Shown in pieces: positions 1 to 36,527 of a stretch of 36,527 bases of DNA (positions within the stretch are counted from its first letter, which is position 1; each line of letters starts with the position of its first letter). The stretch comes from Candidatus Acidiferrales bacterium (GTDB lineage: Bacteria > Acidobacteriota > Terriglobia > Acidiferrales > UBA7541): contig JASHRL010000144.1 in the NCBI GenBank assembly GCA_030037355.1, forward strand, positions 1-36,527, given 5' to 3'. The notes under the pieces are model-generated. The model was given only the letters and a program-made list of their open reading frames with translations. It made no database searches and was not told the origin of the DNA. A program made the position numbers and the translations under genes.

Positions 1-249
1 GATCTCCATTTCCGATACGCGGAAGAATTCGGCCCGCTGCCGGAAGCGTACGAGACGCTGTTGCTCGATGTGCTGCGGGGTGATCCTACGCTTTTTGTGA
101 GCGACGACTGGGTCGAAGCCTCCTGGAAGCTGTATACCCCGCTGCTAGAGGAAAAACCGAAAATCGTACCGTACGCCGCCGGCAGTTGGGGACCTCCAGA
201 AGCAGACAGTTTGCTCGAAGAACTGGGACGAACGTGGACAAAGGCTTGA
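1..249 (+). CDS. zwf: Glucose-6-phosphate 1-dehydrogenase, C-terminal fragment
   Basis: The reading frame is open from base 1 to the TGA at 247-249, so only the last 82 residues of the protein are inside the window. They match the C-terminal end of glucose-6-phosphate dehydrogenase: an FRYAEEFG segment, then EAYETLLLDVLRGD, then the terminal PYAAGSWGP block before the stop. The enzyme oxidises glucose 6-phosphate to 6-phosphogluconolactone with reduction of NADP, the first step of the oxidative pentose phosphate pathway, in the cytoplasm. The next gene encodes the enzyme for the product and overlaps this one by 16 bases, which supports the assignment. The catalytic and NADP-binding parts lie upstream of the window and cannot be judged. 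Confidence 0.93.
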   Translation, partial: DLHFRYAEEFGPLPEAYETLLLDVLRGDPTLFVSDDWVEASWKLYTPLLEEKPKIVPYAAGSWGPPEADSLLEELGRTWTKA

Positions 250-977
250 ATCAGTGTGCGAGGATTTTTCCTGACATAGACGCTTTGAGCCATGCGGCGA
301 TCGAGGAGTGCGTCCGCGCGGCGAATGAAGCCGTGAGCGCCAGAGGAAAATGCTTGATTGCACTTTCCGGCGGGCATACTCCCGAGCACGCGAATCGGAT
401 CTGGGCAAGCGTATATCGCGACAAGATGCCCTGGGCGAAGACACATTTTTTCTGGGGCGACGAAAGATTTGTCGCTGCAGACGACCCGAAGAGCAATTAC
501 CGCATGGCGCGCGAGACGCTATTTAAGAATGTCGCGGTGCCACCGGAGAACATTCATCCGATATCCGCCGGCGTGGGCCAGCCAGATGACGCGGCAAAAG
601 AGTACGAGCGAGTGCTGCGGACATTTATCGGCGACGCGGGACCGTCCTTCGACGTGTTGTTTCTCGGAGTGGGAGTCGAAGGGCATACGGCGTCGCTGTT
701 CCCGGATTCTCCCGCGCTCGGCGAGGAGAAGAGATGGGTTGTCGGTGTTCGCGCGCCCGCCGAACCACCGATCCGCATCAGTTTGACGTTTCCACTGCTG
801 CGCCGCGCGCGAGCCACGTATTTTTTGGTTGCTGGCGCGGATAAGCAGGAAATTATTGCTACGCTGCGGCGCAATGCGCCGGCGGAAACCTCGAAGTTGC
901 CCGTCGCGATGCTGAAACCGGAAGGTGAGGTGATTTGGTTCCTGGACAAGGCAGCCGATGGAGCATTGTCGCCGTAA
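234..977 (+). CDS. pgl: 6-phosphogluconolactonase
   Basis: This 247-residue protein hydrolyses 6-phosphogluconolactone to 6-phosphogluconate, the step after Zwf. Family hallmarks are LIALSGGHTP near the N-terminus, FFWGDERFV followed by DPKSNYRMA, and the GHTASLFPDS loop with its conserved histidine. I place the start at the GTG at 234, which overlaps the end of zwf by 16 bases and gives the usual length of the DevB/SOL type. A longer frame opens at 186, but its first 16 residues (rich in Arg and Ser) are encoded antiphase over zwf and do not look like this family. No strong ribosome-binding site precedes 234, so coupling to zwf translation is likely. Confidence 0.93.
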   Translation: MDKGLNQCARIFPDIDALSHAAIEECVRAANEAVSARGKCLIALSGGHTPEHANRIWASVYRDKMPWAKTHFFWGDERFVAADDPKSNYRMARETLFKNVAVPPENIHPISAGVGQPDDAAKEYERVLRTFIGDAGPSFDVLFLGVGVEGHTASLFPDSPALGEEKRWVVGVRAPAEPPIRISLTFPLLRRARATYFLVAGADKQEIIATLRRNAPAETSKLPVAMLKPEGEVIWFLDKAADGALSP

Positions 978-1072
978 TAAGCATGAACTCGAATATCGAA
1001 AAACGCATCGTAAGTAATGGCTCGGAAGATTGATGAAAACTGCCTAATGATTCGCCGAGCGCGAGTTTTTGG

Positions 1073-1101
1073 TTGGCGTGAAAGCGGCGAGATGTTATAT
1101 T
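1073..1101 (+). promoter_or_regulatory. Predicted sigma-70-like promoter for lepB
   Basis: TTGGCG at 1073-1078 and TATATT at 1096-1101 are separated by 17 bases. The -10 box is preceded by TGT, giving an extended -10. Transcription would begin near 1108, a few bases before the lepB ATG at 1116, so the leader would be very short. This is a visual consensus match only. Confidence 0.5.
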
Positions 1102-1115
1102 GAAGGTAGCGAAGA

Positions 1116-1694
1116 ATGGCCGACGAGAAAAGTCGCGATTTCGGCTCCTCCATAACTCATCAGCAGCATCCTTCCTTGAAAGCAGAGATGTGGGTCTGGC
1201 TGCGCGATGTGGCCTTTGCCGTGGCGCTGGCTCTGATCATCATTGTATTTCTCTATCAGCCCGTGAAAGTCGAAGGAACGAGTATGGCGCCGCTGCTGAG
1301 CGACCAGGAGCGAATCTTCATCAACAAGTTCGTATATCGCTTCGAGCCGATCCATCGCGATGACGTGATTGTCTTCTGGTATCCACTCGACAGGTCCGAG
1401 TCGTTCATCAAGCGCGTGATCGGTTTGCCGAGTGATACTATCGAGATTCGCGAAGGCGATCTCTACATCAACGGAAAGAAAGTGAACGAGCCGTATGTCC
1501 CGAAGCGCTATTTCGATGATTCGAGTTATGGCCCTGTAACGATTCCTTCCGACGAGTATTTCGTCATGGGCGACCATCGAGACAGCTCCAATGACTCGCG
1601 GATTTTCGGCCCCGTGGCGAGAAAATATATCTACGGAAAGGCCGTCTTCGCCTACTGGCCGTTCCGGCGGTTCGGAGAAATTTCCGCGCCTTAA
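1116..1694 (+). CDS. lepB: Signal peptidase I
   Basis: This 192-residue membrane-anchored serine protease removes signal peptides from exported proteins at the outer face of the cytoplasmic membrane. One transmembrane segment spans about residues 30-47. It is followed by box B with the nucleophile Ser56 in GTSMAP, the general base Lys99 in SFIKRVIG, and box E MGDHRDSSNDSR at 151-162, so all catalytic elements are present. The protein is short, like the Gram-positive type, and lacks the large insert of E. coli LepB. ATG 1116 is chosen because it follows GAAGGT at 1102-1107 and leaves a charged cytoplasmic N-terminus. It appears to have its own promoter and is not coupled to its neighbours. Confidence 0.95.
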   Translation: MADEKSRDFGSSITHQQHPSLKAEMWVWLRDVAFAVALALIIIVFLYQPVKVEGTSMAPLLSDQERIFINKFVYRFEPIHRDDVIVFWYPLDRSESFIKRVIGLPSDTIEIREGDLYINGKKVNEPYVPKRYFDDSSYGPVTIPSDEYFVMGDHRDSSNDSRIFGPVARKYIYGKAVFAYWPFRRFGEISAP

Positions 1695-1722
1695 TTTTGT
1701 GGCGCGAGATGGTGCGAGAAGC

Positions 1723-1749
1723 TGATATAAGATGAGTGCAGCCGGAGGA
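1723..1749 (+). promoter_or_regulatory. Extended -10 and Shine-Dalgarno region of carA
   Basis: TGATATAAG at 1723-1731 is an extended -10 match with no clear -35. It predicts a transcript start near 1738. A good ribosome-binding site, GGAGGA, follows at 1744-1749. The first in-frame codon after that site that could serve as a start is CTG at 1754, four bases downstream. The GTG at 1736 would lie at or before the predicted transcript start. Confidence 0.4.
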
Positions 1750-1753
1750 CACA

Positions 1754-2950
1754 CTGAAGCAGTCGCACGAGGGAAGCGCGGCGCTCGCGCTCGAAGACGG
1801 AAGAGTATTTAAAGGGCGCGCGGCGGGCGCACGTTGCCGCCGCGGTGGCGAAGTTGTTTTTAATACCAGTCTTACCGGTTACCAGGAAGTTTTCACCGAC
1901 CCAAGTTATGCCGGCCAGATCGTCTGCCTGACGTATCCCCATATTGGAAATGTCGGAGCGAACCTCGATGACGAGGAATCGCCGCGTCCGTATATCGAAG
2001 CTCTCGTGGTGCGCGATTTTTCGCAGGTGGCTTCGAATTGGCGCGCGAGCGAAACCGCGAATGCCTATCTGGAGCGCTACAAGATTCCTGTCATCTGGGA
2101 TATTGATACGCGTGCGCTGGTACGGCATCTGCGCATGGTCGGAGCTCTGCGCGGCGTGCTCGCCACGGATGGAACCGATGCAGAGGCGCTCGTCGCGGAG
2201 GCGCGGGCGCTGCCTTCGATGGCTGGACAGGAATTGGCGAGCCGAGTGACATGCGCGAAACAATATCGCTGGGAGCGCGGTTCGATTCCGCTGGCGGCGA
2301 GTTACGCGACGCAAAGCGCAGGCGGCGAGGGTCCCTTGTGGCGCGCAGCGGCTGCGACTCGCCGCGCCGAAGAAAAGCCGCGGTACAAAGTGGTCGCCTA
2401 CGATTTCGGCATCAAGCAAAACATTTTGCGGCTACTCGTGGATCACGGCTGCGACGTGACCGTTGTGCCTGCCGCGACTGCCGCAGAAGACGTGTTGGCG
2501 ATGAAGCCGGATGGCGTTTTTCTGTCGAATGGGCCGGGGGATCCGGAGCCGGTTACGTTCGCCGTCGCCAATATTCGGAAAATCATGGGACGCGTGCCGA
2601 TTTTTGGCATTTGCCTCGGGCATCAATTGTGCGGACTGGCCCTCGGCGGAAAAACTTTCAAGCTCAAGTTTGGACATCATGGATCGAATCATCCGGTGAA
2701 GAATTTGCTGACGGAAAAAGTCGAGATTACGGCGCAAAATCATGGATTTTGCGTTGACCCGGATTCGCTGCCGTCGAGCGACGTGGAAATCACGCACCTG
2801 AATTTGAATGATCACACAAACGAAGGCATGCGGCATAAGTCGCTGCCGATGTTCAGCGTGCAGTATCATCCGGAAGCGTCGCCGGGGCCGCACGACGCGC
2901 GGTATTTGTTCGACCAGTTCACAGAATTGATGGAGTGCCATAAGGCATGA
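1754..2950 (+). CDS. carA: Carbamoyl-phosphate synthase small (glutaminase) subunit
   Basis: CarA hydrolyses glutamine and channels ammonia to CarB to make carbamoyl phosphate for arginine and pyrimidine synthesis. The N-terminal domain carries LEDGRVFKG and [11 protein letters not shown]; the C-terminal class I glutamine amidotransferase domain has the nucleophile Cys in FGICLGHQ (codon at 2612) and the His/Glu pair in YHPEASPG (codons at 2867 and 2873). The start is uncertain. A GTG at 1736 gives 404 residues, but a CTG at 1754 sits four bases after GGAGGA and gives 398 residues beginning [15 protein letters not shown], closer to family N-termini. I give the CTG start; GTG 1736 is the conservative alternative. 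The partner carB is downstream but separated by a transposase element. Confidence 0.9.
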
Positions 2951-2977
2951 TGTTTGGCGCGGATTGCCTGTATGGTT

Positions 2978-3003
2978 TGTCAGGGCATGGCTTTAGCCAT
3001 GCC
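2978..3003 (+). repeat. Left outer REP hairpin
   Basis: TGTCAGG leads into a perfect 8-bp stem (GGCATGGC and GCCATGCC) around a TTTA loop, at 2984-3003. The right outer copy at 3537-3562 is its inverted counterpart, with CAC/GTG in place of CAT/ATG in the stem. Both stem changes are compensatory, so pairing is kept in each copy. Confidence 0.85.
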
Positions 3004-3022
3004 AAAGCGGAGTTAAGGAGGG

Positions 3023-3036
3023 GCGGCTTTAGCCGC
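3023..3036 (+). repeat. Left inner REP hairpin
   Basis: GCGGC-TTTA-GCCGC is a perfect 5-bp stem with a TTTA loop. It lies between a strong AAGGAGG ribosome-binding site (3015-3021) and the RAYT start codon at 3044, so it would form in the translation initiation region of the mRNA. Confidence 0.8.
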
Positions 3037-3043
3037 TGAGGTC

Positions 3044-3547
3044 ATGGTCAGTCCACGACGCCATATTCACGCGCCTGGAACGTACTTCGCAACGTCACGT
3101 ACATGGCAGAGCCGGAAACTTTTTACAAATTCCGAGATTTGCAAAATCTTTCTGGAATCGCTGCTTCGATATCGCGAGCAAGGCCGATACGCGCTTCACG
3201 CATTCATACTGATGCCTGAACATTTTCATATTCTGATTACTCCGGCTGAAGACGTAACACTGGAACGGGCTGTTCAGCTTATGAAAGGCGGTTCCGCGCA
3301 CAGCATAGGGGAAGAAAGAAAATTAGCTTTTCCGGTGTGGCAGCGCGGATTCAGCGACCATCGCATTCGAGATTATAGCGATTACGAGATGCACCTGCGA
3401 TACATAGAGCAAAACCCCGTCAAACGAGGAATTGTCGCCTCGCCAGAAGAGTATGAATGGTCGTCGGCAAAGGGAGAAGTCACGTTGAACGACGTACCGC
3501 AGCGGCTAAAGCCGCTTTCTCGTGTGATGGCTGTACGGCACGGCTAA
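3044..3547 (+). CDS. REP-associated tyrosine transposase (RAYT, Y1/HUH family)
   Basis: This 167-residue protein belongs to the single-strand HUH transposases that act on REP palindromes. The HUH signature is MPEHFHIL with His60 and His62, and the likely nucleophilic tyrosine is Tyr120 in LRYIEQNPVKRG, a hallmark of RAYTs. Length is typical of the family. The start ATG 3044 is the first in frame; the ribosome-binding site AAGGAGG is 22 bases upstream with a REP hairpin between. The last 17 or so residues (from about VPQRLKPL) are encoded by the right-hand REP palindromes, and the TAA stop at 3545-3547 lies in the loop of the outer hairpin. No frameshift is seen, so the gene may be functional. 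Substrates are expected to be the flanking REPs and copies elsewhere in the genome. Confidence 0.9.
   Translation: MVSPRRHIHAPGTYFATSRTWQSRKLFTNSEICKIFLESLLRYREQGRYALHAFILMPEHFHILITPAEDVTLERAVQLMKGGSAHSIGEERKLAFPVWQRGFSDHRIRDYSDYEMHLRYIEQNPVKRGIVASPEEYEWSSAKGEVTLNDVPQRLKPLSRVMAVRHG
3502..3515 (+). repeat. Right inner REP hairpin
   Basis: GCGGC-TAAA-GCCGC is the inverted copy of the left inner REP. It lies inside the RAYT coding sequence and encodes the RLKPL part of its C-terminal tail. Confidence 0.8.
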
Positions 3548-3562
3548 AGCCGTGCCCTGACA
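3537..3562 (+). repeat. Right outer REP hairpin
   Basis: A perfect 8-bp stem (GGCACGGC and GCCGTGCC, loop TAAA) is followed by CTGACA. It is the inverted partner of the repeat at 2978-3003 and contains the RAYT stop codon in its loop. It could also work as a transcript-end or RNA-stabilising hairpin between carA and carB. Confidence 0.85.
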
Positions 3563-3661
3563 AAGCGCGATCTTGCCGAGTCAGTGAGCAGCGCATGCGA
3601 TGCAATTTGTTTGTAGGATTCGCGGTCCTGCGGGACTTGAAGAAATGAGCATATAGGCCAA

Positions 3662-6600
3662 ATGGCTAAACGCACGGACATCAAGAAAATCATGATTATC
3701 GGTTCGGGGCCGATTGTCATTGGGCAGGCGTGCGAGTTTGATTATTCCGGTACGCAGGCGTGCAAGGCGCTGCGCGACGAAGGGTACGAAGTCGTGCTGG
3801 TGAATTCGAATCCAGCGACGATCATGACCGACCCTGAGGTGGCCCAGCGCACGTACATCGAGCCGCTGACGAAGGAATATCTCGAGCCCATCATTGCACG
3901 CGAACGCCCGGACGCGCTTTTGCCGACCGTCGGCGGCCAAACCGGATTAAACACAGCGGTCGAGCTGGCCGAGAGCGGCATTCTCGAAAAATACAATGTC
4001 ACGTTGATCGGGGCGTCGCTGAAAGCGATTCGCATCGCGGAGGATCGCCTGCAATTTAAGGATGCATGCCAGCGCGTTGGCCTTGAAGTACCGGCTTCGG
4101 CTGTGGTTCGCGACATCGCCGACGCGGTGAAAATCGCCGACGGGATGGGCTATCCCGTCGTGATTCGCCCGTCATTCACGCTGGGCGGCACGGGCGGATC
4201 GATTGCGTACAACCATGAGGAATTCGCCGAGGCAATCGCGCGAGCTCTCGATGCAAGTCCCGTGCACGAGGCGTTGATCGAAGAATCGGTGCTGGGCTGG
4301 AAGGAATTCGAGCTCGAAGTGATGCGCGATCATCGCGACAACTTCGTCGTGATTTGCTCGATTGAGAATTTCGATCCCATGGGAATTCACACGGGCGACT
4401 CGATCACTGTTGCGCCTGCACAAACGCTCACGGATAAGGAATATCAGCGGATGCGCGACGCGGCCGCGGCTGTGATTCGAGAAGTCGGTGTTGCGACAGG
4501 TGGGTCGAACATCCAATTCGCGGTTGATCCAGAATCCGGCCGGATGGTTGTGATCGAGATGAATCCGCGCGTTTCGCGCAGTTCGGCGCTGGCGAGCAAG
4601 GCGACGGGGTTCCCGATTGCGAAAATAGCGGCAAAGCTGGCCGTGGGGATGACGCTCGACGAAATTCCGAACGATATTACGAAGAAGACGCCATCATCGT
4701 TCGAGCCGACGATTGACTATGTCGTGGCAAAGATTCCGAAGTGGCAATTCGAGAAATTTCCCGGCGCGGATCCGACGCTTTCTGTGCAAATGAAGTCCGT
4801 CGGTGAAGTGATGGCCATCGGGCGGACGTTCGCGGAGGCGCTTGGCAAGGGCATTCGGTCCCTGGAACCGCATGCGCCCTGGCGCGCGCCAGACGAGATC
4901 ACCGATGCGGTGCTACGCGAAAAATTGCACGTCCCGGGGCCGGATCGGATTCATTGGCTGCTGACAGCGCTGCGGCAAGGAATGAAAGTCGACGACATTG
5001 TGGCGCTGACGAAAATCGACTCGTGGTTTTTGTACCAAATGGAGCAGGCCGTAGCGCTCGAAAAGGAAGTTGCTTCGGTGGGCGCCGTCGAAGTTTCTCA
5101 GACGCTCCTCAAAGAGGCGAAACGCTCAGGAATGAGCGATGAACGATTGGCGCAACTCTGGAAGACGAATGCGGCGGACGTGCGTGCGATGCGCAAGAAA
5201 TACGACTTGCGGCCGGTGTTCAAGCGCGTGGATACGTGCGCAGCGGAATTCGAGTCGTTCACGCCGTATATGTATTCGACCTATGAAGAAGAAGACGAAG
5301 CGGAGACTACGGCGCGGCGAAAAGTCATGATTTTGGGCAGCGGACCGAACCGCATCGGGCAGGGAATCGAATTCGATTATTGCTGCTGCCACGCGGCGTT
5401 TGCGCTCAAGGAGGATGGCTACGAAACAGTGATGGTGAATTGCAATCCGGAGACCGTTTCCACGGATTACGACACCTCCGATCGGCTGTATTTCGAGCCA
5501 CTCACGCTTGAGGATGTGCTCTCCGTGATCGAGCGGGAAAATCCCGAGGGTGTGATTGTTCAATTCGGCGGGCAGACGCCGTTGAATCTCGCGCTGGATC
5601 TCAAGCGCAACGGCGCTCCAATCATTGGAACAGCTCCGGAATCCATCGATTTGGCGGAAGACCGGCGGCGATTCGGCAAATTGCTCGAGGAGCTGAACAT
5701 TCCACAGCCGCGAAATGGAACAGCATTGACTTCGGCTGAAGCTGTGAGCGTTGCGCAGGAAATCGGATTGCCAGTGCTCGTTCGTCCGAGCTACGTGCTT
5801 GGCGGACGCGCGATGGTTATCGCGTACGACATGGAAACCGTGCAGCGGACAGCGCTGCAAGCGTCATTGATGAGCAGTGGCGGAGCGCCTCGGCCTATCC
5901 TTGTGGATCAATTCCTCGAAGACGCAGTGGAAGTCGATGTGGACGCGCTGGCGGACGGGACCGACGTCGTGATAGCGGGAATTATGGAGCACATCGAAGA
6001 GGCCGGCATTCACTCTGGCGATTCGTCATGCGTGCTTCCCCCTGTGACATTGAAACCTGCGGACCTAGCGCGAATTCGCGAATATACATCCAAGCTGGCA
6101 AAAGCTCTGCGCGTTGTAGGTTTGATGAACGTCCAATACGCGATTCCTCGAAACAGCGACACAGTGTACGTGTTGGAAGTGAATCCGCGCGCGTCGCGAA
6201 CCGTGCCGTACGTTTCGAAAGCTACGGGTGTGCCGTTGGCGAAAGTCGCGGCACGACTGATGACTGGCAAAAAGCTCGCGGATATGAAGCTGCCGGTGGC
6301 GGAATACAACGGCGTGGCGGAATTACGCAGCCGCGACTATTTCTCGGTGAAATCGCCGGTCTTTCCGTTCAACAAATTCCGCGGAGTGGATACGATCCTC
6401 GGCCCGGAGATGCGTTCCACCGGCGAAGTGATGGGAATTTCACCGAATTTCGGTCTGGCATTTGCAAAGGCGCAATTGGCAGCGGGCCAGCGGTTGCCCC
6501 GCCACGGAACCGTGTTCATCAGCGTCAATGACCACGATAAGCGGCAGTTGCTCGCATTGGCACAGGATCTGATCGCGGCGGGCCTGAAACTGATCGCCAC

Positions 6601-6946
6601 GCGCGGGACGTATCAAACCATCAGCGCCGCCGGCTTGGAGGTCGAGCCGGTATACAAGGTGAACGAAGGCCGGCCGAACATCGTGGATCTGATCAAAACT
6701 GGCAAAGTGGATTTGATCATCAATACGCCTCTGGGACGCGAGTCGTTTTACGACGAGAAATCGATTCGCCGCGCTGCGGTGCGCCACATGTTGCCGTGCA
6801 TTACCACATTCTCCGCAGCGGTCGCAGCGGCGCGCGGGATGCGCGCGCTTTCCGAAGGGCTGGGAGGCGTCGCAGCGCTGCAGGATTTGCATGCGAAAGA
6901 GTTAGCCAGTTCTCCGGCAGCGCAACGTGTTTCCTCCGGGAGCTGA
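3662..6946 (+). CDS. carB: Carbamoyl-phosphate synthase large subunit
   Basis: CarB (1094 residues, normal length) makes carbamoyl phosphate from bicarbonate, two ATP and ammonia supplied by CarA. The two homologous halves are clear: the first opens with [20 protein letters not shown] near residue 10, the second with [19 protein letters not shown] near residue 555. Each half has an ATP-grasp domain with the [17 protein letters not shown] or [17 protein letters not shown] signature. An MGS-like allosteric domain covers about 945-1070 ([13 protein letters not shown] to the end). The frame is intact. ATG 3662 is the start; no good ribosome-binding site precedes it. It lies 115 bases after the RAYT gene, so expression may depend on read-through from carA or on a promoter within the insertion flank. 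Confidence 0.97.
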
Positions 6947-6982
6947 ACCGCAAGAACTACTTTCGTTAGTGGCGCCTAATTT

Positions 6983-6991
6983 TGGTAAAAT
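6983..6991 (+). promoter_or_regulatory. Predicted extended -10 for the aldolase gene at 7001
   Basis: TGGTAAAAT is an extended -10 match, with no good -35. It ends nine bases before the ATG at 7001, which would put the transcript start at or next to the start codon. No Shine-Dalgarno sequence is present in between, consistent with a leaderless mRNA. Confidence 0.4.
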
Positions 6992-7000
6992 CCGCAGGCG

Positions 7001-7897
7001 ATGAAACTTCAGGGAATTTTTCCGCCGATAACGACGCCGTTCGCCTCGAATGGCGAAGTCGATTTAACGCGTTTGAAAGAAAACGTCAGCCGCTATAACC
7101 GAATCGGACTCGCCGGATACGTAATGAATGGTTCCACAAGCGAGTCGGTGCTTCTGACCTGGGAAGAAATCGAGCGTACGTGGGCTGTCGCGCGAGAGGC
7201 CGCCGGCGAGAAAAAAATCATGATCGCTGGCACGGGCGCGGAAGCGACCGAAGAGACCATTCGTCACACCAAACGCGCCGCAACTCTTGGGTATGACGCT
7301 GCTCTCGTCCGCACACCGAGTTATTACAAGCCGTTTATGACCTTTGAGGCGGAATCCGCGCATTTTTTGCGAGTCGCTGATGCATCGCCGATCCCCGTGC
7401 TGATTTATTCTGTTCCCGTGTTCACGAACTATACCGTCGAAGCGCCGCTTGTTGCGAAGCTGGCCGCGCATCCGAACATCGTTGGAATCAAGGACAGTTC
7501 TGGAAACGTCCAGAGGATGAAGGACATCGTCGCCTCGACGCCGAAGAGTTTCGGCGCGCTGACCGGTTCCGCTTTGACTCTGGAAGAAGCGCTGAACGAA
7601 GGTGCATCGGGCGCGATTCTGGCGATTGCTTGCGCTGTTCCCGAGGCGTGCGTGGGGCTGTACGACGCTGCGAAGAGTGGCGATTTGCAACGAGTGGAGC
7701 AGCTCAAGAAACGCGCGATCAATCCCGCGGCGACAATCACAACGAAATTTGGGATCGCGGGCCTCAAATTCGCTATGGATCGAGTGGGCTATTTCGGCGG
7801 GCAGCCGCGCGCACCGTTGCTTCCGTTGGCTGAGGAAGCCAAAAAGGAAATCGAGCTGCTGCTGGTGGCCATGAAGCCTGAAGACGTTCTCAGCTAG
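7001..7897 (+). CDS. DHDPS/NAL superfamily aldolase, resembling 4-hydroxy-2-oxoglutarate aldolase
   Basis: This 298-residue TIM-barrel enzyme forms a Schiff base with pyruvate-type substrates through Lys164 (VGIKDSSG); the partner Tyr136 is in IYSVP. The superfamily includes DapA, N-acetylneuraminate lyase and 4-hydroxy-2-oxoglutarate aldolase. In DapA the motif after the tyrosine is YNVPSRTG, whose Arg binds the aspartate-semialdehyde carboxylate; here it is YSVPVFTN and that Arg is absent. The C-terminal block TTKFGIAGLKFAMDRVGYFGG followed by QPRAPL closely recalls mammalian HOGA1 from memory. I therefore do not call it dapA. Possible roles are hydroxyproline or glyoxylate metabolism or sugar-acid breakdown. 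It stands alone between carB and bshC, so context does not decide. Confidence 0.8.
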   Translation: MKLQGIFPPITTPFASNGEVDLTRLKENVSRYNRIGLAGYVMNGSTSESVLLTWEEIERTWAVAREAAGEKKIMIAGTGAEATEETIRHTKRAATLGYDAALVRTPSYYKPFMTFEAESAHFLRVADASPIPVLIYSVPVFTNYTVEAPLVAKLAAHPNIVGIKDSSGNVQRMKDIVASTPKSFGALTGSALTLEEALNEGASGAILAIACAVPEACVGLYDAAKSGDLQRVEQLKKRAINPAATITTKFGIAGLKFAMDRVGYFGGQPRAPLLPLAEEAKKEIELLLVAMKPEDVLS

Positions 7898-7973
7898 ATT
7901 CAAACCCCGCGATTCGTTGCGTCATGCGGAATGCCGCGCACATTCGGCTCTTTCATTCTGCCTGGACCGTTCA

Positions 7974-7986
7974 AATCACAGTGATT
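7974..7986 (+). repeat. Small dyad upstream of bshC
   Basis: AATCAC-A-GTGATT is a perfect 6-1-6 inverted repeat in the 156-base gap before bshC. It lies about 30 bases upstream of the predicted -35, so it could be a regulator site. A repeat this short can arise by chance. Confidence 0.25.
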
Positions 7987-8014
7987 GTGGCGTCTCCGGC
8001 CCACGCTGCACTGG

Positions 8015-8043
8015 TTGCTGCGACCGAACGCGCCGTGTATCAT
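8015..8043 (+). promoter_or_regulatory. Predicted promoter for bshC
   Basis: TTGCTG (8015-8020) and TATCAT (8038-8043) are 17 bases apart. The transcript start would fall near 8050, about four bases before the bshC ATG at 8054. No Shine-Dalgarno sequence is present in those bases, consistent with leaderless or near-leaderless translation. Confidence 0.42.
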
Positions 8044-8053
8044 CACATTCTCC

Positions 8054-9664
8054 ATGGAGTGTCACTGTCTTCAGTTCGGCGAAATTCCGGGAACCACGAA
8101 ATTATTCTCAACCTATCTCAGTGATTTTGACCGCGTGAAGGAGTTCTACGCCCACACGCCGGACGAAGCAGGTGTGCGCGCGGCAGCGAAGGAAGTCCGC
8201 CTCGATGCGGGGATCCGCCGAGGCGTCGTGCAAGTCTTGCGTGAGCAAAATCGCAGGTTCGGCTCGACGCGAGAGACGGACGCGAACCTGGACCGTCTGG
8301 CAGATGGCGCCGTGGCGATTGTCACCGGTCAGCAGGTCGGATTGTTCAGCGGCCCGGCCTACAGCGTTTACAAAGCGCTGGACGCGATTCACTGGGCTGC
8401 GCGGCTGACCAAAGCTGGTGTTGACGCCGTGCCGATTTTTTGGATGGCGACGGAGGACCACGATCTCGCCGAAGTCAATCAAGCAAACTTCGGTGTACGC
8501 GAGGGAATTTCGCGCATTGAACTGCTCCTTCCCGAAGACGCCTCGGGAGTCAGCGTCGGGCGGATTCCGCTCGGTTCAATGGCGGCCGCTGCCGTTGCGC
8601 ACGCGGCTGAACTGCTCGAAGGATCTGCAGCGAACGAAGTTGCGGATATGCTCGAAAAATCATACGCCGCCGATGAAACGTTCGGTTCCGCATTTGGAAA
8701 ATTGTTCGCGCGGCTTTTCGGCGGGCGCGGGTTGATTCTGCTCGATCCTCTTGACAGGCGACTGCATGAACTCGCGCGGCCGGTTTACCGCAAAGCTGCC
8801 GAATCCGCGCAGAAGTTGGACGAGGAGTTGACGGCGCGGAGCAAATCGCTCGACCGGCGCGGATATCACGCGCAGGTGAAAGTGACGCGGCAGGGAACGC
8901 TTTTGTTTCTTGAAGTGAAGGGCAAGCGTGTAGCCCTGCGGCGTCGAAATGGTGATTTCGTCGCGAGCGATATGAAGCTGAGCATGGCCGGGATGCTCGA
9001 GAAAATAGATAAAGAGCCCGAAGCGCTCACGGCGAGCGTACTCCTGCGGCCAGTATTGCAAGATTCGATCTTGCCGACAGCCGCGTACATCGGCGGTCCC
9101 GCGGAAGTTGCATACATGGCGCAAGCTCAGGTTACTTACCGCCAGGTACTGGGCCGAATGCCGGCGATCCTGCCACGCGCGAGCTTCACACTGATTTCAG
9201 CAGAGGTGCAGCGCACGCTCGAAAAGTATGGCCTCGATTTTCGCGAGCTCTTGCGCGGCCGCCAATTGCTTCGGCAAAAGATGAAATTGCAGTACGTACC
9301 TCGGGGACTGGCGGCGCGGTTCGGGCGCGACGAGAAATTGCTGTTGCGTGTCTTGGAAGCTTATCGCAAACCGCTCGGCAAGCTGGACAAGACTCTTGCG
9401 GGGGCGCTGGATACAGCCGAGCGCAAAATGCTCTACCAATTTACAAAGCTGCGCAGCAAAACGGGAAACACCGAAAATCTGAGGACGGGAATCCTCGATC
9501 GGCATGAGCGGCAGATTTTGACGGCACTGTATCCGCACCGAGGCTTGCAGGAGCGAAGTCTGTGCCTTTTGCCGTTCTTGGCGCGCTATGGAATGGAACT
9601 GCTGAAACGGCTCGAAAAAGAAATGGAGAAGCCGTGTGCGGGTCACAGAGTGCTGATGCCATGA
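8054..9664 (+). CDS. bshC: Putative cysteine ligase BshC (bacillithiol biosynthesis)
   Basis: BshC is assigned to the last step of bacillithiol synthesis, adding cysteine to glucosaminyl-malate. The 536-residue length is normal. Family signatures are IVTGQQVGLFSGPAYSVYKAL near the N-terminus and VPIFWMATEDHDLAEVN shortly after, then the YIGGPAEVAYMAQ block in the middle; a charged helical segment near residues 430-500 (RKPLGKLDKTLAGALDTAER) fits the coiled coil of the family. I start at ATG 8054 (MECHCLQFGEIPG) because the upstream extension to 7985 is rich in Trp, Arg and Pro and unlike the family. The genes for BshA and BshB are not in the window, so the pathway is presumably scattered in the genome. 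Confidence 0.92.
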   Translation: MECHCLQFGEIPGTTKLFSTYLSDFDRVKEFYAHTPDEAGVRAAAKEVRLDAGIRRGVVQVLREQNRRFGSTRETDANLDRLADGAVAIVTGQQVGLFSGPAYSVYKALDAIHWAARLTKAGVDAVPIFWMATEDHDLAEVNQANFGVREGISRIELLLPEDASGVSVGRIPLGSMAAAAVAHAAELLEGSAANEVADMLEKSYAADETFGSAFGKLFARLFGGRGLILLDPLDRRLHELARPVYRKAAESAQKLDEELTARSKSLDRRGYHAQVKVTRQGTLLFLEVKGKRVALRRRNGDFVASDMKLSMAGMLEKIDKEPEALTASVLLRPVLQDSILPTAAYIGGPAEVAYMAQAQVTYRQVLGRMPAILPRASFTLISAEVQRTLEKYGLDFRELLRGRQLLRQKMKLQYVPRGLAARFGRDEKLLLRVLEAYRKPLGKLDKTLAGALDTAERKMLYQFTKLRSKTGNTENLRTGILDRHERQILTALYPHRGLQERSLCLLPFLARYGMELLKRLEKEMEKPCAGHRVLMP

Positions 9665-9730
9665 ATGGTGGCCCGAAGCGCAACGCGGGCTTTCTGCAGA
9701 TTTCATTCCAAGTTCCCGATGACTTCTCCG

Positions 9731-9739
9731 TGATAAAAT
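9731..9739 (+). promoter_or_regulatory. Predicted extended -10 upstream of the lacD-type aldolase
   Basis: TGATAAAAT is an extended -10 match without a clear -35, in the 158-base gap between bshC and the aldolase. It would give a leader of roughly 75 bases ending in the GAGGAG ribosome-binding site at 9810-9815. Confidence 0.35.
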
Positions 9740-9822
9740 CAGCCAGTTTGAAACAGTGCCAAAGGTGAATCCGGGTGTTCTGCGCGGCTGCGATGCGTTC
9801 GGCGATATGAGGAGACGACAAG

Positions 9823-10839
9823 ATGAAGATAACGCCGGGAAAGCTAAAAGGACTCGAGAAGGTTTCGAATTCCGCCGGAGTGATTGCCGCAGCAGCGATG
9901 GACCAGCGCGGCTCCTTGAGGAAAGCGATCGCTAAGGACAAAGGGATTGATCCCCACGGCGTCACGCCGGAGATGCTGAGCGAATTCAAGCAAGCGGTTG
10001 TGCGGGTCTTGACGCCCCACGCGAGCGCAATTCTGCTCGATCCTGAATACGGCTTGCAGCCTGCGCGGTGGCGTTCCAACAACGCCGGTCTGCTGATGGC
10101 CTACGAGAATAGTGGTTACGACAATACTCGTCCGGGGCGTTTGCCGGACTTGCTCGAAAATTGGTCGGTCCACCGGCTGAAGGAAGCGGGGGCGGATTGC
10201 ATCAAGATTTTGATGTACTACACGCCATTCGATCCGGCGCCTATTAATGACGTGAAGCACGCGTGGATGGAGCGCGTGGGTGCGGAATGCGCTGGCGAGG
10301 ACATCCCGTTGTTTGCGGAGTTCGTTGGCTATCAGGAGGGCGCTGACGAAAAGGGCATCGACTTCGCCAAAAAGAAGCCGGAGATTGTGACGCGCAGCAT
10401 GGAGGAGTTTTCGAAGCCGCAGTACGGAATCGACGTGCTGAAGGTGGAAGTGCCGGTGAACATGGCATACGTCGCCGGCGCGCGATCGTGCAAGGGAGAG
10501 TCAGCCTATACGAAAGAAGAAGCCAAGGACTATTTCCGGCGCGCCGCGGCGGCGGCGAAGAAACCGTTCATCTATTTGTCCGCAGGCGTGAGCAATGACA
10601 CGTTCATTGAGACGCTGCAATTGGCGAGCGAGGCGGCAGTGAATTTCTCTGGTGTTTTGTGCGGACGCGCGACCTGGAAGGATGGCGTCCCGATTTATGC
10701 GAAGCAGGGATTGAGCGCCTTTCAGGATTGGCTGGCCGACCAGGGCGTGAAGAACATCGAAAACGTAAATCGCGGACTTCGCGCGGCAAAGCCTTGGTTT
10801 GGATTCTACGGAGCAGCGTCTGCGGCGGCGCTTGCTTGA
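9823..10839 (+). CDS. Tagatose-1,6-bisphosphate aldolase-like class I aldolase (LacD family)
   Basis: This 338-residue protein resembles LacD, which cleaves tagatose 1,6-bisphosphate to dihydroxyacetone phosphate and glyceraldehyde 3-phosphate through a lysine Schiff base. Evidence: AAAMDQRGSL near residue 24, LLDPEYGLQPA near 66, KILMYYTPFD near 128, and the Schiff-base Lys207 in DVLKVEVPVNM. LacD enzymes are loose in stereochemistry and often also cleave fructose 1,6-bisphosphate. No tagatose or lactose genes are nearby, so a general glycolytic or gluconeogenic aldolase role is at least as likely. ATG 9823 follows a good GAGGAG site. The next three genes follow closely on the same strand, though their functions are unrelated. 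Confidence 0.87.
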   Translation: MKITPGKLKGLEKVSNSAGVIAAAAMDQRGSLRKAIAKDKGIDPHGVTPEMLSEFKQAVVRVLTPHASAILLDPEYGLQPARWRSNNAGLLMAYENSGYDNTRPGRLPDLLENWSVHRLKEAGADCIKILMYYTPFDPAPINDVKHAWMERVGAECAGEDIPLFAEFVGYQEGADEKGIDFAKKKPEIVTRSMEEFSKPQYGIDVLKVEVPVNMAYVAGARSCKGESAYTKEEAKDYFRRAAAAAKKPFIYLSAGVSNDTFIETLQLASEAAVNFSGVLCGRATWKDGVPIYAKQGLSAFQDWLADQGVKNIENVNRGLRAAKPWFGFYGAASAAALA

Positions 10840-10889
10840 GTGATTCCAGCGTGAAGAACTCGGCCGGGCAAGGTGGCAAGCCTCGAACC

Positions 10890-11297
10890 ATGACGCGCAC
10901 AATCGACGTGCAGTCGTCGCAGCACACGCAGCTGAAAAACATTACAGCCGAGGTCGCGAAAGCTGTCGAGGAATCGGGTTGTCAAAGTGGCGTCTGTTAC
11001 CTCTACGTCCCGCACACGACAGCCGGCGTGATCATCAACGAAGGAGACGATCCGGATGTGGCCCGGGACATTGCCGCGACGCTTGACCGCCTTGTGCCTA
11101 CTGCGGGCAGTTACCGTCACGCGGAAGGGAACGCGGATTCGCATATCAAGGCCGCGATGACCGGAACGACGGCGACGATCTTCGTCGCGGATGGCAGATT
11201 GGAGCTTGGCCGCTGGCAGGGCATTTTCTTTTGCGAATTCGATGGCCCTCGGCGAAGGGAAGTGCGCGTGAAGATTGTACCGGATCCAACAGAATGA
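10890..11297 (+). CDS. YjbQ-family (UPF0047) protein
   Basis: This 135-residue protein belongs to the YjbQ/UPF0047 family, small trimeric beta proteins. Signatures seen are the central VPHTTAGVIINEGDDPDV segment, containing the family histidine, and GNADSHIKAAM, followed by GRWQGIFFCEFDGPR at the C-terminus. E. coli YjbQ has been linked to a weak thiamin phosphate synthase activity, but the true cellular role is unsettled, so I do not assign one. ATG 10890 gives the normal family N-terminus (MTRTIDVQSS); in-frame TTG 10836 and GTG 10851 would add a non-conserved extension. Its stop overlaps the hemW start as ATGA, so the two are translationally coupled. Confidence 0.9.
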   Translation: MTRTIDVQSSQHTQLKNITAEVAKAVEESGCQSGVCYLYVPHTTAGVIINEGDDPDVARDIAATLDRLVPTAGSYRHAEGNADSHIKAAMTGTTATIFVADGRLELGRWQGIFFCEFDGPRRREVRVKIVPDPTE

Positions 11298-12436
11298 AAA
11301 CGCCCCCCACACTCGGAGTCTACGTGCAGGCGCCGTTCTGCCAGACGAAATGCACGTATTGTAATTTTCACACGGGAGTTTTCTCGCGCGATCTCTACCG
11401 GCCATACGTGGATGCGGTGTGCCAAGAAATTCGCGAATCAGCCGAGTTGCGCGGTTTGGCAGTGGACACAGTATATCTCGGCGGCGGAACACCGAGTTTG
11501 CTTGATCCATCCGACCTGGCGCGAATCCTGGACACGATTCGCGCGACGCACGCGTGCGGCTTGCAGGAGGTTACGTTGGAGGCCGATCCGGAAACGATCA
11601 CACGCGAAAAGGCTGGCGCGTGGTGCGCCGCCGGAATTGGCCGTATCAGCATGGGCGTGCAGTCGTTCTGCGATGTGGAATTGCGTGCTGCGGGCAGGAT
11701 GCACCGGCGAGCGGATATTTATAATGCGAACGAAATTCTGCGCGGCGCAGGAATCGCGAACATCAGCATGGACTTGATCGCCGGATTGCCGCACCAAACG
11801 CGCGCGAGTTGGGAATTGTCGCTGAAGGAATTACTCGCCTTGCGGCCTGAGCACATTTCGATTTACTTGCTGGAAGTCGACGAAGGGAGCCGGCTCGGGA
11901 GGGAAATCCTTGCGAGTGGCGCGCGATACGGAGCCAGCGCAGTGCCAAGCGAGGACGAAATGGCCGAGTTTTATGAGCTGGCCTGTGAGCGCCTGGCCAA
12001 AAAGAAATACGAGCATTACGAAATTTCAAATTGGGCGCAACGCGGACGCGCATCGAAACACAATCTGAAATACTGGCGGCGCGAACCGTATCTCGGATTT
12101 GGCGCAGGCGCGCATTCCTTTGACGGCGCGCGGCGCTGGGCAAATTTGCACGATCCCGCGGCGTACACCGCTGTTATGCAGCGCGGCGCATCGGTGCGCG
12201 AGCAGGAAGAGACTGTGACTGCAAAGCAGGCTCTCGAAGAGGAGCTGTTCTTGGGTCTGCGCGAGCTGGCGGGCATTGATTTGGCGCGTATCGAAAAACA
12301 GTACAGCGCGGATTTGACTCCGCGCGTGCGCAAGTTAATCGAAGATGGGTTGATCGAGCGCGAAGGCGAGCGAATTCGACTGAGTCCGGCGCGGCTCACG
12401 ATTTCGAATGAAGCGTTTGTGGAACTGCTCGGATAG
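11294..12436 (+). CDS. hemW: Radical SAM heme chaperone HemW
   Basis: HemW is a radical SAM relative of the oxygen-independent coproporphyrinogen oxidase HemN and is thought to deliver haem to proteins rather than to make it. The 380-residue protein has the CxxxCxxC cluster motif at Cys16, Cys20 and Cys23 (FCQTKCTYCNF). The residue two after the third Cys is Phe, not the fourth Cys seen in true HemN, which favours HemW. Further landmarks are YLGGGTPSLL, the TLEADPETIT block, ISMGVQSF and SMDLIAGLPHQT, and a C-terminal HemN-type domain (EEELFLGLRELAGIDL). ATG 11294 overlaps the previous stop as ATGA. This and the later ccm genes both relate to haem handling, but they are far apart. Confidence 0.92.
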   Translation: MKTPPTLGVYVQAPFCQTKCTYCNFHTGVFSRDLYRPYVDAVCQEIRESAELRGLAVDTVYLGGGTPSLLDPSDLARILDTIRATHACGLQEVTLEADPETITREKAGAWCAAGIGRISMGVQSFCDVELRAAGRMHRRADIYNANEILRGAGIANISMDLIAGLPHQTRASWELSLKELLALRPEHISIYLLEVDEGSRLGREILASGARYGASAVPSEDEMAEFYELACERLAKKKYEHYEISNWAQRGRASKHNLKYWRREPYLGFGAGAHSFDGARRWANLHDPAAYTAVMQRGASVREQEETVTAKQALEEELFLGLRELAGIDLARIEKQYSADLTPRVRKLIEDGLIEREGERIRLSPARLTISNEAFVELLG

Positions 12437-12448
12437 CGAAGGTGAGAA

Positions 12449-13534
12449 ATGTATGACTCCAAAGGAATGGACGGGAAGGGCGACGCGGTCGTTGACTTGC
12501 GCAGCGACACGGTGACTCGGCCCACGCCGGCGATGCGCCGCGCAATGGCCGAAGCGGAAGTGGGAGACGACGTTTACGGCGAAGACCCAACGATCAACCG
12601 GCTCCAATCGCACGCTGCGGAAATCTTCGGTCGCGAGGCTGCCCTGTTTGTGCCAAGCGGTTCGATGGGGAATCTCGTCGCGATAAAGGCGTGGACGCAG
12701 CCGGGAATGGAAGTGATTTGCGAGCAACGCGCGCATGTGAATCAATACGAGCTGGCATCGATGTCCGCGATTGCCGGGTGTTTCCCACGAGCCGTCTTCG
12801 CACATGAGGGCATTTTGACTTGGCCCGTTGTGGAATCGTTGATTCGCGCCAAGAGTCCGAACTATTCGCAGACCGGGCTGGTCACGATTGAGAACACGCA
12901 CAATATGGCTGGTGGAACACTCTACGCGACGCAAGTCGTCGAGGAAATTTGCGACCGGGCCCATGAAGCGAAACTGCGCGTGCACATGGACGGCGCACGA
13001 ATTTTCAATGCATCTGTCGCCTTAGGCAAGAGCGTCAGGGAATTGACGCGGAAGTGTGACTCCGTGATGTTTTGTTTGTCGAAGGGACTAGGCGCGCCCG
13101 TAGGGTCGATGCTTGTGGGTTCGAAGGAGTTCATCGAGAAGGCGCACATTAATCGCAAGATGCTCGGCGGAGGAATGCGTCAGGCCGGGGTACTCGCGGC
13201 CGCAGGGCTTGTGGCGCTCGAGGAATCACCAAAAGCTCTCCATCGCGACCATGAAAATGCCCGCTACCTCGCCGAAGGACTTGCAAAGATTCCCGGAATT
13301 TCTGTGGACCCCAAGAAAGTCGTAACCAACATCGTAATCTTTGACGTGCGTGGCACGGAGAAAACAGCAACGGAGATTTGCAGTGAGCTAGGCAAGAAGG
13401 ATGTCCTTTGCGGCGCGACGGACAAATATTTGGTTCGCATGGTCACTCACTACGACGTGGACCGCGCGGGCATCGACCGCGCCATCGCAGAATTGAGTGA
13501 GATCTGCAGTACCGTGGCGAAAACTCATGCGTGA
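12449..13534 (+). CDS. ltaE: Low-specificity L-threonine aldolase
   Basis: This 361-residue PLP enzyme (fold type I) cleaves threonine or allo-threonine to glycine and acetaldehyde. It starts with the family motif [18 protein letters not shown], has [11 protein letters not shown] shortly after, [10 protein letters not shown] with the PLP-binding Asp in the middle, and the Schiff-base Lys212 in [13 protein letters not shown]. The [10 protein letters not shown] segment that follows is also characteristic. ATG 12449 lies 12 bases after hemW and is preceded by AAGGTGAG, a good ribosome-binding site. A second in-frame ATG seven codons in is possible. It is probably cotranscribed with the preceding genes. 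Confidence 0.93.
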
Positions 13535-13564
13535 TGTTGCGCGCGTCTGTGCGCGTCCGCGATG

Positions 13565-13573
13565 TGGTAAAGT
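13565..13573 (+). promoter_or_regulatory. Predicted extended -10 upstream of the acyl-CoA dehydrogenase
   Basis: TGGTAAAGT fits an extended -10. It is followed about 35 bases later by GAGGTG and the GTG start at 13613. No clear -35 is visible. Confidence 0.33.
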
Positions 13574-13612
13574 TTCTTGTAGGCAGATACGGCGGAGCTC
13601 GAGTGAGGTGAC

Positions 13613-14779
13613 GTGGATTTCTCGTTGACCGATGAACAGCAACAGCTGCGGCGCACTGTCCGAGACTTCGCGGAAGGTGAAATCGCGCCGCATGTGATGG
13701 AGTGGGACGAAGCTTCGCATTTTCCGCAGGAAATCATTCCGCAGCTCGGCGAGATGGGCCTGCTCGGCGTTATTTTCCCCGAAAAATATGGCGGCGCAGG
13801 CTTGGGTTACCTTGAATATTCGATCGTGATCGAGGAACTCGCGCGTGTGGATGGATCCGTAGGCCTGATCGTCGCGGCGCACAATTCTCTTTGCTCGAAT
13901 CACATTTACAAGTTCGGAAGCGAAGAACAGAAGAAAAAATACCTCTCGCAACTCACGCAAGGAAAGAAACTGGGATGCTGGTCGCTGACGGAACCGGGCG
14001 CAGGCTCGGATGCCGGCGGGACGCGCACAGTCGCAGTCAAAAAAGACGGTGGCTGGATACTGAACGGTGCGAAAACATTTACGACGAACGGCCACTACGC
14101 GGATGTGTGCGTGGGAATGGCTGTAACCGATGCGGAGAAGAAGCAGCACGGCATTTCAGCCTTCATCGTCGAAGAAGGGACACCCGGGTTTCGTCCAGGG
14201 AAGAAAGAAAACAAGCTGGGCATGCGTGCGAGCGACACATCGGAGGTAATTTTCAGCGACTGCCGCGTCCCGGCCGAAAATTTGCTGGGCAAAGAAGGCG
14301 AGGGCTTCATCAATAGCCTGCAGATTCTGGATGGTGGCAGAATTTCGATTGCAGCGCTGGCGTTGGGTATGGCGCAGGGCGCGTATGAAGCGGCGGTGAA
14401 GTACGCGAAGCAGCGCAAGCAATTCGGCAAAGCGATCAGCGAATTTCAGGCCATTCAATTCAAGTTGGCGGATATGGCCACGGAGATCGAAGCCGCGCGC
14501 TTGCTCGTTTGGGAAGCGGCGTACTTGGCGGACAAATCGCTGCGGCATGGCGGCGGAGGAACAAGATTCACACGCGAATCGAGCATGGCAAAACTCTTCG
14601 CGGCGGAGGTTGCAGTGCGCGTCGCTAACGAAACTGTCCAAATTTTCGGCGGCTATGGCTTCGTCAAGGATTATCCGGCGGAAAAATACTACCGTGATGT
14701 GAAACTCTGTACGATTGGCGAAGGTACAAGCGAAATACAGAGGCTTGTCATCGCGCGCCAGCTTCTCGGAAAAGGCTAG
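13613..14779 (+). CDS. Acyl-CoA dehydrogenase (short/medium-chain type)
   Basis: This 388-residue flavoprotein is a standard acyl-CoA dehydrogenase, catalysing the first, FAD-dependent step of beta-oxidation and passing electrons to ETF. Landmarks are [18 protein letters not shown] at the N-terminus, the signature [14 protein letters not shown] around residue 124, [12 protein letters not shown], the [20 protein letters not shown] helix, and the C-terminal [19 protein letters not shown] block. The catalytic glutamate is predicted as Glu370 in [14 protein letters not shown] 13613 is the start, five bases after GAGGTG. Chain-length preference cannot be read with certainty; the pattern is closest to the short-chain (SCAD/MmgC) group. 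A meaB gene follows within 11 bases, hinting at propionate or branched-chain metabolism. Confidence 0.93.
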
Positions 14780-14789
14780 GCGCGCGAGA

Positions 14790-15782
14790 ATGCCTGCTGC
14801 GCCTCCGATCCAGCCCATGACACAGAGCGTTCAAGAGTTGGCTAGGCAGGTGCGCGCCGGTGACGTCCGCGCCATTTCGCGTGCCATGACAGAGATCGAA
14901 AATCGCACACGCGATGCCGAAGCTCTGCTTCGCGAATTGTTTCCGTACACAGGCAAATCGTATTGCGTGGGGATCACAGGCGCGCCTGGTACGGGCAAGA
15001 GCACTCTTGTCGATCGTATGGCGGCATACTACAGGTCTCAGCGGCAGACCGTGGGCGTAATCGCAGTCGATCCTTCAAGTCCATTCACGGGGGGAGCAAT
15101 CCTCGGCGACCGGATTCGCATGCAAGGGCATGCATCCGATAGCGGCGTGTTCATTCGCTCGATGGCCACGCGTGGCTCGCTTGGTGGATTATCGCAGGCG
15201 ACGAGCGATGCAGCGTTGCTCCTCGACGCAGCCGGAAAGCAGATGGTTTTGATCGAAACAGTCGGCGTCGGCCAGGGAGAAGTCGAAATTGCGCGGCTGG
15301 CCGATTGCACCCTCGTCGTTCTTGTGCCGGGGATGGGCGACGACGTGCAGAACCTGAAGGCTGGCCTGATGGAAATTGGAGATGTATTTGTCCTGAATAA
15401 GGCCGATCGTGAGGGCGCGGATCGTTTTGAGCAGCAGCTTCGCGTAATTCTTCAGCTTGTTCCCGAGCGCGATGGATGGAAACCGCCCATCGTGCTAACC
15501 ATCGCGACGCAGAACGAAGGAATCGCTGAGTTGGCGAGGCAAATCGACAGATTCCGTGAACATTTCAGCGGGAAAAAAGAAAAGAGAGCGAAGGAGATTG
15601 CGCTTTGGAAAGAACGCCTGCTCAACCTTCTGCGCGAACAGTTGGTGCGGCGGGCTTTGGCGCACGTGGCTAGCGATCTCATGCTGGACCGGCTCGCAGC
15701 GGAAGTGGCGGAACGGAAGCGTGACCCATACTCTGCAGTGAATGAAATTCTGGAAAAATCTGCCTTAGGGGAGAAACATTGA
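14790..15782 (+). CDS. meaB: MeaB/ArgK family GTPase, methylmalonyl-CoA mutase chaperone
   Basis: MeaB is a G3E-family GTPase that protects and loads adenosylcobalamin into methylmalonyl-CoA mutase. The 330-residue protein has a P-loop GAPGTGKS at 64-71, VDPSSPFTGGAILGDRIRM with the switch residues, RSMATRGSLGG, ETVGVGQGEVE, and NKAD for guanine recognition. These match MeaB/ArgK specifically. ATG 14790 is chosen; ATG 14817 is a possible shorter start. It begins 11 bases after the acyl-CoA dehydrogenase. No mutase gene is present in the window. Its stop overlaps the TTG start of the next gene as TTGA. Confidence 0.92.
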   Translation: MPAAPPIQPMTQSVQELARQVRAGDVRAISRAMTEIENRTRDAEALLRELFPYTGKSYCVGITGAPGTGKSTLVDRMAAYYRSQRQTVGVIAVDPSSPFTGGAILGDRIRMQGHASDSGVFIRSMATRGSLGGLSQATSDAALLLDAAGKQMVLIETVGVGQGEVEIARLADCTLVVLVPGMGDDVQNLKAGLMEIGDVFVLNKADREGADRFEQQLRVILQLVPERDGWKPPIVLTIATQNEGIAELARQIDRFREHFSGKKEKRAKEIALWKERLLNLLREQLVRRALAHVASDLMLDRLAAEVAERKRDPYSAVNEILEKSALGEKH

Positions 15783-16618
15783 GACTCGGTGATCTGGAGT
15801 TCCTGGTTCTGACGGACGGGACGCTGCGCCTGGACGGCGGCGCAATGTTCGGTGTTGTGCCAAAAACGATGTGGGAGAAGAAAATTCCCGGCGACGAGCG
15901 GAATCGCATCGTGCTCGCGATGAACTGTCTGCTGATACGCGCGGGCGGGAAGACGATCCTCGTGGAGTCCGGCGCGGGAGACAAATGGGACGCGAAGTTG
16001 CGCGATATCTATGCGCTGGAAGGCGCGCCGCGTCTACCGGACCAACTCGCGCAACATGGCGTAAAGCCCGGTGACGTTGATTTTGTCATTGATACGCACC
16101 TGCACTTCGATCATTGCGGATGGAACACGCGCATAGTTGACGGAAAAGTGCGTCCGACGTTTCCGAATGCGCAATACATCATGCAGAAAGGCGATTTCGC
16201 GCACGCAAAGAACCCGACGCTGCGCGACCGTGCGAGCTACTTGTTCGAGAATTATCTTCCGGTGGAAGAAGCGCGGCAATGGAATCTGCTCGAAGGCGAA
16301 AAAGTAATTGCCCCGGGGGTGACTGTTTCTCCGGTGCCCGGCCATACACCGGCGATGCAGTGCGTGAAGCTCGAAGGCGGCGGAAAGACGGCGATCTTCC
16401 TGGCGGACCTTGTGCCAACAACGGCGCATTTGCCGATGGCGTGGATTATGGGCTTTGATCTTTTTCCATTGACCACGCTTGAAGAAAAGCAGAAATGGCT
16501 GCCGCAGATTGCGAAAAATGGCTGGCTCGCCTTATTCGCTCACGATACAAAGGTTCGCGGCGCGTACCTCCACGAAAAGAAAGATAATTACGAAGCCGAT
16601 CCCGTATCGATCGACTGA
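15779..16618 (+). CDS. Metallo-beta-lactamase fold hydrolase
   Basis: This 279-residue protein has the metallo-beta-lactamase fold with a complete first metal motif HxHxDH (His107, His109, Asp111, His112 in THLHFDHCG), a following histidine in PGHTPAMQ, a metal-bridging Asp in FLADLVP, and a late histidine in FAHDTKVRG. The arrangement resembles lactonase-like members of the superfamily, but the substrate cannot be inferred. The start is TTG 15779, which overlaps the meaB stop as TTGA and follows a strong AGGGGAG site by five bases; no ATG nearby gives a full domain. Coupling to meaB and the acyl-CoA dehydrogenase suggests a role with acyl thioesters, but this is only contextual. Confidence 0.85.
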   Translation: MRLGDLEFLVLTDGTLRLDGGAMFGVVPKTMWEKKIPGDERNRIVLAMNCLLIRAGGKTILVESGAGDKWDAKLRDIYALEGAPRLPDQLAQHGVKPGDVDFVIDTHLHFDHCGWNTRIVDGKVRPTFPNAQYIMQKGDFAHAKNPTLRDRASYLFENYLPVEEARQWNLLEGEKVIAPGVTVSPVPGHTPAMQCVKLEGGGKTAIFLADLVPTTAHLPMAWIMGFDLFPLTTLEEKQKWLPQIAKNGWLALFAHDTKVRGAYLHEKKDNYEADPVSID

Positions 16619-16652
16619 GCCAGTTAGGAAATCCACCTACAATTCTTTAAGG

Positions 16653-17564
16653 ATGACGAAAGTGGCGAAAGGAAAGAAAAGTGCCAATAGGTCTGCGGCG
16701 AAAGAACGTGTGACGCTTGGTATCATCGGCGGAAGCGGTCTTTACGCGATGCAGGGGCTCAGCGGCGCACGTGAGCTGCGCGTGAAGACTCCTTACGGAG
16801 ATCCATCGGATGTCTTTGTGGTCGGAAATCTGGAGGGCCATCGCGTGGCGTTTCTCGCGCGCCACGGGCGAGGGCATCGCATCATGCCGAGTGAAATCAA
16901 CTATCGAGCAAACATCTACGCAATGAAAACTCTTGGCGTCGAGCGCATTTTGTCGGTAAGTGCAGTGGGCTCTTTGCGTGAAGATTTGCATCCGCTGGAA
17001 TTTTTGATCCCGGATCAGTTTTTCGACCGCACGCACAGGCGCATCGCAACGTTTTTCGGCGATGGCCTTGTCGCGCACGTGGGATTCGACAAACCAACAT
17101 GTTCCGAGTTGGGCAAATTGCTCACCGCCGCGTGTGAGAGAGCGGGCGTGAAGGCCCATGAGAAAGGGACATACGTATGCATGGAGGGGCCGCAGTTTTC
17201 CACGCTCGCGGAATCTCACACCTACAGGCATTTGAAATTCGACGTGATCGGCATGACCAACCTGACCGAAGCGAAACTGGCACGAGAAGCGGAAATCTGT
17301 TATGCAACCGTCGCGATGATCACCGACTATGACTGCTGGCATCCGCAGCACGATACGGTTTCCGTGCCTGACATCATCAATAATCTCAATCGTAATGCGG
17401 AAAATGTGCAGCGCGTCCTTCGCGAAGCGATCCGAGGGCTTCCGGAGGGGCGAACTTGCAAGTGCGGATCGGCTCTCGCACATGCGTTGCTGACCGATCG
17501 CAAGATGATTCCTGCGACAACAAAACGGCGTCTGGCTCCAATCATCGGCAAATACATTTCCTGA
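16653..17564 (+). CDS. mtnP: S-methyl-5'-thioadenosine phosphorylase
   Basis: MtnP splits methylthioadenosine with phosphate into adenine and 5-methylthioribose 1-phosphate in the methionine salvage pathway. The 303-residue protein shows LGIIGGSGLYAM at the phosphate site, TPYGDPSD, LARHGRGHRIMPSEINYRAN, CMEGPQFSTLAES, and MITDYDCWHP, which together are typical of MTA phosphorylase rather than general purine phosphorylases. It is somewhat longer than the usual ~290 because of a Lys-rich N-terminus. ATG 16653 has TAAGG only two bases away; GTG 16662 has AAGGA at a better distance and may be the real start. A -10-like TACAAT lies at 16638-16643. The PfkB kinase gene follows after 18 bases. Confidence 0.92.
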   Translation: MTKVAKGKKSANRSAAKERVTLGIIGGSGLYAMQGLSGARELRVKTPYGDPSDVFVVGNLEGHRVAFLARHGRGHRIMPSEINYRANIYAMKTLGVERILSVSAVGSLREDLHPLEFLIPDQFFDRTHRRIATFFGDGLVAHVGFDKPTCSELGKLLTAACERAGVKAHEKGTYVCMEGPQFSTLAESHTYRHLKFDVIGMTNLTEAKLAREAEICYATVAMITDYDCWHPQHDTVSVPDIINNLNRNAENVQRVLREAIRGLPEGRTCKCGSALAHALLTDRKMIPATTKRRLAPIIGKYIS

Positions 17565-17582
17565 TTAGGAGAAACACATCAA

Positions 17583-18491
17583 ATGTCATTGCTCGTCGTG
17601 GGTTCAGTTGCGTTCGATGCGTTGCAAACTCCCTTTGGAAGCACCGATCGCACGCTCGGCGGCGCGGCCACGTATTTTTCGCTGGCAGCGTCCCTGATGG
17701 CGCCGGTGAGGTTGGTAGGCGTCGTGGGAGATGATTTCAGTGCGGCCGATGAAGCCACGTTTCGCGGCAGAAAAATCGATCTGGATGGCTTGGAGCGCGC
17801 CCCAGGGAAGAGTTTTTTCTGGTCAGGCAGGTATAGCGACGATTTGCGAACCCGCCAAACGCTGACGACCGAATTGAACGTTTTTGCGACATTTGAACCG
17901 AAGCTCCCGGCGGCTTATCAGGATTCACAATATGTTTTTTTGGGGAACATTGATCCTGTGCTGCAAAGGCACGTTCTTGCTCAAATGCGGCGCCGGCCAA
18001 AGCTCGTGGCGCTGGACACGATGAACTATTGGATCTCAGGCTCCTCGGAGGAACTGGCGAAGACGCTCCGTATGATTGATGCGTTGCTGATTAACGACGA
18101 GGAGGCTTCCCAGCTGGGCGGCGAGCACAATATTCTCCGCGCAGTAAAGAGAATTATGTCGATGGGCCCGAGCGCTGTGATCATCAAACGCGGAGAATAT
18201 GGCGCGATGCTATTCCAAGGGGACACAATTGCCGCAGTCCCTGCGTATCCGCTCGAAAAGGTTTACGATCCAACGGGCGCGGGCGACAGCTTCGCGGGCG
18301 GTTTTATGGGATACCTCGCGAGTCAGAGAAAAAGCAGTCACGAGTTTATGCGCAAAGCGATGGTCTACGGCTCTGTTCTGGGCAGTTTTGCCGTGGAGAA
18401 GCTCGGAGTTGAGCGCCTGCGAACGCTGAAGCGGCGAGACGTAGAACGCAGAGCGCGAGATCTCGTGAAGATGACGCATATTCGGCTGTAG
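17583..18491 (+). CDS. PfkB-family carbohydrate or nucleoside kinase
   Basis: This 302-residue protein belongs to the PfkB/ribokinase family. The C-terminal PfkB signature DPTGAGDSFAGGFMGY contains the catalytic Asp, and the N-terminal GSVAFDALQTPFG and GGAATYFSLAAS segments form the sugar-binding part; NDEEASQLGG is the middle landmark. ATG 17583 is preceded by TAGGAGA. It follows mtnP closely, so the substrate may be a nucleoside or pentose from methylthioadenosine or adenosine salvage, for example adenosine or ribose. The sequence alone does not choose between them. Methylthioribose kinase of the usual MtnK type is a different fold. Confidence 0.85.
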   Translation: MSLLVVGSVAFDALQTPFGSTDRTLGGAATYFSLAASLMAPVRLVGVVGDDFSAADEATFRGRKIDLDGLERAPGKSFFWSGRYSDDLRTRQTLTTELNVFATFEPKLPAAYQDSQYVFLGNIDPVLQRHVLAQMRRRPKLVALDTMNYWISGSSEELAKTLRMIDALLINDEEASQLGGEHNILRAVKRIMSMGPSAVIIKRGEYGAMLFQGDTIAAVPAYPLEKVYDPTGAGDSFAGGFMGYLASQRKSSHEFMRKAMVYGSVLGSFAVEKLGVERLRTLKRRDVERRARDLVKMTHIRL

Positions 18492-18623
18492 TCGGCTGAT
18501 CCATTTCCTCGCGGCGATGTAGTTTTTCTCCGAATCTGGTGAACGAATGTGAACTAATCGGATGCGCATGTCATTGTGTGACTAGACTCGCCTGCCGAAG
18601 TTTCCTATTCTCGTTTGTGGCAC

Positions 18624-19604
18624 ATGCCACGAGCGATTAAGCCGCCCGCCCTCGAACTGGGGAACCCAGTGCGCATTGTTGCGCCGGCGAGTCCCGTGGA
18701 CGAAGCAGCTTTGCGCAGGGGCTGCGCGGAGCTGGAACGGCTGGGATACGAGCCGCGATGGGACCCGCGAGTATTGGCCCGTCAAGGATATTTCGCAGGT
18801 TCGGCGGAAGAGCGGCTGGCAAAGTTGACGTTGGCGTTCGAGGAAAATTCTTCGCGGGCGGTTTTTTGCGCGCGCGGCGGATACGGCTCAGGATATTTGC
18901 TGGATCGCATCGAGCCGCGAAGATTGAAACAGCCGAAGGCGCTGCTGGGATATAGCGACATTACGTTGCTTCAACTTTTCCTTTGGCGTAAGAAACATTG
19001 GGTAAGTTTCTACGGCCCCATGCTCGCCTCCGGCTTCGATAAGGGAGCGGGCGTCACTGGCGGTTACGATTTGGCTTCATTTCAGCAGGCTCTGACGCAA
19101 ACGAGTCACGGCTGGACGCTCGATTTGCAGGGCGAAACTTTGTTTTTCGGGCGCGCCGAAGGCACGGTTCTCGGCGGCTGCCTGACGCTCGTTGCGGCCA
19201 CGCTCGGCACGCCATGGGAAGTGCAGACCTCCGGAACGATACTCTTACTCGAAGACGTGGCCATGAAGCCGTATCAAGTGGATCGCGCTTTGATACACTT
19301 GCAGCAGGCCGGAAAATTCAAAGGCGTTCGTGGAATATTGCTCGGCGAGTTCCCGGAGTGCCAAGCTTCCGAGGGAAGCGCCACGGTGCGCGAGGTCTGT
19401 GAACGCATCTTGAAACCGCTCAAGATTCCCGTGGTTTGGGGCGCGCCAGTGGGTCACACGCCGCGCGCGATGTTGACGATTCCGCTGAGCGTCAAGGCGC
19501 GCCTTGTGGCGCAAGGTACCGGGCGTCTCGAAATACTGGAGCCAGCCTGCAGCGATATGCACGTGGAAAAAATCATTCGAGGGAAGACGCCACGACGCTC
19601 CTGA
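18624..19604 (+). CDS. ldcA: LD-carboxypeptidase, peptidase family S66
   Basis: Family S66 LD-carboxypeptidases remove the terminal D-alanine from murein tetrapeptides in the cytoplasm during cell-wall recycling. The 326-residue protein starts with VRIVAPASPVD, has CARGGYGSGYLLD, and the nucleophile Ser in GYSDITLLQ; the catalytic Glu is in LLLEDVAMKPYQVDR and the His in WGAPVGHTPRAM, so the Ser-Glu-His triad is complete. ATG 18624 is used; an in-frame TTG lies at 18615. No obvious ribosome-binding site is present. The downstream gene encodes Mpl, which uses the tripeptide this enzyme would produce, and the two overlap by four bases, so the assignment is well supported by context. Confidence 0.9.
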   Translation: MPRAIKPPALELGNPVRIVAPASPVDEAALRRGCAELERLGYEPRWDPRVLARQGYFAGSAEERLAKLTLAFEENSSRAVFCARGGYGSGYLLDRIEPRRLKQPKALLGYSDITLLQLFLWRKKHWVSFYGPMLASGFDKGAGVTGGYDLASFQQALTQTSHGWTLDLQGETLFFGRAEGTVLGGCLTLVAATLGTPWEVQTSGTILLLEDVAMKPYQVDRALIHLQQAGKFKGVRGILLGEFPECQASEGSATVREVCERILKPLKIPVVWGAPVGHTPRAMLTIPLSVKARLVAQGTGRLEILEPACSDMHVEKIIRGKTPRRS

Positions 19605-21031
19605 ATCGTTCTCTGGAACATATCCATTTGCTCGGCATCGGCGGCGCAGCGATGGCCCCAGTCGCGGGCATGTTGAAGGAACGCGGCCACACGGTAACCG
19701 GTTCCGACACGGGGGTATATCCGCCAGCGTCAACCCTGCTTACATCTCTTGGAATCCGCTGGAATGAAGGTTTTCGTGCAGAAAATTTGCGGCCCACCCC
19801 AGACTTGGTCGTCGTTGGAAACGCAATCTCGCGAGGCAATCCGGAACTTGAAGCCGTCCTCGACGAACGCATTCCATCCTGGTCGATGCCACAAACGATA
19901 GAAGAGCTTTTCTTGCCCGGCCATACCTCTATTGTTATCGCTGGCACTCACGGCAAGACGACGACAACATCTATGCTTGCTTGGATTTTTCACGTCGCGG
20001 GGCGACGGCCGGATTTTCTGATCGGCGGGGTCGTGCCGAATTTTGGTGACCGAAGCTACGGTCTCGGCGGCGGCGAAGAGTTCATCATCGAAGGCGATGA
20101 GTACGACTCCGCCTATTTCGACAAAGCTCCGAAGTTTCTGCATTATCATCCCGACGAGCTGATTCTGACGTCGCTGGAATTCGACCACGCGGATATTTAT
20201 CCTGATCTTGCTGCGATTGAGTTGCAATTTGAGCGACTCGTGAATCTCGTTTCCCGGCGCGGCAAGATTTTAGTCTGGGGCGAAGCTCAGAATCTGGTTG
20301 CGTGCACGAAAAAGGCGTTTTGCCCTGTGGAGACATACGGTTTGTCGCCCGAAATGGATTGGCATGCGGGCGATATCGAATGGCGCGACGGGATGACTCA
20401 TTTCCGCGTCGTCTACCATCGTGACGAAGTCGCTCGCATTCGCATGCCGCTCGTCGGACGGCACAACGTGATGAATGCGGTTGCCTGCGTGGCCATGGCA
20501 TTCGGCCGCTCGGTCGAATGCGAAGCGATTGAAATGGCGCTGGCGAAATTTCAAGGCGTACGCCGGCGGTTGGAAATCAAGGGCGAAGCGAATGGCGTGA
20601 CGATCGTCGAAGATTTCGCCCACCATCCGACGGCTATTCAGGCAACCATCGAAGCTGCTCGTGCGCGCTGGCCGGGTCGCAGGCTCTGGGCGGCGTTCGA
20701 ACCGCGCTCGAACACTATGCGCCGTCGAATCTTCGAAGGTAAATTAGCAGGGGCGCTCGCCACGGCTGATTGTGTTGTTCTTGGCCCTGTGAACCGTCCG
20801 CATCTGCTTTCCGACGACGAACGCATGGATACGCAGCGTGTGGTTGCGGCGATTCGCGAGCAGGGAAAATCAGCGCATGCCTTCCGCTCCGCGGCAGAAA
20901 TTGCAGAATTTGTTGGACCGCAGTTGGCGCCGGGCGACTTGGTTCTGGTAATGTCGAACGGCAGCTTCGACGGTCTTTGCGGGAAGCTCATCGAGACTAT
21001 CGAGAAAGGACTCGCGGCTCACAAATCGTGA
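19601..21031 (+). CDS. mpl: UDP-N-acetylmuramate:L-alanyl-gamma-D-glutamyl-meso-DAP ligase
   Basis: Mpl attaches recycled murein tripeptide to UDP-MurNAc, so that it re-enters peptidoglycan synthesis. The Mur-ligase domains are clear: HIHLLGIGGAAMAPVAGML (nucleotide-binding), the ATP loop AGTHGKTTTTSMLAW, EFDHADIYPD, GRHNVMNAVAC, DFAHHPTAI, and the C-terminal MSNGSFDGL typical of Mpl rather than MurC. No ATG or GTG precedes the first beta strand in frame; the only upstream candidate is a TTG at 19436, deep inside ldcA. A CTG at 19601 overlaps the ldcA stop as CTGA and gives 476 residues beginning NRSLEHIHLLG, so I propose a CTG start. GAGGGAAG at 19579-19586 may be its ribosome site. Confidence 0.92.
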   Translation: MNRSLEHIHLLGIGGAAMAPVAGMLKERGHTVTGSDTGVYPPASTLLTSLGIRWNEGFRAENLRPTPDLVVVGNAISRGNPELEAVLDERIPSWSMPQTIEELFLPGHTSIVIAGTHGKTTTTSMLAWIFHVAGRRPDFLIGGVVPNFGDRSYGLGGGEEFIIEGDEYDSAYFDKAPKFLHYHPDELILTSLEFDHADIYPDLAAIELQFERLVNLVSRRGKILVWGEAQNLVACTKKAFCPVETYGLSPEMDWHAGDIEWRDGMTHFRVVYHRDEVARIRMPLVGRHNVMNAVACVAMAFGRSVECEAIEMALAKFQGVRRRLEIKGEANGVTIVEDFAHHPTAIQATIEAARARWPGRRLWAAFEPRSNTMRRRIFEGKLAGALATADCVVLGPVNRPHLLSDDERMDTQRVVAAIREQGKSAHAFRSAAEIAEFVGPQLAPGDLVLVMSNGSFDGLCGKLIETIEKGLAAHKS

Positions 21032-22830
21032 AAAATCACTTGGGAATTTCACGGCTTACGCGTATCAGTTTCGTTTTTCTGCTCTCATTCATCGCCATTC
21101 GCGCGAATGCGACGATTCGCTACGCCATTTCCGTCGCGCAGCCCGATCAGCATATCTTTCACGTCACCATGACTGTCGCCAACGCCGGACGAGAACTCGT
21201 CGTTGCCATGCCCGCGTGGAACGCCACCTACGACATTCGCGATTTCGCTTATCGCGTGACGGAAGTCCGCGCGACGCGCGGAAGTGATTCATCGCCTTTG
21301 CATATAGAAAAACTCGACAAGCAAACTTGGCGCATCAGCGCAGCAGATGAAAGTTCCGCATCAAATCTCGGCGATGTCACAATTCAGTACGATGATTACT
21401 GGGATGACGTCGGGCCATTCTCCTCGCAGCTCAACGAACACCACGCATATATGAATCTCGCCGAAGTGTTGTTCTATGTTCCGGATCGGCGCGCGGAAGA
21501 ATCCTTCGTCCAATACACGGATCTGCCGGCGAATTGGCACGTCGTGCAGGAGCTTCCCGCGGCGCAAGCTCCCCAGAGCTTTATGGCTCCGAGCTACGAC
21601 GCGCTCGTGGATGCTCCAGTGGAAATCGGCGCGTTCCGCGAATTTCAAATTGACGCAGGGAACGCACATTTGCGTGTCGTCGTGGATGGCACAGACTGGA
21701 ACCAGAACGACTTAAGCGACACGCTGCGCAAAATCGTCTCTTCTGAAACAGGGATGATGCGCGATGTTCCATTTCGCGAATATATGTTCATCTTCCACTT
21801 CGGCCCGTACACCGAAATGGGCGGTGGCGGGATGGAGCATTCGAACTGCACGGCGATTGCAGTGCCATCTGCCGATGTGGTTGCTAACGTCGCAGCGCAT
21901 GAGTTTTTTCACCTGTGGAATGTGAAGCGCATTCGCCCGCAGACGCTTCAGCCCGTGGACTACACGAAAGAAATGTGGACCCGAGCGCTGTGGTTCGCGG
22001 AGGGCGTGACGAGTACCTACGCGTCATTCACGATGGTGCGCACGGGTCTATGGGATCGCCAGCGATTTTATGCGGATCTTGCGCAGCAGTTTACCGAGCT
22101 CGAAGCTCGTCCAGCCCACAAATGGCAGAGCGCTGAGGAATCGAGCCTGGACACGTGGCTGGACCTCTACGATTACTATAATCGGCCCGAAGTGAGCATT
22201 TCGTACTACAACAAGGGCCAAATCCTCGGTGTGATGCTTGATTTGGCCATTCGCGACGCGACCGACAATCACAGATCGCTCGACGACGTGATGCGCGCGA
22301 TGGACGATGATTATGCGCATCAGGGTCGCTTTTACGATGACAGTCAGGGCGTCGAGCAAGAGGTGGAGAAAATCTCCGGCCGGAGTTTCAAAGAGTTTTT
22401 TGCGAAGTATGTTACCGGCACGGAGGAAATTCCTTACAACGACTTTCTCAGCGCGGCGGGATTGCAGACTCAAGCGCAGGAGCGCGCCGTAGCCGATTTA
22501 GGTTTTCAGATCTCGCGTGGCTTTTTCGCCACCGGAGGGATTTCCTCTGTGACTCAGGGGAGCAGCGCGGAAAAGGCGGGCCTGCGATCCGGCGACGTCC
22601 TGTTACAACTCGATGGCCGGCCCTTCGGACGCCAGGCCATGCAATTCGCGCTTCAGGGCTCGCCGGGCGACGAGGTCAGGTTGCGCATTCAGAGAAACGG
22701 GGTCGAGCGCGATATTTCCTATTCCCTCGGAAAACGAATGGTGCAAACCTTCTCGATTTCTGAGATTCCCGGTGCAAATGCGCGGCAGAAGCGGATTCGC
22801 GACGGCATGCTTCGGGGCATCACGAATTAA
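21028..22830 (+). CDS. M61 family glycyl aminopeptidase-like protease with PDZ domain
   Basis: This 600-residue protein is a predicted exported zinc protease. A signal peptide covers about residues 1-28 (Arg12, hydrophobic run, ANA before the cut). The zinc site is HEFFHLWNVKRIRP with His291 and His295, and the third ligand is probably Glu325 in WFAEGVTSTYA, both typical of family M61. A PDZ domain follows at about 495-575 (ISSVTQGSSAEKAGLRSGD). Family members remove N-terminal glycine or act as broad aminopeptidases. GTG 21028 overlaps the mpl stop as GTGA. Residence in a murein-recycling operon suggests an envelope role, but this is inferred. Confidence 0.9.
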   Translation: MKNHLGISRLTRISFVFLLSFIAIRANATIRYAISVAQPDQHIFHVTMTVANAGRELVVAMPAWNATYDIRDFAYRVTEVRATRGSDSSPLHIEKLDKQTWRISAADESSASNLGDVTIQYDDYWDDVGPFSSQLNEHHAYMNLAEVLFYVPDRRAEESFVQYTDLPANWHVVQELPAAQAPQSFMAPSYDALVDAPVEIGAFREFQIDAGNAHLRVVVDGTDWNQNDLSDTLRKIVSSETGMMRDVPFREYMFIFHFGPYTEMGGGGMEHSNCTAIAVPSADVVANVAAHEFFHLWNVKRIRPQTLQPVDYTKEMWTRALWFAEGVTSTYASFTMVRTGLWDRQRFYADLAQQFTELEARPAHKWQSAEESSLDTWLDLYDYYNRPEVSISYYNKGQILGVMLDLAIRDATDNHRSLDDVMRAMDDDYAHQGRFYDDSQGVEQEVEKISGRSFKEFFAKYVTGTEEIPYNDFLSAAGLQTQAQERAVADLGFQISRGFFATGGISSVTQGSSAEKAGLRSGDVLLQLDGRPFGRQAMQFALQGSPGDEVRLRIQRNGVERDISYSLGKRMVQTFSISEIPGANARQKRIRDGMLRGITN

Positions 22831-22854
22831 AGTGTTGCTCAGTCCACACGGACA

Positions 22855-23565
22855 ATGATTCGCACCCTCGCAGGCTTAACGTTCCTCGCATTGTATATCA
22901 TCGTCGTCGGCTTGCCTGTCATCGCCTACTCCCTTCTAAGCGGGGAAAGCGATTTTCTTTATCGTGCGGGAATTTGGGGAATCGCTGCTTCGATGCGCCT
23001 CGCTGGAGTGCGCGTGCGCGCGGAAGGTGTCGAGAACATTCCAGCCGGCGTCTGCGTTTTCGCGGCGAATCACGTGAGCAACCTGGACCCTCCCGCTGCG
23101 TTGGTCGGGGTTCCGCGTCGCATTTCCTTTTTGGCGAAAAAGGAAGTGTTCAAAGTTCCCGTCGTGCGCACGGCGATGCGACTCGGGAAGATTGTTCCAG
23201 TGGACCGTGCCGATAGGGAAGCGGCAATCGCAAGTGTCGACCAGGCCGTTGCTGTTCTTCGTGAGGGGATTTCATTTTTCGTGTTCCCTGAAGGTACGCG
23301 CAGCGGCGATGGCGCTCTCAATCCGTTTAAGAAGGGCACATTCGCGATGCCGATTGAAGCTGGCGTGCCTGTCGTGCCCGTGGCAATTCGAGGAAGCCGC
23401 GAGCGGATGCCCAAGGGGAAACGGTGGGCCATCCCCGGAGAAATCGTGCTTCACTTCGGCGCGCCGATTGAAAGCGCTCAGTATAGTGTGAAGGACCGCG
23501 ACAAATTGATGGAGCGCGTGCGTGATGCTGTCGCGGCGGGATTGCAAGATCCCAAGCCGAATTGA
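22855..23565 (+). CDS. plsC: 1-acyl-sn-glycerol-3-phosphate acyltransferase
   Basis: PlsC transfers an acyl chain to lysophosphatidic acid to make phosphatidic acid at the cytoplasmic membrane. The 236-residue protein has an N-terminal hydrophobic segment (TFLALYIIVVGLPVIAYSLL), the catalytic NHxxxxD motif with His73 and Asp78 (NHVSNLD), FPEGTRSGDG in motif III, and VPVVPVAIRGS in motif IV. Length and order are normal for the family. ATG 22855 lies 24 bases after the M61 gene. Acyl preference cannot be determined; other lysophospholipid or ornithine-lipid acyltransferases share these motifs. Confidence 0.9.
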   Translation: MIRTLAGLTFLALYIIVVGLPVIAYSLLSGESDFLYRAGIWGIAASMRLAGVRVRAEGVENIPAGVCVFAANHVSNLDPPAALVGVPRRISFLAKKEVFKVPVVRTAMRLGKIVPVDRADREAAIASVDQAVAVLREGISFFVFPEGTRSGDGALNPFKKGTFAMPIEAGVPVVPVAIRGSRERMPKGKRWAIPGEIVLHFGAPIESAQYSVKDRDKLMERVRDAVAAGLQDPKPN

Positions 23566-23598
23566 CGCGCTTGCCTCGCAGGAAAACGCGAAGTGAAA

Positions 23599-24630
23599 TC
23601 AGGGCTTTTGGAGAGCTGCGCGAAGCCGCGCAACTTCCTTCTCTAGTGCGCGAACCTCGTGTTGCAAATCGGGCAGGCGATTGAATGCGCCCACACAACG
23701 CAGCCACGTCTTGTTTTCGAGCCCGGGTGAGCCGGAATAAGTTGCGCCTGGAGGAATGTCGTGTGACACGGCGCTCTGTGCGGTAAGAATCGCCCCGTCG
23801 CCGATCTTGAGATGCCCCGCCGCAGCAGACTGCCCGGCCATAATGCATCGATCGCCGATCACAGACGAACCGGCAAGCCCCACCTGTCCGCAGAGCAATG
23901 TATCCTCGCCAACTGTGCAGGCATGTCCAACTTGCACGAGATTGTCGATTTTTGCTCCGCGCTTGATAAGCGTCTCGCCGACGGTCGCGCGATCGATGGC
24001 GCTGTTGACCTGGACCTCCACATCATCGCCGATGACCGTTCGTCCGGATTGTTGAATTTTGTACCAGGCGCCGTTTGCCTGCCGCGCAAAGCCGAAACCA
24101 TCTCCGCCGATGACGCAGCCATTCTGCAGAATCACGCGATTGCCGATCTGGCAATTTTCGCGCACCGCGACATGGCTGTGCGCGAAGAAGTCGTCGCCAA
24201 TTTGCGCGCCACGATAAATGCTGACGAAGCTGTGTAACACAGCCCCACGGCCAATCACCACTTCATCATCAACGAAGCAATGTGGCCCAATATGCGCATC
24301 CGCGCCAATTCGCGCCGATTTCGAAATAACGGCCGTCGGATGAATTCCCGGAACGTAGCGCGGAGGTTTATGAAAAAGCTCGATAGCATGCGCAAACGTC
24401 AAATAAGCGTCGTCTGCGCGCAGAGACGCGATCGGAATATCTCGCTCATCCCGCGGGACGATAATGGCCGACGCGCGCGTCGTCGCGACCGCCGAGCGGT
24501 AGCGCCGGTTGGCGAGGAATGTCAACTGGCCGGGAAGCGCATCTTCGATTCCTCCGACGCCGGTAATTTCGACCTGCGCGTCGCCATCGAGCTGGCAGTT
24601 GAGCCGGTCGGCGATTTCTCCGAGCTTCAT
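23599..24630 (-). CDS. lpxD: UDP-3-O-acylglucosamine N-acyltransferase
   Basis: LpxD adds the second (N-linked) acyl chain during lipid A synthesis. The 343-residue protein has the N-terminal uridine-binding domain (LGEIADRLNCQLDGD, LTFLANRRYR), then a left-handed beta helix built of hexapeptide repeats (IGADAHIGPHCFVDDEVVIGR), the GGDGFGFA segment, and the catalytic His236 in LVQVGHACTVGED. A short coiled coil closes the protein (LQHEVRALEKEVARLRAAL). The start at 24628-24630 is set by GGAGGAG immediately upstream, at a spacing of a few bases; a longer frame to 24741 is not family-like. It is convergent with plsC. Isolated from other lpx genes here, it may be one of several acyltransferase paralogues. 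Confidence 0.92.
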   Translation of the reverse strand: MKLGEIADRLNCQLDGDAQVEITGVGGIEDALPGQLTFLANRRYRSAVATTRASAIIVPRDERDIPIASLRADDAYLTFAHAIELFHKPPRYVPGIHPTAVISKSARIGADAHIGPHCFVDDEVVIGRGAVLHSFVSIYRGAQIGDDFFAHSHVAVRENCQIGNRVILQNGCVIGGDGFGFARQANGAWYKIQQSGRTVIGDDVEVQVNSAIDRATVGETLIKRGAKIDNLVQVGHACTVGEDTLLCGQVGLAGSSVIGDRCIMAGQSAAAGHLKIGDGAILTAQSAVSHDIPPGATYSGSPGLENKTWLRCVGAFNRLPDLQHEVRALEKEVARLRAALQKP

Positions 24631-24774
24631 AATCTCCTCCATCTTTGACCCGTGGCGCGGATGCGCATAGACAGCATGCATGGGACAACGCATCAAGCCG
24701 CGTCGAAAATGTACATCAAAGTGATGCCCGGAAACGAGCATGCAATTGAGACAGAGTCCAACGAAAACGGGCGA

Positions 24775-25266
24775 CTACTCGTTGAAGAGTTTTGGCTGCG
24801 AAGGTGCCGCGGCAGCGGCGGGACGTCGGCGCGCAATTCCAACCACTCCTAGAACCTTCATTTCCGTGAGTGCACTGCGTGGAATGAAGACCCACAGGCT
24901 GTTGCCATGGAGGTCTGGGGGCGTGAGCCGGACTCCATTTTCGAGCAGATCGAGCAAGTCGTTCGAGACGATGCCTTCGAGATCGTCATCATCCCGAAAT
25001 CGCAGGCGAACCCAAAGCCCATCCAATTTCGGCCGGCTCAAAAATGCCTTCCGCTCCAATTGAAAATCATCCGTAAAGTCACGGACAAAGTGGATGGATT
25101 TGACCTTCGCGAGGTCGAGTGTGTGGTATTCACCTTCGCGAGTCAGAATTTCAATCGTCGCCGCGCCGCCCAACCCCGCCGGGTTCAAAAATCCCTGCTC
25201 CCGGGAGCGATCCAATAGCAGTACCACAACCTTCTTGTGAGTTGTGCTCGTCGCGCGCTTCTTCAC
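24775..25266 (-). CDS. Conserved-looking protein of unknown function (DUF6982-like)
   Basis: A 163-residue cytoplasmic protein without signal peptide or membrane segment. It starts with basic residues (MKKRATSTTHKKVVVLLLDRS), has a beta-rich middle with the pattern LDLAKVKSIHFVRDF, then LWVRLRFRDDDDLEGIVSND and SLWVFIPRSALTEMKVLGV, and ends with an Ala/Pro-rich tail. The pattern of a small beta barrel reading 'lower-level residues, then FVR.F, then F.DG.E' recalls the DUF6982 proteins common in acidobacteria, from memory. No catalytic motif is seen. It lies divergently to murJ, with a promoter and a strong dyad in the shared gap, and upstream of lpxD on the same strand. Confidence 0.6.
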   Translation of the reverse strand: MKKRATSTTHKKVVVLLLDRSREQGFLNPAGLGGAATIEILTREGEYHTLDLAKVKSIHFVRDFTDDFQLERKAFLSRPKLDGLWVRLRFRDDDDLEGIVSNDLLDLLENGVRLTPPDLHGNSLWVFIPRSALTEMKVLGVVGIARRRPAAAAAPSQPKLFNE

Positions 25267-25319
25267 AGGAGCCGAGCCTCGTTGACAAGCCGGAAAGATG
25301 TTGCGAAAGGACCGGGCCT

Positions 25320-25348
25320 ATGTTATTGTTGCCATCGCCTGTTGTCAA
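25320..25348 (-). promoter_or_regulatory. Predicted sigma-70-like promoter for the - strand gene at 25266
   Basis: Read on the - strand, a perfect TTGACA (25348-25343) and TAACAT (25325-25320) are 17 bases apart. The transcript would start near 25313, giving a leader of about 46 bases before the ATG at 25266. This is the best promoter match in the window. Its -35 box overlaps the dyad at 25347-25369. Confidence 0.55.
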
Positions 25349-25369
25349 CCTATTGTTTTTCAATAGGTT
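25347..25369. promoter_or_regulatory. Perfect 9-bp inverted repeat in the murJ divergent region
   Basis: AACCTATTG and CAATAGGTT flank five T's. The repeat sits 20 bases upstream of the murJ TTG start and touches the -35 box of the divergent promoter. It could be a repressor or activator site, or a hairpin in the murJ leader RNA. It lacks a following U-run, so it does not look like a terminator. Confidence 0.5.
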
Positions 25370-25389
25370 AGGAACGGAGCGGCTGCCGA

Positions 25390-27003
25390 TTGACAGAGCA
25401 TAGGCAGATTCTCAGATCGGCCTCCGTCGTCACAGCGGTAACCCTGGTTAGCCGAATTTGTGGCTATCTCAGGGACCAACGAATCACGCTTTTGCTGGGG
25501 ACATCCGTTGCAGCTGATTCGTTCATTCTGGCGTTCCGTATCCCTAATCTTTTGAGGCGTTTGGTAGGAGAAGGCTCGCTATCCGCATCCTTCATCCCAG
25601 TCTTCGCTGGCTACCTCAAGACCCAAGACGAAAAGGCCATCTGGCAGTTTGCCAATCGCGTTTTTTGGACGCTGGCATTGCTCGCGGGGATACTCGCAAT
25701 CTTGGGAATGATTTTTTCCGCACAGCTCATCCGCATCTTTACGATATTTGGCTATTCACACAGCCAGTGGGCCCTTGCCGTCTATCTGAATCGCATTATT
25801 TTTCCTTATATTTTTTTTGTCTCCCTGGCGGCGCTGGCTATCGGCATCCTCAACTCGTTTCATGTGTTCGCCTTGCCAGCGGCGATGCCAATTCTGTTCA
25901 ATCTGTCGGTGATTCTGTTTTCCTTCGGCGCAGTGTACCAGCCCATCATGAAATGGGCGCCAGAAGCCTATCGAACTCCGGCGGTGGCCCTGGCCGCGGG
26001 AATCCTTGTGGGAGGCGCTCTGCAGTTCCTTGCGCAGGTTCCGGCTTTGGTGCGAAGGGGAATGCACTTCGATTTCGGCATCAGCTTCAAGGATCCCGGC
26101 GTACGTCAGGTCGGAAGGCTGATGGGGCCGGGGTTCTTCGGCATCGGGATTTACCAGATCAATTTTTTTGTGGACACGATTTTCGCCACGGCATCACGAA
26201 TGCCTCGCGGTAGCGTGACGTCGCTCTATGTGGCCGAGCGCGTAATGGAATTGGTTTTGGGAAGTTACGCAATTGCCATGTCAACCGTCATATTGCCGAT
26301 GATGTCGCACCAGGCTGCGGGGCAGAAGTACGACGAAATGAAAAAGACATTTACCTTTTCTTTGCGTCTGGTCTCGTTTATCACCATTCCGGCAGCAGTG
26401 GGGCTCGTGCTGTTGCGCACCCCCATTATTCAGGTGCTCTTCCAGCATGGAAAATTTGTCGCCGAGTCGACTTCGCTCGCGGCGCGCGCGCTTCTGTATT
26501 ACGGCTTGGGACTGCCTGCTTTTGCCGGAGTGAAGATGGTGGTCCCGCTTTTTTACTCCGCGCAAGACACCAGAACACCAGTGCAAGTTGCAGGATTGGT
26601 TCTCCTGATCAATATAGTTTTGAACACTGTTTTTCTCTGGATCTTCTTCCGCGCTTTTTATAACGGAAGCCCTGCGCTGGCTACGTCCGCGGCCGCTTAC
26701 GTCAATTTCTTCGTGCTGCTATGGATCTTCCGCAGACGCTTCGGCCGGCTCGGCTTCAAGAAAGTGATGGCATCTCTGGGCCGTGTGGTGGCCGCATCCA
26801 CCGCCATGGGCTTTGCGTGCGCGGCCTTCTTGCGCTACGTCCATTTCAGCTCCTATCCCCATTTGTTGCCACGAATCGGCTTACTGACGGTCGTTATTCT
26901 GGGAGCTGTCGCATTGTATCTGGGCTTAGCTTGGCTGTTCCGCTGCGAGGAGCTTGGCGAACTGCAGAAAGTTTGGCGGCGTCCAGAAGGAGCGGCTGCA
27001 TGA
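25390..27003 (+). CDS. murJ: Lipid II flippase MurJ
   Basis: MurJ flips lipid-linked murein precursor across the cytoplasmic membrane. The 537-residue protein is almost entirely hydrophobic, consistent with about 14 transmembrane helices. Family landmarks are SASVVTAVTLVSRICGYLRD at the N-terminus, ADSFILAFRIPNLLRRLVGEG, the SASFIPVFAGYLK segment, and PGFFGIGIYQINFFVDTIFA mid-protein, with ALLYYGLGLPAFAGVKM in the C-terminal half. The start appears to be TTG 25390, preceded by GGAG at 25376-25379; no ATG nearby preserves the N-terminus. It overlaps the xerC/D-like gene by four bases (ATGA). Confidence 0.93.
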   Translation: MTEHRQILRSASVVTAVTLVSRICGYLRDQRITLLLGTSVAADSFILAFRIPNLLRRLVGEGSLSASFIPVFAGYLKTQDEKAIWQFANRVFWTLALLAGILAILGMIFSAQLIRIFTIFGYSHSQWALAVYLNRIIFPYIFFVSLAALAIGILNSFHVFALPAAMPILFNLSVILFSFGAVYQPIMKWAPEAYRTPAVALAAGILVGGALQFLAQVPALVRRGMHFDFGISFKDPGVRQVGRLMGPGFFGIGIYQINFFVDTIFATASRMPRGSVTSLYVAERVMELVLGSYAIAMSTVILPMMSHQAAGQKYDEMKKTFTFSLRLVSFITIPAAVGLVLLRTPIIQVLFQHGKFVAESTSLAARALLYYGLGLPAFAGVKMVVPLFYSAQDTRTPVQVAGLVLLINIVLNTVFLWIFFRAFYNGSPALATSAAAYVNFFVLLWIFRRRFGRLGFKKVMASLGRVVAASTAMGFACAAFLRYVHFSSYPHLLPRIGLLTVVILGAVALYLGLAWLFRCEELGELQKVWRRPEGAAA

Positions 27004-27932
27004 CAAAACAGGCTATTGCGACTCAAGCGGCGCGGCTTCGCGCTCCCATCGAAGGTCTCATTCGCAGTTTCTTGAACTATCTGCGCATTGAGAAGGGCCT
27101 ATCGAAGAATACGATCCTTGCCTACGGGCGCGATTTGAAGAAATTCGAATCCTTTGCCGAGAAGCATGGCCGCACTCTCAAGGACGTTCGCCGAGAAGAC
27201 GTCGTCGATTTTCTTCGCACGTTGTATCACGCCGGCCTGGATAGCCGCTCCGTCGCCCGGCATCTGGTTTCGCTGCGGAATTTCTTTCGCTTCGCGGAGT
27301 TGGAGGGTCTAATCGAAGAAGATCCCGCGGCAAATGTCGAAGCGCCGCGATTTCGCATGCGCTTGCCCGAGCACTTGACCACCGAAGAAGTGAATTATTT
27401 ACTCGCCCAGCCGGATCTGAAGACTGCTGGCGGCGTGCGCGACCGCGCTATGATCGAATTGCTTTATTCGACAGGCTTGCGTGTTTCCGAGCTTATGAAT
27501 TTGCAGTCCAGTGACATTCATCTCGAAGGCGGCCGTTTGCGCTGCATCGGGAAGGGCAACAAAGAGCGGCTCGTGCCGATGGGCCGGTCGGCGGTGAAAG
27601 CTCTGGAAGAGTATTTGAAATATTCGCGGCTGGATCTCCTCGGCAACAAGAGTTCACCGTATGTCTTTTTGAACCGTTTTGGCGGGCCTATGGGCAGAAT
27701 CGCATTCTGGAAAAAGCTCTCCGAATATGGCCGGCGCGCTGGCCTCAGAATCAAACTGAAGCCCCATACCTTGCGGCACAGTTTTGCGACGCATCTGCTC
27801 GAGCGTGGCGCGGATTTGCGTTCTGTGCAGTTGATGCTTGGCCATGCGGATATTTCGACGACGCAAATCTATACGCATGTAGTGAAGGATCGTCTCAAGG
27901 AAGTGTATAAGCAGCATCATCCTCGGGCTTGA
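27000..27932 (+). CDS. xerD: Tyrosine recombinase XerC/XerD
   Basis: This 310-residue site-specific recombinase resolves chromosome dimers at dif. An N-terminal SAM-like core-binding domain (FLNYLRIEKGLSKNTILAYGRDL) is followed by the catalytic domain with all active-site residues: Arg161 in STGLRVSEL, Lys185 in GKGNKERLVP, His256 and Arg259 in HTLRHSFATHLL, His282 in LMLGHADIST and the nucleophile Tyr291 in QIYTHV. The KERLVPMGRSAV and HLLERGADLRSVQ context is typical of XerD, but I cannot exclude XerC or a single-recombinase type. ATG 27000 overlaps the murJ stop as ATGA. No phage or integron context is present, so a housekeeping role is likely. Confidence 0.88.
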   Translation: MTKQAIATQAARLRAPIEGLIRSFLNYLRIEKGLSKNTILAYGRDLKKFESFAEKHGRTLKDVRREDVVDFLRTLYHAGLDSRSVARHLVSLRNFFRFAELEGLIEEDPAANVEAPRFRMRLPEHLTTEEVNYLLAQPDLKTAGGVRDRAMIELLYSTGLRVSELMNLQSSDIHLEGGRLRCIGKGNKERLVPMGRSAVKALEEYLKYSRLDLLGNKSSPYVFLNRFGGPMGRIAFWKKLSEYGRRAGLRIKLKPHTLRHSFATHLLERGADLRSVQLMLGHADISTTQIYTHVVKDRLKEVYKQHHPRA

Positions 27933-28010
27933 GCGCGGGGCGCGCTCGGCCTTGGGCAGCGGCATGTTTTGTGCATAAGTAGGTATGTTCTGCGGGAGGC
28001 GAAATCTTCG

Positions 28011-29543
28011 ATGCCTGATTATATGTATCTGTTGGAAAGTCGGCTGTCACCCGAACAGCGCGCGCTTCTCTTGCGCGTGCAGGAATTGGCGCGGGCGCAG
28101 GAGTCGAACATCTATTTGACGGGCGGCGCCGTCCGCGACTTGCTCTGCGGAATGCCATTGCGCGACCTGGATTTCACCGTCGAAGGAAACCCCGGGCGCA
28201 TGGTGCGCGAGCTCGAAAAAGGCGGCGCGCGTATCGTGGTCGACGATGAGCGCTTGCGGCATTACGAATTAATTTTTGCGGGCGACGTTGATGGTTCGAT
28301 TTCCGCTGCTCGCGATGAATTCTACGCGCGGCCCGGCGCGAAGCCGGAGATGCGCTGGTCTACAGTGATGGAAGACTTGCGCCGGCGCGATTTTTCCATC
28401 AACGCCGTAGCCATCTCCTTGAATCCCAATTCGCGTGGTTTGCTCCTCGATCCCACGAATGGTCTTGCGGATTTGGAACGCCGCGAGGTTCGTGCACTGT
28501 CCATTCACGCGTTCACAAATCAGCCGATTCGCCTGATGCGTGCATTGCGTTTCTGTGCGCGCATGGATTTCAAGATGGAGCAGCGGACGCAGGAATGGTT
28601 TGATTTGGCAATCGAGCGCGGCTTGCAGGAAACAATCGAGCAGCATGCCGTCGGTCAGGAAGTCATGGACGCGGCGCGCGAGGAGAATCCAGCCGCGGTG
28701 CTGAAGCAGTTTGAAGAGCACGATTTTCTCGCGGCAATTCATCCGAAATTGCAAAGGCGTCGTCCGGACTACGACGGACTCGTGCGGCTCGCCAGGGCCA
28801 AAGAAGAGTTTGCGGCGGTCGGTTTGAAAGTTCGGCCGGTGACGGGCACGCTCTATTACATGTTGCGCAAGCTCGAGCCGCGCATGGCATCCGTGATGAA
28901 AAATCTCGATATTCCCAACGCGGCCATCGCCAGCGTTCAGCATCTACCCGGCGAAGCGAGGAAGCTGTTGCAATTGTTGCGCGGTAGCAAGACGAAGGGC
29001 GCGCGCGAGGCGTATGAAGTGATCTCTCACACGCCCAACGAACTTCTCGTTTTTATGAACGCGGAATTCCGTAATCCGAGGGCGGCGAGCAAGATCCGAA
29101 ACTACCTGCAAAAATGGCGTCCTCTGCGTCTCAATCTGCCGGTAACCGAACTAAGCAATCTCGGCGTGCCGCGCGGGCCGAAGTTCGACAAGGTGATCGA
29201 GCAGCTTTTCGACGCGCAGCTTCGTGGGAAAGGTCGAACGCCGGAGGATGTCACAAAGCTCCTGAAGCAATTCGCGGGAATCAAAGACGAGCCGAAGAAG
29301 TCCGCGAAAGACGAGAAAAAGAAGCGCGGCAAGGAAAAGGACTCCGACGCAGCGAAGCACAAGCATATTGTGAAGCAATCCGTGGAGAATGAGGGGGTAC
29401 ATGCAGTTGCTGCAGAGGGGTCGGCAAAAACCGGAGTCAGCGCCAAATCGGCCACGTTGCCGGCGCGCAAACATGCGCCTCGCACGGTCGCACGGAAACG
29501 CACCAAGCCATCGGCAAAGGCCAAGAGGCGCGTGCGGCGGTGA
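28011..29543 (+). CDS. CCA tRNA nucleotidyltransferase / poly(A) polymerase family protein with basic tail
   Basis: This 510-residue protein belongs to the class II nucleotidyltransferases that add CCA (or only A) to tRNA 3' ends. The head domain has IYLTGGAVRDLLCGMPLRD and the metal-binding Asp pair in RDLDF (Asp52, Asp54), RRRDFSINAVAI, LLDPTNGLADLERR, and the neck motif RLMRALRFCARMDF. The middle and C-terminal regions (about 190-420) are helical and lack an HD domain. Residues about 425-510 form a Lys/Arg/Ala-rich, apparently disordered tail resembling a histone H1-like sequence (KKSAKDEKKKRGKEK, TKPSAKAKRRVRR). ATG 28011 follows GGGAGG by some 10 bases. Whether it adds CCA, A, or poly(A) cannot be read here. 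Confidence 0.87.
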   Translation: MPDYMYLLESRLSPEQRALLLRVQELARAQESNIYLTGGAVRDLLCGMPLRDLDFTVEGNPGRMVRELEKGGARIVVDDERLRHYELIFAGDVDGSISAARDEFYARPGAKPEMRWSTVMEDLRRRDFSINAVAISLNPNSRGLLLDPTNGLADLERREVRALSIHAFTNQPIRLMRALRFCARMDFKMEQRTQEWFDLAIERGLQETIEQHAVGQEVMDAAREENPAAVLKQFEEHDFLAAIHPKLQRRRPDYDGLVRLARAKEEFAAVGLKVRPVTGTLYYMLRKLEPRMASVMKNLDIPNAAIASVQHLPGEARKLLQLLRGSKTKGAREAYEVISHTPNELLVFMNAEFRNPRAASKIRNYLQKWRPLRLNLPVTELSNLGVPRGPKFDKVIEQLFDAQLRGKGRTPEDVTKLLKQFAGIKDEPKKSAKDEKKKRGKEKDSDAAKHKHIVKQSVENEGVHAVAAEGSAKTGVSAKSATLPARKHAPRTVARKRTKPSAKAKRRVRR

Positions 29544-29644
29544 GCGGCAGCATTGCAACGTCGATCTCGCCAGTCATCGTTTTGCTCTTGCGATTTCGCC
29601 GAGTGTGTCATCCGTCGTAGCCAAATTGCATTCGTCGGTTTAAA

Positions 29645-32600
29645 ATGAAGACCAGCATGGGTTCGGCAGAGTTCGTCCACTTACATCTCCACACGGACTA
29701 TTCGCTTCTGGATGGTGCCTGCGAAATTGGAGAACTGACGGCTGAGGCCGCGCGCCAAAAAATGCCCGCCGTCGCCGTCACGGATCATGGCAATCTTTTT
29801 GCCGCTGCCAATTTTTTCCACGAGGCAGCCACGCATGGCGTGAAGCCGATCATCGGCTGCGAAGTCTATGTCGCGCCGGATAGCCACAAAAATAAAGGGG
29901 CCAACGCCGAGCGCTCCAACCATCTCGTCCTGCTCTGTGAAAACGACGAAGGTTATCGCAACCTGATTCGTTTGGTTTCCACGGGATTCCTCGAAGGCTT
30001 TTACTATAAGCCGCGCATCGATCACGAACTTTTGGCCAAACACAGCCGTGGCCTGATTGCGCTTTCCGCATGTCTGCGCGGAGAAGTCACCGAGCACATT
30101 TTAGAAGAGCGCCATGAACAGGCGCGAACTTCGGCCTATCGGCTCCAGGAGATTTTCGGCAAGCAGAATTTCTTTCTCGAAGTTCAAGACCAGGGTCTCG
30201 ATGTCGACAAGCGCGTCAATCAGGGCGTCGTGCGCCTCGCGAAAGAAACAGGCATCCCGCTGGTAGCGACGAATGATTGCCATTACCTGACAAAATCGGA
30301 TGCTCATGCGCAGGAAGTTTTGCTGTGCATTCAAACCGGCAAGACGATGAGCGACACAAGCCGCATGCGTTTCGCGACTGACCAGTTTTATTTCAAGACG
30401 GCGCAGGAAATGACGCAGGTGTTTCGCGAGTTGCCCGACGCGCTCTCGCGAACGCTGGCGATCGCCGAGCGCTGTCACGTCAAAATCGAACGCGTGCAGA
30501 ATCCGTTTCCGGTGTTTCAAGTTCCAGAAGGTGCCACGACGGATTCCTACTTTGAGCGTGTGGTGCGCGAGGGATTCGCGGAACGTGCCCCGCAGCTTGA
30601 AAAACTCTCCAAAGAAAATCGCCTGCGTTATCCGCTCGCTGTGTATGAGCAGCGCCTCGCGAGCGAAATTGAAATGATCAAGAAGATGCAGTTCTCCGGT
30701 TACTTCTTGATTGTTTGGGATTTCATTCGCTACGCGCGTGCTCAAGGCGTCCCGGTCGGGCCTGGCCGCGGTTCGGCTGCCGGCAGCTTGGTCAGTTACG
30801 CGCTGCGCATCACAGACGTGGACCCTCTTCAGTACGATCTCCTCTTCGAGCGTTTCCTGAACCCCGAACGCATCTCCATGCCCGATATCGATATCGATTT
30901 TTGTATGCGCCGCCGCGGCGAAGTCATCGACTACGTGCGCCAGAAATATGGCCAGGAGAATGTCGCCCAGATCATCACGTTCGGGACGATGGCGGCGAAA
31001 GCCGCATTGAAAGATGTCGGCCGCGCTCTCGACATGCCCTATGGCGAAGTCGACCGTCTCGCGAAGCTCGTGCCTAATCAGCTCAACATCACGCTCGAAG
31101 ACGCGTTATCTGGCTCTTCGCCGCTTGCCGCGCAGCGCGATAGCGACGAACGCGTCAAGGAATTGGTCGAAGTCGCGCTTCGCCTCGAAGGTCTGGCGCG
31201 CCATGCATCCACGCACGCGGCCGGCGTTGTGATTTCTCCGCGTCCACTCACGGAAATTGTTCCGCTTTATCGCTCCACACGCGATGAAATCACAACGCAG
31301 TACGACATGAACGCACTCGAGCGCATCGGCCTCCTGAAGATGGATTTCCTCGGCCTGACGACGCTCACTGTCCTCGAAGACACGGTCGCTCTCATTAAGC
31401 AAAATCGTGGATTGGATCTGAGGCTCTCCGAGTTGCCGCTCGACGATAGAGACACGTACGCGATTTTCGGCAAGGCCGACACGACCGGAATTTTTCAGTT
31501 TGAATCTCACGGCATGCGCGAAATTCTTCGTCGCTATCAGCCGGCGCGCCTCGAGGACTTGACCGCGCTCAACGCGCTCTACCGCCCCGGTCCAATTCAA
31601 GGCGGTATGATTGATGATTTCATCGCTCGTAAGCATGGCAAGAAAAAAGTCTCTTATGATTTGCCTGAGCTCGAGGAAATTCTTTCGGAAACCTATGGCG
31701 TCATCCTGTATCAGGAGCAGGTGATGCAGATCGCCAATCGTCTGGCTGGCTTTTCGCTCGGCGAAGCCGACATTTTGCGCCGTGCCATGGGCAAAAAGAA
31801 GCGCGAAGAAATGGCCGCGCAGCGAGAAAAGTTCCTTGCGGGATGCGCAGCTCGAAAAGTTCCTGCGAAAAAGGCTGAGAAGATTTTCGATCTCATGGCC
31901 GAGTTCGCCGGATACGGATTCAATAAGTCGCATTCCTGCGCCTATGCGCTCCTCGCCTATCAGACCGCCTATTTGAAGGCGCATTTCCCCGTGGAATTTA
32001 TGGCCGCGATGCTGACTTCGGAAACGGGAAACACGGAGAAAGTGGTGAAGTACATTAACGAGTGCCGCGGCATGGGAATCCGTGTCCTTCCCCCCGACGT
32101 TCATCAGAGCAGCCTCTATTTCACGCCGATTGGCGAAGACATACGTTTCGGTTTGGCCGCTATCAAAAACGTCGGCGAAAACACGGCCAAAGCCATCTGC
32201 GATACGCGCGCTGAGCGTGGCAACTTCGCCGATATTTACGGGTTTTGTTCTGCGATTGAACCGCGCTTCCTGAATCGGCGCGTCTTGGAAAGTCTCGTGA
32301 AAGCGGGCGCGATGGATTGCTTCCATGCTCCGCGCGCGCGCCTGTGGGCTGCTATCGAAGGCGCGATGAGTCATGGACAAAAAATGGATCGCCAGCGCAG
32401 TGTCGGCCAGCACGGCCTGTTCTTGGGCGGCGCCGCGCCCGTTGCTGCGGAAGAGCCGCAAAACATTTTGCCGCCCGCTGATGATTGGACCGAAGAACAG
32501 ATGCTTTCTGGCGAGCACTCGGTCCTTGGATTTTATGTTTCCGGCCATCCGCTGGATAAGTATGCGGGACAGTTGAAGGATTTTGGCGCGCTCGAACTCG

Positions 32601-33178
32601 GCGCACTGGAGGGCCGCCGGAACGGCGAAGAATTGACGATCGCTGGAATCGTCGTGCAGACGCGCTCCATGCGCTCGCGCCGAGGCGCTCGCTGGGCTAT
32701 TTGCAGCTTGCAGGATCGCACAGGCAGTGTTGAAGTCCTTGTATTCCCCGAGGCTTTTCAGCGATACGAAAACCTGCTCAAAGGTGCGACGCCGATTTTG
32801 ATTCGCGGGCGAGTGAATGTGGAAGAAGCCGGAACGCGGTTCGTTGCTTCAGATGTTCGCCTCATCGAAAAGATAGGGCAGTTGAATGGCAACGGGACTC
32901 CAGGATTGATGCGCGTTCGCGTGAATCTTCAAGCTGTAAACACAGGAATCCTGGATCAGTTGCAGCGGGTGCTCACTGAGTGTCCTGGCCGATGCCGCGT
33001 TGCATTCGACCTTTTGTCGGACGATGGCACAATGGCAACACTGGATTCCGAGAAGGGAATTGAGCCGACGGAAGAGGCATTGGCGCGCGTCCGTGAGATT
33101 TGCGGTGCGGATTCGGTTACTCTCCAAGCCACAAATGGCGCGATCAGCGCGGCCGTCGCTGCGGGGGCCCCATTTTGA
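29645..33178 (+). CDS. dnaE: DNA polymerase III alpha subunit
   Basis: DnaE is the replicative polymerase catalytic subunit. The 1177-residue protein has an N-terminal PHP domain (VHLHLHTDYSLLDGA, VTDHGNLF) with metal-binding residues apparently kept, the polymerase palm with GPGRGSAAGSL and the catalytic PDIDIDF motif at 413-419, the thumb/fingers (YEEILSETYGVILYQEQVM-like block near 31700), a helix-hairpin-helix region, and a C-terminal OB fold near 990-1075 (LTIAGIVVQTRS). The annotated ATG 29645 gives MKTSMGSAEF; the ATG at 29657 (MGSAEF) is more like family N-termini and is 10 bases after a TAAAAT box, so it may be the true start. Its stop overlaps accA as TTGA. Confidence 0.96.
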   Translation: MKTSMGSAEFVHLHLHTDYSLLDGACEIGELTAEAARQKMPAVAVTDHGNLFAAANFFHEAATHGVKPIIGCEVYVAPDSHKNKGANAERSNHLVLLCENDEGYRNLIRLVSTGFLEGFYYKPRIDHELLAKHSRGLIALSACLRGEVTEHILEERHEQARTSAYRLQEIFGKQNFFLEVQDQGLDVDKRVNQGVVRLAKETGIPLVATNDCHYLTKSDAHAQEVLLCIQTGKTMSDTSRMRFATDQFYFKTAQEMTQVFRELPDALSRTLAIAERCHVKIERVQNPFPVFQVPEGATTDSYFERVVREGFAERAPQLEKLSKENRLRYPLAVYEQRLASEIEMIKKMQFSGYFLIVWDFIRYARAQGVPVGPGRGSAAGSLVSYALRITDVDPLQYDLLFERFLNPERISMPDIDIDFCMRRRGEVIDYVRQKYGQENVAQIITFGTMAAKAALKDVGRALDMPYGEVDRLAKLVPNQLNITLEDALSGSSPLAAQRDSDERVKELVEVALRLEGLARHASTHAAGVVISPRPLTEIVPLYRSTRDEITTQYDMNALERIGLLKMDFLGLTTLTVLEDTVALIKQNRGLDLRLSELPLDDRDTYAIFGKADTTGIFQFESHGMREILRRYQPARLEDLTALNALYRPGPIQGGMIDDFIARKHGKKKVSYDLPELEEILSETYGVILYQEQVMQIANRLAGFSLGEADILRRAMGKKKREEMAAQREKFLAGCAARKVPAKKAEKIFDLMAEFAGYGFNKSHSCAYALLAYQTAYLKAHFPVEFMAAMLTSETGNTEKVVKYINECRGMGIRVLPPDVHQSSLYFTPIGEDIRFGLAAIKNVGENTAKAICDTRAERGNFADIYGFCSAIEPRFLNRRVLESLVKAGAMDCFHAPRARLWAAIEGAMSHGQKMDRQRSVGQHGLFLGGAAPVAAEEPQNILPPADDWTEEQMLSGEHSVLGFYVSGHPLDKYAGQLKDFGALELGALEGRRNGEELTIAGIVVQTRSMRSRRGARWAICSLQDRTGSVEVLVFPEAFQRYENLLKGATPILIRGRVNVEEAGTRFVASDVRLIEKIGQLNGNGTPGLMRVRVNLQAVNTGILDQLQRVLTECPGRCRVAFDLLSDDGTMATLDSEKGIEPTEEALARVREICGADSVTLQATNGAISAAVAAGAPF

Positions 33179-34119
33179 AAGACAGACACCGCAAACGCGA
33201 AATTGACGAACTTGAGCGCGATGTAGAGCAGCTTGCTCCGCTGGCGCCCAAGGACGACAAGGCCGGTCAGGAGCTCGAGCGCCTCCGCCGCGAAGTCGCC
33301 GAGCTCAAGAGCGAATTCTATTCGCACATGAGCGCCTGGCAGCGGCTGCAAATCGCGCGCCATCCGCAGCGCCCGTATTTGCTCGATCTCGTGCCGCGCC
33401 TCTTCGAGAATTTCAGCGAGATCCATGGCGACCGCGGCTTCGCCGACGATCCTGCCATTGTCTGCGGCATGGCCGATTATCACGGACGCCCAGCGATGGT
33501 GATTGGCCATCAGAAGGGTCACGACACAAAGCAGCGCGTCGAGCGCAATTTCGGCCAGGCCAAGCCCGAAGGGTACCGCAAAGCTCTGCGCGCGATGCGA
33601 CTGGCCGCCAAGTTCGGTCGTCCAATCCTGGCTTTCATCGACACGCCCGGTGCATATCCCGGCGTCGATGCGGAAGAGCGCGGACAGGCGGAGGCAATTG
33701 CGCTCAACCTGCGCGAAATGGTGCGTCTGCCCGTTCCCATCATCGTCACAATAACCGGCGAGGGCGGTTCCGGCGGCGCGCTTGCCGTTGCGATTGGTGA
33801 TCGCATTCTGATGTTGGAGAACTCCGTGTATTCCGTAATTTCGCCGGAGGGCTGCGCTTCCATCACCTGGCGAGACGCCTCCAAAGCTGAAGTTGCTGCA
33901 GAGGCCTTGAAGATTACTGCCACCGATTTGCTGGCCTTAAAATTGATTGATGAAATCGTGCCGGAACCCGAAGGCGGCGCTCACCTCGATCACGACGCCG
34001 CAGCAAAACTGCTCGATGTGGCCCTGACGCGCGCTTTGGATGACGTTTCCAAGCTCCCCCCAAACGATCTGCTCGAAGCCCGCTACGTGAGATTCCGCCA
34101 GATGGGACTCTTTTTCTAA
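33175..34119 (+). CDS. accA: Acetyl-CoA carboxylase carboxyltransferase subunit alpha
   Basis: AccA forms the carboxyltransferase with AccD and makes malonyl-CoA for fatty acid synthesis. The 314-residue protein has the N-terminal coiled segment (KREIDELERDVEQLAPL), the SAWQRLQIARHPQRPY block, HGDRGFADDPAIVCG, RNFGQAKPEGYRKALR, FIDTPGAYPGVDAEERGQAEAI, TGEGGSGGALA, and VISPEGCASI, a near-textbook set. The start is TTG 33175, overlapping the dnaE stop as TTGA; length matches the usual ~318. The dnaE-accA order is also found in other bacteria. accD is not in the window. Confidence 0.95.
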   Translation: MKDRHRKREIDELERDVEQLAPLAPKDDKAGQELERLRREVAELKSEFYSHMSAWQRLQIARHPQRPYLLDLVPRLFENFSEIHGDRGFADDPAIVCGMADYHGRPAMVIGHQKGHDTKQRVERNFGQAKPEGYRKALRAMRLAAKFGRPILAFIDTPGAYPGVDAEERGQAEAIALNLREMVRLPVPIIVTITGEGGSGGALAVAIGDRILMLENSVYSVISPEGCASITWRDASKAEVAAEALKITATDLLALKLIDEIVPEPEGGAHLDHDAAAKLLDVALTRALDDVSKLPPNDLLEARYVRFRQMGLFF

Positions 34120-34180
34120 TTGCTTCCGCCGATCCTGTCTTGAAACTTTCTCACGGTTCGATTCGTACCTGTATTTAGTT

Positions 34181-34197
34181 GGGCTTGAACCAAGCCC
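34181..34197 (+). promoter_or_regulatory. Hairpin just before the ribosome-binding site of the zinc-ribbon gene
   Basis: GGGCTTG and CAAGCCC form a perfect 7-bp stem with an AAC loop. The stem ends one base before the GGGAGGTGA region (34198-34206), so folding could affect access to that ribosome site. No U-run follows, so a terminator for accA is less likely. Confidence 0.4.
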
Positions 34198-34209
34198 GGG
34201 AGGTGAGCC

Positions 34210-34761
34210 GTGTTCTGTGATCAATGTGGCAGGGAAGCCGCGCCGGATGCCCGTTTTTGCAGCAACTGTGGAAGGCTAATGGCCACGCAGCCGTCGAATC
34301 AGCCTTCTCCATCGGCGGCCGCTCCGCCGCACTATGGTTATGTCGTGCCGCCGCCGGAACGGCGCGTCGACGCCCACATTCGAACGCTTGGAATCCTTTG
34401 GGCCATTTCCGCGGTTCTGCGCTTGTTGGAGGTCGGGTGGATCTGGTTTGCCGGAAGAATGATCGTGCCCTCGGTTCTTGGCTCCGTGCTTCCGTCATTC
34501 ACGCCCGGTTCTCCGCTCGACCGCGTGGTCATGGGCGGGATCGCGTTTGCGTCTGCGCTGTTTGTTCTGCAAGCAGCTTTGGCAATCGTCACCGCATGGG
34601 GCCTTTTGGAGCGCCAGAGTTGGGGACGAGTCGTCGGAATCATTGCAGGCATACTGGCGCTCTTGCGCTTTCCCCTCGGAACGGCGCTGGGAATTTACAC
34701 GCTCTGGGTCTTGCTTCCGGCGTCTTCGGAGATCGAATACCGCAACATGGCCCGCGCCTGA
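34210..34761 (+). CDS. Zinc-ribbon membrane protein of unknown function
   Basis: A 183-residue protein starting with a double-CxxC zinc ribbon (Cys3, Cys6, Cys17, Cys20; FCDQCGREAAPDARFCSNCG), a Pro/Ser/Ala-rich linker to about residue 55, and three hydrophobic segments likely to be membrane helices (TLGILWAISAVLRLLEVGW, IAFASALFVLQAALAIVTAW, VVGIIAGILALLRFP and on to YTLWVLL). The ribbon would face the cytoplasm. Such 'zinc-ribbon plus DUF' proteins are common and their function is unknown. The start is GTG 34210, seven bases after the strong GGAGGTGA site. It is not obviously in an operon. Confidence 0.78.
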   Translation: MFCDQCGREAAPDARFCSNCGRLMATQPSNQPSPSAAAPPHYGYVVPPPERRVDAHIRTLGILWAISAVLRLLEVGWIWFAGRMIVPSVLGSVLPSFTPGSPLDRVVMGGIAFASALFVLQAALAIVTAWGLLERQSWGRVVGIIAGILALLRFPLGTALGIYTLWVLLPASSEIEYRNMARA

Positions 34762-34872
34762 AAAACTCCTGTTGCGCGCAAAGCTGGCGTTTGCGAGTTG
34801 GACACTCTCTCGCAGGCGCCAGTTGCCCGCGTTTATCGCCTGACATAGTGTGAAGTGATGGAGGCGACTCAC

Positions 34873-35202
34873 ATGGAAGGCGAGGCGGGGGCGATGGCGT
34901 CAGCAGAAGTGTTTCGGCCGTACGAGCGTTTGGTTGAAATCACGGTTCTTGGGAAGACTTTTCTCGTTCCCGAAAAAAACTCTCTGCTGCGCTGCTTTCA
35001 ATTCATCAGTCCCGAAACAATTCCTTATGGCCGCTTCTGCTGGAATCAGGAATGCCAGTATTGCCGCGTCATGTGCCAGCTTCCTGATGAAGATGCTCCG
35101 CGTCCCATTCTGAGCTGCAAGTTCATGGTCTCCCCGGGGATGAATATCACTGAGCTCGCTCCGGAATTGCGTGCTTGCCTGAAAAACAAGCTGGGCGCCT
35201 GA
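34873..35202 (+). CDS. 2Fe-2S ferredoxin-like protein
   Basis: A small 109-residue protein with a beta-grasp 2Fe-2S ferredoxin pattern. After an N-terminal acidic stretch comes a ubiquitin-like start (VEITVLGKTFLVPEKNSLLRC) and a cluster loop RFCWNQECQYC. Cysteines are Cys56-x4-Cys61-x2-Cys64-x17-Cys82, with an extra Cys68, as in plant-type or NuoG N-terminal ferredoxin domains. The redox partner is unknown; no oxidoreductase lies next to it. I choose ATG 34873 because GGAGG lies eight bases upstream; ATG 34858 would overlap that ribosome site and add five residues. Confidence 0.72.
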   Translation: MEGEAGAMASAEVFRPYERLVEITVLGKTFLVPEKNSLLRCFQFISPETIPYGRFCWNQECQYCRVMCQLPDEDAPRPILSCKFMVSPGMNITELAPELRACLKNKLGA

Positions 35203-35248
35203 CGCCGGCGCTTGCATTGCGCCTGTTTCGCGTGCCATCCTTGCCGCG

Positions 35249-35881
35249 ATGAATTTGAATGCGCAGGTTTGCTGCGATGGTTGTGGTGCGCTCGCAACGG
35301 ACGAGCATCTGTGTCTGCGCGTCGCGCGCCTCGAACTTGCTACGCGCTTCCGGCCAATTCATATTGACGCGCTGATTCTCATTCCCTCGCCGTTTCCGCG
35401 CTTCGGCGATTATTTCTATAAGCCGGCGGAATCCCCAGCAGATCGGGGTGCTGAATCGCAAACTTTCTTCCGCGGAGTGCTTTCAGCTGCGGGAGTTGAT
35501 ACGTTGCAGGGCCGCGACGAAAGGGTTTTGCTCGAAGAATTTCAGCGGACCGGATGCTTCCTCGCTTCGTGGTCCGAATGTCCTCCGGACAACGCGCAGA
35601 TTTCCTTTGACGATACGCTTGGCAATTTGGCCCCTTCTGTTGTCCGTCGAATCAAGTTTTCCTATCGCCCGAAGCGCATCATTCCAATCTCGCACCATCT
35701 CGCGCCGTATTTGTCAGCCTTTCGCGAAGCCGGTCTCACTGACATCGTCATGCTGAAAGACGGCAAACCGATAGCGATGCCGGATTTAGGCAATCCTGCC
35801 AAGATGGATGGCTTCCGGGCAGAATTGGCCGCCGTCCTCGGCAAAACAGCGCCCCGTGCCGGCTCCGCAAGTCAGACTTAG
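35249..35881 (+). CDS. Protein of unknown function, faintly uracil-DNA-glycosylase-like
   Basis: A 210-residue, probably cytoplasmic protein. I do not recognise it with confidence. It has an early Cys cluster (QVCCDGCGALATDEHLC), which could bind metal, then IDALILIPSPFPRFGDYFYKP, a mid-block LLEEFQRTGCFLASWSECP, and HHLAPYLSAFREAG toward the end. The order of a 'PSP-x-F..YFY' start, a 'FR.VL' helix and a 'F..RTGCFL' strand faintly resembles uncharacterised relatives of uracil-DNA glycosylases, but the active-site motifs cannot be confirmed. ATG 35249 has no clear ribosome-binding site. It lies 46 bases after the ferredoxin-like gene. Confidence 0.62.
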   Translation: MNLNAQVCCDGCGALATDEHLCLRVARLELATRFRPIHIDALILIPSPFPRFGDYFYKPAESPADRGAESQTFFRGVLSAAGVDTLQGRDERVLLEEFQRTGCFLASWSECPPDNAQISFDDTLGNLAPSVVRRIKFSYRPKRIIPISHHLAPYLSAFREAGLTDIVMLKDGKPIAMPDLGNPAKMDGFRAELAAVLGKTAPRAGSASQT

Positions 35882-35938
35882 GTCTGTGACGCGCGCGTGA
35901 CGTACGACACGAGTCTCTGTGTCCTGCGTCACCGACTG

Positions 35939-35947
35939 TGATAAACT
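35939..35947 (+). promoter_or_regulatory. Predicted extended -10 upstream of ccmE
   Basis: TGATAAACT is an extended -10 match in the 111-base gap before ccmE. A second -10-like TATAAA lies at 35956-35961. Neither has a convincing -35. Confidence 0.3.
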
Positions 35948-35975
35948 GCCCCGTTATAAAAGTCATAGTAAGTTT

Positions 35976-35996
35976 ATGGGGGCCCTTATATTATGA
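35976..35996 (+). other. Possible leader mini-ORF overlapping the ccmE start
   Basis: ATG at 35976 opens a six-codon frame (MGALIL) whose TGA stop overlaps the ccmE ATG as ATGA. This matches the stop/start coupling used by several genes in this window, and ccmE itself has no Shine-Dalgarno sequence. The frame is very short, so chance is a real possibility. Confidence 0.25.
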
Positions 35997-36460
35997 ACGC
36001 CCGGACGAAATTCTCAATCGGCGCCGTCATCATCGTGGGTACGTTGGTGTGGCTCGGGTGGGTCGGCGCATCGCAAAGCAAGACCTATTATCATACGATT
36101 AACGAACTGCAATCTCTTCAAGGAGCCGCACTGCACCAGCGCATGCGTGTCAGCGGCAATGTCGAAGACGGCTCCATCAAGCGCCTGCCCGGTCGCATCG
36201 ATTTCGTGCTTACCGAGGAGGGCAAGACGCTTCCGGTAAGCTACGTCGGCGACGCTCCTCTGCCGGATACATTCAAAGGCGGCGCCCAGGCGCTCGCCGA
36301 AGGCAAGCTCATGCCAGACGGCCGCTTTGTCGCCGAGCAAATCCAGGCCAAGTGCGCCTCGAAATATCAAGCGACGCCTGGCGGTGAGCCTGCGGAACCT
36401 TCGCCAGCGAAATCAACCACTCAAGTTCAGCCAGCAAGCGTGGCAGGCCCGCGCAGTTAA
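35993..36460 (+). CDS. ccmE: Cytochrome c maturation protein CcmE, Cys-type variant
   Basis: CcmE is the periplasmic haem chaperone of the system I cytochrome c maturation pathway, anchored by one N-terminal helix (about residues 8-26). The 155-residue protein has the OB-fold core (MRVSGNVEDGSIKR, DFVLTEEGKTLPVSYVGDAPLPDTF, AEGKLMPDGRFVAEQIQAK). At the haem-binding position, where classical CcmE has His in LAKHDEKY, this protein reads AKCASKY with Cys121 and Tyr125, that is CxxxY. Such Cys-type CcmE proteins are known from some archaea and sulfate reducers. A Pro/Ser-rich tail follows. ccmF starts just downstream, supporting the call. Confidence 0.88.
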   Translation: MNARTKFSIGAVIIVGTLVWLGWVGASQSKTYYHTINELQSLQGAALHQRMRVSGNVEDGSIKRLPGRIDFVLTEEGKTLPVSYVGDAPLPDTFKGGAQALAEGKLMPDGRFVAEQIQAKCASKYQATPGGEPAEPSPAKSTTQVQPASVAGPRS

Positions 36461-36478
36461 CGGGAGCGCAGCGATCCA

Positions 36479-36527
36479 GTGGATATCATCGGTTCCTTTG
36501 CGTTAGTCCTTGCTCTTCTCGCGACGG
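36479..36527 (+). CDS. ccmF: Heme lyase CcmF, N-terminal fragment
   Basis: From GTG 36479 the frame is open to the window edge and encodes about 16 residues, VDIIGSFALVLALLAT. This matches the hydrophobic N-terminus of CcmF, the membrane haem lyase that acts after CcmE, and the position directly after ccmE supports it. GGGAG at 36462-36466 may be the ribosome site. Only the first transmembrane segment is visible, so the call rests on context and a short match. Confidence 0.72.
   Translation, partial: MDIIGSFALVLALLAT

Follow-up and report, generated by a model that had tools for sequence, protein, structure and literature searches.

What kind of cytochrome c maturation system is served by a CcmE protein whose haem-binding histidine is replaced by cysteine? 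The question is raised by the window (the whole stretch of DNA analysed, 36,527 nucleotides, Candidatus Acidiferrales bacterium, GenBank assembly GCA_030037355.1), which is an entire contig, C96, with ccmE at the contig end. The original prediction held that a known variant of CcmE is encoded here and that its maturation system is altered by the loss of some usual components. The features concerned are:

35993-36460, + strand: ccmE, Cys-type haem chaperone, 155 aa, with a Pfam PF03100 (CcmE) match
36353-36355, + strand: codon TGC of Cys121, which replaces E. coli His130
36365-36367, + strand: codon of Tyr125, which corresponds to the axial Tyr134 in E. coli CcmE
36479-36527, + strand: start of ccmF (49 bases, from a GTG), truncated where the contig ends and continuing on contig C60

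The PF03100 match covers residues 31-127 of CcmE (E 4.2e-23; 82 bits against a curated cut-off of 24.6), and the protein is laid out as one N-terminal hydrophobic segment, a membrane anchor, followed by an OB domain. It bears the sequence AEQIQAKCASKYQ, in which the stretch KCASKYQ holds Cys121 and Tyr125. When a profile of CcmE and its relatives was searched against solved structures, the Cys was aligned to His130 of E. coli CcmE (8ce8, 1sr3) and also to the Cys of Desulfovibrio vulgaris CcmE (2kct). The CxxxY motif is thus found where it had been predicted, within 36339-36375 and at the haem site that is HxxxY in classical CcmE. The protein has the Cys for the haem-binding His and the Tyr at +4 of System I*, and does not have the His of classical System I. 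An alignment of 11 CcmE sequences showed K120, C121, S123, K124 and Y125 to be invariant and K-C-x-S-K-Y to be close to invariant. A second CcmE elsewhere in the genome, which if of the His type would have spoken against the original prediction, was searched for, and no further copy, His-type or other, was found; the ccmE of the window is the sole copy.

A frameshifted, chance or sequencing-slip Cys was considered and is ruled out by conservation across Acidobacteriota, since Cys121 is invariant in the alignment and 129 of 147 genomes share the Cys (see below). The Cys could also mark a haem-independent change, CcmE being no longer a haem carrier. We found no support for this in the genome and regard it as very unlikely, given that K-C-x-S-K-Y is near invariant and that the genome, which encodes CXXCH proteins and lacks System II, has no other CcmE. 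What can be said for it comes from the divided literature on haem bonding in other Cys-type CcmE proteins. The Cys of Methanosarcina CcmE is required for haem attachment and the D. desulfuricans protein is reported to bind haem covalently via its Cys (PMC9084895), whereas for the Cys-type CcmE of D. vulgaris non-covalent haem binding via the Cys was reported (PMC3884852, where the axial ligand role of E. coli Tyr134 is also described). Attachment is therefore not to be taken for granted, and covalent haem on Cys121 cannot be assumed.

The genes beyond the window were reached through a 197-base exact overlap between window positions 36331-36527 and C60:1-197 of the same assembly, which covers the 3' end of ccmE and the 5' end of ccmF. 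The C60 locus (L007) continues as follows:

L007:149-2200: ccmF, CcmF_C match 7e-69
L007:2151-2705: ccmH, CcmH family (PF03918) match 7.7e-15
L007:2741-3076: "I", CcmI-like, a membrane protein of 111 residues that contains a CcmI-like coil
L007:3113-4459: protein X, a 448-residue beta-rich membrane protein
L007:4470-5186: ccmA
L007:5187-5861: ccmB
L007:5868-6575: ccmC
L007:6584-6730: ccmD-like ORF of 48 codons

As predicted, ccmF stands immediately 3' of ccmE, with its GTG at 36479. The adjacent genes, read for CcmA-D, CcmH and CcmI, yielded ccmA, ccmB, ccmC and ccmH together with ccmD-like and CcmI-like genes. The labels I, X and ccmD-like are putative; that of ccmD gains support from a Metabacillus plasmid, where the corresponding position holds a gene annotated as "CcmD family protein". 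The haem-ligand residues His173, His261 and His303 and the WWD tryptophans are kept in CcmF, and His60, His184 and the WWD motif are kept in CcmC (E. coli numbering). Past the ccmD-like ORF lie the gene for ferrochelatase (hemH) and then those of a cytochrome bc-type complex, namely for a Rieske protein, for cytochrome b and for a protein in which CXXCH occurs four times; the CXXCH multihaem protein is ca. 4 kb downstream of ccmC. Neither ccmG nor a TPR-type CcmI was seen in the operon. A dsbE/CcmG model found nothing above its cut-off in the genome and several TlpA-like proteins below it, and the genome has genes for CcdA-like and TlpA-like proteins at other loci. System II was considered as the true maturation route and rejected, the genome being without ResB; a search for ResB/CcsB gave no PF05140 match in the genome, and a CcsA-like ORF on contig C154 sits with haem biosynthesis genes. 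In the window itself, the gene at 34855-35202, two genes upstream of ccmE, encodes a protein of 115 residues that has a CQYC pattern and weakly matches 2Fe-2S ferredoxins, and a bshC-like gene (bacillithiol synthesis) at 7985-9664 suggests that the organism makes a low-molecular-weight thiol.

The original prediction thus stands as regards a CxxxY CcmE of a known kind, present as sole copy beside ccmF, and falls as regards an altered system, since ccmF, ccmH, the CcmI-like gene, ccmA, ccmB, ccmC and the ccmD-like ORF all lie in one run. A reduced System I* like that of Desulfovibrio and archaea, which has no CcmH, would share the CxxxY motif of CcmE, and one acidobacterial lineage (families f34, f44 and f16) does look so. 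For this genome it is refuted by ccmH directly after ccmF and the ccmD-like ORF after ccmC, and we consider it almost certainly wrong: with ccmH and the remaining genes on the overlapping contig, the gene set is not the one without CcmH known from Desulfovibrio and archaea.

The Cys-type Ccm bears the name System I* and has CPSKY as its usual motif (2011 review, PMC3601427). By the original definition of 2006 it has no CcmH, which does not describe an operon where ccmH comes straight after ccmF; that criterion was dropped in PMC3601427, where CcmH is counted in about one third of bacteria with a Cys-type CcmE. Since the review allows CcmH, membership rests on the Cys of CcmE, and the genome is of the CcmH-bearing kind. 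The premise of CcmH loss had therefore already been corrected in print (PMC3601427), and the difference lies in the kind of CcmH, not in its absence.

We conclude that this CcmE very probably serves as periplasmic haem chaperone in a complete Ccm of the Cys type (System I*), the ordinary Ccm system of Acidobacteriota. Alongside the observed gene content, gene order, motif, single copy and conservation, we infer each biochemical step of the following pathway. CcmABC(D) would load haem from the inner membrane onto CcmE, where it would be held at Cys121 by a thioether bond or as a thiolate, with Tyr125 as the likely iron ligand. CcmE would then hand the haem to CcmF, which would attach it to the CXXCH apocytochromes that CcmH and the CcmI-like protein present; those of the adjacent bc-type complex are candidate clients. 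Against this explanation stand the non-covalent haem of D. vulgaris CcmE (PMC3884852), the failure of any CcmG to exceed its cut-off and the operon's lack of a TPR-type CcmI.

To place the system in its phylum, 247 genomes drawn from Acidobacteriota were used. CcmE was found in 153 of these and a CcmH-family protein in 120, and the CcmE residue type was read in 147 genomes. It was Cys in 129 of the CcmE-bearing genomes and His in 18; Cys-type CcmE is the rule in Acidobacteriota. All 18 His-type genomes have CcmH, as do 99 of the 129 Cys-type genomes, some of these having the APCC kind only, since 16 stand-alone proteins are of that kind (see below); the other 30 Cys-type genomes are without any CcmH. 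The gene order is mostly E-F-H-I-X-A-B-C-D in the Cys type and A-B-C-(D)-E-F-H in the His type. In the large family f2, F-H-I-X lies apart from ccmE in the five members checked, and the smaller Cys-type lineage f34, f44 and f16 has the order A-B-C-(D)-E-F with no CcmH, making it the one that matches the CcmH-less expectation. A scan of named genomes returned only Acidobacteriota, save two records labelled Acidimicrobiia (the label as given in the records); two Bacillota plasmids carry the order E-F-H-I-X-A-B-C with a CPSKY CcmE. Two genomes have two ccmE copies of the same type each (G235, loci L085 and L220; G210, loci L191 and L197).

Three T4-like phage contigs from IMG/VR (L270, L271/L295 and L272), found with the CcmE profile among viral contigs, carry a full-length Cys-type CcmE with CPSKY:

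L270:7339-7950, same strand as gp23: phage ccmE
L271:8962-9510, same strand as gp23: phage ccmE
L272:2151-2642, same strand as gp23: phage ccmE

The gene follows the major capsid gene gp23 at a short distance and in the same orientation, and in L270 and L271 it is inside the portal, protease, scaffold and capsid cluster. Identity of the phage proteins to acidobacterial CcmE reaches 41-44%, in the clade that has CcmF-CcmH fusions; among 50,697 phage records there was no relative above 24% identity, no PHROG family was matched and one search of the open-access literature gave no report of a phage-borne ccmE. They are possibly phage-borne haem chaperones.

Cys-type CcmE being ordinary for the phylum, the part that deserves specialist attention is the cysteine-rich CcmH. 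The CcmH of the source genome reads IMCMCGGCDEAAGKC and so does not have the classical LRCxxC. It belongs to the CcmH family by both its profile match (PF03918, 7.7e-15) and its three-helix CcmH fold: the model has a pLDDT of 89.8, and its best PDB matches, 2hl7 and 2kw0, are both CcmH (probability 1.00, E ca. 0.04). A comparison with PDB sequences gave no match. CxC(x0-3)C, usually with two more cysteines, occurred in all 117 real CcmH stretches in or near Cys-type operons, two further matches located in the CcmF part of fusions having been left out. Four cysteines were invariant and a fifth nearly so in a 40-sequence CcmH alignment. LRCxxCQ or a one-residue variant was present in CcmH of each of the 10 His-type operons examined, one of which reads LRCPVCQ. 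Away from ccmE, Cys-type genomes had 20 more CcmH-like proteins, 4 of the CxC type and 16 with an APCC motif, so that CxC(x)nC was found in 121 of the ca. 137 CcmH proteins read from Cys-type genomes (117 + 20) and LRCxxC in none. The stand-alone APCC(W) family comes from 16 Cys-type acidobacterial genomes (L275-L286, L289, L290, L292 and L293). With its five-cysteine site for LRCxxC, the source-genome CcmH probably still handles apocytochrome thiols.

Might Cys-type CcmE and cysteine-rich CcmH be a functionally matched pair, the extra CcmH cysteines helping haem release from the CcmE Cys or forming a metal/thiol relay beyond LRCxxC? The contrast between the Cys-type (0 of 117 + 20) and His-type (10/10) CcmH proteins in LRCxxC would fit. 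So would the fusion of CcmH to CcmF in a single reading frame, seen in 21 ORFs from six family-level groups, all with a Cys-type CcmE (ca. 820-975 codons; L088, L089, L090, L096, L097, L099 and 15 more loci), and a difference in CcmC beside His184, where N181/Q185 of the His type are R/P in the Cys type. However, 30 Cys-type genomes are without CcmH, and CcmH of the two Bacillota Cys-type operons has two distant cysteines, in neither LRCxxC nor CxC arrangement. The CcmF tree, in which long branches were flagged, requires only two His/Cys changes, so that no more than one or two events underlie the pairing, which may reflect co-inheritance; support from independent origins is not claimed. We hold the matched pair to be possible and rather doubtful.

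Protein X combines a signal-like N-terminus with carboxypeptidase-regulatory-like and other beta domains, a single membrane helix and a CcmI-like coil. Both Cys-type ccm operons and Bacillota have it as a conserved protein, it being present in 99 Cys-type loci and in no His-type locus; a fold search gave low-coverage matches only, to beta-sandwich domains (TM-score up to 0.28). A wider proposal, slightly less probable again than the matched pair, is that System I* with CcmH is a distinct machine, its Cys-type CcmE matched to a five-cysteine, often CcmF-fused CcmH and to the undescribed protein X. If so, haem would be released from the Cys via CcmH thiols or a metal site and not by an LRCxxC relay. 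System I* poses the question of how haem leaves a Cys, given that a thioether should be stable. With its regular pairing of Cys-type CcmE and a non-classical CcmH, in some cases as a fusion to CcmF, a large phylum provides specific proteins and residues for study, and a Cys-type CcmE implies neither a missing CcmH nor an LRCxxC motif.

Compared with known systems, the very probable complete System I* of the Acidiferrales genome shares with that of D. desulfuricans the Cys for the CcmE His, the Tyr four residues on and CcmABCD-E-F, but differs in having CcmH, in the order E-F-H-I-X-A-B-C-D and in CASKY, not the commoner CPSKY. The streamlined archaeal Ccm (CcmABCEF, Methanosarcina acetivorans) also has a CxxxY CcmE, the Cys of which is needed for haem attachment in Methanosarcina; it is without CcmD, CcmH and CcmI, unlike the Acidiferrales operon with its CcmH, CcmD-like and CcmI-like proteins and single-protein CcmF, which is therefore not of that type. 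With E. coli System I the operon has in common the CcmA, B, C, E, F and H families and the WWD and haem-ligand His residues of CcmC and CcmF; it departs from it in the Cys for His130, a CcmH without LRCxxC, another gene order and no ccmG in the operon. A cysteine-rich CcmH without LRCxxC has a precedent in Archaeoglobales (PMC4600277): the putative CcmH of Geoglobus and Ferroglobus is likewise encoded beside ccmF in organisms with a CxxxY CcmE. There, the motif is LX[SN]C[EDH]C and the neighbour is a duplicate ccmF (PMC4600277), whereas the Acidiferrales CcmH has CxC(G)x(0-2)C with two more cysteines and stands beside the only ccmF.
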